This document shows positions 1 through 64,000 of a DNA stretch of 64,000 nucleotides, piece after piece. The notes beneath the pieces are model-generated. The model was not told the origin of the DNA, searched no databases, and was given only the letters and a program-made list of their open reading frames with translations. This stretch comes from an uncultured Prevotellaceae bacterium (GTDB lineage: Bacteria; Bacteroidota; Bacteroidia; Bacteroidales; Bacteroidaceae), in assembly GCA_947169115.1 (NCBI GenBank), contig CAMVOK010000007.1:1-64000 (forward strand). The letters are read 5' to 3'. A program made the translations under genes and the position numbers. The stretch's first letter is position 1, and the number at the start of each line of letters is the position of its first letter.

Positions 1-124
1 AACTTCTAAACTTCTAAACTTCTAAACTTCTAAACTTCTAAACTTCTAAACTTCTTGCTCCGCGATGCTACGCAAGCGTAGCCCTCCGGGCGTCCGATTA
101 CTAAACCTCTAAACTTCTAAATAC
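1..124. repeat. 8-bp tandem repeat and palindrome at window edge
   Basis: Six perfect copies of CTTCTAAA occupy 3-50 and two near copies lie at 106-121. Between them is a perfect palindrome, GCTACGC-aa-GCGTAGC (67-82). The array runs off the window edge and ends four bases before the first gene, so no promoter for that gene can be identified. The same word in the opposite orientation (TTTAGAAG) recurs at 8361-8391. Confidence 0.85.
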
Positions 125-125
125 T

Positions 126-1229
126 ATGGAACAGAACCAACTGAAAACAATTGTTGAGCATTTCGCTGTTGGCGGAACTATCAGTCAAATCAAGCCGTTG
201 GGCGAAGGTCTTATAAACGACACCTTTAAGGTAATTACTGCTGAGGCCACAGAACCCGACTATGTCCTGCAACGTGTCAACCATAACGTATTCCCCGATG
301 TGGATATGGTTATGCGTAATATCGATGCCGTAACTTCGCACATCCGCAAGAAGCTGGAGGCAGCCGGAGAGGACGACATTGAGCGTAAGGTACTTCGTTT
401 CATTCCCTCGAAGAGTGACGGCAAACTCTATGTTGTCATTGACGGCCAATACTGGCGTCTGATGGTCTTCATTCCCAATGCCATCACCAAGCAGGCCGTG
501 GATGCCGACTCGAGTCGCGATGCCGGACGTGCCTTTGGACGTTTCCAGGCTATGCTGGCCGATATTCCCATTCAGCTGGGCGAGACCATCAAGGATTTCC
601 ACAACATGGAATACCGTTTGAGTCAGCTTCGCGAGATTGTGGCTTGTGATCCTGTAGGCCGAGTTGCCGAACCACAGGTGCAATGCCTGTTGCAGGAGAT
701 TGATGCCCGTGCCGAGGAAATGTGCAAAGCCGAGCGCATGGGTCGTGAAGGGAAACTTCCCAAGCGTGTTTGCCATTGCGACACAAAGGTCAACAACATG
801 ATGTTTAACGACAAGGGCGAGGTTCTTTGCGTCATCGACCTCGACACCGTCATGCCCAACTTCATCTTCTCTGACTATGGAGACTTCCTGCGTACGGCTG
901 CCAATTTCGTAGCCGAGGACAATGCCGACATGTCGGCCGTAGGCTTCAATATGGAGATATTCAAGGCCTTCACCGAGGGCTACCTGGCAAGTGCACGCTC
1001 GTTCCTCCTGCCTGTCGAAATCGAGAATCTTCCGTATGCTGCTGCCCTCTTCCCCTACATGCAGTGCGTACGTTTCCTTTGGGACTACCTGTCGGGCGAC
1101 AAGTACTGGAAGTGCCAGTATCCTGAGCACAATTTCGTGCGTGCCAACAACCAGTTCCATCTGCTGAAGAGTGTCGAGAGTCACTATCCCGAGATGCAAG
1201 CCTTCATACAGCAGTGTCTCAATAGCTGA
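126..1229 (+). CDS. APH-family phosphotransferase, N-acetylhexosamine-kinase-like
   Basis: Cytoplasmic kinase of the aminoglycoside phosphotransferase/choline kinase fold, 367 residues. An N-terminal nucleotide-binding loop GEGLINDTF (about 26-34), the catalytic HCDTKVNN (H217, D219, N224) and the metal-binding IDLDT (D238, D240) are all visible. The loop sequence and length resemble N-acetylhexosamine 1-kinase (NahK) relatives that are common in Bacteroidetes, so a sugar is a more likely substrate than an antibiotic. That substrate call is inference. The start ATG lies just after the CTTCTAAA repeat array. A lipoprotein gene follows after 120 bp. Confidence 0.8.
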   Translation: MEQNQLKTIVEHFAVGGTISQIKPLGEGLINDTFKVITAEATEPDYVLQRVNHNVFPDVDMVMRNIDAVTSHIRKKLEAAGEDDIERKVLRFIPSKSDGKLYVVIDGQYWRLMVFIPNAITKQAVDADSSRDAGRAFGRFQAMLADIPIQLGETIKDFHNMEYRLSQLREIVACDPVGRVAEPQVQCLLQEIDARAEEMCKAERMGREGKLPKRVCHCDTKVNNMMFNDKGEVLCVIDLDTVMPNFIFSDYGDFLRTAANFVAEDNADMSAVGFNMEIFKAFTEGYLASARSFLLPVEIENLPYAAALFPYMQCVRFLWDYLSGDKYWKCQYPEHNFVRANNQFHLLKSVESHYPEMQAFIQQCLNS

Positions 1230-1349
1230 TACTACAGCGGAATAGTTTCAAACATCGAAAAACACGGAAACCACGTCGTTATCTTATAATGATTCGTGAT
1301 TTTCGTGTTTTTCGATGTTAATCAATAAAAAGGAGGCAAGTATTCTATA

Positions 1350-2513
1350 ATGAAAAAGCTGTTATTACTATCCTTTGTTTTCTGTTCGTTGTTTGGAGTT
1401 TTTTCCTGCCAGAAGCAGGGTGAGCGTTTCACCGTGGAGGGACAAATTACCGAGGCCAAAGATACGATGCTCTATCTCGAACATCTGACACTGGGCAATG
1501 GCGTGGTGGCAATAGACTCGGTTAAACTCGATGAAACGGGAGATTTTTGTCTTCATGGCCCTCGTCCCGGGAATCCCGAGTTCTATCGATTGCGCATTGG
1601 TGGACAGGTGGTGAATCTGAGCATCGATTCCACGGAAAACATCAACGTTCGTGCACGTCTGCCCCAAATGACGTTAGGGTACAAGATCAGTGGTAGCGGA
1701 AACTGTGATACCATCCGCATCTTGGTCTTGAAACTCGATACCCTTACCCGTGGCCTCCAGCGAGTGGCCGACGACCGTAGCCTTACCCTCTCGGAGCGTG
1801 ACGACAGCATCCGGCAGATGATAAAAACCTATAAGGATGACCTGAAGATAAACTACATACAGAACCGTTATGGTAGGGCTTCCTCCTACTACGCCATGTT
1901 CCAGATGGTGGATGGTCAGATGGTGTTCAACCCCATAAATGATTCTTCCGACATTACCTGGTTTGCCGCGTTGGCCAACTCTTGGGAATTGCTCTATCCC
2001 GACTGCCAGCGTACCGAGAACCTCCGTAACATCGCCTTGCAGGGGAAACAGAACACCCGAAAGTCTGTTATTGAGATTGACATGGAAAACGAGAAAGTCA
2101 GTGAGACAGGTATGATAGATATGGGATTCCCCGATAAAATGGGGCGTGAGCGTCGTCTCTCCGACTTACGTGGTCAGGTGGTGCTGCTCGATTTCACGGC
2201 CTACGACATGCAGGGTTCTCAGGAACGTACGTTGGCCATGCGCGAATTATATAATAGGTATCACGCGCAAGGATTGGAAATCTACCAAGTCAGTCTGGAC
2301 ATCGACGAGCATTACTGGAAAACTGTATCGGAGAACCTGCCGTGGATCTGTGTTTGGAACAGCGAGGGACTGGAGAACGACATCGTCCGCATCTACAATC
2401 TGCAGACAATCCCCACGTGGTTCCTCATCGACCGTGAGTCGAACTTGGCAGGTCGCATGGAATTTACGGAAAGTGTGGAAGCGGAAATCCAGAGACTTTT
2501 ATCCGTAAGATAA
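1350..2513 (+). CDS. DUF4369-type thioredoxin-fold lipoprotein without CxxC
   Basis: Predicted envelope lipoprotein of 387 residues. The N-terminus is a type II signal peptide with lipobox GVFSC. It is followed by a DUF4369-like beta-rich domain (about 28-130) and a C-terminal AhpC/TlpA-like thioredoxin fold (about 250-385; DLRGQVVLLDF, then IPTWFLID with the cis-Pro loop). TlpA relatives carry a WCxxC motif after the LLDF strand; here that place reads TAYDMQGSQERT, so there is no redox cysteine pair. The gene is therefore probably not a disulfide reductase and may have a binding or structural role. The ATG at 1350 is the only one giving a signal peptide, and an AGGAGG site lies about 14 bases upstream. 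Confidence 0.75.
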   Translation: MKKLLLLSFVFCSLFGVFSCQKQGERFTVEGQITEAKDTMLYLEHLTLGNGVVAIDSVKLDETGDFCLHGPRPGNPEFYRLRIGGQVVNLSIDSTENINVRARLPQMTLGYKISGSGNCDTIRILVLKLDTLTRGLQRVADDRSLTLSERDDSIRQMIKTYKDDLKINYIQNRYGRASSYYAMFQMVDGQMVFNPINDSSDITWFAALANSWELLYPDCQRTENLRNIALQGKQNTRKSVIEIDMENEKVSETGMIDMGFPDKMGRERRLSDLRGQVVLLDFTAYDMQGSQERTLAMRELYNRYHAQGLEIYQVSLDIDEHYWKTVSENLPWICVWNSEGLENDIVRIYNLQTIPTWFLIDRESNLAGRMEFTESVEAEIQRLLSVR

Positions 2514-2566
2514 CGAAGGCAACAGCCTGTACGCGAGGATTGAGGAGATAATAAAGGCTTTGGAAA

Positions 2567-3231
2567 ATGAATCAGAATAATCAGAATAATCCGAGTTTTC
2601 AGAATAATCCGAACCCTCAAAAGAGAGAGAAACTCACCTTCCTCCCTCAGTATGGCCATTACCGCAACCTGAGGGTGTATCAGGTCTCTGAGATGATCTA
2701 CGCATCACCTACTACTTCTGCCAGCATTTCCTGCAGAAAGGTGACCGCACCATCGACCAAATGGTGCAGGCTGCTCGCTCTGGCAAGCAGAACATCTCTG
2801 AGGGCAACCAAGCCGCTGCCACTTCGAGCGAGACGGAAATAAAGCTCACTAATGTGGCGAAGGCAAGCCTCGAAGAACTGCTTGACGACTATGAGGATTA
2901 TTTGCGGGTACGTGGTTTGCAGCAATGGGGGCAGCTCCACCCAAGATATGAAGGGATGAGGCAATATGCTCGTAGCAACCAAATCAAGAAGGACTATGCC
3001 GCCCAGATACAGAAGATGAACGATGAAGAGATAGCAAACCTCTGCATCACACTCATCCACCAGGCCATGTATATGCTCCACCGTCTGCTGGAGACCATGC
3101 AAACCCGCTTCGTCACCGAAGGCGGTATCAAGGAGCGCATGTACCAGGCAAGATTGAACTATCGGAATAATCAGTCTAATCAGATTATTCTGAATAATCA
3201 GAGTTCTCAGAATAATCTAACCAAGCAATAA
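2567..3231 (+). pseudogene. Four-helix-bundle protein, single-base frameshift
   Basis: Two overlapping frames (2567-2842 and 2761-3231) together encode one four-helix-bundle (S23/IVS-type) protein. The first frame gives LRVYQVSEMIY, then loses the family pattern at about 2701. The next frame continues ITYYFCQHFLQKGDRTID and then QAARSGKQNISEG. Adding one base in TACGCATC (for example making GAC) restores a single frame of about 221 codons. Both ends are low-complexity Asn/Gln tails encoded by CAGAATAAT-like words. These proteins are small cytoplasmic bundles of unknown function. Either the gene has decayed or the assembly lacks one base. Confidence 0.7.
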
Positions 3232-3293
3232 AAAAGCAGTTGTAGTATGGTGGATTGGAACAAAAAAACTGCCATTTGTGGCAGCCTTTTCTT

Positions 3294-3369
3294 TGGTGAC
3301 TCGCTCGGGGCTCGAACCCGAGACCCCAACATTAAAAGTGTTGTGCTCTACCAGCTGAGCTAGCGAGTC
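3294..3369 (-). tRNA. tRNA-Lys (anticodon TTT), CCA encoded
   Basis: Read on the minus strand, the acceptor stem GACTCGC (3369-3363) pairs with GCGAGTC (3304-3298). The D-arm is AGCTCAGCTGGTAGAGC, the anticodon loop is CTTTTAA, and the T-arm contains GGTTCGAGCC. The discriminator A is at 3297 and CCA is at 3296-3294. The body is 73 nt without CCA. A Bacteroidetes promoter core lies 31 bases upstream. Confidence 0.97.
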
Positions 3370-3399
3370 AGCCTCTTAAGCATTTTCTAAAATGCGGTG

Positions 3400-3407
3400 C
3401 AAAGGTA
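3400..3407 (-). promoter_or_regulatory. TACCTTTG promoter core for tRNA-Lys
   Basis: The minus-strand TACCTTTG matches the Bacteroidetes -7 consensus TAnnTTTG. It is placed about 31 bases before the mature 5' end of tRNA-Lys, consistent with a short 5' leader. Confidence 0.7.
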
Positions 3408-3446
3408 GTACTTTTAATTCAAAATACAAAATTATAAATTAAAAAT

Positions 3447-4517
3447 TTACTCTTTCAGCACAAAGCGACGGTAATAGGAGAGGCACAAGGTGGTAAGTGG
3501 GAGGGCAATAATCAGCCCGATGAAACCTAACAACGAGCCCCAGACGGAGAGTGAAAGCAGAATGACGGCCGGGTTGAGGCCCATGACCTTTCCCATGATG
3601 CGTGGGGTGAGATACATGTCCTGTATGGTCTGTACGATGGCAAAGACTGCAAAGGCCATGAGCAGAATGACCCAGAAGCTCTGTCCCGTTTCCACACTCT
3701 TTATCAACGCCAAGATGATGGTGGGGATGAAGCCTATGAGTTGGAGGTAGGGAACGAGGTTGAGGACTCCGATGAACAGTCCTAAACCAATGGCTAAGGG
3801 GAAGTCGATGATGAGGAATCCGATACTGAATAAGATGCCAACCAACAAGGCAATCAGTGACTGCCCACGGAAGTAGGAGTTCATGCCGTGTTTTACGTCC
3901 TCGGTCAGTTCTTGGAAGAATGGGCGTTTCTCCGCTGGCAACAGTCGAAGCCATCCTGTGGAAAGGTGTTCGTAGTCGAGGAGAATGAAAAACAAGTAGA
4001 GGAAGACAACGAATACGGTAAAGATACCGAAGAGGAATCCCATGGTGCGATAGATGAGATCCCAGATTTGGGCTAAGCCCGACTGCAGGGCATCCATGAC
4101 GTTCTTTTCCTGAACGAGTTTTACGATGTTGTTTTGGTTGACGAACTGGTCAACAAAACGATTGATGCTATCCACGACACCTGTTTCGCCCAGATAGCTC
4201 TGGGCTATGGGGGCAATGTAGTTACTTAGTTTGGTAACTTCTTCTATAATGGGTGGAATGATGAGCCATAGCGTACCTGTTAGGATTCCCACCACCAGCA
4301 ACAAGGCTACAATAATGCTCAATACGCGATTACGCAACCAACACTTGCACTGCAAAAAATGAACCAAGGGATAGAGCATATAAGCCAACAGCCATGCAAT
4401 GAAAAATGGCAGCAGTACGGAACTTAGGTATTTGACGAGCAAACCAATGCCGATTACCAGTGCGATGAGTGTCATAGTACGTATGAAACTATCGAACGTA
4501 ATTTTCTTTTCTCCCAT
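3447..4517 (-). CDS. AI-2E family transporter (PerM-like membrane protein)
   Basis: Polytopic inner-membrane protein of the AI-2E transporter/PerM family, about 356 residues from the chosen start. About eight hydrophobic segments are visible: two at the N-terminus (IALVIGIGLLVKYLSS and LPFFIAWLLAYMLYPL), then a soluble region around residues 90-150, then a C-terminal block with the family motifs FPLAIGLGLFIGVLNLVPY and GLNPAVILLSLSVWGSLLG. The substrate is not predictable; AI-2 export is established for only a few members. I start at MGEKKITFD (4517) because the extra upstream codons run into repeat DNA and an AAGGGAT box precedes this ATG. Confidence 0.85.
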   Translation of the reverse strand: MGEKKITFDSFIRTMTLIALVIGIGLLVKYLSSVLLPFFIAWLLAYMLYPLVHFLQCKCWLRNRVLSIIVALLLVVGILTGTLWLIIPPIIEEVTKLSNYIAPIAQSYLGETGVVDSINRFVDQFVNQNNIVKLVQEKNVMDALQSGLAQIWDLIYRTMGFLFGIFTVFVVFLYLFFILLDYEHLSTGWLRLLPAEKRPFFQELTEDVKHGMNSYFRGQSLIALLVGILFSIGFLIIDFPLAIGLGLFIGVLNLVPYLQLIGFIPTIILALIKSVETGQSFWVILLMAFAVFAIVQTIQDMYLTPRIMGKVMGLNPAVILLSLSVWGSLLGFIGLIIALPLTTLCLSYYRRFVLKE

Positions 4518-4531
4518 AGCTAATCCCTTTT

Positions 4532-4700
4532 TAAATGCACAATTCACAATTCACAATTCACAATGAACAATTCACAATGCATAATAAGCTGTGCCCTAAT
4601 TTTTTAATGCATAATTCACAATTCACAATGCATAATAAGCTGCGCCTAATCTCTAATCCTTCACCCTTAATCCTTCACCTTTCACCCTTCACCCTTAATC
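4532..4700. repeat. A/T-rich ATTCACAATTCACAAT repeat block
   Basis: Iterations of the word ATTCACA(AT), separated by GCATAATAAGCTG, turn after 4650 into TTCACCCTTAATCC iterations. The block fills the gap between the AI-2E gene and tdk and runs into the 3' end of tdk, where it encodes the last residues (EGLRVKGER). Related words recur at 5336-5364 and in frame at 35719-35755 and 59142-59176. An open frame on the plus strand here is only repeat-encoded. Confidence 0.8.
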
Positions 4701-5289
4701 CTTCACTCTCTTTCGTCGCTTCCTGATAGCAGTGGCGACAAAGAGGTTCGTATTCTTGTTTCTCGCCCAGCATCACCTGTTTTTCGCCAGCCACGATGCG
4801 ATGGCTGACGTAGGCCAGGGCACCGCAGCGTACGCAGATGGCATGTTGCTTGGCAACGTCGTCGGCAATGGCGCACAAGGCAGGCATGGGGCCGAAAGGC
4901 CGCCCTTGGAAGTCGAGGTCGAGACCGGCTACGATGACGCGCACCCCCCGACTGGCCAGTTCCTGACACACATCTACGATGCCAGGGTCAAAGAACTGGG
5001 CCTCGTCGACGCCCACCACCTCATTGTCGGCCGACATGAGTAGGATGCTGGCAGATGAATCCACAGGGGTGGATGGAATGGAATTGCCCTCATGGCTTAC
5101 TACGTCCTCTTCGGAATATCGGGTGTCGATGGAAGGTTTGAATATCTCTACCCGCTGCTTGGCAAATTTTGCCCGTTTCATCCGACGGATTAATTCTTCT
5201 GTTTTTCCCGAAAACATCGAGCCACAGATTACTTCCACACGCCCTTGGCGCATGATTTCACCATTTCGCTCTGCTATGGTCAGTGACAT
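4675..5289 (-). CDS. tdk: Thymidine kinase
   Basis: Type II thymidine kinase (thymidine + ATP to dTMP), cytoplasmic salvage enzyme, 204 residues. The P-loop [14 protein letters not shown] is at about 23-36, the Walker B-like [11 protein letters not shown] at about 92-102, and the C-terminal zinc-site cysteines are present (CVRCG and CRHC). Length fits the family. The last ten or so residues are encoded by a TTCACCCTTAATCC-type repeat and are unlikely to be conserved. It is divergent from rsmI, with about 100 bp of repeat-containing DNA between the two starts. Confidence 0.95.
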
Positions 5290-5335
5290 GGATTGATACG
5301 ATTTTCTTGTGAATTATGATGCAAAAATAAGAAAT

Positions 5336-5364
5336 AATTGTGAATTGTGAATTGTGAATTGTGA
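5336..5364. repeat. ATTGTGAA tandem repeat upstream of rsmI
   Basis: Several perfect iterations of ATTGTGA in the tdk-rsmI divergent gap. It is the reverse complement of the ATTCACAAT word at 4532-4650. It sits directly upstream of the rsmI promoter core, roughly where a -33 or UP-like element would be. Confidence 0.7.
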
Positions 5365-5373
5365 ATAAATTCG

Positions 5374-5381
5374 TAATTTTG
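5374..5381 (+). promoter_or_regulatory. TAATTTTG promoter core for rsmI
   Basis: Matches TAnnTTTG. Its distance to the ATG at 5391 predicts a transcript with only a few untranslated bases, close to leaderless. Confidence 0.55.
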
Positions 5382-5390
5382 TCCGCGAAT

Positions 5391-6170
5391 ATGGGAACAT
5401 TGTACGTAGTACCGACCCCAGTGGGCAATCTGGAGGACATTACTGCCAGAGCATTACGGGTTTTGCGCGAAGCCGATTTGATATTGGCCGAGGACACACG
5501 CACCTCGGGCAATCTGTTGCGACACTTCGACATTCATCGTCCTATGCTCTCTTTCCACAAATTCAACGAACATCAGGTGGTAGAGGGACTTGTCTCCCGT
5601 TTGCAGGGAGGCGAGCAGATGGCCCTTGTCTCCGATGCTGGCACACCGGGTATCAGCGACCCTGGCTACCTGTTGGTCAGGGAGGCCATTAAGGCCGATG
5701 TGGAGGTTATCACCTTGCCGGGTGCTACAGCTTTCGTGCCTGCACTGGTATCGTCGGGACTGCCTTGCGATAAATTCTGTTTCGAAGGATTCCTGCCCCA
5801 GAAGAAGGGACGCATGACCCGACTGGCAGAACTGAAGGAAGAGTCGCGCACCATGATTTTCTATGAGAGCCCCCATCGTGTAGTGAAGTTGCTGGAACAA
5901 CTCTGCGAGACTTTCGGGTCGGACCGACGGGTATCCGTTTGTCGGGAAATCTCGAAACTGCATGAAGAGAGTGTCAGGGGTACGGCTGGGGAAGTGCTGG
6001 CTCACTTTCAGGCAGAGGAGCCCCGAGGGGAGTTTGTGGTGATTGTGGAAGGTAAGGCTGAGGGTTCTCGGAGTTCCCAGACTTCTCCGAGTATTGCGAG
6101 TTCTCAGCATGTGGAGGACCGCCCATTATCGAAATATCAACGAAAAAAACTAAATAGCGAAAAGTTATGA
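5391..6170 (+). CDS. rsmI: 16S rRNA 2'-O-ribose C1402 methyltransferase
   Basis: SAM-dependent tetrapyrrole-methylase-fold enzyme that 2'-O-methylates C1402 of 16S rRNA. The start MGTLYVVPTPVGNLEDIT is the classic RsmI N-terminus, so 5391 is chosen over an upstream in-frame ATG that lies in repeat and promoter DNA. Further family motifs are AEDTRTSGNLL, LVSDAGTPGISDPG and FYESPHR. Between about residues 225 and 245 there is a Ser-rich stretch encoded by TTCTCGGAGTTC-like words (6062-6107) that looks like an in-frame repeat insertion. The stop overlaps the next ATG (ATGA), suggesting translational coupling. Confidence 0.93.
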   Translation: MGTLYVVPTPVGNLEDITARALRVLREADLILAEDTRTSGNLLRHFDIHRPMLSFHKFNEHQVVEGLVSRLQGGEQMALVSDAGTPGISDPGYLLVREAIKADVEVITLPGATAFVPALVSSGLPCDKFCFEGFLPQKKGRMTRLAELKEESRTMIFYESPHRVVKLLEQLCETFGSDRRVSVCREISKLHEESVRGTAGEVLAHFQAEEPRGEFVVIVEGKAEGSRSSQTSPSIASSQHVEDRPLSKYQRKKLNSEKL

Positions 6171-7021
6171 AAAAGTTATTTCTGTTTGCCCTCACTGTAG
6201 TGGCAATGACATCGTGTGACAAGTTTGGAAAGCAGTCTGCTGACGAGGTAAGTCGTGAGCGCGATTCCTTGATGCAGATTATCAATCAAAAGGACGAAGA
6301 ACTGAATGAGATTATCGAATGTGTGAATGAGGTTCAGGAAGGTTTCCGCCGCATCAACGAAGCCGAAGGCCGTGTAACCATCGCCAACGGGGATGCCGAG
6401 AGCGTATCTTCGCGTGGCATTATTCAGGAAAACATGCAGTACATCCAGCAGGCTATGCAGCAGAACCGTGAACTCATCGCCCAGTTGGAGGAGCGTATGA
6501 AGGCCAGTTCCGTCAATGCCAAGGCTCTGGAGAAGACCATCGCCAGCCTGCGGGAGCAGTTGGAAAGTCAGAACCAACGCATTCAGGAACTGGAGGCTGC
6601 TTTAGCCGAGAAGGATATTCTCATCGCTGAACAGGGCGAGCAGATTGACAACCTGAGCGAGAATGTGACCAGTCTGACCCAGGAAAACCGACAGAAGTCA
6701 GAGACTGTGGCTGCTCAAGACAAGGATTTGAACACCGCATGGTATGTCTTTGGAACAAAGGCAGAACTGAAAGAGCAGAAGATACTGAAAGACGGCGATG
6801 TACTGAAGACGGGCGACTTCAACAAAGACTACTTTACGCAGATTGACATCCGCGTCATGAAGGAAATCAAGCTCTATAGCAAGAGTGCCCAGCTGATGAC
6901 CACTCATCCTCAGGGCAGTTACACACTGGAGAAGGACAAGAAAGGCGAATACGTACTTCGCATTACGGATGCCAAGAAGTTCTGGAGCGTATCGAAATAT
7001 CTGGTGATAAAAGTAAAGTAA
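6167..7021 (+). CDS. Coiled-coil envelope lipoprotein
   Basis: Predicted lipoprotein of 284 residues. The type II signal peptide has lipobox VAMTSC (Cys about 17). A long coiled coil rich in Glu, Gln and Leu heptads follows (about 25-190). A compact C-terminal domain (about 190-284) has WYVFGTKAELKEQKIL and ends in SKYLVIKVK. Proteins of this shape are common and conserved in Bacteroidales without an assigned function. It overlaps rsmI by 4 bp and is 55 bp from hflX, so the three genes are probably co-transcribed. Confidence 0.75.
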   Translation: MKKLFLFALTVVAMTSCDKFGKQSADEVSRERDSLMQIINQKDEELNEIIECVNEVQEGFRRINEAEGRVTIANGDAESVSSRGIIQENMQYIQQAMQQNRELIAQLEERMKASSVNAKALEKTIASLREQLESQNQRIQELEAALAEKDILIAEQGEQIDNLSENVTSLTQENRQKSETVAAQDKDLNTAWYVFGTKAELKEQKILKDGDVLKTGDFNKDYFTQIDIRVMKEIKLYSKSAQLMTTHPQGSYTLEKDKKGEYVLRITDAKKFWSVSKYLVIKVK

Positions 7022-7076
7022 ATTGGGTAGGAGAGATTCATACAATACCAGTCGCTCAGCCACTTCTGCAACTCGT

Positions 7077-8357
7077 ATGCAGGAGGGGCTTGGCGGAACT
7101 GGTAAGCAACAGTTTTACCACGAAGAACAGGGACCAGAAACTGCCATTCTGGTGGGATTGATAACGCCCAATCAGAATGAGCGGAAGACCCGTGAATACC
7201 TTGATGAACTGGATTTCTTGGCCACTACGGCCGGTGCAGTAACCATTAAGCGATTCACGCAGCGCATGAACGGTCCCAGTAGCGTCACCTATCTGGGTAT
7301 CGGTAAACTACAGGAGATACGTGCCTATATCGAGGCCGAAGAGGATGCCGAACGCGAGGTGGGCATGGTCATCTTCGACGATGAACTTTCGGCCAAGCAG
7401 CTCCGCAACATAGAGGCTGAGCTGAAAGTGAAAATCCTCGACCGTACCACCCTCATCCTCGATATCTTTGCCATGCGAGCCCAGACGGCCAACGCCAAAA
7501 CTCAGGTGGAGCTGGCACAGTATCGTTACATGCTGCCCCGTCTGCAACGCCTCTGGACGCACCTTGAACGTCAGGGCGGTGGCTCTGGTGGCGGCGGCGG
7601 AAAGGGCTCGGTAGGTCTGCGTGGTCCGGGTGAGACACAGTTGGAGATGGACCGTCGTATCATCCTCAACCGCATGTCCTTGTTGAAACAACGACTGGCT
7701 GAAATCGACCGGCAGAAGACCACCCAGCGCAGCAATCGCGGACGCATGATTCGTGTGGCCTTGGTAGGTTACACCAATGTGGGCAAGTCCACTCTCCTCA
7801 ACCTTCTGGCCAAGAGCGAGGTCTTTGCTGAGAACAAACTTTTTGCCACGCTCGACACCACTGTCCGTAAGGTCATCATCGACAACCTTCCTTTCCTGCT
7901 CAGCGACACGGTAGGTTTTATCAGAAAACTGCCTACCGACTTGGTAGAGTCGTTCAAGTCCACCCTCGACGAAGTGCGCGAGGCCGACTTGCTCGTCCAT
8001 GTGGTTGACATCTCCCATCCGGATTTCGAAGAGCAGATTCGGGTTGTCGATAAAACACTGGCCGACCTTGGCTGTGCCGAGAAACCCCAGATGATAATCT
8101 TCAACAAGGTAGATGCCTACCAGTGGGTAGAAAAAGATGCCGACGACCTGACTGAGGCTACCAAGGAAAACATTCCCTTGGCCGATTTAATGAAAACCTG
8201 GATGGCACGTCTCAATGGCGACTGCATCTTCATCTCAGCTCGTGAGCGTACCAACCTCGACGAACTGAAGGACATGCTTTATAAGAAAGTAAGGGAACTC
8301 CACGTACAGAAATATCCCTACAACGACTTCCTCTTCACACATTATGAGGAAGTTTAA
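7077..8357 (+). CDS. hflX: GTPase HflX
   Basis: Ribosome-associated GTPase that splits stalled or heat-damaged ribosomes. The N-terminal HflX domain begins with ETAILVGL and contains TYLGIGKLQE. A Gly-rich linker (GGGSGGGGGKG) and RGPGETQLE precede the G domain, which shows G1 GYTNVGKST, G3 DTVGF and G4 NKVD. The start is uncertain: a TTG at 7023 would add 18 residues that do not resemble the family, so I prefer the ATG at 7077. Total length of about 426 residues is normal. Confidence 0.92.
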   Translation: MQEGLGGTGKQQFYHEEQGPETAILVGLITPNQNERKTREYLDELDFLATTAGAVTIKRFTQRMNGPSSVTYLGIGKLQEIRAYIEAEEDAEREVGMVIFDDELSAKQLRNIEAELKVKILDRTTLILDIFAMRAQTANAKTQVELAQYRYMLPRLQRLWTHLERQGGGSGGGGGKGSVGLRGPGETQLEMDRRIILNRMSLLKQRLAEIDRQKTTQRSNRGRMIRVALVGYTNVGKSTLLNLLAKSEVFAENKLFATLDTTVRKVIIDNLPFLLSDTVGFIRKLPTDLVESFKSTLDEVREADLLVHVVDISHPDFEEQIRVVDKTLADLGCAEKPQMIIFNKVDAYQWVEKDADDLTEATKENIPLADLMKTWMARLNGDCIFISARERTNLDELKDMLYKKVRELHVQKYPYNDFLFTHYEEV

Positions 8358-8360
8358 GGA

Positions 8361-8486
8361 TTTAGAAGATTAGAGGTTTAGAAGTTTAGAAACCTCACCC
8401 CCCAACCCCTCTCCAAAGGGCGAGGGGAGTGTTTACTACTAATAGTGACAATTTAATTTTTAATTTTTCACTTTTAATTTTTAATT
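8361..8486. repeat. Mixed repeats downstream of hflX
   Basis: TTTAGAAG words (8361-8391, inverse of the window-edge array) are followed by a GC-rich palindromic unit, CCTCACCCCCC...CCCTCTCC-aaa-GGGCGAGGGG (8393-8431), and then by AATTTTTAA iterations (8451-8494). The convergent hflX and tadA genes both end here. No canonical terminator is clear; the GC palindrome could act as one. Confidence 0.7.
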
Positions 8487-8487
8487 T

Positions 8488-8952
8488 TTAATTGAGCCTT
8501 CTCCCTTTAAAAAAATCTACCATGAGCCGTCGGCATTCCTCTTCCAGGATGCCGGCGGTTACTTGTGTTTTGGGGTGCAGGGCTTCGGGGGCAAATCGTT
8601 GGTAGCCGCGTTTTTCGTCGGCTGTGCCAAACACCACCCGCCCCATCTGCGACCAGCCTATGGCTCCGGCACACATCACACAGGGTTCCACGGTCACGTA
8701 CAGCGTGCAGTCTTGCAGGTATTTTCCCCCAATGGTATCCGCCGCTGCCGTCAGGGCCTGCATCTCGGCATGTGCCGTCACGTCCTTGAGCGTTTCGGTC
8801 AGGTTGTGTCCTCGGGCAATAATGTCGCCCCGGCACACCACCACTGCCCCGATGGGGATTTCTCCTTCGCTCAGTGCCTTGCGTGCCTCGGCAATGGCCT
8901 GTTGCATGTAGAAGTTGTCGTCCTTTGTCATTCGTTGTCTTAACTTAGCCAT
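8488..8952 (-). CDS. tadA: tRNA-specific adenosine(34) deaminase-type protein
   Basis: Zinc-dependent cytidine/deoxycytidylate-deaminase fold, 154 residues. The HAE motif (H61, E63) and PCVMC (C91, C94) supply the zinc ligands and the proton shuttle. The family converts A34 to inosine in tRNA-Arg(ACG); related guanine deaminases share the fold, so nucleoside deamination is the alternative. MTKDDNFYM at codon 8 is a possible alternative start. The last codons lie in an A/T repeat block. Confidence 0.88.
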   Translation of the reverse strand: MAKLRQRMTKDDNFYMQQAIAEARKALSEGEIPIGAVVVCRGDIIARGHNLTETLKDVTAHAEMQALTAAADTIGGKYLQDCTLYVTVEPCVMCAGAIGWSQMGRVVFGTADEKRGYQRFAPEALHPKTQVTAGILEEECRRLMVDFFKGRRLN

Positions 8953-9056
8953 GCAAAGATAGGAGAAAATGCAGTTATATCTTCCCTTTGTTTAATAGTT
9001 TTGATGGTGAACCTTCAATTTTCAACTTTCAATTTTCAACTTTCAATTATATTTCG

Positions 9057-9064
9057 TATCTTTG
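9057..9064 (+). promoter_or_regulatory. TATCTTTG promoter core for pnp
   Basis: Matches TAnnTTTG about 55 bases before the pnp ATG. The 45 bases just upstream are TTTCAATTTTCAAC iterations, the repeat-next-to-promoter pattern seen elsewhere in the window. Confidence 0.65.
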
Positions 9065-9119
9065 CGCGACTTTTAGCGTTAAAGGTCACTATTTTATACA
9101 CTTTTTATACAAAATTTAG

Positions 9120-11390
9120 ATGAACGTTATTACAAAGACAGTCGAGTTGCCTGATGGAAGAACCATCAGCATCGAGACCGGGAAACTGGCGAAACAAGCC
9201 GATGGAGCCGTCATGCTACGCATGAACAATACGATGCTCCTGGCCACTGTATGCGCCGCCAAAGATGCCGTTCCCGGAACAGATTTCATGCCCTTGCAGG
9301 TAGAGTACAGAGAAAAGTATTCCGCAGCCGGACGTTTTCCGGGCGGTTTCACGAAGCGCGAGGGTAAGGCTAATGACGACGAGATTCTGACCTGTCGTCT
9401 GGTGGACCGCGCACTGCGTCCCCTCTTCCCCAGCAACTATCATGCTGAGGTTTACGTGAATGTAATTCTCTTCTCCGCCGATGGCGTGGACATGCCCGAT
9501 GCACTGGCCGGTTTTGCCGCCTCTGCTGCTTTGGCTGCCAGCGACATACCCTTCGAGGGTCCCATCTCCGAAGTACGCGTAGCCCGTATCAACGGCCAAT
9601 ACGTTATCAACCCCACCTTCGCCCAGCTGAAGGAAGCCGACATGGATCTCATGGTAGGTGCCACCGAAGAAAACATCATGATGGTGGAGGGCGAAATGAA
9701 GGAGGTCAGCGAGCAAGACTTGCTCGGTGCCCTGAAGGCAGCCCACGAGGCCATCAAGCCCATGTGCCGCTTGCAGAAGGAACTCAGTAAGGAACTGGGT
9801 ACCGATGTTAAGCGCGAATACTGCCACGAGGTGAACGACGAAGACCTGCGCGAGCAGGTAAAGCGCGAGTGCTACCAGCCCGCTTACGACGTTACTCGTC
9901 AGGCACTGGAGAAGCACCAGCGTTTCGAAGCCTTCGAGAAGATTCGCGAGGACTTCAAGGTTCGCTATGCTGAGGCTCATGCCGATATGGCTGCCGAGGA
10001 GTTGGAAGAGAAGAATGCCCTCATCGACCGCTATTATCACGATGTTGAGCGTGATGCCATGCGTCGTTGCGTACTGGACGAAGGCATCCGTCTCGATGGT
10101 CGTAAGACCACTGACATCCGTCCTATTTGGTGCGAGGCCAGCCCTCTGCCCATGCCTCACGGAAGTGCCATCTTCACCCGTGGCGAGACACAGTCGCTCT
10201 CCACAACCACTCTGGGTACCAAACTCGACGAGAAACTCGTTGACGACGTACTCGACAAGAGTTACATGCGCTTCCTCCTTCATTACAACTTCCCCCCGTT
10301 CTCCACGGGCGAGGCAAAGGCTCAGCGCGGCGTAGGCCGTCGCGAGATTGGTCACGGCCACTTGGCTTGGCGCGGTCTGAAGGGCCAGATACCCGAGGAC
10401 TATCCTTACACCATCCGCGTGGTCAGCGACATCTTGGAGTCGAACGGCTCCAGCTCTATGGCCACTGTATGTGCAGGCTGCCTCAGTTTGATGGATGCCG
10501 GTGTACCCTTGAAGGCCCCCGTTAGCGGTATCGCCATGGGACTTATCAAGAATCCCGGTGAAGACAAGTATGCCGTTCTCTCTGACATCCTCGGTGATGA
10601 GGACCACCTGGGCGACATGGACTTCAAGACCACGGGTACGCCCAAGGGTCTGACAGCTACCCAGATGGACATCAAGTGCGACGGACTCTCCTACGAAATT
10701 CTGGAGCAAGCTCTCATGCAGGCCAAGGCTGGTCGTGAACACATCCTCAATGAGATGCTCAAGACGCTGCCCGCACCACGTCCCGAGCTGAAGCCCCACG
10801 TGCCACGCATCGAGCAGATTATCATCCCGAAGGAATTCATCGGAGCCGTTATTGGCCCGGGTGGAAAGATTATTCAGGCCATGCAGGAGGAGACCGGCAC
10901 CGTCATCACCATCGACGAGGAAGACGGCGTAGGCAAGGTGCAGGTAAGTGCTCCCAACCACGAGGCCATCGAGGCTGCAATGGCCAAGATTCGTGCCATC
11001 GTGGCTATCCCCGAAGTGGGTGAGGTTTACGAAGGCGAAGTGCGCAGCATCATGCCCTACGGAGCTTTCGTAGAGTTCATGCCTGGCAAGGACGGCCTGC
11101 TCCACATCTCCGAGCTCGACTGGAAGCGTCTGGAGACCGTAGAGGAGACTGGTCTGAAGGAGGGTGACAAGATTAAGGTGAAACTCATCGAGATAGACGA
11201 GAAGACCGGTAAGTTCAAGCTCAGCCGTCGTGCCCTCATGGAGAAGCCCGAGGGCTATGTAGAGCGTGAGCGTCGCGAACGTCGTCCCCGTCCCGAGCGT
11301 GGTGACAGCCCCCGTCGCGATGGTGAACGTCGCGAACGCCGCGACAACCGTGGTGAGCGTCGTCCCCGTCCCGAGAGCAACGAGGAGTAA
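9120..11390 (+). CDS. pnp: Polynucleotide phosphorylase
   Basis: 3'-5' phosphorolytic exoribonuclease of mRNA decay, 756 residues. Two RNase PH domains flank an all-helical linker. The active-site region reads [19 protein letters not shown]. The KH domain ([19 protein letters not shown], about 565-620) and the S1 domain ([21 protein letters not shown], about 640-705) follow. A highly basic Arg/Glu/Pro-rich tail from about residue 710 ([16 protein letters not shown]) is an extension beyond the S1 domain, a likely RNA- or partner-binding segment. A strong terminator follows directly. Confidence 0.97.
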
Positions 11391-11410
11391 TCCTCATTGA
11401 CAATACTGAT

Positions 11411-11457
11411 AAGGAAGGAGGCTGAGTCGAACAAACTCAGCCTCCTTCCTTTTTTTC
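11411..11457 (+). terminator. Intrinsic terminator of pnp
   Basis: A perfect 17-bp stem (AAGGAAGGAGGCTGAGT, 11411-11427, with its complement at 11435-11451) closes a 7-base loop and is followed by a run of T. Confidence 0.95.
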
Positions 11458-11459
11458 TT

Positions 11460-11607
11460 ACTGCAACCATTATCCCTTGATTGCTACAACCATCGTCTAA
11501 GATTAAAGAAGCCTTAGAACACTTGTCTGTGGGTTGCTCAAGCGTTGCTTGACCCGTCGCCACGGTTCAAGAGATTCTTCCAAATGATTGGAGAGAGGGA
11601 TAATAAG
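11460..11607. repeat. Dispersed intergenic element, copy 1 (inverted copy at 59.4 kb)
   Basis: Segments TTGATTGCTACAACCA, ACTTGTCTGTGGGTTG, CGTCGCCACGGTTCAAG and GGAGAGAGGGATAA recur in the same order on the opposite strand at 59366-59588. No coding potential is visible. A separate small hairpin, AACTCAACTT-tcgg-AAGTTGAGTT, follows at 11610-11633. The rest of the gap to 11766 holds nothing I recognise. Confidence 0.6.
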
Positions 11608-11766
11608 GTAACTCAACTTTCGGAAGTTGAGTTAAAGGGAGTTAATAAGGAATGAAAGAGGAGCAAGAACTCCTCTTTAACTCCCCCGTAACTCCCAATG
11701 ATTTTGTCCCTTTGGGGAATAAAAGAGACGAAAAGGGAACTTTTGGCGAAAATAATTAGGGGGAAG

Positions 11767-11798
11767 TTTGGGTGTGTGGGTGGAAATGTATACCTTTG
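11767..11798 (+). promoter_or_regulatory. trp operon promoter
   Basis: TTTG at 11767-11770 and TACCTTTG at 11791-11798, separated by 20 bases, fit the Bacteroidetes sigma-ABfr -33/-7 consensus well. The predicted start near 11804 gives a leader of about 275 nt before trpB, containing the leader peptide and attenuator. Confidence 0.8.
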
Positions 11799-11859
11799 TG
11801 GCTGACAATCAGACCCATTGCAAGACAAAAGGAACAACAACAAGAAAAAGAGGAAGGAC

Positions 11860-11919
11860 ATGATGTTCAGAAAAGAGAACTATTGGTGGTGGCTCGGCTC
11901 AGGATTGAAACATTCGTGA
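11860..11919 (+). CDS. trpL: trp leader peptide with three consecutive Trp codons
   Basis: Short frame MMFRKENYWWWLGSGLKHS (19 residues) starting at ATGATG, with AGGAAGG 3-9 bases upstream. Codons 9-11 are all TGG. The peptide lies between the trp promoter and a terminator hairpin that precedes trpB, the arrangement expected for ribosome-mediated attenuation: with charged tRNA-Trp the ribosome reaches the TGA and the terminator at 11992 forms; with scarce tRNA-Trp it stalls on the Trp codons and an alternative fold should prevent termination. A chance TGG triplet in exactly this place is unlikely. The antiterminator pairing is not worked out here; GGGGATTTG near 11945 is one candidate partner for CAAGCCCC. 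Confidence 0.85.
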   Translation: MMFRKENYWWWLGSGLKHS

Positions 11920-11991
11920 GACGCTGGCCGCGCGCATAACCGATGGGGATTTGCAGGGGAAGAGAAAAAAAGAAAGAAAAGAAAAACGGAA

Positions 11992-12030
11992 AGGGGCTTG
12001 TCGTTCTTACGGCAAGCCCCTCTTCGTTTT
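11992..12030 (+). terminator. trp attenuator terminator
   Basis: Stem AGGGGCTTGTCGT (11992-12004) pairs with ACGGCAAGCCCCT (12009-12021) around a TCTT loop, with one G-T wobble, followed by TCTTCGTTTT. It lies 72 bases after the leader-peptide stop and about 50 bases before trpB. Confidence 0.85.
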
Positions 12031-12078
12031 GCAAGGTTGAGAAACGAAAACGAAAAACGAAAACGAAAAGAATAAGAT

Positions 12079-13272
12079 ATGAGCAAATATCAAGTGGACG
12101 AGAATGGGTTTTACGGGGAGTTTGGCGGTGCCTATGTGCCGGAGATTCTCTACAAGTGTGTGCACGACTTGCAGGAGGCTTACCTGCCGATTGTGGAGTC
12201 GCAGGAGTTCCGAGAGGAGTATCGTGCCCTGCTGAAGGACTATGTGGGGCGACCCTCGCCGCTCTACTTTGCCCGACGCATGAGTGAACGCTACGGGTGC
12301 CAGTTGTTTCTGAAACGCGAGGACCTGAACCACACTGGGGCACACAAGATTAACAACACCATAGGACAGATTCTGCTGGCTCGCAGGATGGGCAAGAGCC
12401 GCATCATTGCCGAGACGGGTGCTGGGCAACACGGCGTAGCCACGGCTACAGTGTGTGCGCTGATGGGCATGAAGTGTGAGGTGTTTATGGGAGCCACGGA
12501 CGTGGAGCGGCAGCATACTAATGTGGAACGCATGAGAATGCTGGGATCCGAGGTGCACCCTGTGTACACGGGCAACATGACACTCTCCGATGCCTGTTCG
12601 GAGGCTATACGCGACTGGTGTTGCCATCCGCAGGATACGTTCTACATCGTGGGCTCCACCATGGGGCCGCACCCCTATCCCGATCTTGTGGCACGCATGC
12701 AGAGCATCATCAGCGAGGAGATTAAGTGGCAGCTGGTGGAGAAGACGGGACGCGACTATCCCGACTATCTTGTGGCCTGTATCGGCGGCGGCTCTAATGC
12801 TGCCGGAACCATCTACCACTACACGGACGACGAGCGCGTGAGTATAGTCTTGGCTGAGGCTGGCGGACACGGTTGGCAGACAGACCACACGGCGGCAACC
12901 ATACACCGCGGCACGACGGGTATTCTGCATGGGGCGAAGATGTTGGTGATGCAGGACGACGACGGGCAGATTATGGAGGCCTTCACCATTTCGGCCGGAC
13001 TGGACTATCCCGGAGTGGGACCGATGCATTGCAACATGGCCCAGAAGGGGCGCACGCAGGTGCTGAGCATTAACGACGACGAAGCCATACGTGCTGGTTA
13101 CGAGCTGACGCGCATGGAGGGCATCATCCCAGCCATAGAGTCGGCACATGCCGTGGCTGTCCTCCCGAAACTGACGTTCAAACCCTCCGACGTGGTGGTG
13201 CTGACCGTTAGTGGGCGCGGCGACAAGGACATAGAGACGTATTTGGCAGAGAGAGTAGAGAGTGAAGAGTGA
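12079..13272 (+). CDS. trpB: Tryptophan synthase beta chain
   Basis: PLP enzyme condensing indole with serine, the last step of tryptophan synthesis; forms an alpha2-beta2 complex with TrpA. K90 in HKINN is the Schiff-base lysine, GAGQHG the substrate loop and GGGSNA the PLP phosphate site. At 397 residues it is of normal length. The last few residues (ERVESEE) are encoded by an AGAGTGAAGA repeat that continues past the stop. First gene of the trpBEGDCFA operon, under the leader-peptide attenuator. Confidence 0.98.
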   Translation: MSKYQVDENGFYGEFGGAYVPEILYKCVHDLQEAYLPIVESQEFREEYRALLKDYVGRPSPLYFARRMSERYGCQLFLKREDLNHTGAHKINNTIGQILLARRMGKSRIIAETGAGQHGVATATVCALMGMKCEVFMGATDVERQHTNVERMRMLGSEVHPVYTGNMTLSDACSEAIRDWCCHPQDTFYIVGSTMGPHPYPDLVARMQSIISEEIKWQLVEKTGRDYPDYLVACIGGGSNAAGTIYHYTDDERVSIVLAEAGGHGWQTDHTAATIHRGTTGILHGAKMLVMQDDDGQIMEAFTISAGLDYPGVGPMHCNMAQKGRTQVLSINDDEAIRAGYELTRMEGIIPAIESAHAVAVLPKLTFKPSDVVVLTVSGRGDKDIETYLAERVESEE

Positions 13273-13306
13273 AGAATGAAGAGTGAAGAATAATATATAA
13301 TGTAGA

Positions 13307-14788
13307 ATGGATAATTCTTCATTTCCCAAAAGTATGACTAACATGAATACCAATAATTATTGCAAGGCTCCCCTTGATGGGGGAGAGGATGTGGGGTGGA
13401 ACTTTGCCACCCTCTCGAAGACCATTCTGGCCGATCTATATACCCCCGTCGGGGTGTACATGAGGTTGCGCGACCTTTATCCCTTCAGTGCGTTGATGGA
13501 GAGTTCCGACTACCACGATGCCAGCAATTCGCGCTCCTTCATCGGCATAAACCCCATGGCCAGTGTAGCCATCGGACACGGTAAGGCTACCATTGCCTTT
13601 CCCGACGGCACAACGCGAGAGCATGAGATTGGTGCGGACTACCAGTCAGACACGGCCATACACGAACTGACAGACCGCATCTGTGTGACGGGTGAGGATG
13701 CCTGCGAGTGCGGACTTTTCGGCTACACTTCGTTCAACGCCGTGCGCTATTTCGAGAACATCGATGTAAAGGACGAGACACAGGAGAAGAACGATGCTCC
13801 CGACCTGCTCTACATCCTCTACAAGGTGGTGATTGTTTTTGACCATCACAACAACAGACTGAAGGTGGTGACGCTGGGCAACGAACGTGACATCGACGAC
13901 ACCCTGAAAGCCATGAACAAGGCCAACGTGAAGGCTTATGACTTTCACCCTGTGGGCGAGGTCATGAGCACGCTGACTGACGAACAACACAAGGCCAACA
14001 TACGCAAGGGCATACAGCACTGTCTGCGCGGAGACGTCTTCCAGATTGTGCTCAGCCGACGCTTCGTGCAACGCTACGAGGGTGACGACTTCAAACTCTA
14101 TCGTGCCCTGCGAAGCATTAACCCCTCGCCCTACCTCTTCTACTTCGACTTTGGCGGATTCCGCATTTTCGGTTCTTCGCCGGAGACTCATTGCCGCATA
14201 GAAGGGGGAACTGTCAGGAGGGCTTACATAGACCCCATTGCCGGCACTACACGCCGAACGGGAGATGCTGAGGCTGACCGACGGGGTGCAGAGTTCCTGC
14301 GCAACGACCCGAAGGAGAATGCTGAACACGTCATGCTGGTGGACTTGGCCCGAAATGACCTGAGCCGAAACTGCCACAACGTGAGGGTGGACTTCTATAA
14401 GGACTTGCAGTACTACAGCCACGTCATCCATCTGGTGTCGCGCGTCAGTGGAGAACTGAACAGCGAAGCCGACCCCATCAAAACCTTCATCGACACCTTC
14501 CCTGCCGGCACGCTTTCCGGTGCTCCCAAGGTTCGCGCCATGCAACTCATCAGCCAATACGAGCCACACAACCGAGGGGCCTACGGAGGGTGCATCGGCA
14601 TCATCGGTCTCGACGGTTCGCTCAACCAGGCCATAACCATCCGCACCTTTGTCTCGCGTAACGGCGAACTGTGGTTCCAGGCCGGTGGTGGCATTGTGGC
14701 CAAGAGCAACGAGGAGTATGAGTTGCAGGAGGTGAACAACAAACTCGGTGCCCTGCGCCGCGCCATATTAATGGCAGAGAACATGTAA
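13307..14788 (+). CDS. trpE: Anthranilate synthase component I
   Basis: Converts chorismate to anthranilate with ammonia supplied by TrpG. The chorismate-binding core has DPIAGTTRRTG, DLARNDLSRN, TFPAGTLSGAPKVRAM and GGCIGIIGLDG. The N-terminal region with LMESSD corresponds to the Trp feedback-inhibition site. The N-terminus is uncertain: ATGs at 13307, 13334 and 13343 are in frame, and the residues before TLSKTILAD include KAPLDGGEDVG, encoded by a GC-rich palindromic repeat (13367-13399). Followed after 25 bp by trpG. Confidence 0.96.
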   Translation: MDNSSFPKSMTNMNTNNYCKAPLDGGEDVGWNFATLSKTILADLYTPVGVYMRLRDLYPFSALMESSDYHDASNSRSFIGINPMASVAIGHGKATIAFPDGTTREHEIGADYQSDTAIHELTDRICVTGEDACECGLFGYTSFNAVRYFENIDVKDETQEKNDAPDLLYILYKVVIVFDHHNNRLKVVTLGNERDIDDTLKAMNKANVKAYDFHPVGEVMSTLTDEQHKANIRKGIQHCLRGDVFQIVLSRRFVQRYEGDDFKLYRALRSINPSPYLFYFDFGGFRIFGSSPETHCRIEGGTVRRAYIDPIAGTTRRTGDAEADRRGAEFLRNDPKENAEHVMLVDLARNDLSRNCHNVRVDFYKDLQYYSHVIHLVSRVSGELNSEADPIKTFIDTFPAGTLSGAPKVRAMQLISQYEPHNRGAYGGCIGIIGLDGSLNQAITIRTFVSRNGELWFQAGGGIVAKSNEEYELQEVNNKLGALRRAILMAENM

Positions 14789-14813
14789 ATAAGAAAGAAA
14801 AGGAAATAGCGTT

Positions 14814-15395
<582 letters not shown>

Positions 15396-15463
15396 TTCAT
15401 GAATAATTAAAAATACTCATTCATTTCATACATATTGTATTATAGAAATTACGTAAAAAAACG

Positions 15464-16462
15464 ATGAAAGAGATATTAGCAAAACTCCTTAATCACGAGG
15501 AACTGACTCGCGAGGAGATGAAGTCGATTCTGGTAGGAATCACCCATAGCGAATACCCTAATGAGCAAATCACCGCCTTGCTCACTGCCCTGCAAATGCG
15601 TGGTGTCACCGTCGATGAACTCCTGGGCTTCCGCGACGGGGTGCTTGAAACGGGCGTGCCTGCCATACTGCAAGCCGAACGTTATATCGATGTCGTTGGC
15701 ACGGGTGGCGACCGGAAAAACACCTTCAACATCTCCACCACGGCCTGCTTTGTCATTGCCGGAGCTGGTTACAAGGTGGCCAAGCATGGTAACTACGCTG
15801 CCACCAGTGTCAGCGGAGCCTCGAATGTCATTCAGCACCACGGAATCAAGTTTACCGACGACATTGACCGACTCAACCGAAGTCTCGACGAGGCTGGCAT
15901 TGTCTATCTCCACGCTCAGCTTTTTGCCCGTGCCATGAAGTTTGTCGGCCCCATCCGTCGGGCTTTGCAGTTTCCTACCATCTTCAATCTCCTTGGGCCG
16001 CTTGTCAACCCCTCGCAGCCCCAGTGTCAGCTGCTGGGCGTGGCCAATCTCGACCAGATGCGACTCTACAACAGCGTCTATCAGCGGCTCGGCATCGACT
16101 ATGGCATAGTCAACTCTATTGATGGCTACGACGAAATATCACTGACGGGCGATTTCAAGGTGACAACGAACCACTACGAGCGTATCTTCCGTCCGCAGGA
16201 TCTTGGATTCGAGATTGCCAAACCAGAGGAAATCGTGGGAGGAGCCACCGAGGAGGAGGCTGCAGAAATCTTTGATGCTGTGCTGGAAAACCGTGCACTG
16301 CCTGCCCAGAAAAACATTGTGCTGGCCAACGCCGCGTTTGGTATTCAGGTGCTCGAACGCGGAGAAAAGGATATCGAGGAGTGCGTGGCCATTGCCCGCG
16401 AGAGCATCGACAGTGGGGCTGCCTTGCGCACCTTCAGGAAGTTTGTGGAACTGAATAGTTAA
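15464..16462 (+). CDS. trpD: Anthranilate phosphoribosyltransferase
   Basis: Transfers phosphoribose from PRPP to anthranilate. Family motifs: the PRPP loop GTGGDRKNTFNIST, KHGNYAATSVSG and FNLLGPLVNP. At 332 residues it is normal. Preceded by about 70 bp of A/T-rich spacer, the largest gap in the operon, with no clear promoter core. Confidence 0.97.
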   Translation: MKEILAKLLNHEELTREEMKSILVGITHSEYPNEQITALLTALQMRGVTVDELLGFRDGVLETGVPAILQAERYIDVVGTGGDRKNTFNISTTACFVIAGAGYKVAKHGNYAATSVSGASNVIQHHGIKFTDDIDRLNRSLDEAGIVYLHAQLFARAMKFVGPIRRALQFPTIFNLLGPLVNPSQPQCQLLGVANLDQMRLYNSVYQRLGIDYGIVNSIDGYDEISLTGDFKVTTNHYERIFRPQDLGFEIAKPEEIVGGATEEEAAEIFDAVLENRALPAQKNIVLANAAFGIQVLERGEKDIEECVAIARESIDSGAALRTFRKFVELNS

Positions 16463-16482
16463 CTCCTTTCTGCTCTCTTCCC

Positions 16483-17217
16483 ATGGATATTTTACAAGAA
16501 ATTATCGCCCACAAGCGCAGGGAACTGGAGGTTCTCTACGCCCCGAAACCCTCGCTGCGGATGGCACTGCTCAACAGTTCTACTGGCATTATTGCCGAAT
16601 TTAAGCGCCGTTCGCCCTCGAAGGGATGGATCAAGCAGGAGGGGCAACCCGAGGAAATCCCCCTCAGCTATCAACAAAATGGTGCTGCGGCTCTTTCCAT
16701 CCTTACCGACGAACACTATTTTGGAGGCAATGACGAGTTTGTGCGTATCGCACGCCGTTCGGGGGTCACGCTCCCTGTATTGTATAAGAATTTTGTGGTC
16801 GATGAGGCTCAACTCTATGCTGCTGCCCTTTGCGGAGCCTCTGCCGTATTGCTCATTGCTGCCTGTCTGACGAAGCTGCAATGTAAGACATTGATGGAGA
16901 AAGCTCATACTCTGGGGTTGGAGGTGCTGCTGGAGATGCACTCTGAAGAGGAACTGGAGTATGTTGACTTGCAACCAGACCTTTGCGGCATCAATAATCG
17001 CCACTTGGGTTCGTTCGTCACCGATGTCGAACATAGTTTCAGAATGGCCGAACTACTGCCTGCCGATGTGGTTAAGGTGAGTGAAAGCGGTATCGGCAAC
17101 CCTGCCACCGTCAGAGCTTTGCGCGAAAGTGGATTCCGTGGTTTCCTGATAGGTGAAAGTTTCATGAAAACGCCCCATCCAGGCAAAGCTTTGCACGATT
17201 TCATTGCTCAACTCTGA
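16483..17217 (+). CDS. trpC: Indole-3-glycerol-phosphate synthase
   Basis: TIM-barrel enzyme that closes the indole ring from CdRP. Typical N-terminus ILQEIIAHKRREL, then IIAEFKRRSPSKG with the catalytic Lys, GINNRHLGSF and the phosphate-binding SESGIGN. At 244 residues it is monofunctional; trpF is separate and 21 bp downstream. Confidence 0.97.
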   Translation: MDILQEIIAHKRRELEVLYAPKPSLRMALLNSSTGIIAEFKRRSPSKGWIKQEGQPEEIPLSYQQNGAAALSILTDEHYFGGNDEFVRIARRSGVTLPVLYKNFVVDEAQLYAAALCGASAVLLIAACLTKLQCKTLMEKAHTLGLEVLLEMHSEEELEYVDLQPDLCGINNRHLGSFVTDVEHSFRMAELLPADVVKVSESGIGNPATVRALRESGFRGFLIGESFMKTPHPGKALHDFIAQL

Positions 17218-17237
17218 CACAAAAAGACATAACCCAC

Positions 17238-17861
17238 ATGAACTCACATCTTCACAAACCCATCATCAAAGTTTGCGGAATGCGCGAGGCCGAAAACATT
17301 CGACAAGTCGAAGCTTTGGGCGTGGATATGATGGGCTTTATCTTCTGGTCGGGATCCAGTCGCTACGTCAGCAGTTTCCCCTCTTATCTCCCTGACTCGG
17401 CCTTGCGTGTTGGGGTGTTTGTTGACGAAGAGGTGGAGCGAGTCGTCAGTCTGGCCAAGACCTATGCTCTCGACTACATTCAGCTCCACGGCCACGAATC
17501 ACCAGACTATTGTGCCAGATTGAAAGACTATCGCCTTATCAAGGCTTTCAGCATTTCATCTCCATCCGATTTGGCCTCTGTTGCCGAATATGAGGATATG
17601 GTCGAACTCTTTCTCTTTGACACCAAGGGAAAATCAGTTGGGGGCAACGGTGAGAAGTTCGACTGGAATGTGCTGTCAGCCTACGAAGGCCGTGTCCCTT
17701 TCCTACTCAGCGGTGGCATAGCTCCCGATGATGTAAGCCAGATTCTGGCATTCCACCATCCCAAGTGTGTCGGTTTCGACCTCAATTCGCGATTCGAGGT
17801 GTCTCCTGCCCTTAAAGACATCGATAAACTTAATTTTTTTCTCCAATCCATCAGACAATGA
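17238..17861 (+). CDS. trpF: Phosphoribosylanthranilate isomerase
   Basis: TIM-barrel Amadori isomerase converting PRA to CdRP. KVCGMREAENI carries the catalytic Cys, VGVFVDE and QLHGHESPDYC follow, and LLSGGIAPDDV with GFDLNSRFEVSP form the phosphate site. At 207 residues it is normal. Its 3' end overlaps the trpA start by 4 bp. Confidence 0.97.
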   Translation: MNSHLHKPIIKVCGMREAENIRQVEALGVDMMGFIFWSGSSRYVSSFPSYLPDSALRVGVFVDEEVERVVSLAKTYALDYIQLHGHESPDYCARLKDYRLIKAFSISSPSDLASVAEYEDMVELFLFDTKGKSVGGNGEKFDWNVLSAYEGRVPFLLSGGIAPDDVSQILAFHHPKCVGFDLNSRFEVSPALKDIDKLNFFLQSIRQ

Positions 17862-18637
17862 ATAAAATCAATCAACTCTTTGCCTATCAAGGTCAGAAGA
17901 GTATCCTCTCACTCTACTTCTGTGCCGGGTGCCCCACGCTGGATGGCACGGCCAATGTCATTCTCACCCTCCAGCGGCGCGGCATCGACATGATAGAAGT
18001 AGGCATACCTTTTAGTGACCCCCTGGCCGATGGTCCCGTTATTCAAGATGCTGCTACCAAAGCCCTGAAAAACGGCATGACCCTCAGAACCCTTTTCAGT
18101 CAACTCCGTAACATTCGTTCGCAGGTTCACATCCCACTGCTGCTCATGGGCTATCTCAATCCCATCCTCCATTATGGCATCGAGGCTTTCTGCCAGTCGT
18201 GTGCCGAGGCTGGGATCAGCGGTGCCATAATTCCTGACCTGCCATTTGACGACTATCTCCGTATCGTCAAACCCATTGCCGACCGCTACGACCTCCGCAT
18301 CATCATGCTCATTACCCCAGAGACCAGCGAGGAACGTATTCGTTTCATCGATGAGCATACAGATGGCTTCATCTACATGGTTTCGTCGGCCTCCATCACG
18401 GGCGCCCAGCAAAACTTCAACGAACAGAAACAAGCCTATTTCCGCCGCATCCACCATATGAATCTACGCAATCCTCGCATGATAGGTTTTGGCATCAGCA
18501 ATGCTCAAACCCTTAGTGCTGCTCAAGACAATGCGGCAGGAGCCATAATCGGCTCTAAGTTTGTCAGCCTTCTCAACGAAAGCAATGGCGATGCTGAAAG
18601 GGCTCTCGACAATCTCTTTGAAGCTCTGCGTTCGTAG
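17858..18637 (+). CDS. trpA: Tryptophan synthase alpha chain
   Basis: Cleaves indole-3-glycerol phosphate to indole and channels it to TrpB. The catalytic Glu is in MIEVGIPFSDPLADGPVIQ and the Asp in IPDLPFDDY; GFGISNAQT is the phosphate-binding loop. At 259 residues it is complete. Last gene of the operon. No strong terminator is obvious in the following 140 bp, though a T-run lies just after the stop. Confidence 0.97.
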   Translation: MNKINQLFAYQGQKSILSLYFCAGCPTLDGTANVILTLQRRGIDMIEVGIPFSDPLADGPVIQDAATKALKNGMTLRTLFSQLRNIRSQVHIPLLLMGYLNPILHYGIEAFCQSCAEAGISGAIIPDLPFDDYLRIVKPIADRYDLRIIMLITPETSEERIRFIDEHTDGFIYMVSSASITGAQQNFNEQKQAYFRRIHHMNLRNPRMIGFGISNAQTLSAAQDNAAGAIIGSKFVSLLNESNGDAERALDNLFEALRS

Positions 18638-18741
18638 TCGTCAACAGGACTTGCCCCTTTTTTAGGACGCAAAAAGACAACGAAGCCCGGTTTTGTTGCC
18701 TTTTTGCCTCTCTGTATGTCGAGTGTATCAATTATTTTCTC

Positions 18742-18749
18742 TATCTTTG
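18742..18749 (+). promoter_or_regulatory. TATCTTTG promoter core for birA
   Basis: Matches TAnnTTTG, about 30 bases upstream of the birA ATG, giving birA transcription independent of the trp operon. Confidence 0.65.
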
Positions 18750-18780
18750 TGAGGTAAAAGAAAAAGAAAAGCAGCATTTC

Positions 18781-19587
18781 ATGACTGAAAAACACTTTTG
18801 CCTCGACGATAGTCCGTGGTTCCAGATGCTGGAATTGGACGAGGTGACAAGCACGAACGATTTCTTGTGTGGTTTCCGTCCCATGGGGGGAGAGAAGGAG
18901 ATGACACTGGTCACGGCCGAGTATCAGACAGCGGGTCGCGGAGCAGGAAGGAATCATTGGGAATCGCGCAGGGGCGAGAACCTGCTGTTCAGTCTGCTTG
19001 TTCATCCCCGGCACATCGGGGCGAATCGTATGTTTGTGCTCTCCGAGGTGTTGGCCTTGTCTATACGGGAAGCCCTCACCTCTTACCTCTTACCTCCTAC
19101 CTCCTACCTCCAAATAAAATGGCCGAATGACATTTATGTGGGTGACAAGAAAATATGTGGTATGCTCATCGAGAACGACCTTCGCGGCGGCTGCATTGAG
19201 AATTGTGTGATGGGGGTGGGCATCAATGTCAACCAAAGGGAGTTTTGTTTTGACCGCACGCAGACTGATGGCATACGACACTTTGCCGAACCTGTCTCGC
19301 TGGCGAATCTGCTGGGGCACGACGTGGAGCGGCGTTTTGTGCTTGAAAGTGTGATGGAACATTTTACTTGCTACTACGAATGGACTCGGCAAGGCAGACA
19401 AGATGAGCTGCACGAAATGTATCTTAGCCATCTCTATGGAAGAGGGGAGACGAGATGTTTCCGCGATGAGAAGGGTGATTTTGAGGGATGTATCACGGAT
19501 GTGGAACCCTCGGGTCACCTGATAATCACCGATGGAACAGGAGAAATCCGTAGATATGCTTTCAAGGAAGTGGAGTACATGATGTAA
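18781..19587 (+). CDS. birA: Biotin--[acetyl-CoA-carboxylase] ligase, monofunctional
   Basis: Attaches biotin to the carboxylase carrier protein. EVTSTNDFL, the biotinyl-AMP loop GRGAGRNHWES, QIKWPNDIYV and KICGMLIEN are present. There is no N-terminal DNA-binding domain, so it is not the repressor form. Between the helix SIREAL and IKWPND lies TSYLLPPTSYLQ, encoded by TTACCTCC iterations (19077-19112), which looks like an in-frame repeat insertion in a surface loop. Confidence 0.93.
   Translation: MTEKHFCLDDSPWFQMLELDEVTSTNDFLCGFRPMGGEKEMTLVTAEYQTAGRGAGRNHWESRRGENLLFSLLVHPRHIGANRMFVLSEVLALSIREALTSYLLPPTSYLQIKWPNDIYVGDKKICGMLIENDLRGGCIENCVMGVGINVNQREFCFDRTQTDGIRHFAEPVSLANLLGHDVERRFVLESVMEHFTCYYEWTRQGRQDELHEMYLSHLYGRGETRCFRDEKGDFEGCITDVEPSGHLIITDGTGEIRRYAFKEVEYMM
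19077..19112. repeat. TTACCTCC repeat inside birA
   Basis: About four imperfect 7-8 bp iterations of TTACCTC/CTACCTC. They encode SYLLPPTSYL without breaking the frame, at a place where the family normally passes straight from a helix into the KWPND strand. Confidence 0.65.
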
Positions 19588-19649
19588 TTATAAAAAAAAT
19601 AAAAATTTAAAATTTAAAATTTAAAAATCTAACAAATCAAAATAAAAGT

Positions 19650-20360
19650 ATGGCAAAGTTTAAGAGAATTCTGTTGAAACTCTCGGGTGAGAGTTTGCAG
19701 GGCGAACAGGGGTATGGTATTGACGTGAAGCGTCTGAACGAGTATGCCCAACAGATTAAGGAAGTGGCCGATATGGGGGTACAGATAGGTATCGTCATTG
19801 GCGGCGGAAACATTTTCCGTGGACTGACAGGTGCGGGCAAGGGTTTCGACCGTGTGCGTGGCGACCAGATGGGCATGTTGGCCACGGTTATTAACTCGTT
19901 AGGATTGTGCAGTGCCCTTCAGGCCATCGGACAGAAAACCACTGTGCTGACAGCCATCCGCATGGAGCCCATAGGGGAACTATATACGAAGTGGAAGGCC
20001 ATCGAGGCTATGGAGCGTGGCGAGGTGGTTATCATGAGTGGCGGAACGGGCAATCCGTATTTCACAACGGACACGGGTTCTTCATTGCGCGGCATTGAGA
20101 TTGAGGCCGACGTGATGCTGAAGGGTACACGTGTGGATGGTGTTTACACCGCCGACCCAGAGAAAGACCCCACGGCTACGAAGTTCTCGGAAATCACTTA
20201 CGACGAAATCTACAATCGTGGACTGAAGGTAATGGACTTGACGGCTACTACGATGTGCAAGATGAACGACCTACCCATCTATGTCTTTAATATGGATATT
20301 GTGGGTAACCTCAAGAAGGTAATGGAGGGCGAGGACATCGGTACGCTGGTCCACAACTGA
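19650..20360 (+). CDS. pyrH: UMP kinase
   Basis: Amino-acid-kinase-fold enzyme phosphorylating UMP to UDP. ILLKLSGESL, IVIGGGNIFRG, GDQMGMLATVIN and GGTGNPYFTTDT are diagnostic. At 236 residues it is complete. Preceded by an A/T repeat (AATTTAAA) with no clear promoter core. Its stop shares one base with the next ATG. Confidence 0.98.
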   Translation: MAKFKRILLKLSGESLQGEQGYGIDVKRLNEYAQQIKEVADMGVQIGIVIGGGNIFRGLTGAGKGFDRVRGDQMGMLATVINSLGLCSALQAIGQKTTVLTAIRMEPIGELYTKWKAIEAMERGEVVIMSGGTGNPYFTTDTGSSLRGIEIEADVMLKGTRVDGVYTADPEKDPTATKFSEITYDEIYNRGLKVMDLTATTMCKMNDLPIYVFNMDIVGNLKKVMEGEDIGTLVHN

Positions 20361-22348
20361 TGTTTGTCTGCCTCGAACAACGACTTTTAGGCCTGTGTAT
20401 GTGCATCCTGTGGAGTGTATGTACACAGGCCCAAATTCGTATGTCGTGGGCCGATTTTGTGGATGCCATTTCCGACGACGAATATGCCGAGCAACAGGGC
20501 TGGACGGAGAACATGGAGGAACTGGCCTTGCTGGCAGCTCATCCGATGGACATAAACACGGCTACCCGTGAGCAGTTGCGACAACTCCCTTTTCTCAGTG
20601 AGCAACAGATAGAAGACATCCACAAATATGTTTTCATCCATCGGGGAATGCGTTCGTTGAGTGAGTTAATGGCCATTCCATCGGTGGATTTCCGCACTCG
20701 TGAGTTTTTGTTAGTTTTTTTGACCGTAAATATTTGGCCATCTCAACAAAAAGACACGGTCACGGTGAAATACTTACTCCAACATGCCCGTCACGAGGTA
20801 AGCACACGCTTAGACATTCCCCTATACTATCGTCTGGGCTATTCTTACCCTTCCCATCAGGGAGGCTACCAAGGTTCGCCATGCTACAACAACATTCGTT
20901 ATAGACTGGAGAGTAAGAACCATTTGTCGGTAGGCGTGACCGCTGAAAAAGACCAGGGAGAGCCTTTTCGGAAGAATGGGGGATGGGACTCGTATGGGGG
21001 ATATCTGATGGTGCGAAACATCGGACATCTAAGCTCCGCTCTCGTTGGCGATTATAAATTGGGATTTGGCGAGGGACTTGTGATGAACACGGGTTTTGCT
21101 ACGGGAAAGACCATGCTGATGAAGCGTCCGTCGCAAGGAATACGTGCCAAACGGGGGATGGACGAAATTAATTATTTCCGTGGGGCAGCGGCTACCATAG
21201 GGTTTCGCCACATGGAGATGACGTCGTGGCTGTCGTTTCGGCCACTGGATGCTTCGCTCAACAGAGACGGAAGCGTGAAGACCTTGCAGACATCGGGACT
21301 GCATCGTACAGAGAAGGAACTCAGTCAAAAGGGGAACACCAATAGTCTGTTGGCCGGTGTCAACTTGTCGTGGAGAAACAAAGGTTTCCATGTGGGGGCA
21401 ACAGGCTATTTCCAGCGGTTTCATCGAGAACTTTCGCCTGGGACAGCCCTCTATCGGCGCATCTATCCTTGTGGGAAGAACTTTGGCCTTGCTGGGGTAA
21501 ACTATGGATATACTCACCTTTGGTTTGCTGTGTCGGGCGAGACGGCCTACAGTACCGAACGCGGTGGATGGGCCACGCTGAACCGTGTGTCGTGGAAAAT
21601 AAGTCCAAACTATGCCCTTAGTGGTTCTTATCGTTTCTATTCCTATAAGTATCACTCTTTCTATGCTTCGGCACTCAGTGAGAATAGCGATGTTCAGAAC
21701 GAGAGTGGTGGCACTCTGCGTTTGGATGCCACCCCTGTTGAGCATCTAACCCTGACAGGTTATTTCGACTATTTCTACAATCCATGGCCCCGATATACGC
21801 TCACGCATAGCAGTCAGGGGCAGGAGGTGGTCTTTATGGCAGAATATGCCATCCGTCGTAAGAACAGCATCTCTGTCCGCTACCAGTTGAAGCGCAAGGA
21901 GCGTAGTGACCGCATGCAACAACACAATCGCATTCGCCTGCAGTATAATCGGACACAAGGTATCGACTGGCAGTTGCAGTCGATACTGAATCTGCATTCG
22001 ATGGATGGCAGCGGACTGGGATATGCCTTGTCGCAACGTGTCCGATACCGACGGAATTGGTGGCAGACCTCGCTCATGCTCACTTACTTTCATACGACCG
22101 ACTACGACACACGCATATTCCTGTACGAGCCTTTGCTTACCAACATGTTTCGTTATCCTTCACTCTTCGGTCATGGGCTCCGATGGGTGCTTGCCGCTCA
22201 TTGTGAGTTTTGGCAGAAACGTTTGCTTGCAGAGTTGCTCTATGGTGCCACCCGCTATACTGACCGAAGGTCACAAGGCTCTGGAATGCAAGAGATACGT
22301 AGTCCTTGGAAACAGGACATTACCTTCCAATTGAGATTACGGATATGA
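20360..22348 (+). CDS. Helix-hairpin-helix domain envelope protein
   Basis: 662 residues. An N-terminal hydrophobic segment ending in TQAQ is a plausible signal peptide. A ComEA-like helix-hairpin-helix region follows (MDINTATREQLRQLPFLSEQQIEDI, shown in pieces, at about 60-85). The long remainder (about 120-662) is rich in alternating aromatic beta strands and ends in a strand (ITFQLRLRI), the pattern of an outer-membrane beta-barrel. This architecture is widespread in Bacteroidetes; the function is unknown and DNA binding is not implied, since HHH units also occur in secreted proteins. The start overlaps the pyrH stop by one base. Confidence 0.7.
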   Translation: MFVCLEQRLLGLCMCILWSVCTQAQIRMSWADFVDAISDDEYAEQQGWTENMEELALLAAHPMDINTATREQLRQLPFLSEQQIEDIHKYVFIHRGMRSLSELMAIPSVDFRTREFLLVFLTVNIWPSQQKDTVTVKYLLQHARHEVSTRLDIPLYYRLGYSYPSHQGGYQGSPCYNNIRYRLESKNHLSVGVTAEKDQGEPFRKNGGWDSYGGYLMVRNIGHLSSALVGDYKLGFGEGLVMNTGFATGKTMLMKRPSQGIRAKRGMDEINYFRGAAATIGFRHMEMTSWLSFRPLDASLNRDGSVKTLQTSGLHRTEKELSQKGNTNSLLAGVNLSWRNKGFHVGATGYFQRFHRELSPGTALYRRIYPCGKNFGLAGVNYGYTHLWFAVSGETAYSTERGGWATLNRVSWKISPNYALSGSYRFYSYKYHSFYASALSENSDVQNESGGTLRLDATPVEHLTLTGYFDYFYNPWPRYTLTHSSQGQEVVFMAEYAIRRKNSISVRYQLKRKERSDRMQQHNRIRLQYNRTQGIDWQLQSILNLHSMDGSGLGYALSQRVRYRRNWWQTSLMLTYFHTTDYDTRIFLYEPLLTNMFRYPSLFGHGLRWVLAAHCEFWQKRLLAELLYGATRYTDRRSQGSGMQEIRSPWKQDITFQLRLRI

Positions 22349-22401
22349 TGTCGCCCGTGCAATTAATTTTTGTTTTTTAATTTTAATTTTTAATTTATTT
22401 G

Positions 22402-22409
22402 TACCTTTG
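22402..22409 (+). promoter_or_regulatory. TACCTTTG promoter core for the radical SAM gene
   Basis: Lies only 8 bases before the ATG at 22418, so the transcript would be leaderless or nearly so unless translation starts downstream. AATTTTTAA repeats occupy the 40 bases upstream. Confidence 0.6.
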
Positions 22410-22417
22410 CACTTGAT

Positions 22418-23182
22418 ATGAGTACTGTAATATATCCTTCACCCATATTCGGCCCTGTACATAGTCGTCGTCTGGGGGTATCGTTGGGCATCAATCTGTT
22501 GCCACGTGATGGTAAGTGGTGTTCGTTCGACTGCATTTATTGTGAGTGCGGACTGAACGAAGAGAGACGTGCCAAGGAACCCCTCCCAACCCGTCAGGAG
22601 GTACGCGATGCCTTGGGAAAGCAGTTACAGAAGATGAGGAGTGAAGGTTCTGTTCCCGACGTGCTTACGTTTGCCGGCAACGGAGAACCGACCTTGCATC
22701 CCGATTTCCCTGAGATTGTGGATGACGTGGTGCAATTGCGCAATCAGTATTTCCCCAATGCCAAGATTTCGGTGTTGAGCAACAGCACCCAAATCCATCG
22801 GGAGAAAGTGCGTGAGGCTCTGCTACGTACCGACAATCCCATCATGAAACTTGATACCGTGTCGGCCGACTACATCCACCGAGTTGACCAACCACAAGGC
22901 CACTACGATGTAGAGACCGTCATTACCTATCTGGCAGAGATGAGTCCGAAGGTCATTATTCAGACCATGTTTATGGCAGGAAAGGACGTGGACAATACGG
23001 GTGACGAATACGTCTTGCCTTGGTTGGAAAAACTGAAACTGATAGCTCCGCGACAAGTGATGATATACACCATCGACCGTGAGACTCCCGTCAGCGGACT
23101 GATGAAAGCTCAGCCGAAGATTCTTGATGAAATCGCTGAAAAGGTAAGGGCAGTGGGGCTCTCCTGTTCGGTTTCGTACTAA
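22418..23182 (+). CDS. Radical SAM protein, COG0731-like
   Basis: 254 residues. The radical SAM cluster motif is CSFDCIYC, followed by a GNGEPTLHPDFPEI segment that contacts SAM. This is the COG0731 group (wyosine-biosynthesis-like), which in bacteria has no settled substrate; a true TYW1 role is unlikely because bacterial tRNA-Phe lacks wyosine. No auxiliary cluster domain is evident. It may be co-transcribed with trkH 17 bp downstream. Confidence 0.8.
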   Translation: MSTVIYPSPIFGPVHSRRLGVSLGINLLPRDGKWCSFDCIYCECGLNEERRAKEPLPTRQEVRDALGKQLQKMRSEGSVPDVLTFAGNGEPTLHPDFPEIVDDVVQLRNQYFPNAKISVLSNSTQIHREKVREALLRTDNPIMKLDTVSADYIHRVDQPQGHYDVETVITYLAEMSPKVIIQTMFMAGKDVDNTGDEYVLPWLEKLKLIAPRQVMIYTIDRETPVSGLMKAQPKILDEIAEKVRAVGLSCSVSY

Positions 23183-23199
23183 GAATAAAAAAGAAAGTA

Positions 23200-24690
23200 A
23201 TGAAGAAAAGTATATTTGGAATGCTACTGATGATGGAAAGTTTGTTCATGGCTTTCATCACATTGGTATGTCTCTACTATTACTATACAGAAGGGGAAAG
23301 TGACTGGAAAGCCTTTGCCCTGACCACTGGCATTACGTTTCTGTCGGGCATGTTGCTGACCGCATACGGTCACACAAGTTACGGACGAACGCAACATCAA
23401 CTTTCCCGAGGAGGTTCGTTTATTATCGTAGGACTGACGTGGGTGGTATTTTCTTTCTTTGGCATGTTGCCCTTCCTGTTCTACGATGGACTGGATGTGG
23501 ATGTTGCCAGTGCCTACTTCGAGACGATGAGCGGATTCAGCACCATGGGAGCCACTATCATCCCTGATATCGAGGCCATGCCCCATGGCATATTGCTATG
23601 GCGTAGCATGATGCAATGGATGGGTGGTTTGGGAATTGTAGTATTCTCGTTTGCCTTGTTGCCGGTGAAGGACATGAAGAACTCCACCATGTTCATCGCG
23701 GAGATGTCCGGACTTACCATCCATCGCTTGCAACCCAAGATTGGTTCTACATCGCGTCGTCTGCTTCTCATTTACATTGTCCTGACGATTTTCTGTGGAC
23801 TATTGTTTTGGTTAGGCCCGATGGATCTGTTTGATTCGCTGTGTTATGCACTCTCTACTGTGGCCACAGGAGGATATGGCACTCACACGGCCAGTATTGG
23901 TTATTTCCACTCGGCCTACATCGAATATGTGTGTGCCACCTTTATGCTTATTTCCAGTTTGAACTTTGGTATTTACTACTATTTCTCAATATGGCGTGGA
24001 CGTGAATGTTTGAGAAACGAGGAAGTAAAAGGCTTCCTGATAACAGTAGTGGGTCTCGTTGCCATATTCTGTTTATTATTACGTTTTTCTACATTCAGTG
24101 GTGATGTGGCTGTTCCACAGACAGGCGAGGGAATATTCCGTACCAGTCTGTTTCATGTTGCGACCATTATCAGTTCCAGCGGTTTCCAGGCCGAATACTT
24201 CGACTATGTGGGATGGGGAAGACCCTTCTGGATGCCCACCATTGTAATGATGATTATAGGAGGATGTACCGTCAGCACGGCCGGTGGAATGAAGATGATG
24301 AGAGTATTAGTTTACCTAAAATACGCCTTACGGGAATTTCGTGTTCATCTCCATCCCCGAGCTATTATTAGCATTAAATTCAATGGAAGAGTCATTGGCG
24401 AGCAACACATCCGTCGTGTGATGTCTTACCTTGTCGTCTATGTCTTCATCCTTATTATTAGTTGCGGACTTATGACCATGTTCATGGGATTCGAACTAAC
24501 AACGTCTTTCGGTGCGGTGGTTTCCAGCCTCGGCAATACGGGGCCAGCCTTGGGTGAGTTGGGACCTGCCGGCAACTTCGTCCCTGTCTCTGCCGCCGGA
24601 AAGTGGCTCCTTAGCTTCCTGATGCTGATAGGCCGTTTGGAGATATTTACTGTTCTCTTCCTGTTTATGCCTAAGTCATGGCGATTGTAA
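23200..24690 (+). CDS. trkH: Trk-type potassium uptake protein, membrane subunit
   Basis: Inner-membrane K+ (Na+) translocating subunit of the TrkH/KtrB family, 496 residues. The four pore-loop segments can be read as SGFSTMGAT, STVATGGYGTH, IISSSGFQ and SSLGNTGP, each with a central Gly selectivity residue (GGxGG-like spacing), flanked by paired transmembrane helices. No trkA-like regulator gene is adjacent in this window. It ends at a bidirectional terminator shared with nadB. Confidence 0.93.
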   Translation: MKKSIFGMLLMMESLFMAFITLVCLYYYYTEGESDWKAFALTTGITFLSGMLLTAYGHTSYGRTQHQLSRGGSFIIVGLTWVVFSFFGMLPFLFYDGLDVDVASAYFETMSGFSTMGATIIPDIEAMPHGILLWRSMMQWMGGLGIVVFSFALLPVKDMKNSTMFIAEMSGLTIHRLQPKIGSTSRRLLLIYIVLTIFCGLLFWLGPMDLFDSLCYALSTVATGGYGTHTASIGYFHSAYIEYVCATFMLISSLNFGIYYYFSIWRGRECLRNEEVKGFLITVVGLVAIFCLLLRFSTFSGDVAVPQTGEGIFRTSLFHVATIISSSGFQAEYFDYVGWGRPFWMPTIVMMIIGGCTVSTAGGMKMMRVLVYLKYALREFRVHLHPRAIISIKFNGRVIGEQHIRRVMSYLVVYVFILIISCGLMTMFMGFELTTSFGAVVSSLGNTGPALGELGPAGNFVPVSAAGKWLLSFLMLIGRLEIFTVLFLFMPKSWRL

Positions 24691-24730
24691 ACACTAAAAA
24701 ACCTCCCGTCGGGGAGGTTTTTTAGTGTTT
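24689..24730. terminator. Bidirectional terminator between trkH and nadB
   Basis: Perfect 19-bp stem with loop GTCG. The core CCTCCC/GGGAGG is flanked by A6/T6, giving a T-run in both directions. The stem arms include the stop codons of both convergent genes (TAA of trkH, TTA of nadB on the plus strand), so two genes end in one 42-bp hairpin. Confidence 0.95.
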
Positions 24731-26318
24731 ACTTTTGGTCGTAGGCATGTTTGGGATAGTCTATGGTGTAGTGCAATCCTCGGCTCTCCTTGCGCTCTAT
24801 GGCTTGTCGTGTGATGAGGTAACCTACGTTTATCATATTGCGGAGTTCACAAATGTCTTTGGTTGGTTTCACGCGTTTGAAGAGTTCCTCCGTCTCTTCG
24901 TATAGCAGGTCGAGGCGCGTCCAGGCACGTTTCAGTCGCAGATCGCTACGTACGATTCCTACATAGTTCGACATAATCTGCCCAACTTCCTTCATGTCCT
25001 GGGCTATCAGCACCTTCTCCTCGTTCGACATGGTGCCTTCGTCGTTCCATTCGGGCACCTTGTCATTAAAGGTATAGTTATCGATAACCTCCAGCGAGTG
25101 TTTGGCTGCCGCATCGGCATAGACCACGGCCTCAATGAGCGAGTTGGAGGCCAGACGATTGCCACCATGGAGCCCCGTGCAGGAGCATTCGCCAACGGCA
25201 TAGAGGCGGTGGATGGTGGATTCGCCATTCAGGTCAACTTTGATACCGCCACACATGTAGTGGGCCGAGGGGCAGACAGGTATCATCTGCTTGGTGATGT
25301 CGATGCCAATGGAGAGGCATTTAGCGTAGATATTGGGGAAATGGTGTTTGGTATCTTCAGGGTTTTTGTGAGTCACGTCAAGGCAGACGTGGTCTATGCC
25401 GTGAATCTTCATTTCGCGGTCGATGGCTCTAGCCACAATGTCGCGTGGAGCCAAGGAGAGACGCTTATCGTATTTCTGCATGAACTCCTCACCGTTGGGC
25501 AATTTCAGAATGCCACCATAGCCACGCATGGCCTCGGTAATGAGATAGGCAGGATGGGTCTCGGCAGGATTATAGAGTACTGTGGGATGGAACTGCACAA
25601 ACTCCATGTCCTTCACGATACCCTTGGCGCGATAGACCATGGCAATGCCGTCGCCCGTAGCAATGTTGGGGTTTGATGTGGTGGCATACACTGCTCCCGT
25701 GCCACCCGTGGCCATCAGTGTTACCCGTGACAGGAAGGTGTCCACCTTTTGGGTATCGGGATCCAGAATGTAGGCACCATAACATTCAATGTCTGTCATG
25801 TGGCGGTTCACCTCGCGCCCCAAATGGTGTTGGGTGATGATTTCCACGGCATAGTGGTTCTCCAGTACAGTGATGCGCTTATTGTGTCTGACAGCCTCCA
25901 TCAGTCCACGCTGAATTTCAAAGCCAGTGTCGTCGGCATGGTGTAGAATGCGGAACTCCGAGTGACCGCCCTCGCGATGGAGGTCGAACTCGCCATCGTT
26001 GTTCTTATCGAAATTCACGCCCCACTTTACAAGGTCCTCTATGCCCTTGGGGGCGTTTCTCACCACATGTTCCACTGCTGCCGGGTCGCTGATGTAGTCG
26101 CCCGCTATCATGGTGTCCTGTATGTGTTTCTCAAAGTTGTCCACGCGGAGGTTGGTCACCGAGGCTATGCCACCCTGCGCCTTGGCCGTATTGGCCTCGT
26201 CCAGTGTGGTCTTACACACCAGTGCCACCTTGCCCTTCTTGGCGTTAGCTACTTTCAGTGCATAGCTCATGCCGGCTACACCACCACCGATAATAAGGAA
26301 GTCGAATTTACGTATCAT
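24729..26318 (-). CDS. nadB: L-aspartate oxidase
   Basis: FAD enzyme oxidising aspartate to iminoaspartate for NAD synthesis, 529 residues. The Rossmann FAD site IIGGGVAGMSYAL is at the N-terminus. HREGGHS and QFHPT with ITEAMRGYGG match the succinate-dehydrogenase/aspartate-oxidase active site, and CGGIKVDLNG and GLHGGNRLASNSLIEAVV the FAD C-terminal site. NadB is preferred over fumarate reductase by the HREGG...HADDTG pattern and the absence of frd/sdh subunits nearby. No nadA or nadC is in the window. TAATTTTG on the minus strand (26341-26348) is a possible promoter core. Confidence 0.93.
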   Translation of the reverse strand: MIRKFDFLIIGGGVAGMSYALKVANAKKGKVALVCKTTLDEANTAKAQGGIASVTNLRVDNFEKHIQDTMIAGDYISDPAAVEHVVRNAPKGIEDLVKWGVNFDKNNDGEFDLHREGGHSEFRILHHADDTGFEIQRGLMEAVRHNKRITVLENHYAVEIITQHHLGREVNRHMTDIECYGAYILDPDTQKVDTFLSRVTLMATGGTGAVYATTSNPNIATGDGIAMVYRAKGIVKDMEFVQFHPTVLYNPAETHPAYLITEAMRGYGGILKLPNGEEFMQKYDKRLSLAPRDIVARAIDREMKIHGIDHVCLDVTHKNPEDTKHHFPNIYAKCLSIGIDITKQMIPVCPSAHYMCGGIKVDLNGESTIHRLYAVGECSCTGLHGGNRLASNSLIEAVVYADAAAKHSLEVIDNYTFNDKVPEWNDEGTMSNEEKVLIAQDMKEVGQIMSNYVGIVRSDLRLKRAWTRLDLLYEETEELFKRVKPTKDICELRNMINVGYLITRQAIERKESRGLHYTIDYPKHAYDQK

Positions 26319-26391
26319 GGTATTTTACGTTTGTCAAATACAAAATTACATAAAAAAGGTTAATCATAGCAACGTATAGCCAAATAATTTG

Positions 26392-26399
26392 TAACTTTA
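26392..26399 (+). promoter_or_regulatory. TAACTTTA, weak promoter core for the PBP4-type gene
   Basis: One mismatch to TAnnTTTG, 18 bases before the ATG at 26418. Confidence 0.4.
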
Positions 26400-26417
26400 C
26401 GGCAAAAGTTGGATTAT

Positions 26418-27647
26418 ATGCGTAGAATAGTCCTATACATATTACTCTTTACCGGCATTCAGGTTTGTGCTGACGGACTTGATGCGGACCAGCCACGATG
26501 GAACACGAATACCATTCTGATGGAAGACACCACAACATGGGTGGGGCGAATGCAACGTCAGGTGGATTCGCTCATCAACCTGCCCTTGTTCGAGACCACG
26601 CAGCTGGGACTTTACGTCTATGACCTGACCGCTGGTCGCGACTTGGTGTGTGTCAACCATCGTCAGCGTATGCGCCCAGCCAGTTGTGAGAAGGTGGTGA
26701 CGGCTGTAGCTGCCCTGAAAACCTTGGGAAACGACTATAAGTTCCGTACTCAGATGTTTGTGGCGGGTGAGGTGCGCGATAGTGTGCTTTGGGGCGACAT
26801 ATACTTTGTGGGAGGAATGGACCCAATGCTTTCCCAGGGTGAACTCTATCAACTGGCTCGTGGGCTGAACCAAGCTGGCATTGACAGCATTGCTGGTATC
26901 ATTGGCCTCGACCTTTCGAAGAAGGATGCCGACGAAATGGGCTGGGGTTGGTGCTGGGACGACAAGACGGTTCCCCTACGTCCCTTGACGGTTGATAGTC
27001 GTGACTGCTTCACACAGGAATTTCTGTCTGACCTCGAAAGTGCTGGCATTCGCGGTATGGATGTTAGTCGGGTCGTACAGACGCCATGTCCTACATCGGC
27101 TCTGCTCTTCGGTGAGATTACACATACGATAGACCAAGTCTTGCAGCGGATGATGAAGAAGTCGGACAACTTTTATGCAGAGAGCGTATTTTACCAGATA
27201 GCTGCATTGAGTGGGAAAAAGAATGCGACACGCAAGGATGCGATGCCCTTCTTCCACCAACTGATTACGGAAGTGGGTCTAACTCCCAGTCATTACCAGA
27301 TTGCAGACGGGAGTGGTTTGTCGCTCTATAACTATGTGTCGCCCGAACTGCTTGTTTCCTTGCTTTCCTATGCCTGGAAGAACGAGGCCATTCGTCCCCA
27401 CCTCTATTCCTCGCTCCCCATTGCCGGCTTCGACGGCACTTTGGAGAAGCGCATGCGCAAGACGGCAGCCGATGGCAACATCCATGCCAAGACCGGTACG
27501 GTGGATGGCATCAGCAGCCTCTCTGGCTATGCCACATCGCCCGAAGGGCACATCCTCGTATTTAGCATCATCAACCAAGGTGTGATAAAGACCAGTATGG
27601 GGAGAACTTTCCAGGATAAGGTCTGCGAGGTGCTTTGCAGCCCTTGA
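26418..27647 (+). CDS. dacB: D-alanyl-D-alanine carboxypeptidase/endopeptidase, PBP4 type (S13)
   Basis: Periplasmic low-molecular-mass class C penicillin-binding protein that trims peptidoglycan peptides. A signal peptide (MRRIVLYILLFTG..., cleavage after about residue 20) precedes the catalytic domain. The SxxK motif is SCEK within RPASCEKVV, SxN is SDN in KKSDNFYAES, and KTG is in HAKTGTVDG. About 409 residues. An in-frame TTG nine bases upstream exists, but ATG 26418 begins the signal peptide directly. Confidence 0.92.
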   Translation: MRRIVLYILLFTGIQVCADGLDADQPRWNTNTILMEDTTTWVGRMQRQVDSLINLPLFETTQLGLYVYDLTAGRDLVCVNHRQRMRPASCEKVVTAVAALKTLGNDYKFRTQMFVAGEVRDSVLWGDIYFVGGMDPMLSQGELYQLARGLNQAGIDSIAGIIGLDLSKKDADEMGWGWCWDDKTVPLRPLTVDSRDCFTQEFLSDLESAGIRGMDVSRVVQTPCPTSALLFGEITHTIDQVLQRMMKKSDNFYAESVFYQIAALSGKKNATRKDAMPFFHQLITEVGLTPSHYQIADGSGLSLYNYVSPELLVSLLSYAWKNEAIRPHLYSSLPIAGFDGTLEKRMRKTAADGNIHAKTGTVDGISSLSGYATSPEGHILVFSIINQGVIKTSMGRTFQDKVCEVLCSP

Positions 27648-27719
27648 CTCCCCAATTCTCCCCTATAGTCCCTATAGTTCCTATAAATAAAAAACGAAAA
27701 ACTCTAAAACCCAAATACC

Positions 27720-28955
27720 ATGAATTACAAATTGATTGTTCTTGACGTTGACGGCACAATGCTGAACAGCAATCGTGAAATTTCGAAGCGCACGGTGGCT
27801 ACCCTGCGCAAGGTTCAACAAATGGGCATCAAAATAGCCTTGGCATCGGGAAGACCAACTTATGGCATACTTCCTCTGGCCCAAGCCATTGACCTGGGTG
27901 TCTATGACGGATATATTATCTCGTATAACGGAGCACAGGTGATGGAGGCCAAGACGGGTCAGATTCTCTTCGAACGTCGCATCGACCCTCAGATGGTGCC
28001 CTATCTGGAAAAGAAAGCCACCAAGATGGGACTGACCATGGCTTACTACGATGGTAATGAAGTAGTAAGTACAGACATCACCAATCCCCATGTTGTGGAT
28101 GAGGCTGCCATGAATGGTATGACCCTGCGTCAGGACGACCAACTCTCCATTAACATGGACGACTGGCCTGCCGAGATGATGCTCGTCAGCGACGATGAAG
28201 AGGCACTCACTAGCCTTGGTCAACACATGCAGCGTCATCTGAATGGAGTGATGGACACCATACATTCTAATCCTTATTATCTCGAAATCGTGGGCTATCA
28301 GGTAGGCAAGAGCTATGCCATGAGTGCCTTGGTGCAGAAGATGGGAATCCAGATGTCAGAGGTATTGGCCATTGGTGATGGCGAGGCCGACATCAACATG
28401 ATACAGATGGCGGGTACAGGTGTAGCTATGGGCAATGCCACTGAGGGAGTGCGCCGTTGTGCCGATTTCACCACACTTTCCAATGACCAGGATGGTGCTG
28501 CACTTGCCATCGAAAAAGCCATCGTACAGGAGGCACGTGTAGCAGATATTCCTATCGATGCCATGAATGCACAAAGTGGAAGCACACTGATGGGGAACCT
28601 TGGCATACAATACACTTTTGCCAGTGCTGAGCGTGTAGAGGCCACCATGCCCGTTGACCATCGTACACGCCAACCCTTTGGCATTCTGCATGGTGGAGCT
28701 ACCCTTGCCTTGGCCGAGACGGTGGCCGGACTGGGTAGCATGATAGCCTGTCAGCCCGATGAATTTGTTGTAGGTATGCAGGTCAGTGGCAACCATGTCA
28801 GCAGTGCTCACGAGGGCGACACCGTCCGTGCCGTCTGCACACCCGTACACATTGGCCGTTCGAGCCATGTCTGGAACGTCGATGTCTTCACTTCTACCGA
28901 CAAACTCGTTAGCAGTATTCGCGTGGTAAACTCCGTAATGAAGAAACGAGGTTAA
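27720..28955 (+). CDS. HAD (Cof-type) hydrolase fused to hotdog thioesterase
   Basis: Two enzymes in one 411-residue chain. Residues 1-270 are a Cof-type HAD-IIB phosphatase: DVDGT with nucleophile D9, SGRP at about 43-46, and the metal site GDGEADIN (219-226). Residues 280-411 are a PaaI-like hotdog thioesterase with HGGATLALAET (HGG at 324-326) and a final beta sheet GRSSHVWNVDV. The thioesterase half resembles the DHNA-CoA thioesterase type used in menaquinone synthesis, and HAD-hotdog fusions are known in Bacteroidetes. Substrates of both halves are inferred only. No menaquinone genes are adjacent. A strong terminator follows. Confidence 0.88.
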   Translation: MNYKLIVLDVDGTMLNSNREISKRTVATLRKVQQMGIKIALASGRPTYGILPLAQAIDLGVYDGYIISYNGAQVMEAKTGQILFERRIDPQMVPYLEKKATKMGLTMAYYDGNEVVSTDITNPHVVDEAAMNGMTLRQDDQLSINMDDWPAEMMLVSDDEEALTSLGQHMQRHLNGVMDTIHSNPYYLEIVGYQVGKSYAMSALVQKMGIQMSEVLAIGDGEADINMIQMAGTGVAMGNATEGVRRCADFTTLSNDQDGAALAIEKAIVQEARVADIPIDAMNAQSGSTLMGNLGIQYTFASAERVEATMPVDHRTRQPFGILHGGATLALAETVAGLGSMIACQPDEFVVGMQVSGNHVSSAHEGDTVRAVCTPVHIGRSSHVWNVDVFTSTDKLVSSIRVVNSVMKKRG

Positions 28956-28973
28956 TAGATAATACAAAAAAAG

Positions 28974-29014
28974 GCCGGGGCTGTGTCCATCAACACAGCC
29001 CCGGCTTATTTTGT
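28974..29014 (+). terminator. Intrinsic terminator of the HAD-hotdog gene
   Basis: 13-bp GC-rich stem GCCGGGGCTGTGT / ACACAGCCCCGGC with a 6-base loop, followed by TTATTTTGT. The upstream A-run gives the minus strand a T-run too, so it may also serve the convergent small gene. Confidence 0.9.
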
Positions 29015-29025
29015 ATGGGTATATT

Positions 29026-29226
29026 CTATTCTGTTGTGAATACGGGTTCGCGATCCCAAACCTGATCCCAGACATTCTCCTTGGTTTCAGCCACGTCGGG
29101 GTTGTCTCCCTCACCCTGACCGAGGGTAGTGGCCGCTGTCAGAGTATCTTCTGGCAACACAGCTACACCCAACACGAGAGGGCACATATATTCTTTTCTC
29201 ATTGCTATTCCTATTATCTTTTTCAT
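29026..29226 (-). CDS. Small acidic-tailed protein, 58-66 residues, unknown
   Basis: A short frame with two possible starts, MKKIIGIAM and MRKEYMCP (codon 9, 29202). The MRKEYxCP opening followed by an acidic, Trp-containing tail (VWDQVWDREP) resembles short uncharacterised proteins found next to secreted-protein genes in Prevotella-like genomes; I cannot assign a function. An AGGAG box lies 12 bases before the first ATG. It follows the giant secreted-protein gene by 24 bp on the same strand and is probably in the same transcript. Confidence 0.5.
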   Translation of the reverse strand: MKKIIGIAMRKEYMCPLVLGVAVLPEDTLTAATTLGQGEGDNPDVAETKENVWDQVWDREPVFTTE

Positions 29227-29250
29227 TGTTTATTCTCCTCTCGGTTTAGG

Positions 29251-32200
29251 TTATTTAATCACAACTTTCCGTCCCCCCACGACATAGATGCCCTTGGTGG
29301 GGCGTGCTACACGACGACCCTGCAAATCGTAAATGTCTGTCTCATTCATCACCCCTTGTCCATTATCCATGTTCAATGGCTCTATGCCGTCGGTCCAGTC
29401 GTCATTGAAAGCAATGGAGAAGGACTTGACGGACGATTCTCCCGTGTAGTGGTACCATGCACGGAAAGGAGCCACTCTGACGTCATTGACACTGGCATTC
29501 CAGAACTTGTTTTGGGCAATATAGTAGTAGTTGTTACCATGTTCAAGGGTTGTACCACTACTGTATGTGCCTTCTGCTTTCCAGCCAACAACGGTGGTTG
29601 CATCGTTTTGGGTGGCTGTGGTCAGTTCTACATCTACGTTGCTCATTTCAATGTCGAGTTGGTCTCCACCTGCGGTCATACGGAAGGCCAAGGGGGTGTT
29701 GGCTGGAATCTCATCACCTATGCGGTTGAATCCCATGGTGCCCTCGCCCTCGTCTACGCTGCGCAGGGTGTAGAAGGCTTGTCCGCTTACTGCCTGTACG
29801 GGGAAGGGCAGGATAAGTGTACCCCATACGTTGGACATCGCGCGACTATAAGTAGCTGTAGTAGCCTCAAACTCACCCGTGGTACTTGTAATACTCAGTG
29901 GGGAGCCGTCGGTGATGACAAGGTTGGCACACACGCCATTGACTACTTTATTGTTTGTATTTTCAAATTGGTCAACTGCAGCGGCTTTCACAATCATGTT
30001 GGCTTGGTTTCCATAGATGACCACATTTTTGGCATTGGCAAAGTCGGCATTGGTGGCATCGTATTCATATATCTGATTCTCAGTCTTCGTGTGTGCACCA
30101 TTATCTCCTGTAACAGTATAACGTCTCCAGAAGTAATCCTGGCGTAGGTAACTGGCATCAGTTTCCTGCGCAGCAGTGGCATCATTACCGATATACTCCA
30201 GATGTGGACTAGTCATCTGGAAGTAATGTCCCACTGAGCGTATGCCGATGGTTACTTGATTGCCCGAAGTAATTTCCGTAGCAGCCGAATAAGTTCCGAA
30301 AACACGAGTGCCAGCATCGTTGTTCCATGTACTTATCTGCTCCGATGCACCAACCCGGTCACCACGAATAAATGCCACCATCGAAGCTGCATCGGGAGCA
30401 GTGAAACCATTTGTACCCAAGTCAACGCTAAAGCGGTAAGTTCCATTGGGCAGATTATTAATAGTCTGGTTGATTTCGATATCGGTAATACCATTGCGAT
30501 ACCAGACATTATAAACTTGTTGTCCGTTCTGAGTAAACACGTCATTAGTGTTTCCATTTCCGTCATTCGCTGTCCAGAATGGAGCTGTGGTCCATCCATT
30601 AGGTGCTTTACCATCCGACAAGGTAGTATTGCTCAGATCGTAGTTGGCAATCAGCGTTGTGGCATCACCATTGTTCTCGGCAATTGTCTTGGCATTGCGC
30701 AGGACGTTTACGGCTTGGTTGTAATTGTCACCACGCACACCAGCCTCAAGCAGGCCACTCTCATCGCTTGTGTAAGCTGCATACTGGTCGATAGCAGCCT
30801 TAGCGGCCGCTGTGTTGGCCATCGTCGTAGCATCCGTGTCGTCGTAAGCGGCGGCAGCTTCGGTATAGGCAATATGGAACGGGGTACCAGCCTTGCAGGT
30901 CAGGGTGATGTTGTCTGCAACGATTTCTGCACCCGAATTACCGGAATTTTGCTTCTGAAAACCGAGGATGAAGTCGAAGTTGGTGGCTGAACCGCTTACG
31001 GTGAAGTCGTAGGTTAGCGTGGTCGCACCAGAAGTTGCTTCGCCAATGGCGTTGCTGGTGCCACCCAATACGTATGCCGAATGATTAATCATGTTCGTCA
31101 TGGGGCTGTTCCAGGAGAGTGACAGCTGGTAGTCACCTTCGGGTAGCATCTTCAGTTTGGCAACCTCCAAGACTGGGTTCTTGTCCGTCCAGTTTGATCG
31201 CAGGTAGAGTTCTTCGCTGTGACCATCGGCATTGGTCTGAATACGCTCGTTGGCTTGAACATTAGAATAGGTTTCCTCCCATCCTACGAGGTCATACACA
31301 AGTGTACCCGTTACCAATAGGCTCCCTTGTGTCTCTGAGAAGTCAAGATTTGCACCAAGGAAACCAGACATATCAATATCGACACTCTGCGCTTCACGGT
31401 AGGAAATGAAGGCGGTGTTCAGAGCCTCGATGGCCGTGTTCTCCGTTGCGTCGGTGTCCATGTTACTGCTGGCGGCGTATGTGGTACCCTCTGCTATGCT
31501 CAATGCCTGACAACCAGCCACCATGGCCTTGTAACTCTTGAAAAGGCGAATACTGGTGTCGGTGGCATTCAGTTGAGAGTTAAGTATTGTGGCCAATGTA
31601 GCATAGGAGGCATTCGAGTCTCTGTCATCAAGAGCTAATGCCGCGTTATTAACTAATGTAAGCAAAGTTGTCCATGCTCCAGCACTCATTGTCAAACGAC
31701 TATAGTCTGTACCATCGCCATAAAAGACGTCATTGATAGTGTAGTGGTTGTAATTATCCTCAAAACGTTGTAGGGCATTGAGCAAACTTTCTCGACCTGC
31801 CTTTTGACCATTAGCCACAATTCTTGCAGCATCTACGGCAGTGGGCAAACTAACGATTACGGCACTCAGTTCTTCGAAATCATCGGCGGCCTTGGCTTCG
31901 TCGATTGCATCCTGCAAGGCATCGGATTGGTCGTTATTGAGATAGAAAAGATGGGTTGCCAGGAAACCTTCTGCTATAGCCACCTTTTCATCGCGCTGAG
32001 CTTCAAGTGCTGTCAAGTCAGGCTGGGTAGCATAGGTAATGGTCATAATTTGGGCAAAGTGCCAGTTGGAGCCATTTTCATCCTTCTGCACACCATAGGT
32101 AAGGTTGTTGCTGAGGTCATCGCCTGTGAGGTGTACGTTTACGGCAAGTGTAGTGATATCCTCAAAAGCAACACTTGATTGGAATGATATGGGCATACCC

Positions 32201-33975
32201 ACACGCAGCACGCTTGTTGCGTCATCTAAATCTCCAGCAAAGGCATACGTGCGGTTGGCATCTCCCTCTGTTGCCTCAGTCTCAAATCCACGATTTGGTG
32301 TGTACATGGCCTGGGCGTACATACCCACCTCGTAGTATCCGGCAGGCAGGTCTTCGATGGTCTGGTAGAGCACGGTTCCCGTAGTGGCACATGTGGTTTC
32401 ATAACTCTCAGCAAAACTTGGGATGCTACCAGGTCTTCCTGTCAGAAATTGGTCTGCCACAATGCCAGCCGCACTGCCGTCTTTCTTTTTCCAGTCACTA
32501 TAGGTCTGTGAGGCCAGGAAGGTGAGGTCGAAGGTATGGTCGTCGGTGGTGGAGATGAATGTCATGGCTGCAGGGCGCAGGGCGGCAATCTGTGTATTGA
32601 CGGCAGCCACCGATGTGGCGTTTGTAACGGCCGTATTTGCCGTTGAAATCGCCGATTCAAAAGTCGTGAGACTGGCACAACTTGGTACTCCAGCCTTCAA
32701 AGCCTCCCATTTTGTCTTTTCTGCATCAAACACGGCATATCGGGCAGCAATGCTGTTGGCCACTAACATAGCAGCATCAATATTGGCAATGGCCGTGTCG
32801 AATTCTCCCTCCGTGGTGAAAGCATCATCGTCATTGTCATTGGCGTCAATGGCCGTCTGAAGTTGGGTGGCGGCACCCGTACGAAGTGTGCCACCATCAT
32901 GTAATGCTTGTGCTTCGGCTACTTTGTCGGCTAATAAATCTTTAAAAGCCTGCAGGGGGTCACCATAGAAAGAGAGTGTAAAACGATCGAAACAGACCCA
33001 GTTTGTTGTACCGCTTTCCAAACCAGCGACAACATCTAAAGTTCCGTCACTGATGACAGTTCTCACAGTATATTGTGCCGATGTGCCGGCTGTTACATTT
33101 GTCCGGTCGTCATTCATTTTAATATAAGCACCTGTACCACCATAATATACGTATGCTTTTAATTCGTACAATCCGTTCTCAAGACCTGTCAGGTGTTGTG
33201 ACATGGTACGATCTGACAGGCCACCGCTACCTTGCCACTTTTCTGCATAATATCCACCAGCCTTATTATCGAAAGCAGTATTAGCTTGTGCAGCAAATGC
33301 GTCTCCAGGCGACAATGTCCAGCCCGTCATGTCGCGATGCTCAAAACCAGAGTTGGTGATTTCGTAGGTCACATCGGTGGGTGAACTAACCGATGCAAGG
33401 TCATCAAGGTCGAAGAGTTCGAACATACCTACGATACACCAAGACCGCATCTCGTCGAATGTACCAACTATACCTATTTCTATTGAGGTTGCATCAGCTG
33501 CGATGGTGAATTCCACCACGTTTCGATACATTTTTGAGTCAAAGCAATTGGCTCCTTCTGCCTGAGAATTGGCATAGCCAGCAGCCGTGATACTGCCTAA
33601 GGTTTTAATGGCAACTTGGTCGGAACCAGCCTTTAGGTAGGCTAATGACTTTGTGTTATCCGTGTTATATGCTTGTCCTTGTCGGAAAAAAGAATAGTTG
33701 ACCAATCGATAATGACCTGCATTGAGTGTGATGGTTTGGGTCAGCGAATAGGCAGTTTTTTCCAGACTTCCCCATCCGGCATAACATTCGCTTGCATAAC
33801 CGATAGTATTGTTACCTTGCACAGGTGTATTAAAATTGTTCACTGTCCAACCCGTAGTTCCATTGGACAACGTAGCATTGGTGATGTATGTGCTGGTGAT
33901 GTCTCGCTGAGCCCAGGCATTACTTCCCATTGTGAGCAGCGTGAGGGCTGCAATGATATATGATTTCAGTTTCAT
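29251..33975 (-). CDS. Giant modular secreted protein with C-terminal sorting-type tail
   Basis: 1,574 residues. Signal peptide ending SNAWAQ. At least four jelly-roll-like modules with carbohydrate-binding features can be read: an N-terminal one with NATLSNGTTGWTVNN, a second with ITNSGFEHRDMTGWTLSPG, later ones with GANLDFSETQGS and YDLSNTTLSDGKAPNGW. Helical spacers rich in Ala and Asp separate them (EAQALHDGGTLRTGAATQL-type, FIVAR-like). No catalytic domain is evident. The chain ends with YDLQGRRVARPTKGIYVV and a short basic tail, the T9SS-type ending shared by five proteins here. It probably binds polysaccharide at the cell surface. The module starting NSGFE with YAEKW recurs in the 47.5-kb protein. 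Follows the metallophosphoesterase by 33 bp, likely one operon. Confidence 0.75.
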   Translation of the reverse strand: MKLKSYIIAALTLLTMGSNAWAQRDITSTYITNATLSNGTTGWTVNNFNTPVQGNNTIGYASECYAGWGSLEKTAYSLTQTITLNAGHYRLVNYSFFRQGQAYNTDNTKSLAYLKAGSDQVAIKTLGSITAAGYANSQAEGANCFDSKMYRNVVEFTIAADATSIEIGIVGTFDEMRSWCIVGMFELFDLDDLASVSSPTDVTYEITNSGFEHRDMTGWTLSPGDAFAAQANTAFDNKAGGYYAEKWQGSGGLSDRTMSQHLTGLENGLYELKAYVYYGGTGAYIKMNDDRTNVTAGTSAQYTVRTVISDGTLDVVAGLESGTTNWVCFDRFTLSFYGDPLQAFKDLLADKVAEAQALHDGGTLRTGAATQLQTAIDANDNDDDAFTTEGEFDTAIANIDAAMLVANSIAARYAVFDAEKTKWEALKAGVPSCASLTTFESAISTANTAVTNATSVAAVNTQIAALRPAAMTFISTTDDHTFDLTFLASQTYSDWKKKDGSAAGIVADQFLTGRPGSIPSFAESYETTCATTGTVLYQTIEDLPAGYYEVGMYAQAMYTPNRGFETEATEGDANRTYAFAGDLDDATSVLRVGMPISFQSSVAFEDITTLAVNVHLTGDDLSNNLTYGVQKDENGSNWHFAQIMTITYATQPDLTALEAQRDEKVAIAEGFLATHLFYLNNDQSDALQDAIDEAKAADDFEELSAVIVSLPTAVDAARIVANGQKAGRESLLNALQRFEDNYNHYTINDVFYGDGTDYSRLTMSAGAWTTLLTLVNNAALALDDRDSNASYATLATILNSQLNATDTSIRLFKSYKAMVAGCQALSIAEGTTYAASSNMDTDATENTAIEALNTAFISYREAQSVDIDMSGFLGANLDFSETQGSLLVTGTLVYDLVGWEETYSNVQANERIQTNADGHSEELYLRSNWTDKNPVLEVAKLKMLPEGDYQLSLSWNSPMTNMINHSAYVLGGTSNAIGEATSGATTLTYDFTVSGSATNFDFILGFQKQNSGNSGAEIVADNITLTCKAGTPFHIAYTEAAAAYDDTDATTMANTAAAKAAIDQYAAYTSDESGLLEAGVRGDNYNQAVNVLRNAKTIAENNGDATTLIANYDLSNTTLSDGKAPNGWTTAPFWTANDGNGNTNDVFTQNGQQVYNVWYRNGITDIEINQTINNLPNGTYRFSVDLGTNGFTAPDAASMVAFIRGDRVGASEQISTWNNDAGTRVFGTYSAATEITSGNQVTIGIRSVGHYFQMTSPHLEYIGNDATAAQETDASYLRQDYFWRRYTVTGDNGAHTKTENQIYEYDATNADFANAKNVVIYGNQANMIVKAAAVDQFENTNNKVVNGVCANLVITDGSPLSITSTTGEFEATTATYSRAMSNVWGTLILPFPVQAVSGQAFYTLRSVDEGEGTMGFNRIGDEIPANTPLAFRMTAGGDQLDIEMSNVDVELTTATQNDATTVVGWKAEGTYSSGTTLEHGNNYYYIAQNKFWNASVNDVRVAPFRAWYHYTGESSVKSFSIAFNDDWTDGIEPLNMDNGQGVMNETDIYDLQGRRVARPTKGIYVVGGRKVVIK

Positions 33976-34008
33976 AGTGTTTGTTGTTTGTCGGTTTAGT
34001 AATGCGGT

Positions 34009-35399
34009 TTAGAACTGGGTTTGTATGACTTCCTTCACGCCCTCGCCACGCTTGAAAAGCACCACGTAGGCGTTATTCGTCTGGTCAGTATTTCCGTTAG
34101 CGGCCACGGTGTAGTCGCGCACCTGATTGGAACTTTCAACCGTGCTGGTGTAGGTCTGGTCATCAAAACGGTGATAGTGACCAGAGAAGTGCTGCACCTT
34201 ACCACCTGTGCGGCCTGCGGCCTTCATCATAATAGCCGAGAGGGGGTCTTTCTTCAGCGTATTGGCCGACGTGGCATCGTTGTATGCTATACCAGAGGTG
34301 TAGGAGCCGTAATCAGAATCATTGCTGGAGGTGATGTAGTTGCCACTCTCGTTTTGGTCGAGCCACCAGCGGTTGCAGTCGCTACCAGCAAGCCAGGGAT
34401 AGTGTTGCATCCAGACACTGGCCTCCTCGGTATGGGCTTCTACGAAGGTGTTCAGGGCAGAGATGATACCATCGGGAGCGTAATAAGTAGCCGAAGAGAG
34501 CAGACCAGGTTTATTATAGGGTTTCTGGAACCAGTAGTTGTTGGCACAGTAGAAACGTACGTCCTTGAACTTAAAGGTGAAGTGGCTGGGTTGCCAAGCA
34601 CCGCTGCCACCTGTGAAGTAATGGATGTCCTCGTCAAAGACACTTGCGCTGTTCCAATACGAATTATTAGTCTTAATGGCCGAAATGGTCTGGTCGTCGG
34701 CATTGGAGCCGCCGCTAGTGCCGTAGGTCACACCCTTTGAGCCATCGCTCCAGTAGTCGGGGGAAAAGTCATGGTTACCAGCAATAAAGATGAACGGAAT
34801 GCCAGCTGCTTTGGCCACTTCGGCGGTGGCGTTGAGGAAATTGGTGTGTGTACCGCTACTGCCATCGTCGCCCTTGTCCTGGTCCACGTCGCCCAAGCAG
34901 AAGATGATGCTGGTCTTGGGAACCAGCGAGGTTGCCCCCTCAGTCGTGAAGGTGACCTTCTTGGTGCCATCGTCGCCCATAGCGATAATGTTGTTCATGA
35001 TGGTGGTGAGGTCGCTGGCTGACGTACCGTCGTGACCACTTCCTTGATTGACATGGCAGTCGGAGATGAATACCGCGCAGAACCATACATCCTCTTCAAA
35101 GCGGAAACCGTAGGCCTTGTTGTTGTAGGTGAACACTTTCAGTTCGCCGTAGTGCAGCGTGGTGGAAGTGGGATTGGGGGTGACCAGTGAAGCAGTGACG
35201 GGAGAGCCGTCAACACTTACGGCGGTAATCAGTCCACTCAGGTCTGTGCCAGCAGGCACGGTTATGGTGGTGAAACCATTGGCATCCCTTACAGCCACGT
35301 TGCCCCATGTGAGACCATCAAGGGTGAAAGTCATCTGGGCACATAACTTTACCCCCCTATTGCAAGAAGGCAAAGCATAAGTAAAAGTTTGTTTTTCAT
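34009..35399 (-). CDS. Secreted calcineurin-like metallophosphoesterase, frameshifted at a G-tract
   Basis: The catalytic part in frame to the stop shows DCHVN, GDVDQDKGDD, GNHDFSP, MQHYPW and SGHYH, the five metal-binding blocks of calcineurin-like phosphoesterases, after an N-terminal beta domain. The promoter core (35467-35474) and first good ATG (35399) begin a signal peptide MKNKLLLMLCLLAIGG in another frame, which stops at once in GGGGGGTAA. Seven G instead of the six at 35352-35357 would join it to VKLCAQMTFTLDG and give one protein of about 464 residues with cleavage after CAQ. As read, export is lost. The cause may be phase variation, mutation or a homopolymer sequencing error. Confidence 0.75.
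35352..35357 (-). other. G6 homopolymer at the frameshift site
   Basis: Six C on the plus strand. It lies exactly between the signal-peptide frame and the metallophosphoesterase frame; a one-base gain would fuse them. Confidence 0.8.
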
Positions 35400-35466
35400 A
35401 TTTGTTTTTAGTGATAATTTCCTCAAAAGAGGGGTAACTTTTTGGTAGAATCCATATAATCGGGCG

Positions 35467-35474
35467 CAAAGGTA
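35467..35474 (-). promoter_or_regulatory. TACCTTTG promoter core for the metallophosphoesterase gene
   Basis: Minus-strand match to TAnnTTTG, about 70 bases before the signal-peptide ATG at 35399, supporting that ATG as the true start. Confidence 0.7.
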
Positions 35475-35559
35475 CAAAAAAACCCTCGAATATATGCCTT
35501 CTTTTCTGTTTTTCTTGTCCTTACGTTTCATTTTGTAATGAGGAGAAAGCAAATTAAAG

Positions 35560-35590
35560 AGGCTGCCGTCCCAGATTGGGGCGGCAGCCT
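35560..35590 (-). terminator. Hairpin terminator after the 258-residue secreted protein
   Basis: 13-bp stem AGGCTGCCGCCCC / GGGACGGCAGCCT on the minus strand (one wobble), followed by CTTTAATTT. It separates the rhamnogalacturonan gene cluster from the metallophosphoesterase operon. Confidence 0.75.
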
Positions 35591-35636
35591 TAACTAAGTT
35601 TCCTTATGTTGTAGTTTTTTGCTTGTGCCTTATTGG

Positions 35637-36413
35637 TTATCGAACCACCTTACGTCCGTTCTCTATGACAATACCGCGCTTGGGGGTGGTTATCCTGCGA
35701 CCACTAAGGTCGTAGGCATCATTATGCATGGTGCATTGTGAATTATGAATTGATTGGATACCTGTGGCCTCGGCCAGGCTCTTGATGTGTTTGATGTTCA
35801 GGTCGGTGGCTGTTGCGGACTGTTGTTCCCAGTTGAAGCCGCAACGGGTGGGCAGGAAAGCCTTGTCGGCTTCGGTACGGATGAGAATGCTCTCCAGGAT
35901 TGTAGCATCCTGTTTGGCAGGAATACCGTAAAGTCCGTCTTTGCGTATGGTCTCCCAATTGCTGCCGAAGGAGATGGTGTTGCCGTTGTCGTCGGTCATG
36001 CGTACATTTCTTAGCACGTCACTGATGTTTGTTGCTTCTGTGTTTTTGAGACGCAGGAATTGTGTGGTCTGAGAATAAATGAGATAGGGAACACCGGCCT
36101 CGATGCCTTCGTTGGTGCAGTCCAGGAAGTAGAGGTTAAGGGTATTGTCCTCCTGTCCGATACCTACCAAGCGTTCTATTCTTGCACCTTCTGCTGCCGT
36201 CTGCAACTGTTCGGCGCTTACCGACATGGGGAGGCACAGGGTGTTGTAACCTGCAAAAAGGAATCGGCTCAATTGTACGGGCTGTTCCGTGTTCTGCAAC
36301 TGCTCTATATTCAGTTTATCAGAACTTGCGTAAATGTTTTTTACGCGGTTTTGTGCCAAAGCAGGGACACACAATGTAGCCATGGCTACCAATGAGAGTA
36401 CAAAATGCTTCAT
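35637..36413 (-). CDS. Secreted protein of unknown function with sorting-type tail
   Basis: 258 residues. Signal peptide to CVPALAQ, then a beta-rich body (FLFAGYNTLCLPMSVSAEQL, GVPYLIYSQ) that resembles the non-catalytic C-terminal part often found in Prevotella surface proteins. It ends with YDLSGRRITTPKRGI and a basic tail. Just before that tail, IHNSQCTMHN is encoded by an ATTCATAATTCACAATGCA repeat (35719-35755), an in-frame insertion. It follows the GH2 gene by 58 bp and is probably the last gene of the rhamnogalacturonan operon. Confidence 0.7.
   Translation of the reverse strand: MKHFVLSLVAMATLCVPALAQNRVKNIYASSDKLNIEQLQNTEQPVQLSRFLFAGYNTLCLPMSVSAEQLQTAAEGARIERLVGIGQEDNTLNLYFLDCTNEGIEAGVPYLIYSQTTQFLRLKNTEATNISDVLRNVRMTDDNGNTISFGSNWETIRKDGLYGIPAKQDATILESILIRTEADKAFLPTRCGFNWEQQSATATDLNIKHIKSLAEATGIQSIHNSQCTMHNDAYDLSGRRITTPKRGIVIENGRKVVR
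35719..35755. repeat. ATTCACAAT-family repeat inside the 258-residue protein gene
   Basis: Same word family as 4532-4650. It encodes IHNSQCTMHN between the body and the sorting tail. Confidence 0.65.
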
Positions 36414-36471
36414 ATCTTTATGAGTTTAAGGTTATCGATTGCAATATTACGAAAAAAATCGACTCGTTGTA

Positions 36472-39400
36472 TCATTTAGTGCCTTCTTTTTCGATTTGAT
36501 GCAGAAATTCTATTTCCACAATGCGCAATTCGTTGTTCACCTTCTCGCTGCCAGGGGTGCGATAAAGGTCTAATTCCCCTGCTGTAGTAGCAGCCACCTC
36601 AACAATGCCCTTGAAGCCGTCTTTGGTTTCGGCGGCTCCTGTCTGCCGAATGGTATAGGTCTGTGCCTTTAAGGGGTGGTCAATAGGAATATGCACATAA
36701 CCTAATGTTTTGGGGGTGTTACCCTTCCACACCAATTGGCTATCAGCATAAATCTCAAGGGGATAGCTGCGTTGTCGCCAACCAGTCAACTTGATGACTA
36801 TCTGATTAATTTCCGTTAGTTCTTTCAGTGTATAGGTTATCCAAGCTGTGGAGAGCTGCCCGTCGTTTTTCCACTCCGAGAGTTCGTTGTCGTCGAAACT
36901 GCGACTGGCGTGCTCACTGTCGTAACCAGCCTCGACTGAAACAATATCTATGCCACGTGCAGTTTCCTTATAGGAAGAGGCCTGCGGTGTCTCGCCACGA
37001 TGAAATGGATAATGGAGAATGGATAATGGAGAATTATCTTTTGCTTTCTTACTTTTCACTCCTATTGTAGCGGGCTTCATGCCCTCGGCAGTAGCTTTGA
37101 GACGAATCATACCAGCATGGGTGGTGGTGCGGACAAGTACACGATTGACACCGCACTCAACGGGCAGAGACATTGCACCGACATAGTTATCGGAAATATT
37201 CTTCGTTGCTGCTGCGTCAAGAAGCCCATCACGGTTTCCGTCGTCAGGCCGTTGCATCGATTGGTTATTATGAGTGGCGATGCCGCCAATCCATTCTCCT
37301 TCACCTTCCAACTGGAAGTGAATCATGCGGTCATCCAAAGGACAACGGCGTCCCTGTTTATCAACTACCTCTACCTGAAAGAGTACCATATCGGCTCCGT
37401 CGGCCTTAGTTCCTTCGGGATTCTCAATGGCGGAGAGGCGCAACTGATAAGGCATGCCAATGGTTTCAAGCCTGTATCGGCTGCCATCGGAACCAACTGC
37501 TTCCAGTGTTCCAGGTTCAAAAGCGACATTGTCGAAAGTAAACAGATAGCGATAACTCTGTCTGCCATATCCAAGCGATTTGCCGTTAAGGAACAGCTCC
37601 ACGCTGTCAGCCGTGGATACCACATACACCGGCTTGGCCTCACCCCCAGCCCCTCTCCTAGAGAGAGGGGAGTAGTTACCTTTGCTATCAGAGTTTCCGC
37701 CTTGAGAGTATCCATTCCCCTCGCCCTTGAAGTTCCCCTCGCCCTTCGGAGAGGGGACGGGGGTGAGGCTCCAATGCCCAATAATGTACGTTTTTGCTTC
37801 TTCTGGTTCTACCCAGCCATTCCACATTACCTGATGAGCGAAGAAGGCATCCTTTGGAATGCGCATGGCATCAACGACTCCGCTTGTGCGGTAGTTCGAC
37901 TCGCCACGGTGGTGAGTATTGGTATCGCTGAACACAATCTTCACGCCACCGCTGGAAACGCGGGTACCGGTGCCAGGGCGCTCAAGCCAATAGTCGTACC
38001 AACGACGTACCATTTCGACGGCAAACTCATCCATGTTGTGGTTATAATCCTTAGCAGGCTGACCACGATAGAACGGTCCATCGCCCTCTTTGTGATAGGG
38101 ATAGCTCCACTCGTCCCAATATTTACGCAGTCCCTCGTCGCGACAGTACTCCATCGCCCACATCGGGTGCTTCTTGGATTTATTAATGTAAAGCATCTCA
38201 CCACCATATTCCGCCTCATCAATGTCGAGCATTTCGCGGCTGCCGATGGCACGACCGCCATAAGGGTCGTATGTATCGCGGATGGCTTTCATCTCCAGCA
38301 TGTGTTCGCGACTGATACTTTCGTTGCCACTTTCGTAGAATAGAATGGAGGGATTGTTACGATTGTAGATGATGGCATCGCGCATCAGGGCCTTGCGCTG
38401 CTCCCATCGGGCTCCCTCCACATCCTTCTCGGAATCACCGGCTGGCATGGCCTGCGGCAGACCCACACGGTCACACGATTCCACGTCTTGCTTCCAAGGT
38501 GTAACGTGCATCCAGCGCACCATGTTTGCTCCCGATTCTACCATCAGCCCATTCGAGTAATCGCTGAGCCAAGCGGGCACACTGATGCCCACGCCGGGCC
38601 ACTCGTTCGACGTGCGCTGCGCATAACCGTGAACCATCATCACGCGGTCGTTCAGCCATATCTTGCCCTCTCCGAAGTGAGTCTTGCGGAAGCCTGTGCG
38701 GGTGATAACCTTGTCTATTTCCACCTCGTTTTCCACAAGCGAGGTCTCGACGGTATAGAGGTAGCCGTAGCCCCATGACCAGAAATGCAGGTCATGTGCT
38801 GTGTTTGCAGTCTTTAACGTACATGTTTCACCTGGCTGTAAAGTAACAATCGGAGACATCGAGTAGCGCTTCATCTTGCCCTCTGGGTTGCGCACCAGCG
38901 TCTCCATCCTAAAGGTGTGAGGTATAGCGTCGTCGTTTCTCACTTCCGACTCTGCATGAATGGTGGCATAACGGTGGACAATGTCGATGTCGGTGGCATA
39001 GACATACGTTCCCGTGGTGCCGAGACTCGAATAGAGTGGCAGCGTTTGGTAGAGTTTACCCGTGATGTGTAGCCATACGTTCTTGGGCAGACCGCCGTAA
39101 TTCGCGTTGAAGTTCTTGTCGTTCCACTGGTAGCGGCTATTCAGTGTACGGTCCCGATAGGTCCAACTGTTGTCGCAGCGCACAGCAATTACGTTCTTTC
39201 CTTCCTTTATATAAGGGGTCAGGTCGAATCCGAAGGCCATCACACCATTATCCGAGAAACCAACATGCTGTCCGTTTACCCACACATCGGCACCCTGTCG
39301 CGCCCCTTCAAATTCGATGAAATATTTAGCCCCCTCAATTTTGAATTTTGAATTTTCAATTTTGAATTGCTTCCTGTACCAACAAACAGTATCTGTTAAA

Positions 39401-39621
39401 TCCACAATGTCTTTACGAAATGCCTCATCGCCGTTGAAGGCGTATGGCAGAGTAACCTGTTTCCAGCTGCTGTCATCAAAATCAGGATCAACTGCTTCTG
39501 TGAAGTCGCCCACCTGCAATCGCCAATCGGCATTGAAAGACAGTTTCTGTCGCTCTATGGCATAGGCTGTCTGTACGCCAAAAACTATCCATGCGATTAC
39601 AAGGGAAATGTATTTCTTCAT
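36472..39621 (-). CDS. Glycoside hydrolase family 2, beta-galactosidase-like
   Basis: Secreted exo-glycosidase, 1,049 residues. Signal peptide to TAYA, then the GH2 sugar-binding domain (WKQVTLPYAFN, GADVWVNGQHVGFS, RTLNSRYQWNDKNFNANYGG), an immunoglobulin-like domain, and a TIM barrel with RTSNEWPGVG and ESGNES carrying the acid/base Glu. A discoidin-like C-terminal domain covers about 920-1040 (SRSFDDNELSEWKNDG). Three segments look repeat-encoded: QFKIENSKFKIE (39335-39370), a 44-residue piece PVPSPKGEG...SRRGAGGE (37638-37768) and SPLSILHYPF (37003-37037). It overlaps the lyase gene by 4 bp (ATGA), so the two are coupled and probably act on the same pectic side chains. Confidence 0.88.
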   Translation of the reverse strand: MKKYISLVIAWIVFGVQTAYAIERQKLSFNADWRLQVGDFTEAVDPDFDDSSWKQVTLPYAFNGDEAFRKDIVDLTDTVCWYRKQFKIENSKFKIEGAKYFIEFEGARQGADVWVNGQHVGFSDNGVMAFGFDLTPYIKEGKNVIAVRCDNSWTYRDRTLNSRYQWNDKNFNANYGGLPKNVWLHITGKLYQTLPLYSSLGTTGTYVYATDIDIVHRYATIHAESEVRNDDAIPHTFRMETLVRNPEGKMKRYSMSPIVTLQPGETCTLKTANTAHDLHFWSWGYGYLYTVETSLVENEVEIDKVITRTGFRKTHFGEGKIWLNDRVMMVHGYAQRTSNEWPGVGISVPAWLSDYSNGLMVESGANMVRWMHVTPWKQDVESCDRVGLPQAMPAGDSEKDVEGARWEQRKALMRDAIIYNRNNPSILFYESGNESISREHMLEMKAIRDTYDPYGGRAIGSREMLDIDEAEYGGEMLYINKSKKHPMWAMEYCRDEGLRKYWDEWSYPYHKEGDGPFYRGQPAKDYNHNMDEFAVEMVRRWYDYWLERPGTGTRVSSGGVKIVFSDTNTHHRGESNYRTSGVVDAMRIPKDAFFAHQVMWNGWVEPEEAKTYIIGHWSLTPVPSPKGEGNFKGEGNGYSQGGNSDSKGNYSPLSRRGAGGEAKPVYVVSTADSVELFLNGKSLGYGRQSYRYLFTFDNVAFEPGTLEAVGSDGSRYRLETIGMPYQLRLSAIENPEGTKADGADMVLFQVEVVDKQGRRCPLDDRMIHFQLEGEGEWIGGIATHNNQSMQRPDDGNRDGLLDAAATKNISDNYVGAMSLPVECGVNRVLVRTTTHAGMIRLKATAEGMKPATIGVKSKKAKDNSPLSILHYPFHRGETPQASSYKETARGIDIVSVEAGYDSEHASRSFDDNELSEWKNDGQLSTAWITYTLKELTEINQIVIKLTGWRQRSYPLEIYADSQLVWKGNTPKTLGYVHIPIDHPLKAQTYTIRQTGAAETKDGFKGIVEVAATTAGELDLYRTPGSEKVNNELRIVEIEFLHQIEKEGTK
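37003..37037. repeat. GGATAATGGAGAAT repeat inside the GH2 gene
   Basis: Two to three copies of ATGGATAATGGAGA, encoding SPLSILHYPF on the minus strand in a linker before the C-terminal domain. Confidence 0.6.
37638..37768. repeat. 131-bp GC-rich palindromic element inside the GH2 gene
   Basis: Bounded by inverted ends CCTCACCCCC (37638-37647) and GGGGGTGAGG (37759-37768), with internal CCCCTCTCC-taga-GAGAGGGGAG and CCCCTCGCCC...GGAGAGGGG. It keeps the reading frame and adds about 44 residues of Pro/Gly/Ser/Arg linker. Confidence 0.75.
39335..39370. repeat. AATTTTGAATTTTGAA repeat inside the GH2 gene
   Basis: Iterated 7-9 bp words encoding FKIENSKFKIE in the N-terminal sugar-binding domain, between two conserved strands. 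Confidence 0.65.
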
Positions 39622-42600
39622 TTTTTCTTCAAATACTTTTTCCCGTCTTTAATATAAATACCCTTGGAGTGCTCATTGACCTTACGTCCTAAGAGGTCAT
39701 ACATCGTATCATGGGATGAATCGGAAACAATGCCGTTGATTCCTGTGATTGTCGTCACACGTAGTTTGCCGTCAGTAAGAAGAGTGGAACTATCGAATTC
39801 ATAACCCACGCCGCCATCGTCAACTTTCACGATAAATGTACCAGTGTGTGTGCCGCTGACATTGTAAACTGTTATCTCGTCGCCTACTTGAAGTTTACGT
39901 GTTGTAGGTATAACAACGAGAATGGTATCTCCGTTGTGTTTGAGGTTGCCTTTCACCGTGAGTCGCGTATTACCCGATGTTTTAAGTTGGCATAGCGTGG
40001 TAGCCCCCTTGTTCAGGGTAAGGTTCTGTACGGCTGCTGTTCCTGTGATTTTTGCCTTTGCTGCAACGGTGATTTGTCCGGTTGTGATAGCATTCGTTGT
40101 TGAACCTGTAAGTTCCAGAGTACCGGCACTGACGGTGATGGGCGATGTGCTTCCCGCAGTCTTCAAAGTGAGTTTTCCGGTTCCTACTTTGGTCACTGCC
40201 GTTCCCTTGAAGAGTCCCGAAAACGTCATATCGGTGTTGAGATAACCTATTTGATAAGTGGTATTACCTTCGAGCACGCCATCGGTAGCCGTACCGCTGA
40301 TAGCTCCTATCTTCAGCGTTGCCGACTGCTGGGTGCCACTGCCGCTGCCATAGTGAGCAATGTTGGTGGCTTCATCCACTTTCAATGTGGCTTTCGACAT
40401 ATCAGTTACGTTGCTCATCAGGCGCCATTGGCTGCCCGAAGCGGTGAGCGTGCCTTCGTAGTTGGCAAAGTTGAGGCCAATGTCGCAGCGCACGTATTTC
40501 GATACGATAGTCAGGTTGCCCTTACCCTTCACGCTACCGTTAATCTTGCCACGTGAAGAACCGACTATTTTGTTGGTTGTTCCTTCCTGTACGGTCACTA
40601 CGTGGTTGAAAGTGGGAACGGTGCTGGAACTATTGACATCAATCTGATGCACCTCACCGCCAGCCAGCAACATGGGCGAGCCACTCCTTCCGAATGTGGC
40701 ATTCCAAGCTCCTTGTGCCACAATGCCTTTCTTCACAATTAATCCTGTGAAACTATTAGTTCCACCATAGGTAAAGTTCAACTGGCCGGCACCGTCTTTA
40801 ACGAGATAACCAGTACCACTTACCATTCCCTTCAGCGAGAGGGCACTATTAGACTGAGTGACGCGGATGGTCGCGGTATCTGAAACCGTGATTTGTCGGT
40901 CAGTAGCCATATTGTCCTTCGAGAGAACAAGTGTTCCGCCGTTTAGTTGCAGATTGCCCTTGTCGGCTGTGGCAGCACCGATAGCACTCTTCTGACCACC
41001 ATCGTAGAAATTGGGCACAGTCAGCGTTCCGCCATTGACAATGGTTTTGCCGGTGTAGTCGCTGTATTTCATATTAAGCGTAACTGTGGCAGCCTTGTTT
41101 ACCGTCAGGTCACCCTCACCACTAATTCCTCCATTGCCTGAAAGCGTGTATGTACCGCTGTCGAAGGTGACACCATTGGTCACCATCATCTCGTTGACCG
41201 TTATTGTCTTCTGCTGTGCCTGAGCATTGAAAATGACTGCATCGCCAGCTACGAAAGCAGTGGAACCGGTAGTATTAAAGTTTTGTGCCTTATAATCCCA
41301 AACCTTGCTTTCGCTGCCTGTCCACACAACATTGTCTGACGGAGTACGGGTAGTATTGAAAACCAAGACCAGATATTTATTGTCGCGCACAACAAGATCG
41401 TAGTTTATGCCTTCGAGTCCGCGAGTCTTCAGTTTCGTCACATCGCATGTCAGTGTGCCTGTACATTCTGCCAACAGACATTCACCAGAGTCTTTGTTGT
41501 CAAAGCCGATAGTGATATAGTTGGTATTTTTGAACGTGAGGTCGCCTTCAACAGTAATATAGCTATGACCACGATTCGTAAACTCCAGATAGACATTGCC
41601 AGGCAGAGTCATGCTCTTCTTCGACACCATATGTCCAGGTACGAGACGGCAGCCTTCATAGTTCAAGGCACCCTCGAAGGTGATGGTGTCCTTCAGAGTG
41701 GCTGAACCGGCAAGAGTACCACGAGCCCGTAACTCCACAGAACCGGTAATGGCACCGTTGACGCAGAGCGTTCCCTCGCTGATAAGATTCAAGCCCGTAT
41801 GCCCCAGGTTGCAGTTGAATGTTGCTGTTCCTTGCATGGATTTAATAAGCTTTCCGTCGCCTTTGGTACCCTCGCCACTGAAGGTATAGTCGTGATTGCG
41901 AGGGTTCATCAGGTAGAGCATACTGGGGGCTTCGCCATTCACGCTGAATGTTGCTCCGTTTTCTCCCTGCAGGTCGAACATCACACTCTTCCCATTGACC
42001 ATTTGGTTACGCACGTCAGCCTCAAATACTGGAGGCAGAGGAGGCATAGGCATACCGCCACCAAGGTAAAAGCCTGTGTTTGGATGTTGGTAGTAGCCGC
42101 GGGTGGTGCAGTCGCCACGGTAATGTGGGTCTTGCTGCAGACAGTAGATGCTATAGTTTGTGGACATGGCGGTGGTATAACCAACGAGACCTGTGCAGAC
42201 ATTGTCGTCCTGCTTGGCCAGTAATACTTCCTCACGCCAGTCGCCAATGATGTCGCCCATAAATGCGGGACGTGTTCCTGTGGCGGCATGTGTAGCCCAA
42301 CTGGCCTCCTGAGAGAACTCGGCCAGACGGTCGCCCAGTACCTTTGTCACCATCAGGTTCGTGCCCCATCCACTTCCTCCGGGCGAGTTGAGCCATTCGC
42401 GCTGCAAGTCGCCGTCCCACCAACACCCTTCGAACATTGAGCCGCTACGGGTTTTCCCTGTTTTCTCTCCCTTGCAGTCGTAGATAAACTCGTCGGCATA
42501 GCTTAGAATCTCATAACCTTTGTGCGAAGCATCGATATCGAGACAGGTGCCGCGTCCCACGTCATAAACCGAAGGAAGATACCATTCCTTGATATGTTCG

Positions 42601-44015
42601 GCGGTACGAGCATCGTAAATCAGCTGTCCGAGCAGGGCGCTTTGTTGTATGGCATAAACTTCAAGTCCTGGGCGATCGGGGTCAATGTCGCTCAACACGA
42701 AACGGTCGCCATGTCCGATGCCTGCACTAGCAAACCATCCAGTATGCGGATTCACAGAGTAACCGCCCTGAATCATCTCATCCTTACCGTCTCCATCTAC
42801 GTCGGCAACGCGCAGCATGTGGAACTCAGCAGGCCAAGGACGTTTGTCGTTACGGCTCCACGTGTGCGAATGATGCCAATTGGTCGCTGTTGTTCCGTTC
42901 CAGTCATAATCCCATGTAAAGACATAGTTGTGGTGGGTTTTGTTATTGTCGCGGTCCAGACACTCCATTACAAGCGACGGATGTATGCCGTCGAGATAAC
43001 ATATACAGAAGTGTCCGTCCATAGCCGCATAACCGTCACTCATGTAGTCTGCGCGGTTGGTGCGCGTGTAACTGTCCGAACCATCGGTAACCTCGTTATA
43101 TTTCAGTTCGCTGGCAGCGATTTCCTCGCCTGTCAGACCGTCGATGACGCTGATGTAGAACGGACGGTTACGGGTGGTCTGCGTGCGGTAGTCAACGATG
43201 CCGTCACCGTCAACATCAGCCTTTGTACTACCCATGGCATACTTGCCCCAAGTTTCGTTCTGTTTGTCCCAAAAACGGGTACCGTCCGAACTGCGAACCA
43301 TTACCTCACAGCGTCCGTCGCAGTTGATGTCCCACGCCACCACCATATCGTTCTGTCCGGCACTGATATTCACATTCGGTCCCATATCCACGGTCCACAG
43401 CAATTCACCCGTGAAACGGTAGGCTTGTATTTTGTGGGTCGTCGTGGATGTGTTCTCGGTGTCTTCCTCTCCCGATGCAGCTCCTGCGAACAAGCGATCC
43501 ACCACCACTGCGTCATACTCGCCGTCGCCATCGGTGTCCATAGGCCAGCAGAATTTCGTGCGGTAGTCGTTGCGGGGAATTACCGTATTGTCGAAGTCGA
43601 TGTTCAGCCACACGTTGGGCCACGACTGGGTTTTGTAGAGGAAAGGCGCACTCTTCTCGCCTTCCACGCCTTCGGGACTGATGGCTGCAACAGCATACTC
43701 CGCGTTGTTTTTCAGGGTTGAGGGGGTATAATTGGTTTTCTTCAGTGGCGATGAGTTCATCTTTGTATAGTCTCCCCCTCCCGCCGTGCGCATATATACA
43801 TTATAGGTGGTTCCCTCGGGCTCTTGCGCCAGTTTACGCCAGGAAATAAGGTTACCCGTTCCACCTGACGAGGTGACACTGCGAATCATACTGCCAGAGC
43901 GGTTCACTGCCACCACACCGCGCCCCAGTGGCTGTTGCAGACGCTGACCATAAACGGTTGTCTCAGGTAAAAGACTTAGTGTAATAAGAAAACTGAGAAA
44001 TGCAATTCTTTTCAT
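39618..44015 (-). CDS. Rhamnogalacturonan lyase (PL11) with autotransporter-like repeats
   Basis: Secreted lyase for the rhamnogalacturonan-I backbone, about 1,465 residues. After a signal peptide (start MKRIAFLSF at 44015; upstream codons lie in the leader) comes the PL11 catalytic region: GRGVVAVNR, NLISWRKLA, calcium-site repeats such as DTDGDGEYDAVV, DINCDGRC and DVDGDGKDEM, NWHHSHTWSR, and GDIIGDWREEV. From about residue 660 there are beta-helix repeats of the autotransporter-associated strand type (GGTLVLSKDN, GTGYLVKDGAGQL, VGTGKLTLKTAG). The chain ends with YDLLGRKVNEHSKGIYIKDG and a Lys tail. PL11 plus such a long beta-helix is unusual and may be an anchor or stalk. First gene of an operon with GH2. 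Confidence 0.88.
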   Translation of the reverse strand: MKRIAFLSFLITLSLLPETTVYGQRLQQPLGRGVVAVNRSGSMIRSVTSSGGTGNLISWRKLAQEPEGTTYNVYMRTAGGGDYTKMNSSPLKKTNYTPSTLKNNAEYAVAAISPEGVEGEKSAPFLYKTQSWPNVWLNIDFDNTVIPRNDYRTKFCWPMDTDGDGEYDAVVVDRLFAGAASGEEDTENTSTTTHKIQAYRFTGELLWTVDMGPNVNISAGQNDMVVAWDINCDGRCEVMVRSSDGTRFWDKQNETWGKYAMGSTKADVDGDGIVDYRTQTTRNRPFYISVIDGLTGEEIAASELKYNEVTDGSDSYTRTNRADYMSDGYAAMDGHFCICYLDGIHPSLVMECLDRDNNKTHHNYVFTWDYDWNGTTATNWHHSHTWSRNDKRPWPAEFHMLRVADVDGDGKDEMIQGGYSVNPHTGWFASAGIGHGDRFVLSDIDPDRPGLEVYAIQQSALLGQLIYDARTAEHIKEWYLPSVYDVGRGTCLDIDASHKGYEILSYADEFIYDCKGEKTGKTRSGSMFEGCWWDGDLQREWLNSPGGSGWGTNLMVTKVLGDRLAEFSQEASWATHAATGTRPAFMGDIIGDWREEVLLAKQDDNVCTGLVGYTTAMSTNYSIYCLQQDPHYRGDCTTRGYYQHPNTGFYLGGGMPMPPLPPVFEADVRNQMVNGKSVMFDLQGENGATFSVNGEAPSMLYLMNPRNHDYTFSGEGTKGDGKLIKSMQGTATFNCNLGHTGLNLISEGTLCVNGAITGSVELRARGTLAGSATLKDTITFEGALNYEGCRLVPGHMVSKKSMTLPGNVYLEFTNRGHSYITVEGDLTFKNTNYITIGFDNKDSGECLLAECTGTLTCDVTKLKTRGLEGINYDLVVRDNKYLVLVFNTTRTPSDNVVWTGSESKVWDYKAQNFNTTGSTAFVAGDAVIFNAQAQQKTITVNEMMVTNGVTFDSGTYTLSGNGGISGEGDLTVNKAATVTLNMKYSDYTGKTIVNGGTLTVPNFYDGGQKSAIGAATADKGNLQLNGGTLVLSKDNMATDRQITVSDTATIRVTQSNSALSLKGMVSGTGYLVKDGAGQLNFTYGGTNSFTGLIVKKGIVAQGAWNATFGRSGSPMLLAGGEVHQIDVNSSSTVPTFNHVVTVQEGTTNKIVGSSRGKINGSVKGKGNLTIVSKYVRCDIGLNFANYEGTLTASGSQWRLMSNVTDMSKATLKVDEATNIAHYGSGSGTQQSATLKIGAISGTATDGVLEGNTTYQIGYLNTDMTFSGLFKGTAVTKVGTGKLTLKTAGSTSPITVSAGTLELTGSTTNAITTGQITVAAKAKITGTAAVQNLTLNKGATTLCQLKTSGNTRLTVKGNLKHNGDTILVVIPTTRKLQVGDEITVYNVSGTHTGTFIVKVDDGGVGYEFDSSTLLTDGKLRVTTITGINGIVSDSSHDTMYDLLGRKVNEHSKGIYIKDGKKYLKKK

Positions 44016-44143
44016 CGTACTTTGTGTATAGTTTTGTATTTTCTGCGACAAAGTTCCGAAAAAAAGGAAGAAGCGACATGAAAAGTGGAATCAGAAATCT
44101 ATAATATCGTTGCAAAAACTAAAAAGGTACGATGAAATGAGCT

Positions 44144-45715
44144 TTATTTGAAATCTTTCGGAGGTACACCATATTTCTCCTTGAAGCAACGGGTGAAGTA
44201 AGTGGCATAGGAGAAACCCACCAAATCGGCTACTTCATTCACCGAATAATTGGTGTTTCGCAGCAATTCGGCAGCACGTTCAAGACGGCGATTGCGAATA
44301 AAGTCGGTAGGACTTTGTCCCGTCAGGGCATTCAATTTGCGATAAAGATTTGCACGACTCATGCACATATCGGCACTGAGGGCATGGATGCCATATTTTT
44401 CATTATTGATATTCTCGTCGATGAATTGGGTAATTTGTTGCAGAAATTCCTGTTCCGATACAGTGAGAAGGTGGGTGCTCTCTGTTGTAGGTTCAGTGTT
44501 CTTCTTGTTTCTCTTCCTATGAATCCAAATAGCTACTGATAACGCAACAACCAGAAGAATAGATAGCAGTCCTATAAACACGCGTGTGTTGCTTCCTTTC
44601 TCAGTAGGAGTGTAATCAATTGGGGTCAGTTGTTGCGTGCGTAAGTCGAATGTACTGGCATTGCCGATGCCATCGGTAAGCCATAGTAAAGTATCGCCAC
44701 GTATCTCCATGCTGTGGTACACATTGTCGTTACATAGTTTCTCAGCTTTCTTTCCTTGAAGCCGACAAACGCCCAATGCTTTGCTGATAAAGTAGATAGT
44801 GCCATCACTACTTATAGCAATATCGCGCACTCGATCCGTTTCAAAACCGTAACGTTGGAGTGAGTCAAGTTGCATGTCGTAGCGATAGAGCGAATGGAAG
44901 GTGCCTATGTAAAAAATACTATCTGAAGCTTCTGCCCATGACAGTACATTGCGGTCGTTGTGCTGCACCTTCCGCGCCAACCTTTCATGTAACACATTTC
45001 CCAAGTCTATGTCCGGCACGCAGCGTGTCTCCCCCTTGCGGACAATCAGGTGTTCACCAGTCGAAGTCTCTACGAGCAGACAATTTCTCGCAGAATCGTA
45101 TTGCAGGGTCGTACAGTAATCATCGCGTGACCACTCACAAGGCTCAAAAGATGTGCCGTTCCTTACCAGGCGACATAGACCACCATTCCAAAGGGCTAGC
45201 CAGATGGTTCCCGAACGGTCTTCGGCTAAAGCGCACACTGCACGGTTCTTGTTTTTCCAAGTCAAATTAAAGCGACGTAGGACGGAGTCTCCTGTTGTAT
45301 TGATTTGTAAAAGTTGATTCCGATAGGCCAACCACATTGAACTCGTGCTCTCCAATATGCAGTTAATGCGTTTTTCGCCCAATTCATCGGGCAAAAGTTC
45401 GTGTATTTCCTTTTTCTTCTTGTTAAGCACGTAGGCACCTTGCTTGGTACCGAACCATATTTCTCCTCGTATGCGACATTCGGCCAAACAGGTCACATCA
45501 TTACTCCGAAGTAAATTTGGGTGGTCGTAGTCTGTTCGAAATACGGTTAGTTTGCCCTCATCATCGCAACATAGCCCACCACCCTGTGTGCCGTACCACC
45601 ACAGTCCTTCGCTGTCATTCAACGAGCATAGCACATTGGTAATGTGTGGCCGTTGTGATGCTTTCCCCATCAAACAGATGAAAAATAGGAAGATAAGAGG
45701 GTAGAACCTTTTCAT
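44144..45715 (-). CDS. Membrane-anchored AraC-type regulator with periplasmic propeller
   Basis: 523 residues. Signal peptide, then a periplasmic propeller of the hybrid two-component type (GLWWYGTQGGGL, GEIWFGTKQGAYVL, TIWLALWNGGL, TIYFISKALGVCRL), then one transmembrane helix (VFIGLLSILLVVALSVAIWI, about 385-404), and a cytoplasmic AraC HTH domain (LSADMCMSRANLYRKL, NSVTD-like second helix SVNEVADLVGFSY). The histidine kinase, phosphoacceptor and receiver domains of a normal hybrid two-component regulator are absent, and the space between membrane and HTH is only about 30 residues. It probably senses a pectin fragment and acts on the adjacent lyase operon as a one-component regulator. Confidence 0.85.
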   Translation of the reverse strand: MKRFYPLIFLFFICLMGKASQRPHITNVLCSLNDSEGLWWYGTQGGGLCCDDEGKLTVFRTDYDHPNLLRSNDVTCLAECRIRGEIWFGTKQGAYVLNKKKKEIHELLPDELGEKRINCILESTSSMWLAYRNQLLQINTTGDSVLRRFNLTWKNKNRAVCALAEDRSGTIWLALWNGGLCRLVRNGTSFEPCEWSRDDYCTTLQYDSARNCLLVETSTGEHLIVRKGETRCVPDIDLGNVLHERLARKVQHNDRNVLSWAEASDSIFYIGTFHSLYRYDMQLDSLQRYGFETDRVRDIAISSDGTIYFISKALGVCRLQGKKAEKLCNDNVYHSMEIRGDTLLWLTDGIGNASTFDLRTQQLTPIDYTPTEKGSNTRVFIGLLSILLVVALSVAIWIHRKRNKKNTEPTTESTHLLTVSEQEFLQQITQFIDENINNEKYGIHALSADMCMSRANLYRKLNALTGQSPTDFIRNRRLERAAELLRNTNYSVNEVADLVGFSYATYFTRCFKEKYGVPPKDFK

Positions 45716-45724
45716 GAAATAAAA

Positions 45725-46333
45725 TCAAATGTCCTCAGCATTCACGATACCGTGGGTGACGGCGTATATGGTGAGCGATGATACGCTGCGCAGATGCAGT
45801 TTATCACAGATGTTCTTGCGATGGGTGATGACGGTGGGCAAAGATATGCAAAGGCGGTCGGCAATCTCCTTGTTGATGCAGCCCTTGGCTACCAGTGCCA
45901 GCACCTCGGCTTCTCGGGGAGAGAGTAGCGTCTCTGCGTTTTCTGCAAAGCATGGAGCGTTTGGGCGTTGTTTCTCGCTGTTGTGCCCGTATTGGAACAG
46001 GGTAAGTATGCTCTTCAGCAGGTCGTGTTCCATCTGTGTGGTGTTGAGGGTGTGGAAGTTCTCAAACTGTCGGCCTACGATGGGCTGTGATGTCAGCACG
46101 ATGGTCTGACGCTGGCGTTGCAGGAAGAAGTCGGCATGGGCGACGAGCACCTGTGTAGATACGAAGAAATGGAAGAAGCGGAGCGAGTCGTCCGAGGCTT
46201 CTTCTTCCTGTGTCATTTCCTCTAACGAAGCAAAGGTGCAGACATCAGCCATAGGTACCATGTCGGTGATGATGCTTTTCAGCCCTGTGGCTTCCAGCGT
46301 GTTTTGGTCTATGATGGCAATGCGGGGAATCAT
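45725..46333 (-). CDS. LuxR-family regulator with degenerate receiver-like domain
   Basis: About 202 residues. The N-terminus begins MIPRIAIIDQNTLEATGLKS like a receiver, but the usual acidic pair and phosphoacceptor pattern are not apparent. The C-terminal LuxR HTH is clear: LLSPREAEVLALVAKGCINKEIADRL and THRKNICDKLHLRS. An upstream in-frame ATG (46351) is possible but lies inside the kinase gene's repeat-encoded end. The gene sits between the PfkB kinase and the AraC-type regulator on the same strand, spacing 9 bp to the latter. Confidence 0.75.
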   Translation of the reverse strand: MIPRIAIIDQNTLEATGLKSIITDMVPMADVCTFASLEEMTQEEEASDDSLRFFHFFVSTQVLVAHADFFLQRQRQTIVLTSQPIVGRQFENFHTLNTTQMEHDLLKSILTLFQYGHNSEKQRPNAPCFAENAETLLSPREAEVLALVAKGCINKEIADRLCISLPTVITHRKNICDKLHLRSVSSLTIYAVTHGIVNAEDI

Positions 46334-46340
46334 GGATAAT

Positions 46341-47276
46341 TCAAAGTTCAAAATTCAAAATGTGTTCGGCAAACTTGTGACTGATGAAGTTATCGGTACT
46401 TTGGCAAGCTTGTCCAGCGAAGGCGGTAGCATAGTGGATGAGGCGTTGCCAGCCCTCATGGCTGAGCGTAGTTAGGGCATTACGCCCAATATTCTCGTGA
46501 ATGAGTCCGTAGATGAAACCTGCGTTGAAATTGTCGCCGGCACCGACAGTACTTACCACGTTCTCTACCCGTGGCGCTTGAAAATCGAATGTTGCCGTGG
46601 GCGTGCAGATGGTAATGGTATCAGCCCCTGCTGTGCAGATGAAGAGCATACAATATTTACGGATATGTTGTTCGTATATCTGACGTGCGTCGCGACTTTG
46701 GTACATCACCTCAAAGTCATCGGCCGAGCCACGGACGATGGTTGATTCACGAAAGTTCTGGTGGATGGCAGGCAGCAGTTCCTCAAGTTCGTGGGCGTGA
46801 CTGCGGCGAAAGTTCAGGTCGTAATAGAGAATGGCACCAGCCTTGTTTGCTGCTTCCAATGTGGGAGCCACCTGTGGGCGCATCCCCTCACAGATGGCGT
46901 AATACGAACCGAAGAGCAACACATCATCGCGCTGGAAGTCGGGCACGGGCCAGTCCTTATGGGCTCGTGGCACTTCCTTATAGAATTGGTATGTGGCATC
47001 ACCGTTCTCGTCCAAGTAAGCCAGTGATATGGCACTTTTCTCTCCTTCCCTGACCTCAAAATTTTTAATAGACACACCGTTTTTTGAAAGAAAATCCTGT
47101 GTGTCTAATCCTACGCGGTCGTGTCCTGTGTAGCCGATGAAACGGCAGGGCAGCCCTGTCCGTCCGATGGAGATAATCGAGTTGAAGCAACTGCCCCCTG
47201 GCACAGCTGCTACGGGTTGCCCTTGCTTAAACAATATGTCCATGATGGTCTCGCCCATCCCTGTTATTTTTCGCAT
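46341..47276 (-). CDS. PfkB-family carbohydrate kinase
   Basis: Ribokinase-fold sugar kinase of 311 residues. PGGSCFNSIISIGRTG is the first signature and VVSTVGAGDNFNAGFIYG the second, with the catalytic Asp in GAGD. Fructokinase or 2-keto-3-deoxygluconate kinase would both fit a pectin locus; sequence alone does not decide. Its C-terminal HILNFEL is encoded by a TTCAAAATTCAAAAT repeat. Its promoter core (CAAAGGTA on plus, 47296-47303) lies inside the left 83-bp inverted repeat. Confidence 0.85.
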   Translation of the reverse strand: MRKITGMGETIMDILFKQGQPVAAVPGGSCFNSIISIGRTGLPCRFIGYTGHDRVGLDTQDFLSKNGVSIKNFEVREGEKSAISLAYLDENGDATYQFYKEVPRAHKDWPVPDFQRDDVLLFGSYYAICEGMRPQVAPTLEAANKAGAILYYDLNFRRSHAHELEELLPAIHQNFRESTIVRGSADDFEVMYQSRDARQIYEQHIRKYCMLFICTAGADTITICTPTATFDFQAPRVENVVSTVGAGDNFNAGFIYGLIHENIGRNALTTLSHEGWQRLIHYATAFAGQACQSTDNFISHKFAEHILNFEL

Positions 47277-47295
47277 AATAGTATGGTTTGTTTGA

Positions 47296-47378
47296 CAAAG
47301 GTACGATTAAGCGAGAGAAATGCCAAATATATTTGAGCATTTCCGAGCACAAGTACTTTAAACCAACGGTTAAACGTA
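47296..47378 (-). repeat. 83-bp inverted repeat, left copy
   Basis: About 75 of 83 positions match the reverse complement of 48268-48350. It contains the outward-facing promoter core TACCTTTG of the PfkB gene (minus strand 47303-47296). Confidence 0.9.
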
Positions 47379-47468
47379 TTTTATTTTTGTTTTTTATGTT
47401 GTTTTATGAGTTTATGTGAAGATATTGTGGTATTTTTGTTGAAAATATTTCATAAACAACTATTTATT

Positions 47469-48266
47469 ATGAGAAGAATTGTATTTACAGGTCTTCTTTT
47501 GTGGGTATTGGGCTTAACCCTTTCCATGGCTCAGACCGATTGTACATCGAAGATTACTAATCCCAGTTTCGAGAACGATTGGACAGGATGGAGTCACAAA
47601 GACATGGGACTGCAAGGGAACGATGTGTTTGACATAAAGGCCGGTAACGTCTATGCCGAGAAATGGACAGGACGCGGTGGGGCGGAGTTTTACGAAACTA
47701 CCTTCAATTTCTATCAAACCCTCAAAAATATGCCTGCTGGTGTCTATCAACTGTGTGCACAGGCTTTCCAGCGTCCGGGCGAGCCCTCTGCTGTGTACAC
47801 CCAGTACAAAGCTGGTAATAGTAACATTAGTACCCAACTCTACATGGGTTCAGCGAGCACGTTTGTCAAGCATATCTGTGACGACAGCCAGAAGACTGCA
47901 CTGCATAATGGGGACAAGCAACTGGCCACGGGTGTCTATGTTCCCAATGTCATGGATGGTGCTGCCCAGTATTTTGCCAAAGGATTCTACGACAATAGTG
48001 TAAGTATGGAGCAGACAACTTCGGGAGCTAACATAAAAGTAGGAATCCGTAGTACCAAATCTGCCAGTTATTACTGGACGATGTTCGACCACTTCCGCCT
48101 CTATTTCTATGGAAAGAACCGTACGGTGGTCGGCATCAACGAGATTAAGGATGAAGAATTTGGGATGAAAGCAGGTGATGCCGTATATGACTTGAGTGGC
48201 CGCCGTGTGTCGTATCCGAAGCGTGGAATATACATCGTCAATGGGAAGAAAATAATCGTTAAATAA
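47469..48266 (+). CDS. Secreted carbohydrate-binding-like protein with sorting tail
   Basis: About 265 residues. Signal peptide to LSMAQ, then one jelly-roll-like module opening with ITNPSFENDWTGWSHKDMG and containing YAEKWTGRGGAEFYE, closely like a module of the giant protein at 29-34 kb. The C-terminus is YDLSGRRVSYPKRGIYIV plus a basic tail. No enzyme motif. I start at MRRIVFTG because upstream in-frame Mets precede no signal peptide. A TATTTTTG core (47431-47438) may be its promoter. The gene fills the space between the two inverted repeats; its stop codon is one base from the right copy. Confidence 0.78.
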   Translation: MRRIVFTGLLLWVLGLTLSMAQTDCTSKITNPSFENDWTGWSHKDMGLQGNDVFDIKAGNVYAEKWTGRGGAEFYETTFNFYQTLKNMPAGVYQLCAQAFQRPGEPSAVYTQYKAGNSNISTQLYMGSASTFVKHICDDSQKTALHNGDKQLATGVYVPNVMDGAAQYFAKGFYDNSVSMEQTTSGANIKVGIRSTKSASYYWTMFDHFRLYFYGKNRTVVGINEIKDEEFGMKAGDAVYDLSGRRVSYPKRGIYIVNGKKIIVK

Positions 48267-48267
48267 G

Positions 48268-48350
48268 TACCTTTAACCGTTGGTTTAAAGTACTTGCGTT
48301 TGGAAATGCTCAAATAAATTTGGAATTTCTCTCACTTAATCGTACTTTTG
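48268..48350 (+). repeat. 83-bp inverted repeat, right copy
   Basis: Mirror of 47296-47378. Its outer end is TACTTTTG (48343-48350), an outward promoter core 18 bases before the helicase ATG. Conserved inner end TTTAACCGTTGGTTTAAAGT contains the dyad AACCGTTGGTT. Confidence 0.9.
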
Positions 48351-48368
48351 CGGCCAAAATAAAAAAAT

Positions 48369-50399
48369 ATGATTGATTTCAAGGATTTGGGTCTCGGACA
48401 GGAACTGTTGCAGGCCATTGCAGAACAAGGTTACGAACATCCCATGCCCGTGCAGGAGCAAGTGATTCCGTGGTTACTGAAAAGCACAGAGAACGTAGAG
48501 GAGACGGAAGACACAGAGACAGAGGACGAATTTGTAAATGGTAAATGGTCAAATGAAAAATGCCCTGACCTCGTTGCACTGGCGCAGACGGGTACTGGCA
48601 AGACGGCAGCGTTCGGTTTGCCGTTGTTGCAGTTACTGATGGGAAAAGATGCTGGATTGTCCAGATTATCTGGAAGTCCCCAAGTGCTCATCCTTTCGCC
48701 CACGCGTGAACTGTGCCTACAGATAGCTGACGACCTGCAGGGCTTTGCCAAGTATCTGCCAGAGGTACGCATACTGGCTGTGTATGGCGGAGCGAACATA
48801 GAGCCGCAGATACGCGCCTTGAAGCATGGAGTGGATGTCATTGTGGCCACGCCAGGACGATTGGTGGATTTGATGAAACGTAAGAAAGTGGCTGTGTTGG
48901 ACGAGGTGAAATATCTGGTGTTGGACGAAGCCGATGAGATGCTGTCGATGGGTTTCCAAGAGGACCTGGATGCCATACTCGAAGGCGTGCCCGAGGGACA
49001 CCGGACGTTGCTCTTCTCGGCTACGATGAGCAAGGAGATAGAGCGTATCGCGAAGAAGTACCTGAAGAACAGCCATGAGATACAGATTGGCAGCAGGAAC
49101 GAGGGAGCCGAGAACGTGAACCACGTTTACTACATGGTGCAGGCCAAGGACAAATATCTGGCACTGAAGCGTGTGGTTGATTACTATCCCAGAATATACG
49201 CCATCATCTTCTGCCGTACCCGAATGGAGACGCAGGAGGTGGCGGATGCTCTCATACGCGATGGCTATAATGCCGATGCCCTGCATGGTGAACTCAGTCA
49301 GCAGCAGCGCGACTTGACTATGCAGCGGTTCCGCCAGCATCGTGTGCAGTTGTTGGTGGCTACCGACGTGGCGGCACGCGGACTGGATGTCGATGACTTG
49401 ACGCACGTCATCAACTACGGTCTGCCCGACGACGTGGAGTATTACACCCACCGCAGCGGCCGTACGGGCCGAGCCGGCAAGAAGGGTACGTCGATTAGCA
49501 TTGTACACATCCGTGAGAAGCATAAGATAAAGCAGATAGAACAGGTTATCCAGAAGGAGTTCGTGCGCCAGTCGTTGCCCGAGCCCAAGGAAATCTGTGG
49601 CAAGCAGCTCTATCACGTCATTGACGAGATAGAACGTGTGGAGGTGGACGAGGAGCAGATTGCCCCGTTCATGGAGGACGTGCAGAAACGGTGGGCATGG
49701 CTCGACAAGGACGACATTGTGAAGCGTATTCTCAGCCGCGAGTTTGGCCGCTTCCTGCGCTACTATGCCAATGCACCGGAGATACAGGAGGTAACAGCCA
49801 CCTCCCGTGCTCCCCGAGGGGAGGGGAAGTCGTCCTCGGGGGATAAGAGGGGGGCTCGGCATACGGCCGAGGAGGGCTACACGCGCCTGTTCCTCTCGGT
49901 GAGCAAGATTGACGGTTTCTTTGCCAAGGAAATCATCAAGCTGATAAACGATAAAGTAAAGGGCAATAAGGTGGAGATAGGTCGTATCGACCTCTTGAAG
50001 AACATCTCCTTCGTGGAGGTGGCCGAGGAGGATGCCGACCGCGTAATGAAGGGCCTGAAGGGCACCCGTGTGAAGGGTCGCGAGATAGTGGTGGATTATG
50101 CCGACAGAACCCCCTCTCCCCACTCCCCCCGAAGGGAGGAGAGCCGCTCTGCCAAGAAAAAAGATAAAAGGAAAGAGCAGTACCCCACCGACTTCTTTGA
50201 CGAGCCAAGCGGCAAAGCCGGTCACTTCGACGAGCCGAAAGGTAGGAAGAAGGAAAAGAAGCGTAAATCTTCCCCCTCTGGGGATAAGAGGGGGGCTACT
50301 AAGCCCAGTCGTGAGGAACGTGGCTATACGGCACCGCGCGGCAAGAAGTTTAAGAAAGAAGACTGGATGAAGTTCTTGCATCCGGAACTTTCCAAGTGA
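48369..50399 (+). CDS. DEAD-box RNA helicase, CsdA/DbpA-like
   Basis: ATP-dependent RNA helicase, 676 residues. Q motif MPVQEQVIPWLL, motif I AQTGTGKT, Ia PTRELC, Ib TPGRL, II DEAD, III SAT, IV IIFCRT, V ATDVAARGLD and VI HRSGRTGRAG are all intact. A DbpA-type RNA-binding domain follows (RLFLSVSKIDGFFAKEIIKLI, then EVAEEDADRVMKGLKG). Four insertions are repeat-encoded: FVNGKWSNEK between the Q motif and motif I (48528-48561), SRAPRGEGKSSSGDKRGA (49797-49860), PSPHSPRREESR (50108-50145) and SSPSGDKRGA in the basic tail (50268-50298). Confidence 0.94.
   Translation: MIDFKDLGLGQELLQAIAEQGYEHPMPVQEQVIPWLLKSTENVEETEDTETEDEFVNGKWSNEKCPDLVALAQTGTGKTAAFGLPLLQLLMGKDAGLSRLSGSPQVLILSPTRELCLQIADDLQGFAKYLPEVRILAVYGGANIEPQIRALKHGVDVIVATPGRLVDLMKRKKVAVLDEVKYLVLDEADEMLSMGFQEDLDAILEGVPEGHRTLLFSATMSKEIERIAKKYLKNSHEIQIGSRNEGAENVNHVYYMVQAKDKYLALKRVVDYYPRIYAIIFCRTRMETQEVADALIRDGYNADALHGELSQQQRDLTMQRFRQHRVQLLVATDVAARGLDVDDLTHVINYGLPDDVEYYTHRSGRTGRAGKKGTSISIVHIREKHKIKQIEQVIQKEFVRQSLPEPKEICGKQLYHVIDEIERVEVDEEQIAPFMEDVQKRWAWLDKDDIVKRILSREFGRFLRYYANAPEIQEVTATSRAPRGEGKSSSGDKRGARHTAEEGYTRLFLSVSKIDGFFAKEIIKLINDKVKGNKVEIGRIDLLKNISFVEVAEEDADRVMKGLKGTRVKGREIVVDYADRTPSPHSPRREESRSAKKKDKRKEQYPTDFFDEPSGKAGHFDEPKGRKKEKKRKSSPSGDKRGATKPSREERGYTAPRGKKFKKEDWMKFLHPELSK
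48528..48561. repeat. AAATGGTAAATGGTCAAATG repeat inside the helicase
   Basis: In-frame insertion between the Q motif and motif I. The reverse complement of the same word family stands at 61617-61640 in an intergenic gap. Confidence 0.65.
49797..49860. repeat. GC-rich palindromic repeat inside the helicase (copy 1 of 3)
   Basis: CTCCCCGAGGGGAGGGG then CTCGGGGGATAAGAGGGGGG, in frame. Further copies at 50108-50145 and 50268-50298 in the C-terminal tail. Confidence 0.7.
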
Positions 50400-50436
50400 A
50401 GTTAGAAGGCAAAGCCTGAAGGGCTGGTAAGATTAC

Positions 50437-50776
50437 AGGCAGGGGTAAAGCGAAGTGGAACCCCTGAATATGTATGAACGAAACAGTATTTATGTATGAA
50501 CGAAACAGTATTAACCCCGACGGGGTGATAAGACCATAGGCAGGGGTGCAACTCCTGCTAAAAGTAGCGGTAACTATCCGAAGCCAAGCGGAGCATCATC
50601 AAAAACGGTCGTTCCGTGAGGAATACCAGTTATTCCTTGAAGCGTATGAAATAGAGTATGACGAGAGATATGCATTTGCTGATTAGGCAGTTCTGCCACC
50701 CCTTCGGGGTTATTGTTGGGGGGCGCATCCGTATCAGGGGCTTCACCCCTGCCTGTAGTCTTTCACCCCTTCGGGG
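50437..50776. repeat. REP-like repeats around a transposase remnant
   Basis: Inverted pairs CAGGGGT/ACCCCTG at 50440-50466 and CAGGGG/ACCCCTG at 50735-50751. Tight palindromes ACCCCGACGGGGT (50514-50526), ACCCCTTCGGGGT (50698-50710) and CCCCTTCGGGG (50766-50776). A 22-bp direct repeat is at 50471-50492 and 50493-50514. Together they resemble REP/BIME structures associated with Y1 transposases. Confidence 0.75.
50579..50686 (+). pseudogene. C-terminal remnant of REP-associated tyrosine (Y1) transposase
   Basis: In one frame, RSQAEHHQKRSFREEYQLFL and then EAYEIEYDERYAFAD-stop match the C-terminal tail of Bacteroidetes IS200/Y1-type transposases (HHxKxSFxEEYxxxLxxxxIxYDERYxF). The catalytic HUH and Tyr part is missing; only about 35 codons survive, enclosed by REP-like palindromes. 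Confidence 0.65.
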
Positions 50777-50911
50777 CTATAAAATAAATCTTTTAACGGT
50801 GTAAAGGATTCATTGCATTATTCTTCAACAAACAACCTCGGAAGGACTCGTTTTGCGACGGGTAGAACGAGTGATGAGCATCATAATGAACCATCTAAAA
50901 TCAATACTGAT

Positions 50912-53140
50912 ATGAAAAGAATTCTACTGTTAATGCTACTTGTTTGTAGCATGGCATCCAGGGCTGACGAGGGCATGTGGATGCTAAACCGTATCGATCA
51001 GCAGACGGCCGACGTGATGAAAGGGCTGGGACTGCAGCTCAGTCCCCTGCAGTTGTATAACCCCGATGGCGAAAGCCTGAAGGACTGCGTAGTCGATTTC
51101 TGCGACTTCTGCTCCGGTGTGGTCGTGAGCCCCGAGGGATTGGTGTTTACCAATCACCATTGCGGATTCTCGGGCATTCAGAAACTTTCGACACCCGAGG
51201 ATGACATCCTGAAGAACGGCTTCGCTGCCAAGAGTTACGAGGAAGAGCGGCCCGTGGAGGGATTCTTCGTGCGCTTTCTCGACCGCACCGAGGAGTGTAC
51301 GGGGCGTGTGATGCGAGCCATGAACGAAATATACAAGCAGCATCCCGACAAGGACCCGAAGCAACTGGACTACGAGAATCTGGACTCCGTGATGACAGCC
51401 GTAGAACGCGAATACTCCAAGGCCAACCCCGACCGCTACTGTCTTGTGAAGTCATACTACGGCGGCAACGCCTACTTCGTATCGATGTATAAGGTATATA
51501 ACGACATCCGCTTGGTCTTCACCCCCACGCAGACGCTGGGTAAGTTCGGTGGCGACACGGACAACTGGATGTGGCCGCGACAGACGTGCGACTTCAGCGT
51601 GTTCCGCATCTATGCCGACAAGGACGGCAACCCTGCTGAGTACTCGAAGGACAATGTGCCCCTGAAAGCAAAGTGCTATGCCAAGGTCAGTCTCAATGGC
51701 TTCCAGCCTGGCGACTACTGCATGACGGTGGGCTATCCCGGCTCGACCGACCGTTACCTCAGCAGCTACGGCATTCGCGAGCGTGTCGAGGGCATTAACA
51801 TCTCGATGATAGACGTGCGCGGCAAGAAGCAGGAGGTATGGAAGAAGTGGATGGACAGCGACCGTGCCATCGCCATCAAATATGCCTCGAAGTTTGCTTC
51901 GTCGTCGAACTACTGGAAGAACTCCATCGGCATGAACAAGGCTGTCCGCGAACTGAACGTCATCGGTCAGAAACAGCAGTTGGAGCAGGATATCCGCCGT
52001 TGGTATGGTAAGGACAGTCGTCTGACCGCTCGCTTTGGCACCATGTTCGACGAACTGGAACAGGCATACGGCAATCGCTTCGAGGTCATCCGTGCATACG
52101 GTTTCTTCGCCGAGACCTTCCTGCGCGGCATTGAACTGCGTCGTGTGGCTGCCATTCTTGCCTCGAAGCCCAAGGACATGGATTCGACGGAGATAGCCCA
52201 TACTCGCGAACAACTGCAAGCCTTCTATAAGGACTACGATCCTCGTGTCGATGAGGAGACAATGGCTGTCCTCCTCGACAATTATCGTCAGCAAGTAAAG
52301 GGGCAAGGAGTAGGGGGCAAGGAGCAAGATTACCTACCCTCTATATATAAGGATATAGACAGCCTCTATCATGGTGATACGAAAGCATACGCCCGCGACC
52401 TCTTCAGCAAGACCGCGCTGAAGGATATATCGTGTTTAGATAAGATAGGAGAACTCTCCCTAACCTTCTCCCAAGGGGAGGGAAACTCGCAGTCACAAGA
52501 GGAAAATACCCCCTCCTTGGGAGGGGACAAGGGGGAGGTTGACCCGATGTTCAAATACTACGAGTCCGTGCGCGACTTCCAGACCGACATCAGTAAGCGC
52601 ATCCGTGACGACCGTCAGACCATCGACTACAACGAGTACCTCCTGACTCAGGCCATCCTTGAACGCGACCAAGAGACACCGCACTACAGCGATGCCAATT
52701 TCTCGCTGCGTCTCTCATACGGTTTCATTCAGGACTACACCGCCGGCACTCAGCACTTCGACTATTTCACTCCCAGTCAGAGTCTGCTTGACAAGGCCGC
52801 CCGTCAGACCGAGATTGAGGACTACAAACTGGAGCAGGATATCATCTCCCTCCTGCAGAAGCGTGACTTCGGTCGCTATGCCGACCCGAAGGACAACGAC
52901 CTCCACCTCTGTTTCCTCTCCAACAACGACATCACGGGTGGCAACTCCGGCTCTCCCATGTTCAATGGCAAGGGCGAACTCATCGGCCTGGCCTTCGACG
53001 GCAACTGGGAAGCCATGTCGGGTGACATTACCTTCAACCCCGATCTCCAGCGCTGCATCGGTGTTGATATCCGCTTCGTCCTCTACCTCATCGACAAGTG
53101 GGGCCATGCCGACCGCCTGATAAAGGAAATGGGGCTGTAA
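50912..53140 (+). CDS. S46 family dipeptidyl-peptidase (DPP7-like)
   Basis: Periplasmic serine exopeptidase of about 742 residues that releases dipeptides, a nutrition enzyme of proteolytic Bacteroidetes. Signal peptide to ASRA (ATG 50912; upstream codons are REP-derived). FTNHHCGFSG carries the catalytic His and TGGNSGSPMFNG the Ser. Counting on to GLAFDGN, the S1 residue that is Arg in DPP11 is Gly here, so a DPP7-like preference for hydrophobic rather than acidic P1 residues is expected. LTFSQGEGNSQSQEENTPSLGG (shown in part) is a repeat-encoded insertion (52452-52540) in the helical domain. Confidence 0.9.
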   Translation: MKRILLLMLLVCSMASRADEGMWMLNRIDQQTADVMKGLGLQLSPLQLYNPDGESLKDCVVDFCDFCSGVVVSPEGLVFTNHHCGFSGIQKLSTPEDDILKNGFAAKSYEEERPVEGFFVRFLDRTEECTGRVMRAMNEIYKQHPDKDPKQLDYENLDSVMTAVEREYSKANPDRYCLVKSYYGGNAYFVSMYKVYNDIRLVFTPTQTLGKFGGDTDNWMWPRQTCDFSVFRIYADKDGNPAEYSKDNVPLKAKCYAKVSLNGFQPGDYCMTVGYPGSTDRYLSSYGIRERVEGINISMIDVRGKKQEVWKKWMDSDRAIAIKYASKFASSSNYWKNSIGMNKAVRELNVIGQKQQLEQDIRRWYGKDSRLTARFGTMFDELEQAYGNRFEVIRAYGFFAETFLRGIELRRVAAILASKPKDMDSTEIAHTREQLQAFYKDYDPRVDEETMAVLLDNYRQQVKGQGVGGKEQDYLPSIYKDIDSLYHGDTKAYARDLFSKTALKDISCLDKIGELSLTFSQGEGNSQSQEENTPSLGGDKGEVDPMFKYYESVRDFQTDISKRIRDDRQTIDYNEYLLTQAILERDQETPHYSDANFSLRLSYGFIQDYTAGTQHFDYFTPSQSLLDKAARQTEIEDYKLEQDIISLLQKRDFGRYADPKDNDLHLCFLSNNDITGGNSGSPMFNGKGELIGLAFDGNWEAMSGDITFNPDLQRCIGVDIRFVLYLIDKWGHADRLIKEMGL
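52452..52540. repeat. GC-rich palindromic repeat inside the S46 peptidase gene
   Basis: CTCTCCCTAACCTTCTCCC-aa-GGGGAGGG and CCCCCTCCTTGGGAGGGGA, in frame, about 30 codons. Confidence 0.7.
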
Positions 53141-53154
53141 ATGGAATAATATTT

Positions 53155-53206
53155 AACGTGAGTTCTTGCGTAGCCTGTGGAGCAAGAACTCACGTTAGTT
53201 TTGTTT
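53155..53206 (+). terminator. Intrinsic terminator of the S46 peptidase gene
   Basis: Perfect 15-bp stem AACGTGAGTTCTTGC (53155-53169) with its complement at 53182-53196, followed by AGTTTTGTTT. Confidence 0.9.
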
Positions 53207-53303
53207 ACGGTCATTAGGGTTTATCTAAGCCTTGCATTTCATTCGCCTGCCCATAAACTTTTGAATTTTGAATTTATAATTTTGCATTTTAAATAAAGTT
53301 TCC

Positions 53304-53311
53304 TACCTTTG
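53304..53311 (+). promoter_or_regulatory. TACCTTTG promoter core ahead of a structured transcript
   Basis: Perfect TAnnTTTG match, with AATTTTGAATTT repeats just upstream. No start codon of a plausible protein follows for over 400 bases. Confidence 0.65.
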
Positions 53312-53316
53312 CATTG

Positions 53317-53680
53317 TCCCAGTGCCGATTAACGTGCTGTTACTCTCGGAGTGTATGGTTGTTAGGGAAAAGGGCATGTGCTGGAGAGCCGTGCTTGTTG
53401 CTGGGATGCCATAGATAGAAAGGCGTTTATCACGCGCTTTGTTCTTGACATATCGAAACCTGAGAAATTTCGTTTGACGGTCAAAGAGCATTGCAACGAT
53501 AGATGCCACGTGTATGTTATCAGACGTACTTTTTTGCTATACTCGTTTTTATAGCGAAAGTCGTGTAGTATAACATATTTGCGTGGGGTCTTATGTTGCT
53601 CGTTCTGACCGTAAAGGCGATTCTCAGGGCCTCGATATGTAGAGTGAGCGACGGACAATGGCTCTCACGCTTTTTTTATC
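53317..53680 (+). ncRNA. Candidate structured RNA with a ~195-nt rod hairpin
   Basis: From the promoter core to a T7 run at 53671-53677 there is no convincing reading frame. Bases 53448-53520 (ACATATCGAAACCTGAGAA..., GACGGTCAAAGAGCA...) pair with 53572-53641 (...TTCTCAGGGCCTCGATATGT), with small bulges, and an inner hairpin GCTATA/TATAGC caps the rod. About 130 nt of less clear structure precede it. Size and shape recall 6S-like RNAs, but I cannot identify the family; tmRNA, RNase P and SRP signatures are absent. Alternatively it is the long 5' leader of the BspA-like gene at 53749. Confidence 0.5.
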
Positions 53681-53748
53681 CACAGGCCCAATTTTAATCT
53701 TAACATTTCAACCGCTACGTCAGAGAGTCGCGAAGCACAAGAAGTAAA

Positions 53749-54222
53749 ATGGAACATAAGTACTTAACTTTTGTGCTGACCCTGCTCATGAGCATGGCAG
53801 CCAGTGTAGCTTCGGCTCACGACTTCGAAGTGGACGGAATTTATTACAGAATCACGTCCTCTACTTCTCCCTACACGGTTGCGGTAACCTATCGGGGTGA
53901 TTTTTGGTATTTCACTTACACAGGTAGTGTCATTATCCCAGAATCAGTTACGTACAACAGCACGACCTACAGTGTGACCAGCATCGGCCATAATGCTTTT
54001 AACGGATGCACAGGTCTGACCTCCGTCACTATCCCTAACAGCGTGACAGATATTGGCAGTTCTGTGTTCGGTGTATGTCTGTGTGATGTTCCCATTGTTT
54101 TCTATATATTGCTGTTAATTTCCGTTTATCGAACGCATAAGTCGCTTGTTCTTCTCCAGCAACTCTGTCAGTTTCTTGTCACGATTATACCTCACCAAAA
54201 TGGCTTTGAACTTGTTGCCTAA
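53749..54222 (+). pseudogene. BspA-like LRR surface protein, 5' half, interrupted
   Basis: Signal peptide MEHKYLTFVLTLLMSMAASVASA, an N-terminal beta domain (YYRITSSTSPYTVAV), then leucine-rich repeats of the Treponema/BspA type (GHNAFNGCTGLTSVTIPNSV, TDIGSSVFGVC). The repeat pattern stops at about 54078; the remaining codons to 54222 are the antisense 3' end of the KAP gene. The 3' half with matching repeats resumes at 58365. The gene is thus split by the insert. Confidence 0.85.
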
Positions 54223-55524
54223 AGAGTAGGGGATTTTCGTCGTGTCTATTCTTCCTAGAACTCCGAGCATTCGCATATAAGCCCGTTCAACACCATGCAT
54301 AATACAGAAGTAATACACGTTGTATCCCTCCTTTTCTGTTGGCTCAGTAAGTATCTTTGAGTCAATCAAATCAAATAACTCCTCCAAATCATTCGCGGAC
54401 ATTGCAGCAACCTCGTTCTTGCAGACGTTCTCCCTTACATTATCTGTTGAAGCATTGTAGGCGCGGTTGAATACACCCCTTACTCGTGTCGAAACAAGGG
54501 AGAGCCCGCTCATCTGCTCCACAATAATGTCACGTGACACCCAGAACAACTCCCTCATGTCAACTTCACTGAATTTTGGCGTTTCAGATACAAGTTTTAT
54601 CAAATCTGGATTATTCCAATCTTGATGTTTACCTAATTCCTTGCCTTTTCCATCAGCATAGTCTTCTATCACCCGTAACTCAGGCGGCGTGCTGAGATTA
54701 CTCATGACCCATGAATTGAGTTGCTTAAACTGTTCCACATGCTTTTGCTCTATCAGCATCAGTTTCAATAGGGCGAACTTGGATTTTATGTCCGTTATCC
54801 CAGACTGCTCCAACAGACTCGAACGCATCTCGTACGCATTCAAGAAACGTTTAATCAATCGAGGATTCCATTTCATTGAATTACCGATAATCGATGAAAA
54901 TCGGGTAACAAAGCCGATGGTCTCTCCCAATCCTGTAGGAATCTCACTTTTCAACAACGTTTGAATATTCGACCAGCCATAACAATCGAATTTATTATCC
55001 TTCGTAAATATAGCGAAATCCTCTCTTACTTTCTTGAAAAGCGTATTATCCAGTATTGATTGACAGAAAAGCAATGTGACGTATGTCTCCACCTCTTTCG
55101 GACTTAGAGATGGTATTTTGTATGGAACCTGGATAAACTTCTCCATGTATGAATCACCCAGTTGTGGTCGTTCCTCCGATGCAGCATTGATGATTTCTTT
55201 GTATTCACTTTTGATGGCGTTGGTAACAATGTAACTATCTGCAGCTATTACAAAAGCAGTCTTTGGCACATTAAGGAATAGTTTGATAGCTTCTAAGTTT
55301 TCAATGATGTGGTGAGGCAGACAGCGGTCAAGGTCATCTATCAAAACAACTATCTTCCCCTGCTTGCTTTTGTCTATCAAATCTTTAAAATCCTTTCTAA
55401 ACTCACGTACTACCTCATATTTTTTCTCTTCATCTTCCGCGTTAAGAGTATCCTTAAGGAATTGTTCTGCTTTATCTCCCGTGAGTAGTTCGCCTAAGTC
55501 AATCTTGAGGATCTTTAAAAGCAC
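54115..55524 (-). CDS. KAP family P-loop NTPase, C-terminal part (frameshifted)
   Basis: 469 residues from a GTG. Walker B IVVLIDDLDRCLP and the following AIKLFLNVPKTAFVIAADSYIV are diagnostic of KAP NTPases, which act at the membrane. The P-loop is in the preceding frame (55499-55990). The two frames overlap by 26 bases in a +1 relation around CTTTTAAAGATCC; a one-base change would give one chain of about 625 residues. The end (54115) lies in what would be the BspA-like frame on the other strand. KAP proteins are recurrent in phage-defence neighbourhoods; here it follows RloB by 27 bp. Confidence 0.75.
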   Translation of the reverse strand: MLLKILKIDLGELLTGDKAEQFLKDTLNAEDEEKKYEVVREFRKDFKDLIDKSKQGKIVVLIDDLDRCLPHHIIENLEAIKLFLNVPKTAFVIAADSYIVTNAIKSEYKEIINAASEERPQLGDSYMEKFIQVPYKIPSLSPKEVETYVTLLFCQSILDNTLFKKVREDFAIFTKDNKFDCYGWSNIQTLLKSEIPTGLGETIGFVTRFSSIIGNSMKWNPRLIKRFLNAYEMRSSLLEQSGITDIKSKFALLKLMLIEQKHVEQFKQLNSWVMSNLSTPPELRVIEDYADGKGKELGKHQDWNNPDLIKLVSETPKFSEVDMRELFWVSRDIIVEQMSGLSLVSTRVRGVFNRAYNASTDNVRENVCKNEVAAMSANDLEELFDLIDSKILTEPTEKEGYNVYYFCIMHGVERAYMRMLGVLGRIDTTKIPYSLGNKFKAILVRYNRDKKLTELLEKNKRLMRSINGN

Positions 55525-55990
55525 TTAAAAGCATGGGGATAATCAATGATGCTCCACCCGTTGTTGCTGCTGTTGCCACTGGAATAACAGTTTTGGCTGA
55601 GAATTTCAGCACACGCATCCAGCTGATGGACTTCTTAAGTTTAGCGAAGGCTTTTTTCAAAGCCTCGTATGTTTCAGTAGCTTTATCACCAACCTTTGCA
55701 AAGAAACGCTTATCTTTCTCCAAAGCATCAACAATGCCCTGAATTAGTGCCATCTTGGCATCGTCGAAACTCTCAAACGACCAACCGTCAAAATAAACCA
55801 CGACGGTATCATTATCATTTTTGAGTTCTTCTTCAAGAATTTTGAGGATACTTGTTTTTCCTGAACCCCAATCACCGTATAATCCAACAGTGATTGGAAG
55901 GTTCTTATCATTTGTCACCACGCTTTTCAATAATGATGCGTGAACAGTATACCCTAACAAATCTTCTGTTGTTTCTTTATCTGACCACAT
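55499..55990 (-). CDS. KAP family P-loop NTPase, N-terminal part (frameshifted)
   Basis: 163 residues with the KAP opening LLGYTVHASLLKSVV and Walker A GLYGDWGSGKTS (39-46 for GDWGSGKT). The hydrophobic stretch VIPVATAATTGGASLIIPML is the membrane insertion typical of KAP proteins. It stops with TGA soon after SAFKDPQD, before Walker B, so alone it could not form an ATPase. See the entry for 54115-55524. Confidence 0.75.
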   Translation of the reverse strand: MWSDKETTEDLLGYTVHASLLKSVVTNDKNLPITVGLYGDWGSGKTSILKILEEELKNDNDTVVVYFDGWSFESFDDAKMALIQGIVDALEKDKRFFAKVGDKATETYEALKKAFAKLKKSISWMRVLKFSAKTVIPVATAATTGGASLIIPMLLSAFKDPQD

Positions 55991-56017
55991 ATCAAATTAC
56001 TCTTTTCGATTATTCTT

Positions 56018-56710
56018 TTATTCTAACAAGCTCTCTGGATGCTCTAGTTCCTCTACCAGTTTATCTACCATCGTGCAAGGCTTATGCATCGCATAGTTGG
56101 TGCCAGTATGTAACGCTCGAAGCTGTTTTGCAAAGCGCTTTGCTAAGTCCTCACGACCATACTGCTGAAGTAAGCTGTATATATCGGGATTTCCTTTCCG
56201 ATACTTAAAGCCATCATCGCCCATCTTCTTGCGAAAGGCATCTTGCAATTTGTCAATGTAGGCCTCGCGACCAATGCCTGTGTCAAGATACTCAAAATGC
56301 AGATAGTACCAGAGTTCAAAGGCTTCATTCGTCCAGGCGCTTTGGAAACCCAACTTGTGGGCTTTCTTGATGGCATCGTTGAAGTCGTCAAAGTCATCCT
56401 TGTCAAAGACAACCCACACACGATCAAAAGACATGGCATTCTTTCGCTCCAGCTCCTGCTTTATTTCCAATGTTTTGTCAACCAAAGCTACCGTTGCACG
56501 GCCTTCTCCCTCTATTGTCACTTCGCGAACGGTTGAGATATAGTTTTTGATTAGAGCCTCAAAGTAGTGTGGCTCGGTCTTGGTGCCTTCACACACTATC
56601 AGGAAGCGCACCAGTTTTTCGCGAACGTTCTCCTTGCGCTTCTTAGAAGCCTTAGCTTCTCGGCGTTGCTGCCTCAGCTTTGCGATTTCTTCTTTTCTCG
56701 AATATCCCAT
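56018..56710 (-). CDS. rloB: RloB-family protein (AbiLii-like)
   Basis: 230 residues. After a basic helix (KLRQQRREAKASKKRK) comes a TOPRIM-like core: LIVCEGTKTEPHYF with the conserved Glu (E41), and VWVVFDKDDFDDF with the Asp-rich strand (about 97-109). SAWTNEAFELWYYLHF is the RloB signature. RloB is encoded with an AAA15 ATPase in the AbiL abortive-infection system of Lactococcus and in RloAB cassettes near restriction genes; a nuclease role is suggested by the fold but not shown here. Spacing is 9 bp to the ATPase and 27 bp to the KAP gene. Confidence 0.85.
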   Translation of the reverse strand: MGYSRKEEIAKLRQQRREAKASKKRKENVREKLVRFLIVCEGTKTEPHYFEALIKNYISTVREVTIEGEGRATVALVDKTLEIKQELERKNAMSFDRVWVVFDKDDFDDFNDAIKKAHKLGFQSAWTNEAFELWYYLHFEYLDTGIGREAYIDKLQDAFRKKMGDDGFKYRKGNPDIYSLLQQYGREDLAKRFAKQLRALHTGTNYAMHKPCTMVDKLVEELEHPESLLE

Positions 56711-56719
56711 TGCAATTCT

Positions 56720-57985
56720 CTATTTACCAATAAAAGGTATAGCACCATAACGTCCACGGATATAGTCGCGCTTGATATCACGGTCATTGCGGACTTTCTT
56801 CCCGTCTTCATCCTTGAATTCCACAAGCGAATAGATGTCGGTAGACTCCACCTTGTCCTTCTCTGCAAACCAAATCTGGTCACGACGAACAATGTCCAAA
56901 TCAAGCAGATTGGTGTCGTGGGTAGCGAAGATAAGCTGTGCTCCATGCTTGTTCTTCTTTGGATCCATAAACAGAAGCACAATATTGCGAGTAAGAAGCG
57001 GGTGTAGTTTTGCATCCAGTTCATCCACAATGAGTGTCTTGCCCTCGTTCAATGTATCGAAAATAGGCCCGGAAATTTCTATCACTTTCTTTGTTCCCTC
57101 AGACTCCATCTGGTTCTTGTGGAAATTACGCTCACCAATCACAAGTCCATTCTCATCATAGACATTATGAGTAGTTATTGGTTCGACGAAACTACCCGTG
57201 GCTATGTCTTTTTCCAATTGTGACCTTATCGACTTGGGGGCACTTTCCAAGGCTTCTTTGGGAATATCAACCTTCTTGACCGAAAAACGGGTAAAGCCCA
57301 GTTGCAGGGTCTTGAAGAACTCCTGAGCCTGGTCTGCTCCATTCAAATGTTCCAAAAACATTCTGAGCGTAAAGGCTTCATAACCTTCGCTGTCAATTCC
57401 CGAAAGCACATTGCATTCGCCAAACCAACCTAATATGGAATTGGACTTCTCGCCCTTCAGCTGAGCCACAAGCGACAGGAAGAGACGATTTGAATTAGTC
57501 AAATTTTCTTTTCCCAGACCTTCAGGGAATCTTTTCGCTGACACTTCAATCGTGTCTCGCGAGCGCATGAAGAGTTCATACTCTTTTTCGCCAAACGGCT
57601 TCTCATATAGCCACTCAGAAATGATGTCGGTTTTGTTATATTCAAAACCATAGCGATAAAGCACCTTACCTTTTATAAATTGTATCTCAAACAACGTAGG
57701 TTGCGAGTCAGAGTTTTCATCCAATGCAAAAGGATCGTAAGGTAGTGCATCACCCTCATTCAAACGCACAGAACGTCTGACCATGCTTCGCATAGTAGAT
57801 ATGGCCTGAATGAAATTACTCTTGCCACCAGAGTTTGCACCATAAAAAACTGCCAAAGGAAGCAAACTATACTTACCCTCACTGATTACAGACCCTTTGT
57901 GCTCTTTTATTGAACTCGCCTCCATACTAAAAGTACGTTCCAGTTTGAAAGAGCGATAATTTTTGACTGTGAAATTTACTAGCAT
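56720..57985 (-). CDS. AAA15-family ATPase (RloA/AbiLi-like)
   Basis: SMC/ABC-like ATPase of 421 residues with the N-terminal MLVNFTVKNYRSFK typical of the AAA15/AAA_21 group. Walker A GANSGGKSN (49-57), signature SEGTKKVIEI, Walker B TLIVDELDAKLHP and the H-loop FATHDTNLLD are intact. Paired with RloB it matches the AbiL/RloAB layout, where the ATPase is thought to sense infection and the RloB partner to act. Promoter core TATCTTTG on the minus strand (58010-58003) starts the operon. Confidence 0.87.
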   Translation of the reverse strand: MLVNFTVKNYRSFKLERTFSMEASSIKEHKGSVISEGKYSLLPLAVFYGANSGGKSNFIQAISTMRSMVRRSVRLNEGDALPYDPFALDENSDSQPTLFEIQFIKGKVLYRYGFEYNKTDIISEWLYEKPFGEKEYELFMRSRDTIEVSAKRFPEGLGKENLTNSNRLFLSLVAQLKGEKSNSILGWFGECNVLSGIDSEGYEAFTLRMFLEHLNGADQAQEFFKTLQLGFTRFSVKKVDIPKEALESAPKSIRSQLEKDIATGSFVEPITTHNVYDENGLVIGERNFHKNQMESEGTKKVIEISGPIFDTLNEGKTLIVDELDAKLHPLLTRNIVLLFMDPKKNKHGAQLIFATHDTNLLDLDIVRRDQIWFAEKDKVESTDIYSLVEFKDEDGKKVRNDRDIKRDYIRGRYGAIPFIGK

Positions 57986-58364
57986 ATCTCAAGATTTTTG
58001 TGCAAAGATACAATTAATTTTCGATAAAAACTGTAAAATACGAGAAAAAATCTCAAAAATCAAGCGCAATTAACATTGTTTCGGCTTTAAAAGGATTGTA
58101 AATGCGAAAATATCTCGTTTTTTAACTTGATTGAGTTCTTTTTGTGGGGTATACATCTTATTGGGATATGACATTTAATTACAAAACAAATTTGAGTATT
58201 CAAGATAGCATCTTCCATAGTTGCACATTCACACCTCTTTTGGTTTATAAAAGTTAAAAACGTTAATAATACATCTTTTAAGAATCCTCAAGAATCCGCG
58301 ACATCACTTTTCTACCTTTTAACCCATAAGTACTTGTTACAAAACAACTTGCAAATACGCTAAT
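57986..58364. other. AT-rich spacer at the right end of the insert
   Basis: Contains only the operon promoter. No coding frame, no tRNA, no clear inverted repeat. It is conspicuously AT-rich and probably foreign. Confidence 0.5.
58003..58010 (-). promoter_or_regulatory. TATCTTTG promoter core of the AAA15-RloB-KAP operon
   Basis: Minus-strand match to TAnnTTTG, 17 bases before the ATPase ATG, giving a 5' UTR of about ten bases. Confidence 0.65.
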
Positions 58365-59273
58365 TGCAGTAGTCTAACCTCCATCGCCATTCCCAACAGC
58401 GTGACAAGTATTAGCAGTTATTTGTTCTCTTATTGCAGTGGTCTAACTTCCATAGACATCCCCAACAGCGTGACAAGTATCGGAGAGAGTGCGTTCCAGT
58501 TTTGTCGTGGTCTGACCTCCGTCACCATCTCCAACAGCGTGACAAGTATCGGCAATTATGCGTTCCATGGTTGCAGTAGCCTGACCTCCGTCACCATCCC
58601 CAACAGCGTGACAAGCATCGGTAGTCAAGCGTTCATGGACTGCAGTAGTTTAGAGACAATTGTTGTAAACAGTGGTAACACGGTCTATGATTCTCGCGAA
58701 GGATGTAATGCCATTATTGAGACGGCTTCCAATACATTGATTGCAGGATGCAGGAATACAATAATCCCCAACAGCGTGACAAGCATCGGTAGTTCTGCGT
58801 TCGATCGCTGTGGTTGTCCGACCTCCGTCACCATCCCCAACAGTGTAACAAGCATCGGACAATCTGCATTCTATAACTGCAGCGGTCTGACCTCTGTCTC
58901 CATCCCCAACAGCGTGACAAGTATTGGAAATAATGCGTTTTATGAATGTAGTGCTCTGACCGATGTGTATTGTTTTGCTACGGATGTACCAAAAGCACAA
59001 TACAGTACTTTCTATTTGACTTCTATAAAATTGGCCACGCTCCATGTTCCAGCCTCTTCCCTCGAAGCCTATCGTACAACAAATCCTTGGAGCGAATTCG
59101 GCACTATCGTGGCCTTGACGGACGAAGAAGTGGGAGTGAAGACAATTGATAATGCACAATTGATAATTAATAATGTCTATGACCTGCAAGGTCGCCACCA
59201 GACAAGGAAGCAGAAGGGCATCAACATCATCCGAATGAACGATGGCACCACAAAAAAGGTGCTGGTTAAGTAA
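58365..59273 (+). pseudogene. BspA-like LRR surface protein, 3' half
   Basis: From the Cys codon at 58365 the frame gives LRR units of about 23 residues (CSSLTSIAIPNSVTSIS, CSGLTSIDIPNSVTSIG and four to five more, with one irregular unit CSSLETIVVNSGNTVYD), then the usual closing VYCFATDVPKAQ and LHVPASSLEAYRTT, and a C-terminal VYDLQGRHQTRKQKGIN plus basic tail. It lacks its own signal peptide and a convincing start. With 53749-54078 it forms one interrupted gene of about 413 codons. DNAQLIINN before the tail is encoded by an A/T repeat (59142-59176). Confidence 0.85.
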
Positions 59274-59284
59274 CAAAGGAGTAA

Positions 59285-59320
59285 GAAATAGGAAGAGGCT
59301 GGTTGGCCTCTTCCTATTTC
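59285..59320 (+). terminator. Hairpin after the BspA-like gene
   Basis: 15-bp stem GAAATAGGAAGAGGC / GCCTCTTCCTATTTC with a 6-base loop, 12 bases after the stop. Only a short T-rich tail follows. Confidence 0.7.
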
Positions 59321-59365
59321 TTGCAGTAAGGCTTAAGCATCTCCAAGAATCATATTTTATCCCTC

Positions 59366-59588
59366 TCTCCAGCCATTTAGATGAATTGCTTGACCCGTTG
59401 TGACAGTTCAATTGAACCGTCGCCACGGTTCAAGCCATGCTTGAACAACCCTCAGACAAGTATTCTATAGCTTCTATCCCTTGGTTCAGGCAATCAAAGC
59501 ATAATGGTTGCCCAATCAAAAGGTGTTGGTTGCAGCAATCAAGTCATGATGATTACCCCAATCAAAAGGTGTTGGTTGTAGCAATCAA
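59366..59588. repeat. Dispersed intergenic element, copy 2
   Basis: Inverted relative of 11460-11607. In addition, CCCAATCAAAAGGTGTTGGTTG plus AGCAATCAA-type units repeat with a 46-bp period (59511-59542, 59557-59588). Its last bases overlap the 3' end of the DUF559 gene. Confidence 0.6.
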
Positions 59589-59962
59589 AGAATATTTCTG
59601 CTGTCTGCAAACTTAAGTATCTCTTGAATGATTCCCTCTACATTCTGCCAAACAAGAATATTTTCGAAGCGGAGAACATGGATGCCGTTTCCGTTTAAGT
59701 ACCGTGTTCGGGTTTCGTCATGCAGATGTTCGCCATAATGGTTGTGTACTTCCCCATCGAGTTCGATGCAGAGTTGTAAGGCAGGGCAATAAAAATCCAA
59801 GATGTATGGACCAATACCATGTTGCCGGCGAAACTTGTATCCTCCAACTTGGCTTCCTTTGAGATAACGCCAGAGTACAGCCTCGGCCGAGGTCGCGTGG
59901 TTGCGTAGGTCTCTTCGTTGGTCTTTTTGAGTTGTAGGGTTTGATTTCGCAGTTTTGTACAT
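59585..59962 (-). CDS. DUF559 endonuclease-domain protein
   Basis: 125 residues, Vsr-like PD-(D/E)XK fold. LRNHATSAEAVLWRYLKG, GYKFRRQHGIGPYILDFYCP (Asp of the core), LCIELDGEVHNH (Glu-Leu-Asp-Gly) and HVLRFEN are the conserved blocks of DUF559. These proteins are common beside mobile DNA and restriction genes, but their function is unproven. No adjacent methyltransferase. Confidence 0.85.
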   Translation of the reverse strand: MYKTAKSNPTTQKDQRRDLRNHATSAEAVLWRYLKGSQVGGYKFRRQHGIGPYILDFYCPALQLCIELDGEVHNHYGEHLHDETRTRYLNGNGIHVLRFENILVWQNVEGIIQEILKFADSRNIL

Positions 59963-60262
59963 AGACTTTTATTCTATAGTTGAAAGGAAGTAGTTCTTCG
60001 TATCTTTAAGGAGTATGTTGTAACTAATTCCCCTTCCTTTGGGGATAATTCCCCTCAAATTCCCCTCCTCCGGGGAGGAGGGGTAGGGGTGGTAGCGTCA
60101 AGGGAAAAGTATGATGGTCTGATACATTTAAATTATGGTAGTCTAAACCACCCCTGCCCCTCCTTTCGAAAAGGAGGGGAATTGAAGTTACGCTTTCTTC
60201 TTGCAACGGTTAGGCACTTCTTATTATGTATTTGTAACACTCCTTATTATATAATCATGTAT
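59963..60262. repeat. GC-rich palindromic repeats in a gene-free gap
   Basis: Units CCCCTTCCTTTGGGG (60030-60044), TCCCCTCCTCCGGGGAGGAGGGG (in part, 60061-60083) and CCCCTCCTTTCGAAAAGGAGGGG (in part, 60157-60180). GGGGTAGGGGTGGT and ACCACCCCTGCCCC (about 60080-60093 and 60147-60160) form outer inverted arms. Nothing coding. Confidence 0.75.
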
Positions 60263-61609
60263 TCACTTCCTGCGTCGGGCGAAGGTCATGGTTTGCTGTA
60301 TTTTGCCAGAGAGGATGTTGTGGACAGTAATGTGGAGTTTGTCATCTTTTACTTCCCCTTCGATGACGGTGGGGAATCTTCCTTTTTGAGTACTATCCAT
60401 GTAGGGGCCACCACCTATGATTTGTGCCCATGGGCGAGATTTTGTGGCAGCATTGTAGCGATAGAAATGCTGATGTCCTGTGATGATGAGCTGGCAGTGT
60501 GCTGCCTTGAGCAGGGGAATCCACAGCTTGGCACATGTACGCTGCCATAGGGCATAGTCGGTATTGTATTGGGAAGACTTGTCAGCTGGTGCCACGTCGC
60601 CAGGGTTGTGTTTACCATTCCTGTCGAAGAGAGGAATGTGACAGAAGGCCACCAGATAAGGAGCATTGGCAATTTCGGGTTGACATAGTGCATCTTTCAA
60701 CCACAGCGTCTGTGCTTCGCGATAGGCACTGCTGTTAAAGAGACCGGCGAAGAGAGGATTGGTGTCCAGTTTGTCCTCACCAGTGTCAAGTCCTATCATG
60801 GCCACGTCGCCCATGCGGACAGCGAAGTTTCGACCCAAGTCCCAGTCTCGACTGCTACGTTCTTCGGGTTGGCGATACATCCATACGCGTTCCAGATGGC
60901 GGTTGGCCATGCCGCGCAAATCGTGGTTGCCAGGGCAGAAGAGGTATGGGATTTCTGTGGCATAGTCTTTACGGGCAATGTTGGGTGTAAGGAAAATGCG
61001 CATCTGTGCTTCGATGGTTTCCTCCACATTGCTGGCATCACCATTCCATACAACGCAGGAGGGCGAGAGTTGGACTATCTTGTCGATGCTCGGAGCGAAG
61101 GCATCCCACTTGGCATGTGTGTCGTTGATAACACAGAAGTGGGCACGACTGGCAGGACCGGCTGTAGTGAAATGGTAGATGTGCTCGTCTTCCTCGTTAC
61201 CTACAATTCTCATGTTGTAACCGCTTTTATATTGAATGCGGTCGGCACCGATACGATAGTAGTAGGTAGTGGAGGGTTTCAATCCTGTTAGTCGGACTTG
61301 AATGACACGGTCGCTGATTTCGGTAGTACGGAATCCGCCGCACATCACCTTCCGGCTGTCGCTCAAATCGGGCTGCTCACCATAGACGACATATCCGTTG
61401 GCCATATCACTGACGGCAAAAGCTATGCCCATAGAGGTTTCGGCATAGTTCTGTAACATAGGGGCAGACATCAACAGGGGCAGGTTTTCTTCCTCTCCTT
61501 GGGATGACTCAGACAGGGGGCTTAAAATTTCGTTCGCTTGGGCAAGGTTATTTGTGGCCAATGCCGCTGACACCAGTGCTGAGGCTTTTAAGAACTGTCG
61601 TCTGTCCAT
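60263..61609 (-). CDS. Exported metallophosphoesterase with Fn3-like domain
   Basis: 448 residues. The N-terminus MDRRQFLKASALVSAALA looks like a Tat-type signal (RR-x-FLK). A purple-acid-phosphatase-like N-terminal Fn3 domain follows (VRLTGLKPSTTYYYRIG), then the calcineurin fold: NDTHAKWD, WNGDASN, CPGNHD, AFCHIPL and ITGHQHFYRY. Substrate unknown. Downstream of the flippase by 56 bp on the same strand. Confidence 0.85.
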   Translation of the reverse strand: MDRRQFLKASALVSAALATNNLAQANEILSPLSESSQGEEENLPLLMSAPMLQNYAETSMGIAFAVSDMANGYVVYGEQPDLSDSRKVMCGGFRTTEISDRVIQVRLTGLKPSTTYYYRIGADRIQYKSGYNMRIVGNEEDEHIYHFTTAGPASRAHFCVINDTHAKWDAFAPSIDKIVQLSPSCVVWNGDASNVEETIEAQMRIFLTPNIARKDYATEIPYLFCPGNHDLRGMANRHLERVWMYRQPEERSSRDWDLGRNFAVRMGDVAMIGLDTGEDKLDTNPLFAGLFNSSAYREAQTLWLKDALCQPEIANAPYLVAFCHIPLFDRNGKHNPGDVAPADKSSQYNTDYALWQRTCAKLWIPLLKAAHCQLIITGHQHFYRYNAATKSRPWAQIIGGGPYMDSTQKGRFPTVIEGEVKDDKLHITVHNILSGKIQQTMTFARRRK

Positions 61610-61665
61610 AGTTCAATTTACCATTTGACCATTTACCATTAACCGTTCCTCGATCTTTTGAATTT

Positions 61666-63198
61666 TCATTTCTTCCTGATTTCATGCCAATAGACATGGG
61701 CACAGAAGAGCAGTATCAGCAGGGTGTTTGTCAGTAAGCGAAGAGCAATATGCCATTCGTTGGTGAAGTGCATGACGGCGTAGAATAAGGCAGTCATGAG
61801 GACATACGTGAGGATGCTCTTCATCGGGTAGGGAATGGGATTCTTCGCTTGACCAACGATGTACGAGAGCACCATCGCTGTGCCGTATCCAGCTACACCT
61901 CCCCAGGCACAGGCCATGTAGCTGTACTCGGGGATGAACAGGTAGTTGACAAGGAAGAGCACGGCGCAACCCGCGAGCGAGAACCAGGCTCCGTAGATGG
62001 TTTTGTCGATGAGTTTATACCAAAACGAGAGGTTGAAATAGACACCCATCATGATTTCGGCCACCATGACAATGGGTACGACGGCCATACCTTCGCGGTA
62101 ACCCTTACCGAGGATAAGCTGTAAGATGTCGATGTAGCCCATGACGCAAAGGAAGGCCAGCAGGGTGAAGATGAGGAAGTACTTCATTGCCACTGCATAG
62201 TACTCGTTCTTGTCCTTATCTTTCGACTTGGCAAAGACAATGGGCTCGTAGGCATAGCGGAAAGCCTGCGTTATCATGGCCATAATCATGGCTATCTTCA
62301 CACAGCTGCCGTAAATACCCAGTTGTACGTTGGCCTCGACCTTGTCGGGATAGACCAGCGGGAACATGATCTTGTCAGCCACTTGGTTCAAAATGCCCGC
62401 AACGCCCAGTATGAGTATGGGCCACGAGTAAGAGAGCATCCGCTTCAATAAAGACCAGTCGAAATGCCAATGTATCTTGAACAGTTCGGGGATGAAAATC
62501 AGGCTGATGAGACTCGTGCAAGCCAGATTGATGGCAAAAACGTAGAATACGCTCGTCTTATGCAACACCACAAAATAGAGTAGGTTCAGTCCGATGTTGA
62601 AGGCAATGAACAGTAATTTCAGGGTAGCAAAGCGGATAGGGCGTTTTTGGAATCGTAAGAATGAGAATGGCAACGCCTGCAGGGCATCCATCGCTACTAC
62701 AGCAGCCATCATCAGCAGATACTCATGGTGCTCACCGTAGCCTAGTTTATCGGCTATGGGGGTGATGAAGCCGAAGATACAGGCCAAGAACAGAGCCGTG
62801 AGCGAGGCTATCAGCGCGAAGCCTGTGGAAAAGACGGTATCGGGCCAGACAGCCCCCTCCCAGCCTCCCCGAGGGGAGGGGAATCTTCCCCCCTCGGGGG
62901 GAGTGAGGGGGGGCTGTTCATTTGCAAACCTGAACAGCGTCGTTTCCATGCCGAAGGTGAGCAGCACCAGTATGAGCGCTGTATAGGCATAGATGTTTGT
63001 CGAGATGCCGTAGTCGCCCGACTGCGTCGGCATGTAATGGGTATATAGCGGTACGAGCAGGTAGTTGAGGAACCTTCCCACAATGCTGCTCAGCCCGTAG
63101 ATGGCTGTATCCTTGAATAAACGGGCGACCCCACCCCCCTTCCCCTCCCGAGTGAGGGGAGTGTTTACTATATTCTCTTGTGTGTCTTTTTTACTCAT
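61666..63198 (-). CDS. Polysaccharide flippase (Wzx/RfbX-like, MOP superfamily)
   Basis: Inner-membrane exporter of lipid-linked glycans, 510 residues with about 12-14 hydrophobic segments. FKDTAIYGLSSIVGRFLNYLLVPLYT is the usual N-terminal signature; YSWPILILGVAGILNQVADK lies mid-chain. Two repeat-encoded insertions: NTPLTREGKGGGVAR at the N-terminus (63128-63163) and a 25-residue loop QPPLTPPEGG...WEGAV between the second and third membrane helices (62850-62917). No glycosyltransferase genes are adjacent. Confidence 0.88.
   Translation of the reverse strand: MSKKDTQENIVNTPLTREGKGGGVARLFKDTAIYGLSSIVGRFLNYLLVPLYTHYMPTQSGDYGISTNIYAYTALILVLLTFGMETTLFRFANEQPPLTPPEGGRFPSPRGGWEGAVWPDTVFSTGFALIASLTALFLACIFGFITPIADKLGYGEHHEYLLMMAAVVAMDALQALPFSFLRFQKRPIRFATLKLLFIAFNIGLNLLYFVVLHKTSVFYVFAINLACTSLISLIFIPELFKIHWHFDWSLLKRMLSYSWPILILGVAGILNQVADKIMFPLVYPDKVEANVQLGIYGSCVKIAMIMAMITQAFRYAYEPIVFAKSKDKDKNEYYAVAMKYFLIFTLLAFLCVMGYIDILQLILGKGYREGMAVVPIVMVAEIMMGVYFNLSFWYKLIDKTIYGAWFSLAGCAVLFLVNYLFIPEYSYMACAWGGVAGYGTAMVLSYIVGQAKNPIPYPMKSILTYVLMTALFYAVMHFTNEWHIALRLLTNTLLILLFCAHVYWHEIRKK
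62850..62917. repeat. GC-rich palindromic element inside the flippase gene
   Basis: Inverted ends ACAGCCCCCTC (62849-62859) and GAGGGGGGGCTGT (62905-62917) with inner CTCCCCGAGGGGAGGGG and CCCCCTCGGGGGG. It keeps the frame and adds a hydrophilic loop. Confidence 0.75.
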
Positions 63199-63251
63199 AT
63201 TTGTATATGTTTATACGCCCTCCCCTCGGGGAGGGATTGGGGTAGGGGTCT

Positions 63252-64000
63252 TTAATAGAAGAACAGGTATGCAACACCTATCGCAGCGAGTACGCCGACA
63301 AGGTCGGTTAGGAGTCCGGCAGCAACGGCATGGCGCGTGTTACGGACACCTACGGAGCCGAAATAAACGGCGAGGATGTAGAAAGTGGTATCTGTGGCTC
63401 CCTGGAAGATACATGAGAGGCGACCGACGAAGGAATCGGCTCCATAGGTGGTCATAGCATCCACCATCATGCCGCGTGCTCCGCTACCACTAAGGGGTTT
63501 CATCAGTGCCGTGGGCAGGGCACCCACGAAGTCAGCATTGATGCCCATAAACTCGAAGCCTTTCTCGATGCCCGAGATCAGTACGTCCATCGCTCCCGAA
63601 GCACGGAATACGCCAATGGCAACGAGGATGGCCACCAGATAGGGGATGATTCGTACGGCAGTCTCGAAACCGCCCTTGGCTCCCTCAATGAAGGCCTCAT
63701 AGACATTTACTTTTTTCCTTATACCAGCCACGATGAAGGCCACGATGATGCCGAAGAGCATGACGTTGGCGATGGTGGTGCTCCAAAGGTTCAGGCCCTC
63801 ACGACTCAGTTGCGAAGCACAAAATGCCATTCCGCTCACCAAAAGGCAGAGCCCCAGCATCGTGCCCATGATGGCACGGTTGAAAAGATTTATCTTCTGA
63901 TAGAGGCTGGTGATAATGATGCCAGCCATCGTGGCTATGGTAGTTGCCAACAGAATAGGAATAAAGACATCGGTGGGCTGTGCTGCACCCATCTGTGCTC
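63252..64000 (-). CDS. Spore-maturation/nucleoside-recognition membrane protein, partial
   Basis: About 249 residues up to the window edge; the frame continues past 64000, so the 5' part is missing. Several membrane helices and the nucleoside-recognition (Gate) motifs TAVRIIPYLVAILVAIGVFRASG and LPTALMKPLSGSGARGMM identify the SpmB-like half. In Bacteroidetes SpmA and SpmB are often fused, and this is probably the C-terminal half of such a fusion. The organism group does not sporulate; the transport substrate is unknown. A GC-rich repeat (63216-63250) follows its stop. Confidence 0.85.
   Translation of the reverse strand, partial: AQMGAAQPTDVFIPILLATTIATMAGIIITSLYQKINLFNRAIMGTMLGLCLLVSGMAFCASQLSREGLNLWSTTIANVMLFGIIVAFIVAGIRKKVNVYEAFIEGAKGGFETAVRIIPYLVAILVAIGVFRASGAMDVLISGIEKGFEFMGINADFVGALPTALMKPLSGSGARGMMVDAMTTYGADSFVGRLSCIFQGATDTTFYILAVYFGSVGVRNTRHAVAAGLLTDLVGVLAAIGVAYLFFY

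Follow-up and report, generated by a model that had tools for sequence, protein, structure and literature searches.

The window analysed here, a 64,000-nucleotide stretch of DNA from an uncultured Prevotellaceae bacterium, contains a BspA-like LRR gene that is interrupted by a low-GC block (Table 1). The right end of this block is a conserved sequence, END, that recurs across the genus and in most copies adjoins LRR repeats, nearly always at a fixed codon distance. The left end found elsewhere in the genus, LEFT, is linked to a tyrosine integrase and an HTH gene. Sequence comparison indicates that the block probably (about 0.85) derives from an integrative mobilizable element of the Tn4555 family with BspA-like LRR genes as its targets, and is itself non-autonomous.

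The interrupted LRR gene and the recurrent right end of its insert

The sequence-only reading placed the cut in the LRR gene after a Cys codon, with the repeats back at 58365, and both positions proved right to the base. In the 5' ORF (53749-54222; LRR_5 3.5e-9, Pfam), whose putative signal peptide was judged by eye, LRR homology reaches 54078: TTC at 54067-54069 is followed by six bases and TGT at 54076-54078, after which the LRR ends. The 3' ORF (58401-59273) matches LRR_5 at 3.8e-53 (Pfam). The proposed insertion into one LRR gene is upheld, and an origin from two separate ancestral LRR genes fails, because the 5' half has no end, the 3' half has no start, and the junction is recurrent and site-specific. 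The block is also AT-richer, as had been described, with a GC content of 0.410 vs 0.502 in the remaining window and below all 103 same-size windows elsewhere (lowest 0.466).

Table 1. Coordinates of the features in the window and of two elements with both ends
Feature	Position	Strand	Evidence or remark
BspA-like LRR gene, 5' half	53749..54069	+	putative signal peptide, first LRR repeats; ends at TTC of F-x-x-C repeat position
Left junction	54070..54078	+	GGTGTA (six bases) + TGT
Inserted block	54079..58364	.	GC 0.41; probably non-autonomous and derived from an LRR-targeting Tn4555-like element
KAP/QatA C-terminal part, own frame	54115..55524	-	KAP_NTPase 1.5e-29 (Pfam); QatA 1.4e-59 (PADLOC)
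KAP/QatA N-terminal part, other frame	55499..55990	-	KAP_NTPase 1.1e-18 (Pfam); QatA 5.8e-32 (PADLOC)
RloB (AbiLii), Toprim/OLD-related nuclease candidate	56018..56710	-	RloB 9.8e-44 (Pfam); AbiLii 1.4e-27 (PADLOC)
AAA15/AAA_21 ABC-type ATPase (AbiLi)	56720..57985	-	AAA_21 3.9e-32 (Pfam); AbiLi 3.7e-95 (PADLOC)
END, right end of element family, 117 bp	58242..58358	+	terminal core TTGCAAATAC; gap-free alignment of own-genome copies
Six variable bases GCTAAT, coupling-type sequence	58359..58364	+	between END and target TGC
LRR gene, 3' part	58365..59273	+	resumes at TGC of same repeat position as left junction
Element with both ends	G008:C6 2055-21456		ZorD, ZorB, ZorA matches
Element with both ends	G198:C16 1932-31536		AbiE-like genes next to END

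Besides AbiL and a split QatA, the ORFs of the block are short or antisense, and neither the ORF list nor Pfam revealed a transposase or an integrase, as the earlier reading had stated; LEFT and a mobilization gene are missing as well. Its arrival is no longer unexplained, since at its right boundary lies a mobile-element end that recurs elsewhere, a feature that comparison beyond the window was needed to reveal. Because LEFT, the integrase and the mobilization gene are missing, the block is filed as a non-autonomous derivative rather than a full member. A comparison with relatives for an uninterrupted LRR gene had also been proposed. It covered 19 loci, 17 of them without a peptidase match in the fetched stretch. 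The two relatives with both flanking genes visible (G156 and G069) have the S46 peptidase and the phosphoesterase about 300 bp apart and no BspA match, so the whole BspA gene of the window seems to be lineage-specific.

END is present in six copies in the window's own genome, five of which align without gaps and the sixth of which lies at a contig start, and it was found in 71 of 139 genus genomes. In a first set, limited to fetched loci and excluding ENDs with fewer than 25 bases outside, 50 of 71 strong ENDs run into LRR, and 46 of these 50 have TG at +7/+8 (END-N6-TG); TG is still kept in 14 of the 21 without a detected LRR outside. A second set (80 loci used of at least 117) gave 48 of 69 joined to LRR, 45 of the 48 with TG, and 21 of 69 without a detected LRR outside. 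Overall, 57 of 69 have TG there, and none of the other offsets among the first 39 has it in more than 26 of 69. The fixed codon distance of the conserved 117-bp END, together with the retention of TG at most targets without a detected LRR, argues for site-specific recombination. In the isolate-titled genomes P5-92 and P5-50, neither of the two ENDs examined has a detected LRR outside. On the inner side, LRR was detected at only 7 (6 on the same strand) of the 134 ENDs whose inner sequence spans 600 bp or more, and several contigs stop just inside END, e.g. G165:C4, G197:C10, G064:C43 and G019:C31. Fisher's test on the ENDs gave 0.12, computed with 131 ENDs (the END list sums to 127, which is hardly different) and ignoring relatedness. 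The exact END pattern was found in no viral contig, plasmids gave no match, and phage records gave one weak match.

Left end, integrase and proposed mechanism

The LEFT consensus, LRR-TTY-N6-TGTATTTAGA, lies ahead of the HTH gene and the tyrosine integrase. Among 39 distinct LEFT ends, a same-strand LRR lies upstream in 34 and finishes within 12 bp in 33; T is found at -9 in 37, T at -8 in 34, and C or T at -7 in 37. All nine LEFT ends with at least 2.7 kb inside carry the integrase and the HTH gene, the latter directly upstream of the former. LEFT is present in 54 of the 139 genomes, 42 of which also carry END (Fisher 3.9e-7, uncorrected for relatedness). Tyrosine recombinases share the active-site motif R, H, R, H, Y, and these residues are invariant in eight of eight aligned integrases; the LEFT-linked integrase, which matches Tn4555-like integrases, also contains an arm-binding domain. 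Two contigs have LEFT, integrase and END together within LRR genes and carry Zorya or AbiE-like cargo (Table 1), and a relaxase (PF03432, 3.5e-8) lies inside the one element scanned for mobilization genes, that of G008:C6. In the window's own genome LEFT occurs twice, each time in an LRR gene (C18 and C27) and near a contig end, and these contigs stop before the integrase. No integrase of the LEFT-linked family was found in this genome at E <= 1e-40, and its contig C3 has an integrase-like stretch in pieces.

These features suggest a mechanism in which the TnpA-like HTH protein of a full element, encoded just upstream, would steer the tyrosine integrase to recombine the END-N6-LEFT site of a circle with TTY-N6-TGC (codons F-x-x-C) in an LRR repeat. 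The products would be two junctions, LRR-TTY-N6-TGT...LEFT and END-N6-TGC-LRR, one at each side of the insert. The six-base stretches of the partners may differ, as the six bases need not match in coupling of the Tn916/Tn4555 type. The LEFT-linked integrase probably makes the LRR junctions, and the HTH protein probably picks the LRR target. The window copy would have kept END and its cargo, namely AbiL, an abortive-infection pair of ATPase sensor and RloB nuclease, and a frame-split QatA from a qat operon, and it has neither LEFT nor integrase nor mobilization genes. Its left junction has the spacing of canonical LEFT junctions; however, the ATTTAGA that follows TGT is missing, and this non-canonical left end speaks against the derivative reading. 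The window copy appears to have lost its left end.

The element used for comparison is CP103138.1, a B. fragilis circle of 10 kb that carries cfxA. Its integrase is 66.8% identical over 96%, and its HTH and excisionase-like counterparts are 62% and 59% identical. The circle is presumably Tn4555-like, judging from cfxA and gene content, and the comparison is with this circle rather than with Tn4555's own sequence. It carries END-like (E 0.01, weak) and LEFT-like (E 3.7e-15) sequences side by side. No END-LEFT circular joint of the Prevotella elements was found: an attP-like pattern gave 35 matches, all of them viral loci in which neither END nor LEFT was detected at E <= 1, and these were taken as chance. 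In the available text of a review, Tn4555 has a targeting gene, tnpA, a 207-bp repeat target and cfxA (PMC5704250). As judged via the circle, the LRR-targeting elements resemble it in pairing a tyrosine integrase with a candidate targeting gene upstream, and the LEFT-linked HTH gene may have the targeting role reported for tnpA. Unlike Tn4555, they often carry anti-phage systems instead of cfxA, have a codon-precise LRR target genus-wide and leave many ENDs without an integrase in sight. MTnPi1-3 of Prevotella intermedia and NBU1 are likewise tyrosine-recombinase elements of Bacteroidales, but in the available text MTnPi1-3 have tandem integrases and AT-rich sites (TTAC N5 AA for MTnPi1, TTGC N5 AA for MTnPi2) and NBU1 targets a tRNA gene; the accessible portions of these sources mention no LRR target for either (PMC5704250; elements also PMC4755523). 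No report of LRR-gene targeting by Tn4555-like elements was found in the open-access library searched.

It is possible, though rather unlikely, that END suffices, i.e. that circles of END and arbitrary defence genes are moved in trans into LRR genes by a Tn4555-like integrase, in an integron-like manner. END genomes outnumber LEFT genomes (71 vs 54 of 139), the own genome has six ENDs and two LEFTs, and the left junction of the window lies at the TTY-N6-TG position though LEFT is missing; one LRR gene bears two insertions (G198:C16), and two direct ENDs lie 6.5 kb apart in G012:C12. However, the window is the only clean two-sided case without LEFT, L101 being imprecise on its left side and L183 and L193 giving no clear picture, and a deletion inside a full element or integrase recombination at a pseudo-site would give the same picture. 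The resemblance to integrons is a loose one, in that defence genes are each followed by a recombination end, sometimes serially; the integrase here is Tn4555-like with an arm-binding domain, the platform is a surface-protein gene, and END is unlike attC by eye, with no R'/R'' pair, so that END as an integron site was rejected.

An unrelated transposon insertion or homologous recombination between LRR genes is very improbable: LRR genes are numerous and repetitive, and many END loci have no LRR 5' half in the vicinity, so that rearrangement is likely there, but END is conserved at its codon distance with TG kept at most targets without a detected LRR, and inspection by eye of the two flanks in the window shows no obvious duplication. 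Three further candidates were rejected. The CTnDOT-type core, GTAnnTTTGC, has similar letters but different spacing; Xer hijacking was considered since the only long integrase of the own genome looks Xer-like, but a dedicated linked integrase was found elsewhere; and a Crp-like gene as the left boundary was inconsistent.

An AbiL pair and a probable remnant of a qat operon

The minus-strand genes are as tightly spaced as had been described, with gaps of 9 bp between AAA15 and RloB and 27 bp between RloB and KAP (from 55990). The assignment of AAA15 and RloB to AbiL is supported by the PADLOC matches and by the order of an AbiLi-type ATPase followed by AbiLii/RloB, the AAA_15 match of the ATPase being below the Pfam cut-off. 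AbiL and PARIS AriAB both consist of an ABC ATPase and an RloB/Toprim-type nuclease as two genes, according to the available text of two studies (PMC10440598, PMC12409363), and the window ATPase fits AbiLi far better than AriA (3.7e-95 vs 2e-30, PADLOC). The window AbiL may be functional in its host.

AbiL recurs beside END without KAP. At L313 an AAA15-RloB pair with 83% DNA identity lies beside END; the match to the window stops at the 3' end of RloB, and the following genes differ. L256 and L336 (85-86%) have the END-AAA15-RloB order of the window and are cut inside RloB, leaving the next gene out of view. The more distant pairs beside END at L010, L059 and L175 have no KAP match in the fetched stretch.

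KAP had been taken as one intact gene and turned out to occupy two overlapping frames, with the Walker A half in the N-terminal part and the Walker B half in the C-terminal part (by eye), the latter ending in a stop codon that lies 36 bp from the left junction. In 393 order genomes six other homologues of KAP were found, each encoded by a single ORF (596-626 aa), and none has an AAA15 or RloB match in the fetched flank. The best PADLOC match of KAP is QatA. Four of the six homologues have a QatB match next door, and L381 and L382 have a QatC match two genes on; because of these neighbours, the window KAP is assigned to QatA. Compared with QatABCD, the block keeps only the frame-split qatA, and PADLOC found qatB, qatC and qatD absent from it. 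The QatB-QatC complex is minimally required for defence, as stated in the available text of PMC13279940. KAP is better read as a broken leftover of a qat operon.

The sequence-only reading had joined the three genes into one anti-phage system, with KAP as a membrane effector or sensor. They do share one strand and tight spacing, and all three families are defence-associated. However, among the 139 genus genomes, with RloB in 29 and KAP in 10 (E <= 1e-8), the place lists compared side by side show RloB next to KAP in the window only (1 of 139), the next-closest pair being 28 kb apart in G084:C33. KAP is not recurrent beside AAA15-RloB in the 393 order genomes sampled either, and with AbiL found without it, its homologues beside QatB or QatC and its own frame split, a three-component system is highly unlikely and largely refuted within that sample. 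A better reading of AAA15-RloB-KAP is a known two-gene system next to the broken remnant of another, and genes that lie side by side in such islands need not form one system but may be unrelated leftovers.

LRR genes as possible landing sites for defence genes

The new part is codon-precise LRR targeting with defence cargo. More tentatively, and with some doubt, the BspA-like LRR genes of rumen Prevotella-type bacteria may form a built-in landing array for anti-phage genes, in which a TnpA-like protein would read LRR DNA, a Tn4555-type integrase would insert defence cargo at a fixed codon, and cassettes with END alone, the AbiL unit among them, would be moved in trans, much as in integrons. 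By extension, if this is true, the classic 207-bp direct-repeat target of Tn4555 might itself be LRR DNA, the LRR unit being 69 bp (207 = 3 x 69 bp). The LRR-targeting elements also make the recognition target of the Tn4555 targeting gene, an old question, directly testable. Such elements would be a sequence-defined vehicle for the spread of AbiL, AbiE, AbiD, Zorya, SEFIR and restriction-type genes in a large gut lineage, linking this spread to the disruption of surface-protein genes.

The END sequence may also be a handle for finding cargo with possible new defence function. In the fairer of two tests, the nearest inner ORF (at least 150 aa) matches PADLOC at 21 of 39 strong ENDs vs 1 of 20 control window ORFs, and the single control match is a housekeeping-type DEAD helicase. 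The 39 are those of the 71 strong ENDs whose inner sequence spans 1.5 kb or more, and they include several near-duplicate loci; the cut-off was 1e-10 for 30, 1e-15 for 8 and 0.01 for the window's own, and for the controls 1e-15 for 10 (one an antisense ORF) and 1e-10 for 10. Without L067 and L053, which match Argonaute-type models weakly, the count is 19 of 39. In the other test, on 30 proteins largely hand-picked as defence-like, 16 match PADLOC at 1e-15.

The inserted block and its recurrent right end

As the sequence-only reading had it, the BspA-like LRR gene of the window is cut by an insert: its repeat is left at TGT 54076-54078, the repeats return at 58365, and the block between is AT-richer (GC 0.41 versus 0.502 for the rest of the window). 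AAA15, RloB and KAP were confirmed on the minus strand, but the KAP gene is split into two halves in different frames, as seen in an ORF reading of the window. A DUF559-like gene, named by look, lies downstream of the LRR gene; in two relatives showing both flanks, no match to either gene was found between the flanking genes.

The same reading had left the arrival of the block without explanation by a mobile element. This no longer stands, since the right edge matches a recurrent end (END, 117 bp) of elements that have a linked integrase in other genomes; judged by its sequence, a mobile element ends here. When the boundary DNA was searched against the same genome, similar stretches turned up adjoining other LRR genes, with differing neighbours, and in one case adjoining a helicase-like gene. 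Five own-genome copies align without gaps across the 117 bp, and a sequence model (R1) counts six there. Using this model, END was detected in 71 of 139 genus genomes, and in 47 of a set of 150 (46 of the genus, own genome counted, and one of another family). An exact pattern occurs in at least 117 stretches in named genomes; among the matches listed (at least 117), 114 bear Bacteroidota names, a single MAG labelled Pseudobutyrivibrio accounts for two contigs, and the remaining match is from an unnamed bacterium. The named records are nearly all metagenome bins, and a number of contigs break off shortly inward of END. Prevotella sp. P5-92 and P5-50 are two END-bearing records without a MAG title among the matches listed; no LRR was detected outside the one END read in each. 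Viral contigs gave zero matches to the exact END pattern.

By eye, END shows a quasi-palindrome close to its tip, with two inverted motifs lying deeper inside; these are perhaps protein-binding sites. Copies of two sequence classes retain the inverted repeat with its letters changed. The unverified 'Bacteriophage sp.' record MT836633.1, from human gut, also has an END-like stretch (E 1.7e-11); its ORFs look chromosomal by eye.

Coordinates of features in the window and in fetched loci (L-numbers)
Feature	Location	Strand	Remark
LRR gene, 5' half	53749-54078	+	in frame up to TTC-GGTGTA-TGT (54067-54078), where the repeat is left
Inserted block	54079-58364 (4,286 bp)		minus-strand AAA15, RloB and KAP gene
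Overlap of KAP halves	55499-55524		
END	58242-58358		
LRR repeats, second stretch	from 58365	+	restart at TGC 58365
DUF559-like gene	59585-59962		
END-like stretch	L423:3130-3227		MT836633.1
SLFN/AlbA_2 genes	L103:2765-4138, L053:2792-4165, L061:6395-7879		
SLFN/AlbA_2 genes	L054:5542-6924, L180:5642-7015, L190:2-1294		by look
Sugar-kinase-like gene	L048:3313-4206, L091:3740-4654, L184:4714-5607, L345:16964-17860		
DUF1848 gene	L103:901-1827		own genome
Integrase-like stretch	L348:3637-4343		own genome, C3
Paired direct ENDs	L054:1941-8600, L180:1774-8703		

Junctions with LRR genes and two-ended elements

The END-LRR junction is codon-precise. Among 71 distinct ENDs scoring above 45 bits within fetched loci, 50 run directly into LRR, 46 of them in one shared frame. 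A TG at +7/+8 is present at 46 of these 50 and retained in 14 of the 21 ENDs without LRR, as well as at the one END read in each of P5-92 and P5-50. With 15 weaker ENDs included, the counts become 57/86 for LRR and 71/86 for TG; previously unseen ENDs of the named collection, among the matches listed (n = 69), gave LRR at 48, TG at 57 and both at 45. Any LRR on the inner side was detected at only 7 of 134 ENDs.

Both END and its left counterpart, LEFT, are carried by one contig (G008:C6), in the order LRR 3' part, END, a gene with a weak match to Argonaute-type models, matches to ZorD, ZorB and ZorA, relaxase, integrase, HTH gene, LEFT, and an LRR 5' half that includes the start codon. Six integrase loci have in common the left junction LRR-TTY-N6-TGTATTTAG, and a left-end model (R2) finds LEFT in 54 of 139 genomes. 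LRR lies upstream of 34 of 39 distinct LEFT ends (33 within 12 bp), and the integrase and HTH gene are present at all nine having enough sequence. In JAFYYV010000028.1 (G198:C16), one LRR gene bears two insertions: an AbiL-type ATPase with END, followed by 0.6 kb of LRR repeats, and then LEFT, HTH and integrase, with AbiE-like genes (so labelled by likeness to scanned genes of L049) and END 29.6 kb on, followed by LRR. In each of two genomes, paired ENDs in direct orientation enclose an LRR fragment and are separated by 6.5-6.8 kb, an arrangement we interpret as nested or tandem insertion. In the window's own genome LEFT occurs twice, each time inside an LRR gene near a contig end, so a helper element may be present there, unassembled. 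That genome also has a two-piece integrase-like stretch with distant similarity to the element integrase (tblastn 1.2e-17), possibly a decayed relative.

The element integrase has Arm-DNA-bind_5, Phage_int_SAM_5 and Phage_integrase domains. Its counterpart on CP103138.1, a circular B. fragilis record of 10 kb that carries cfxA, is 66.8% identical; the HTH and excisionase-like proteins match at 62% and 59%, and END-like and LEFT-like sequences lie side by side on the circle. According to the review PMC5704250, Tn4555 carries cfxA and prefers sites by a 207-bp direct repeat, a preference that disappears when tnpA, which lies upstream of its integrase gene, is missing. Five weaker END loci resemble the Tn4555-like END by eye; L095, L096 and L105 join or adjoin LRR, and L094 and L104 do not. 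The elements thus described have conserved ends, fixed spacing, a linked integrase and HTH gene, and defence cargo. Recombination would occur at the ends, with the HTH protein selecting LRR, and the window's left end would have been lost through integrase-mediated use of a pseudo-site or through deletion.

Defence cargo and the KAP gene

The ORF nearest END had a PADLOC match in 21 of 39 cases versus 1 of 20 control ORFs (Fisher 1.7e-4, kinship ignored; cut-offs differ among the 39 + 20 ORFs, and several of the 39 loci are near-duplicates). Scanned inner genes include AbiL, AbiE, AbiD, Zorya and bSEFIR systems, a DRT-type DUF1848 gene, methyltransferases and PARIS-like genes. RloB lies within 4.2 kb of a same-contig END in 6 of 36 RloB matches, five of the six on the inner side; about 0.12 would be expected within 5 kb if uniform, kinship ignored. 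AbiL itself would act as an ATPase sensor with a Toprim-like nuclease, going by PMC10440598 and PMC12409363.

A three-component AAA15-RloB-KAP cassette, as had been proposed, is not supported by the neighbours of both parts. END-adjacent AAA15-RloB pairs share 83% (L313) and 85-86% (L256 and L336, both cut inside RloB) DNA identity with the window, and a partial pair in L240 shares 77%. In L313, as in L199, which showed no END, similarity to the window stops with the 3' end of RloB, beyond which lie other genes. Among 393 order genomes (E <= 1e-20), KAP has six relatives besides that of the window; PADLOC places QatB next door in four and QatC two genes on in two (L381 and L382), and their fetched flanks hold no AAA15 or RloB match. 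The left junction of the block falls 36 bp beyond the KAP stop, where the next qat gene would start. The best reading of the window's KAP gene is that of a broken remnant.

On the inner side of END, SLFN/AlbA_2 ATP-binding genes appear repeatedly and are candidates for unrecognised defence genes. Pfam covered those of L103 and L061 only, neither of which had a PADLOC match; that of L053 had a weak Argonaute-type match. A sugar-kinase-like gene (by eye, about 300 aa) recurs in END loci beside varying genes. In the window's own genome, END has as one neighbour a DUF1848 gene (PADLOC 2.4e-49), of a type associated with defence reverse transcriptases.
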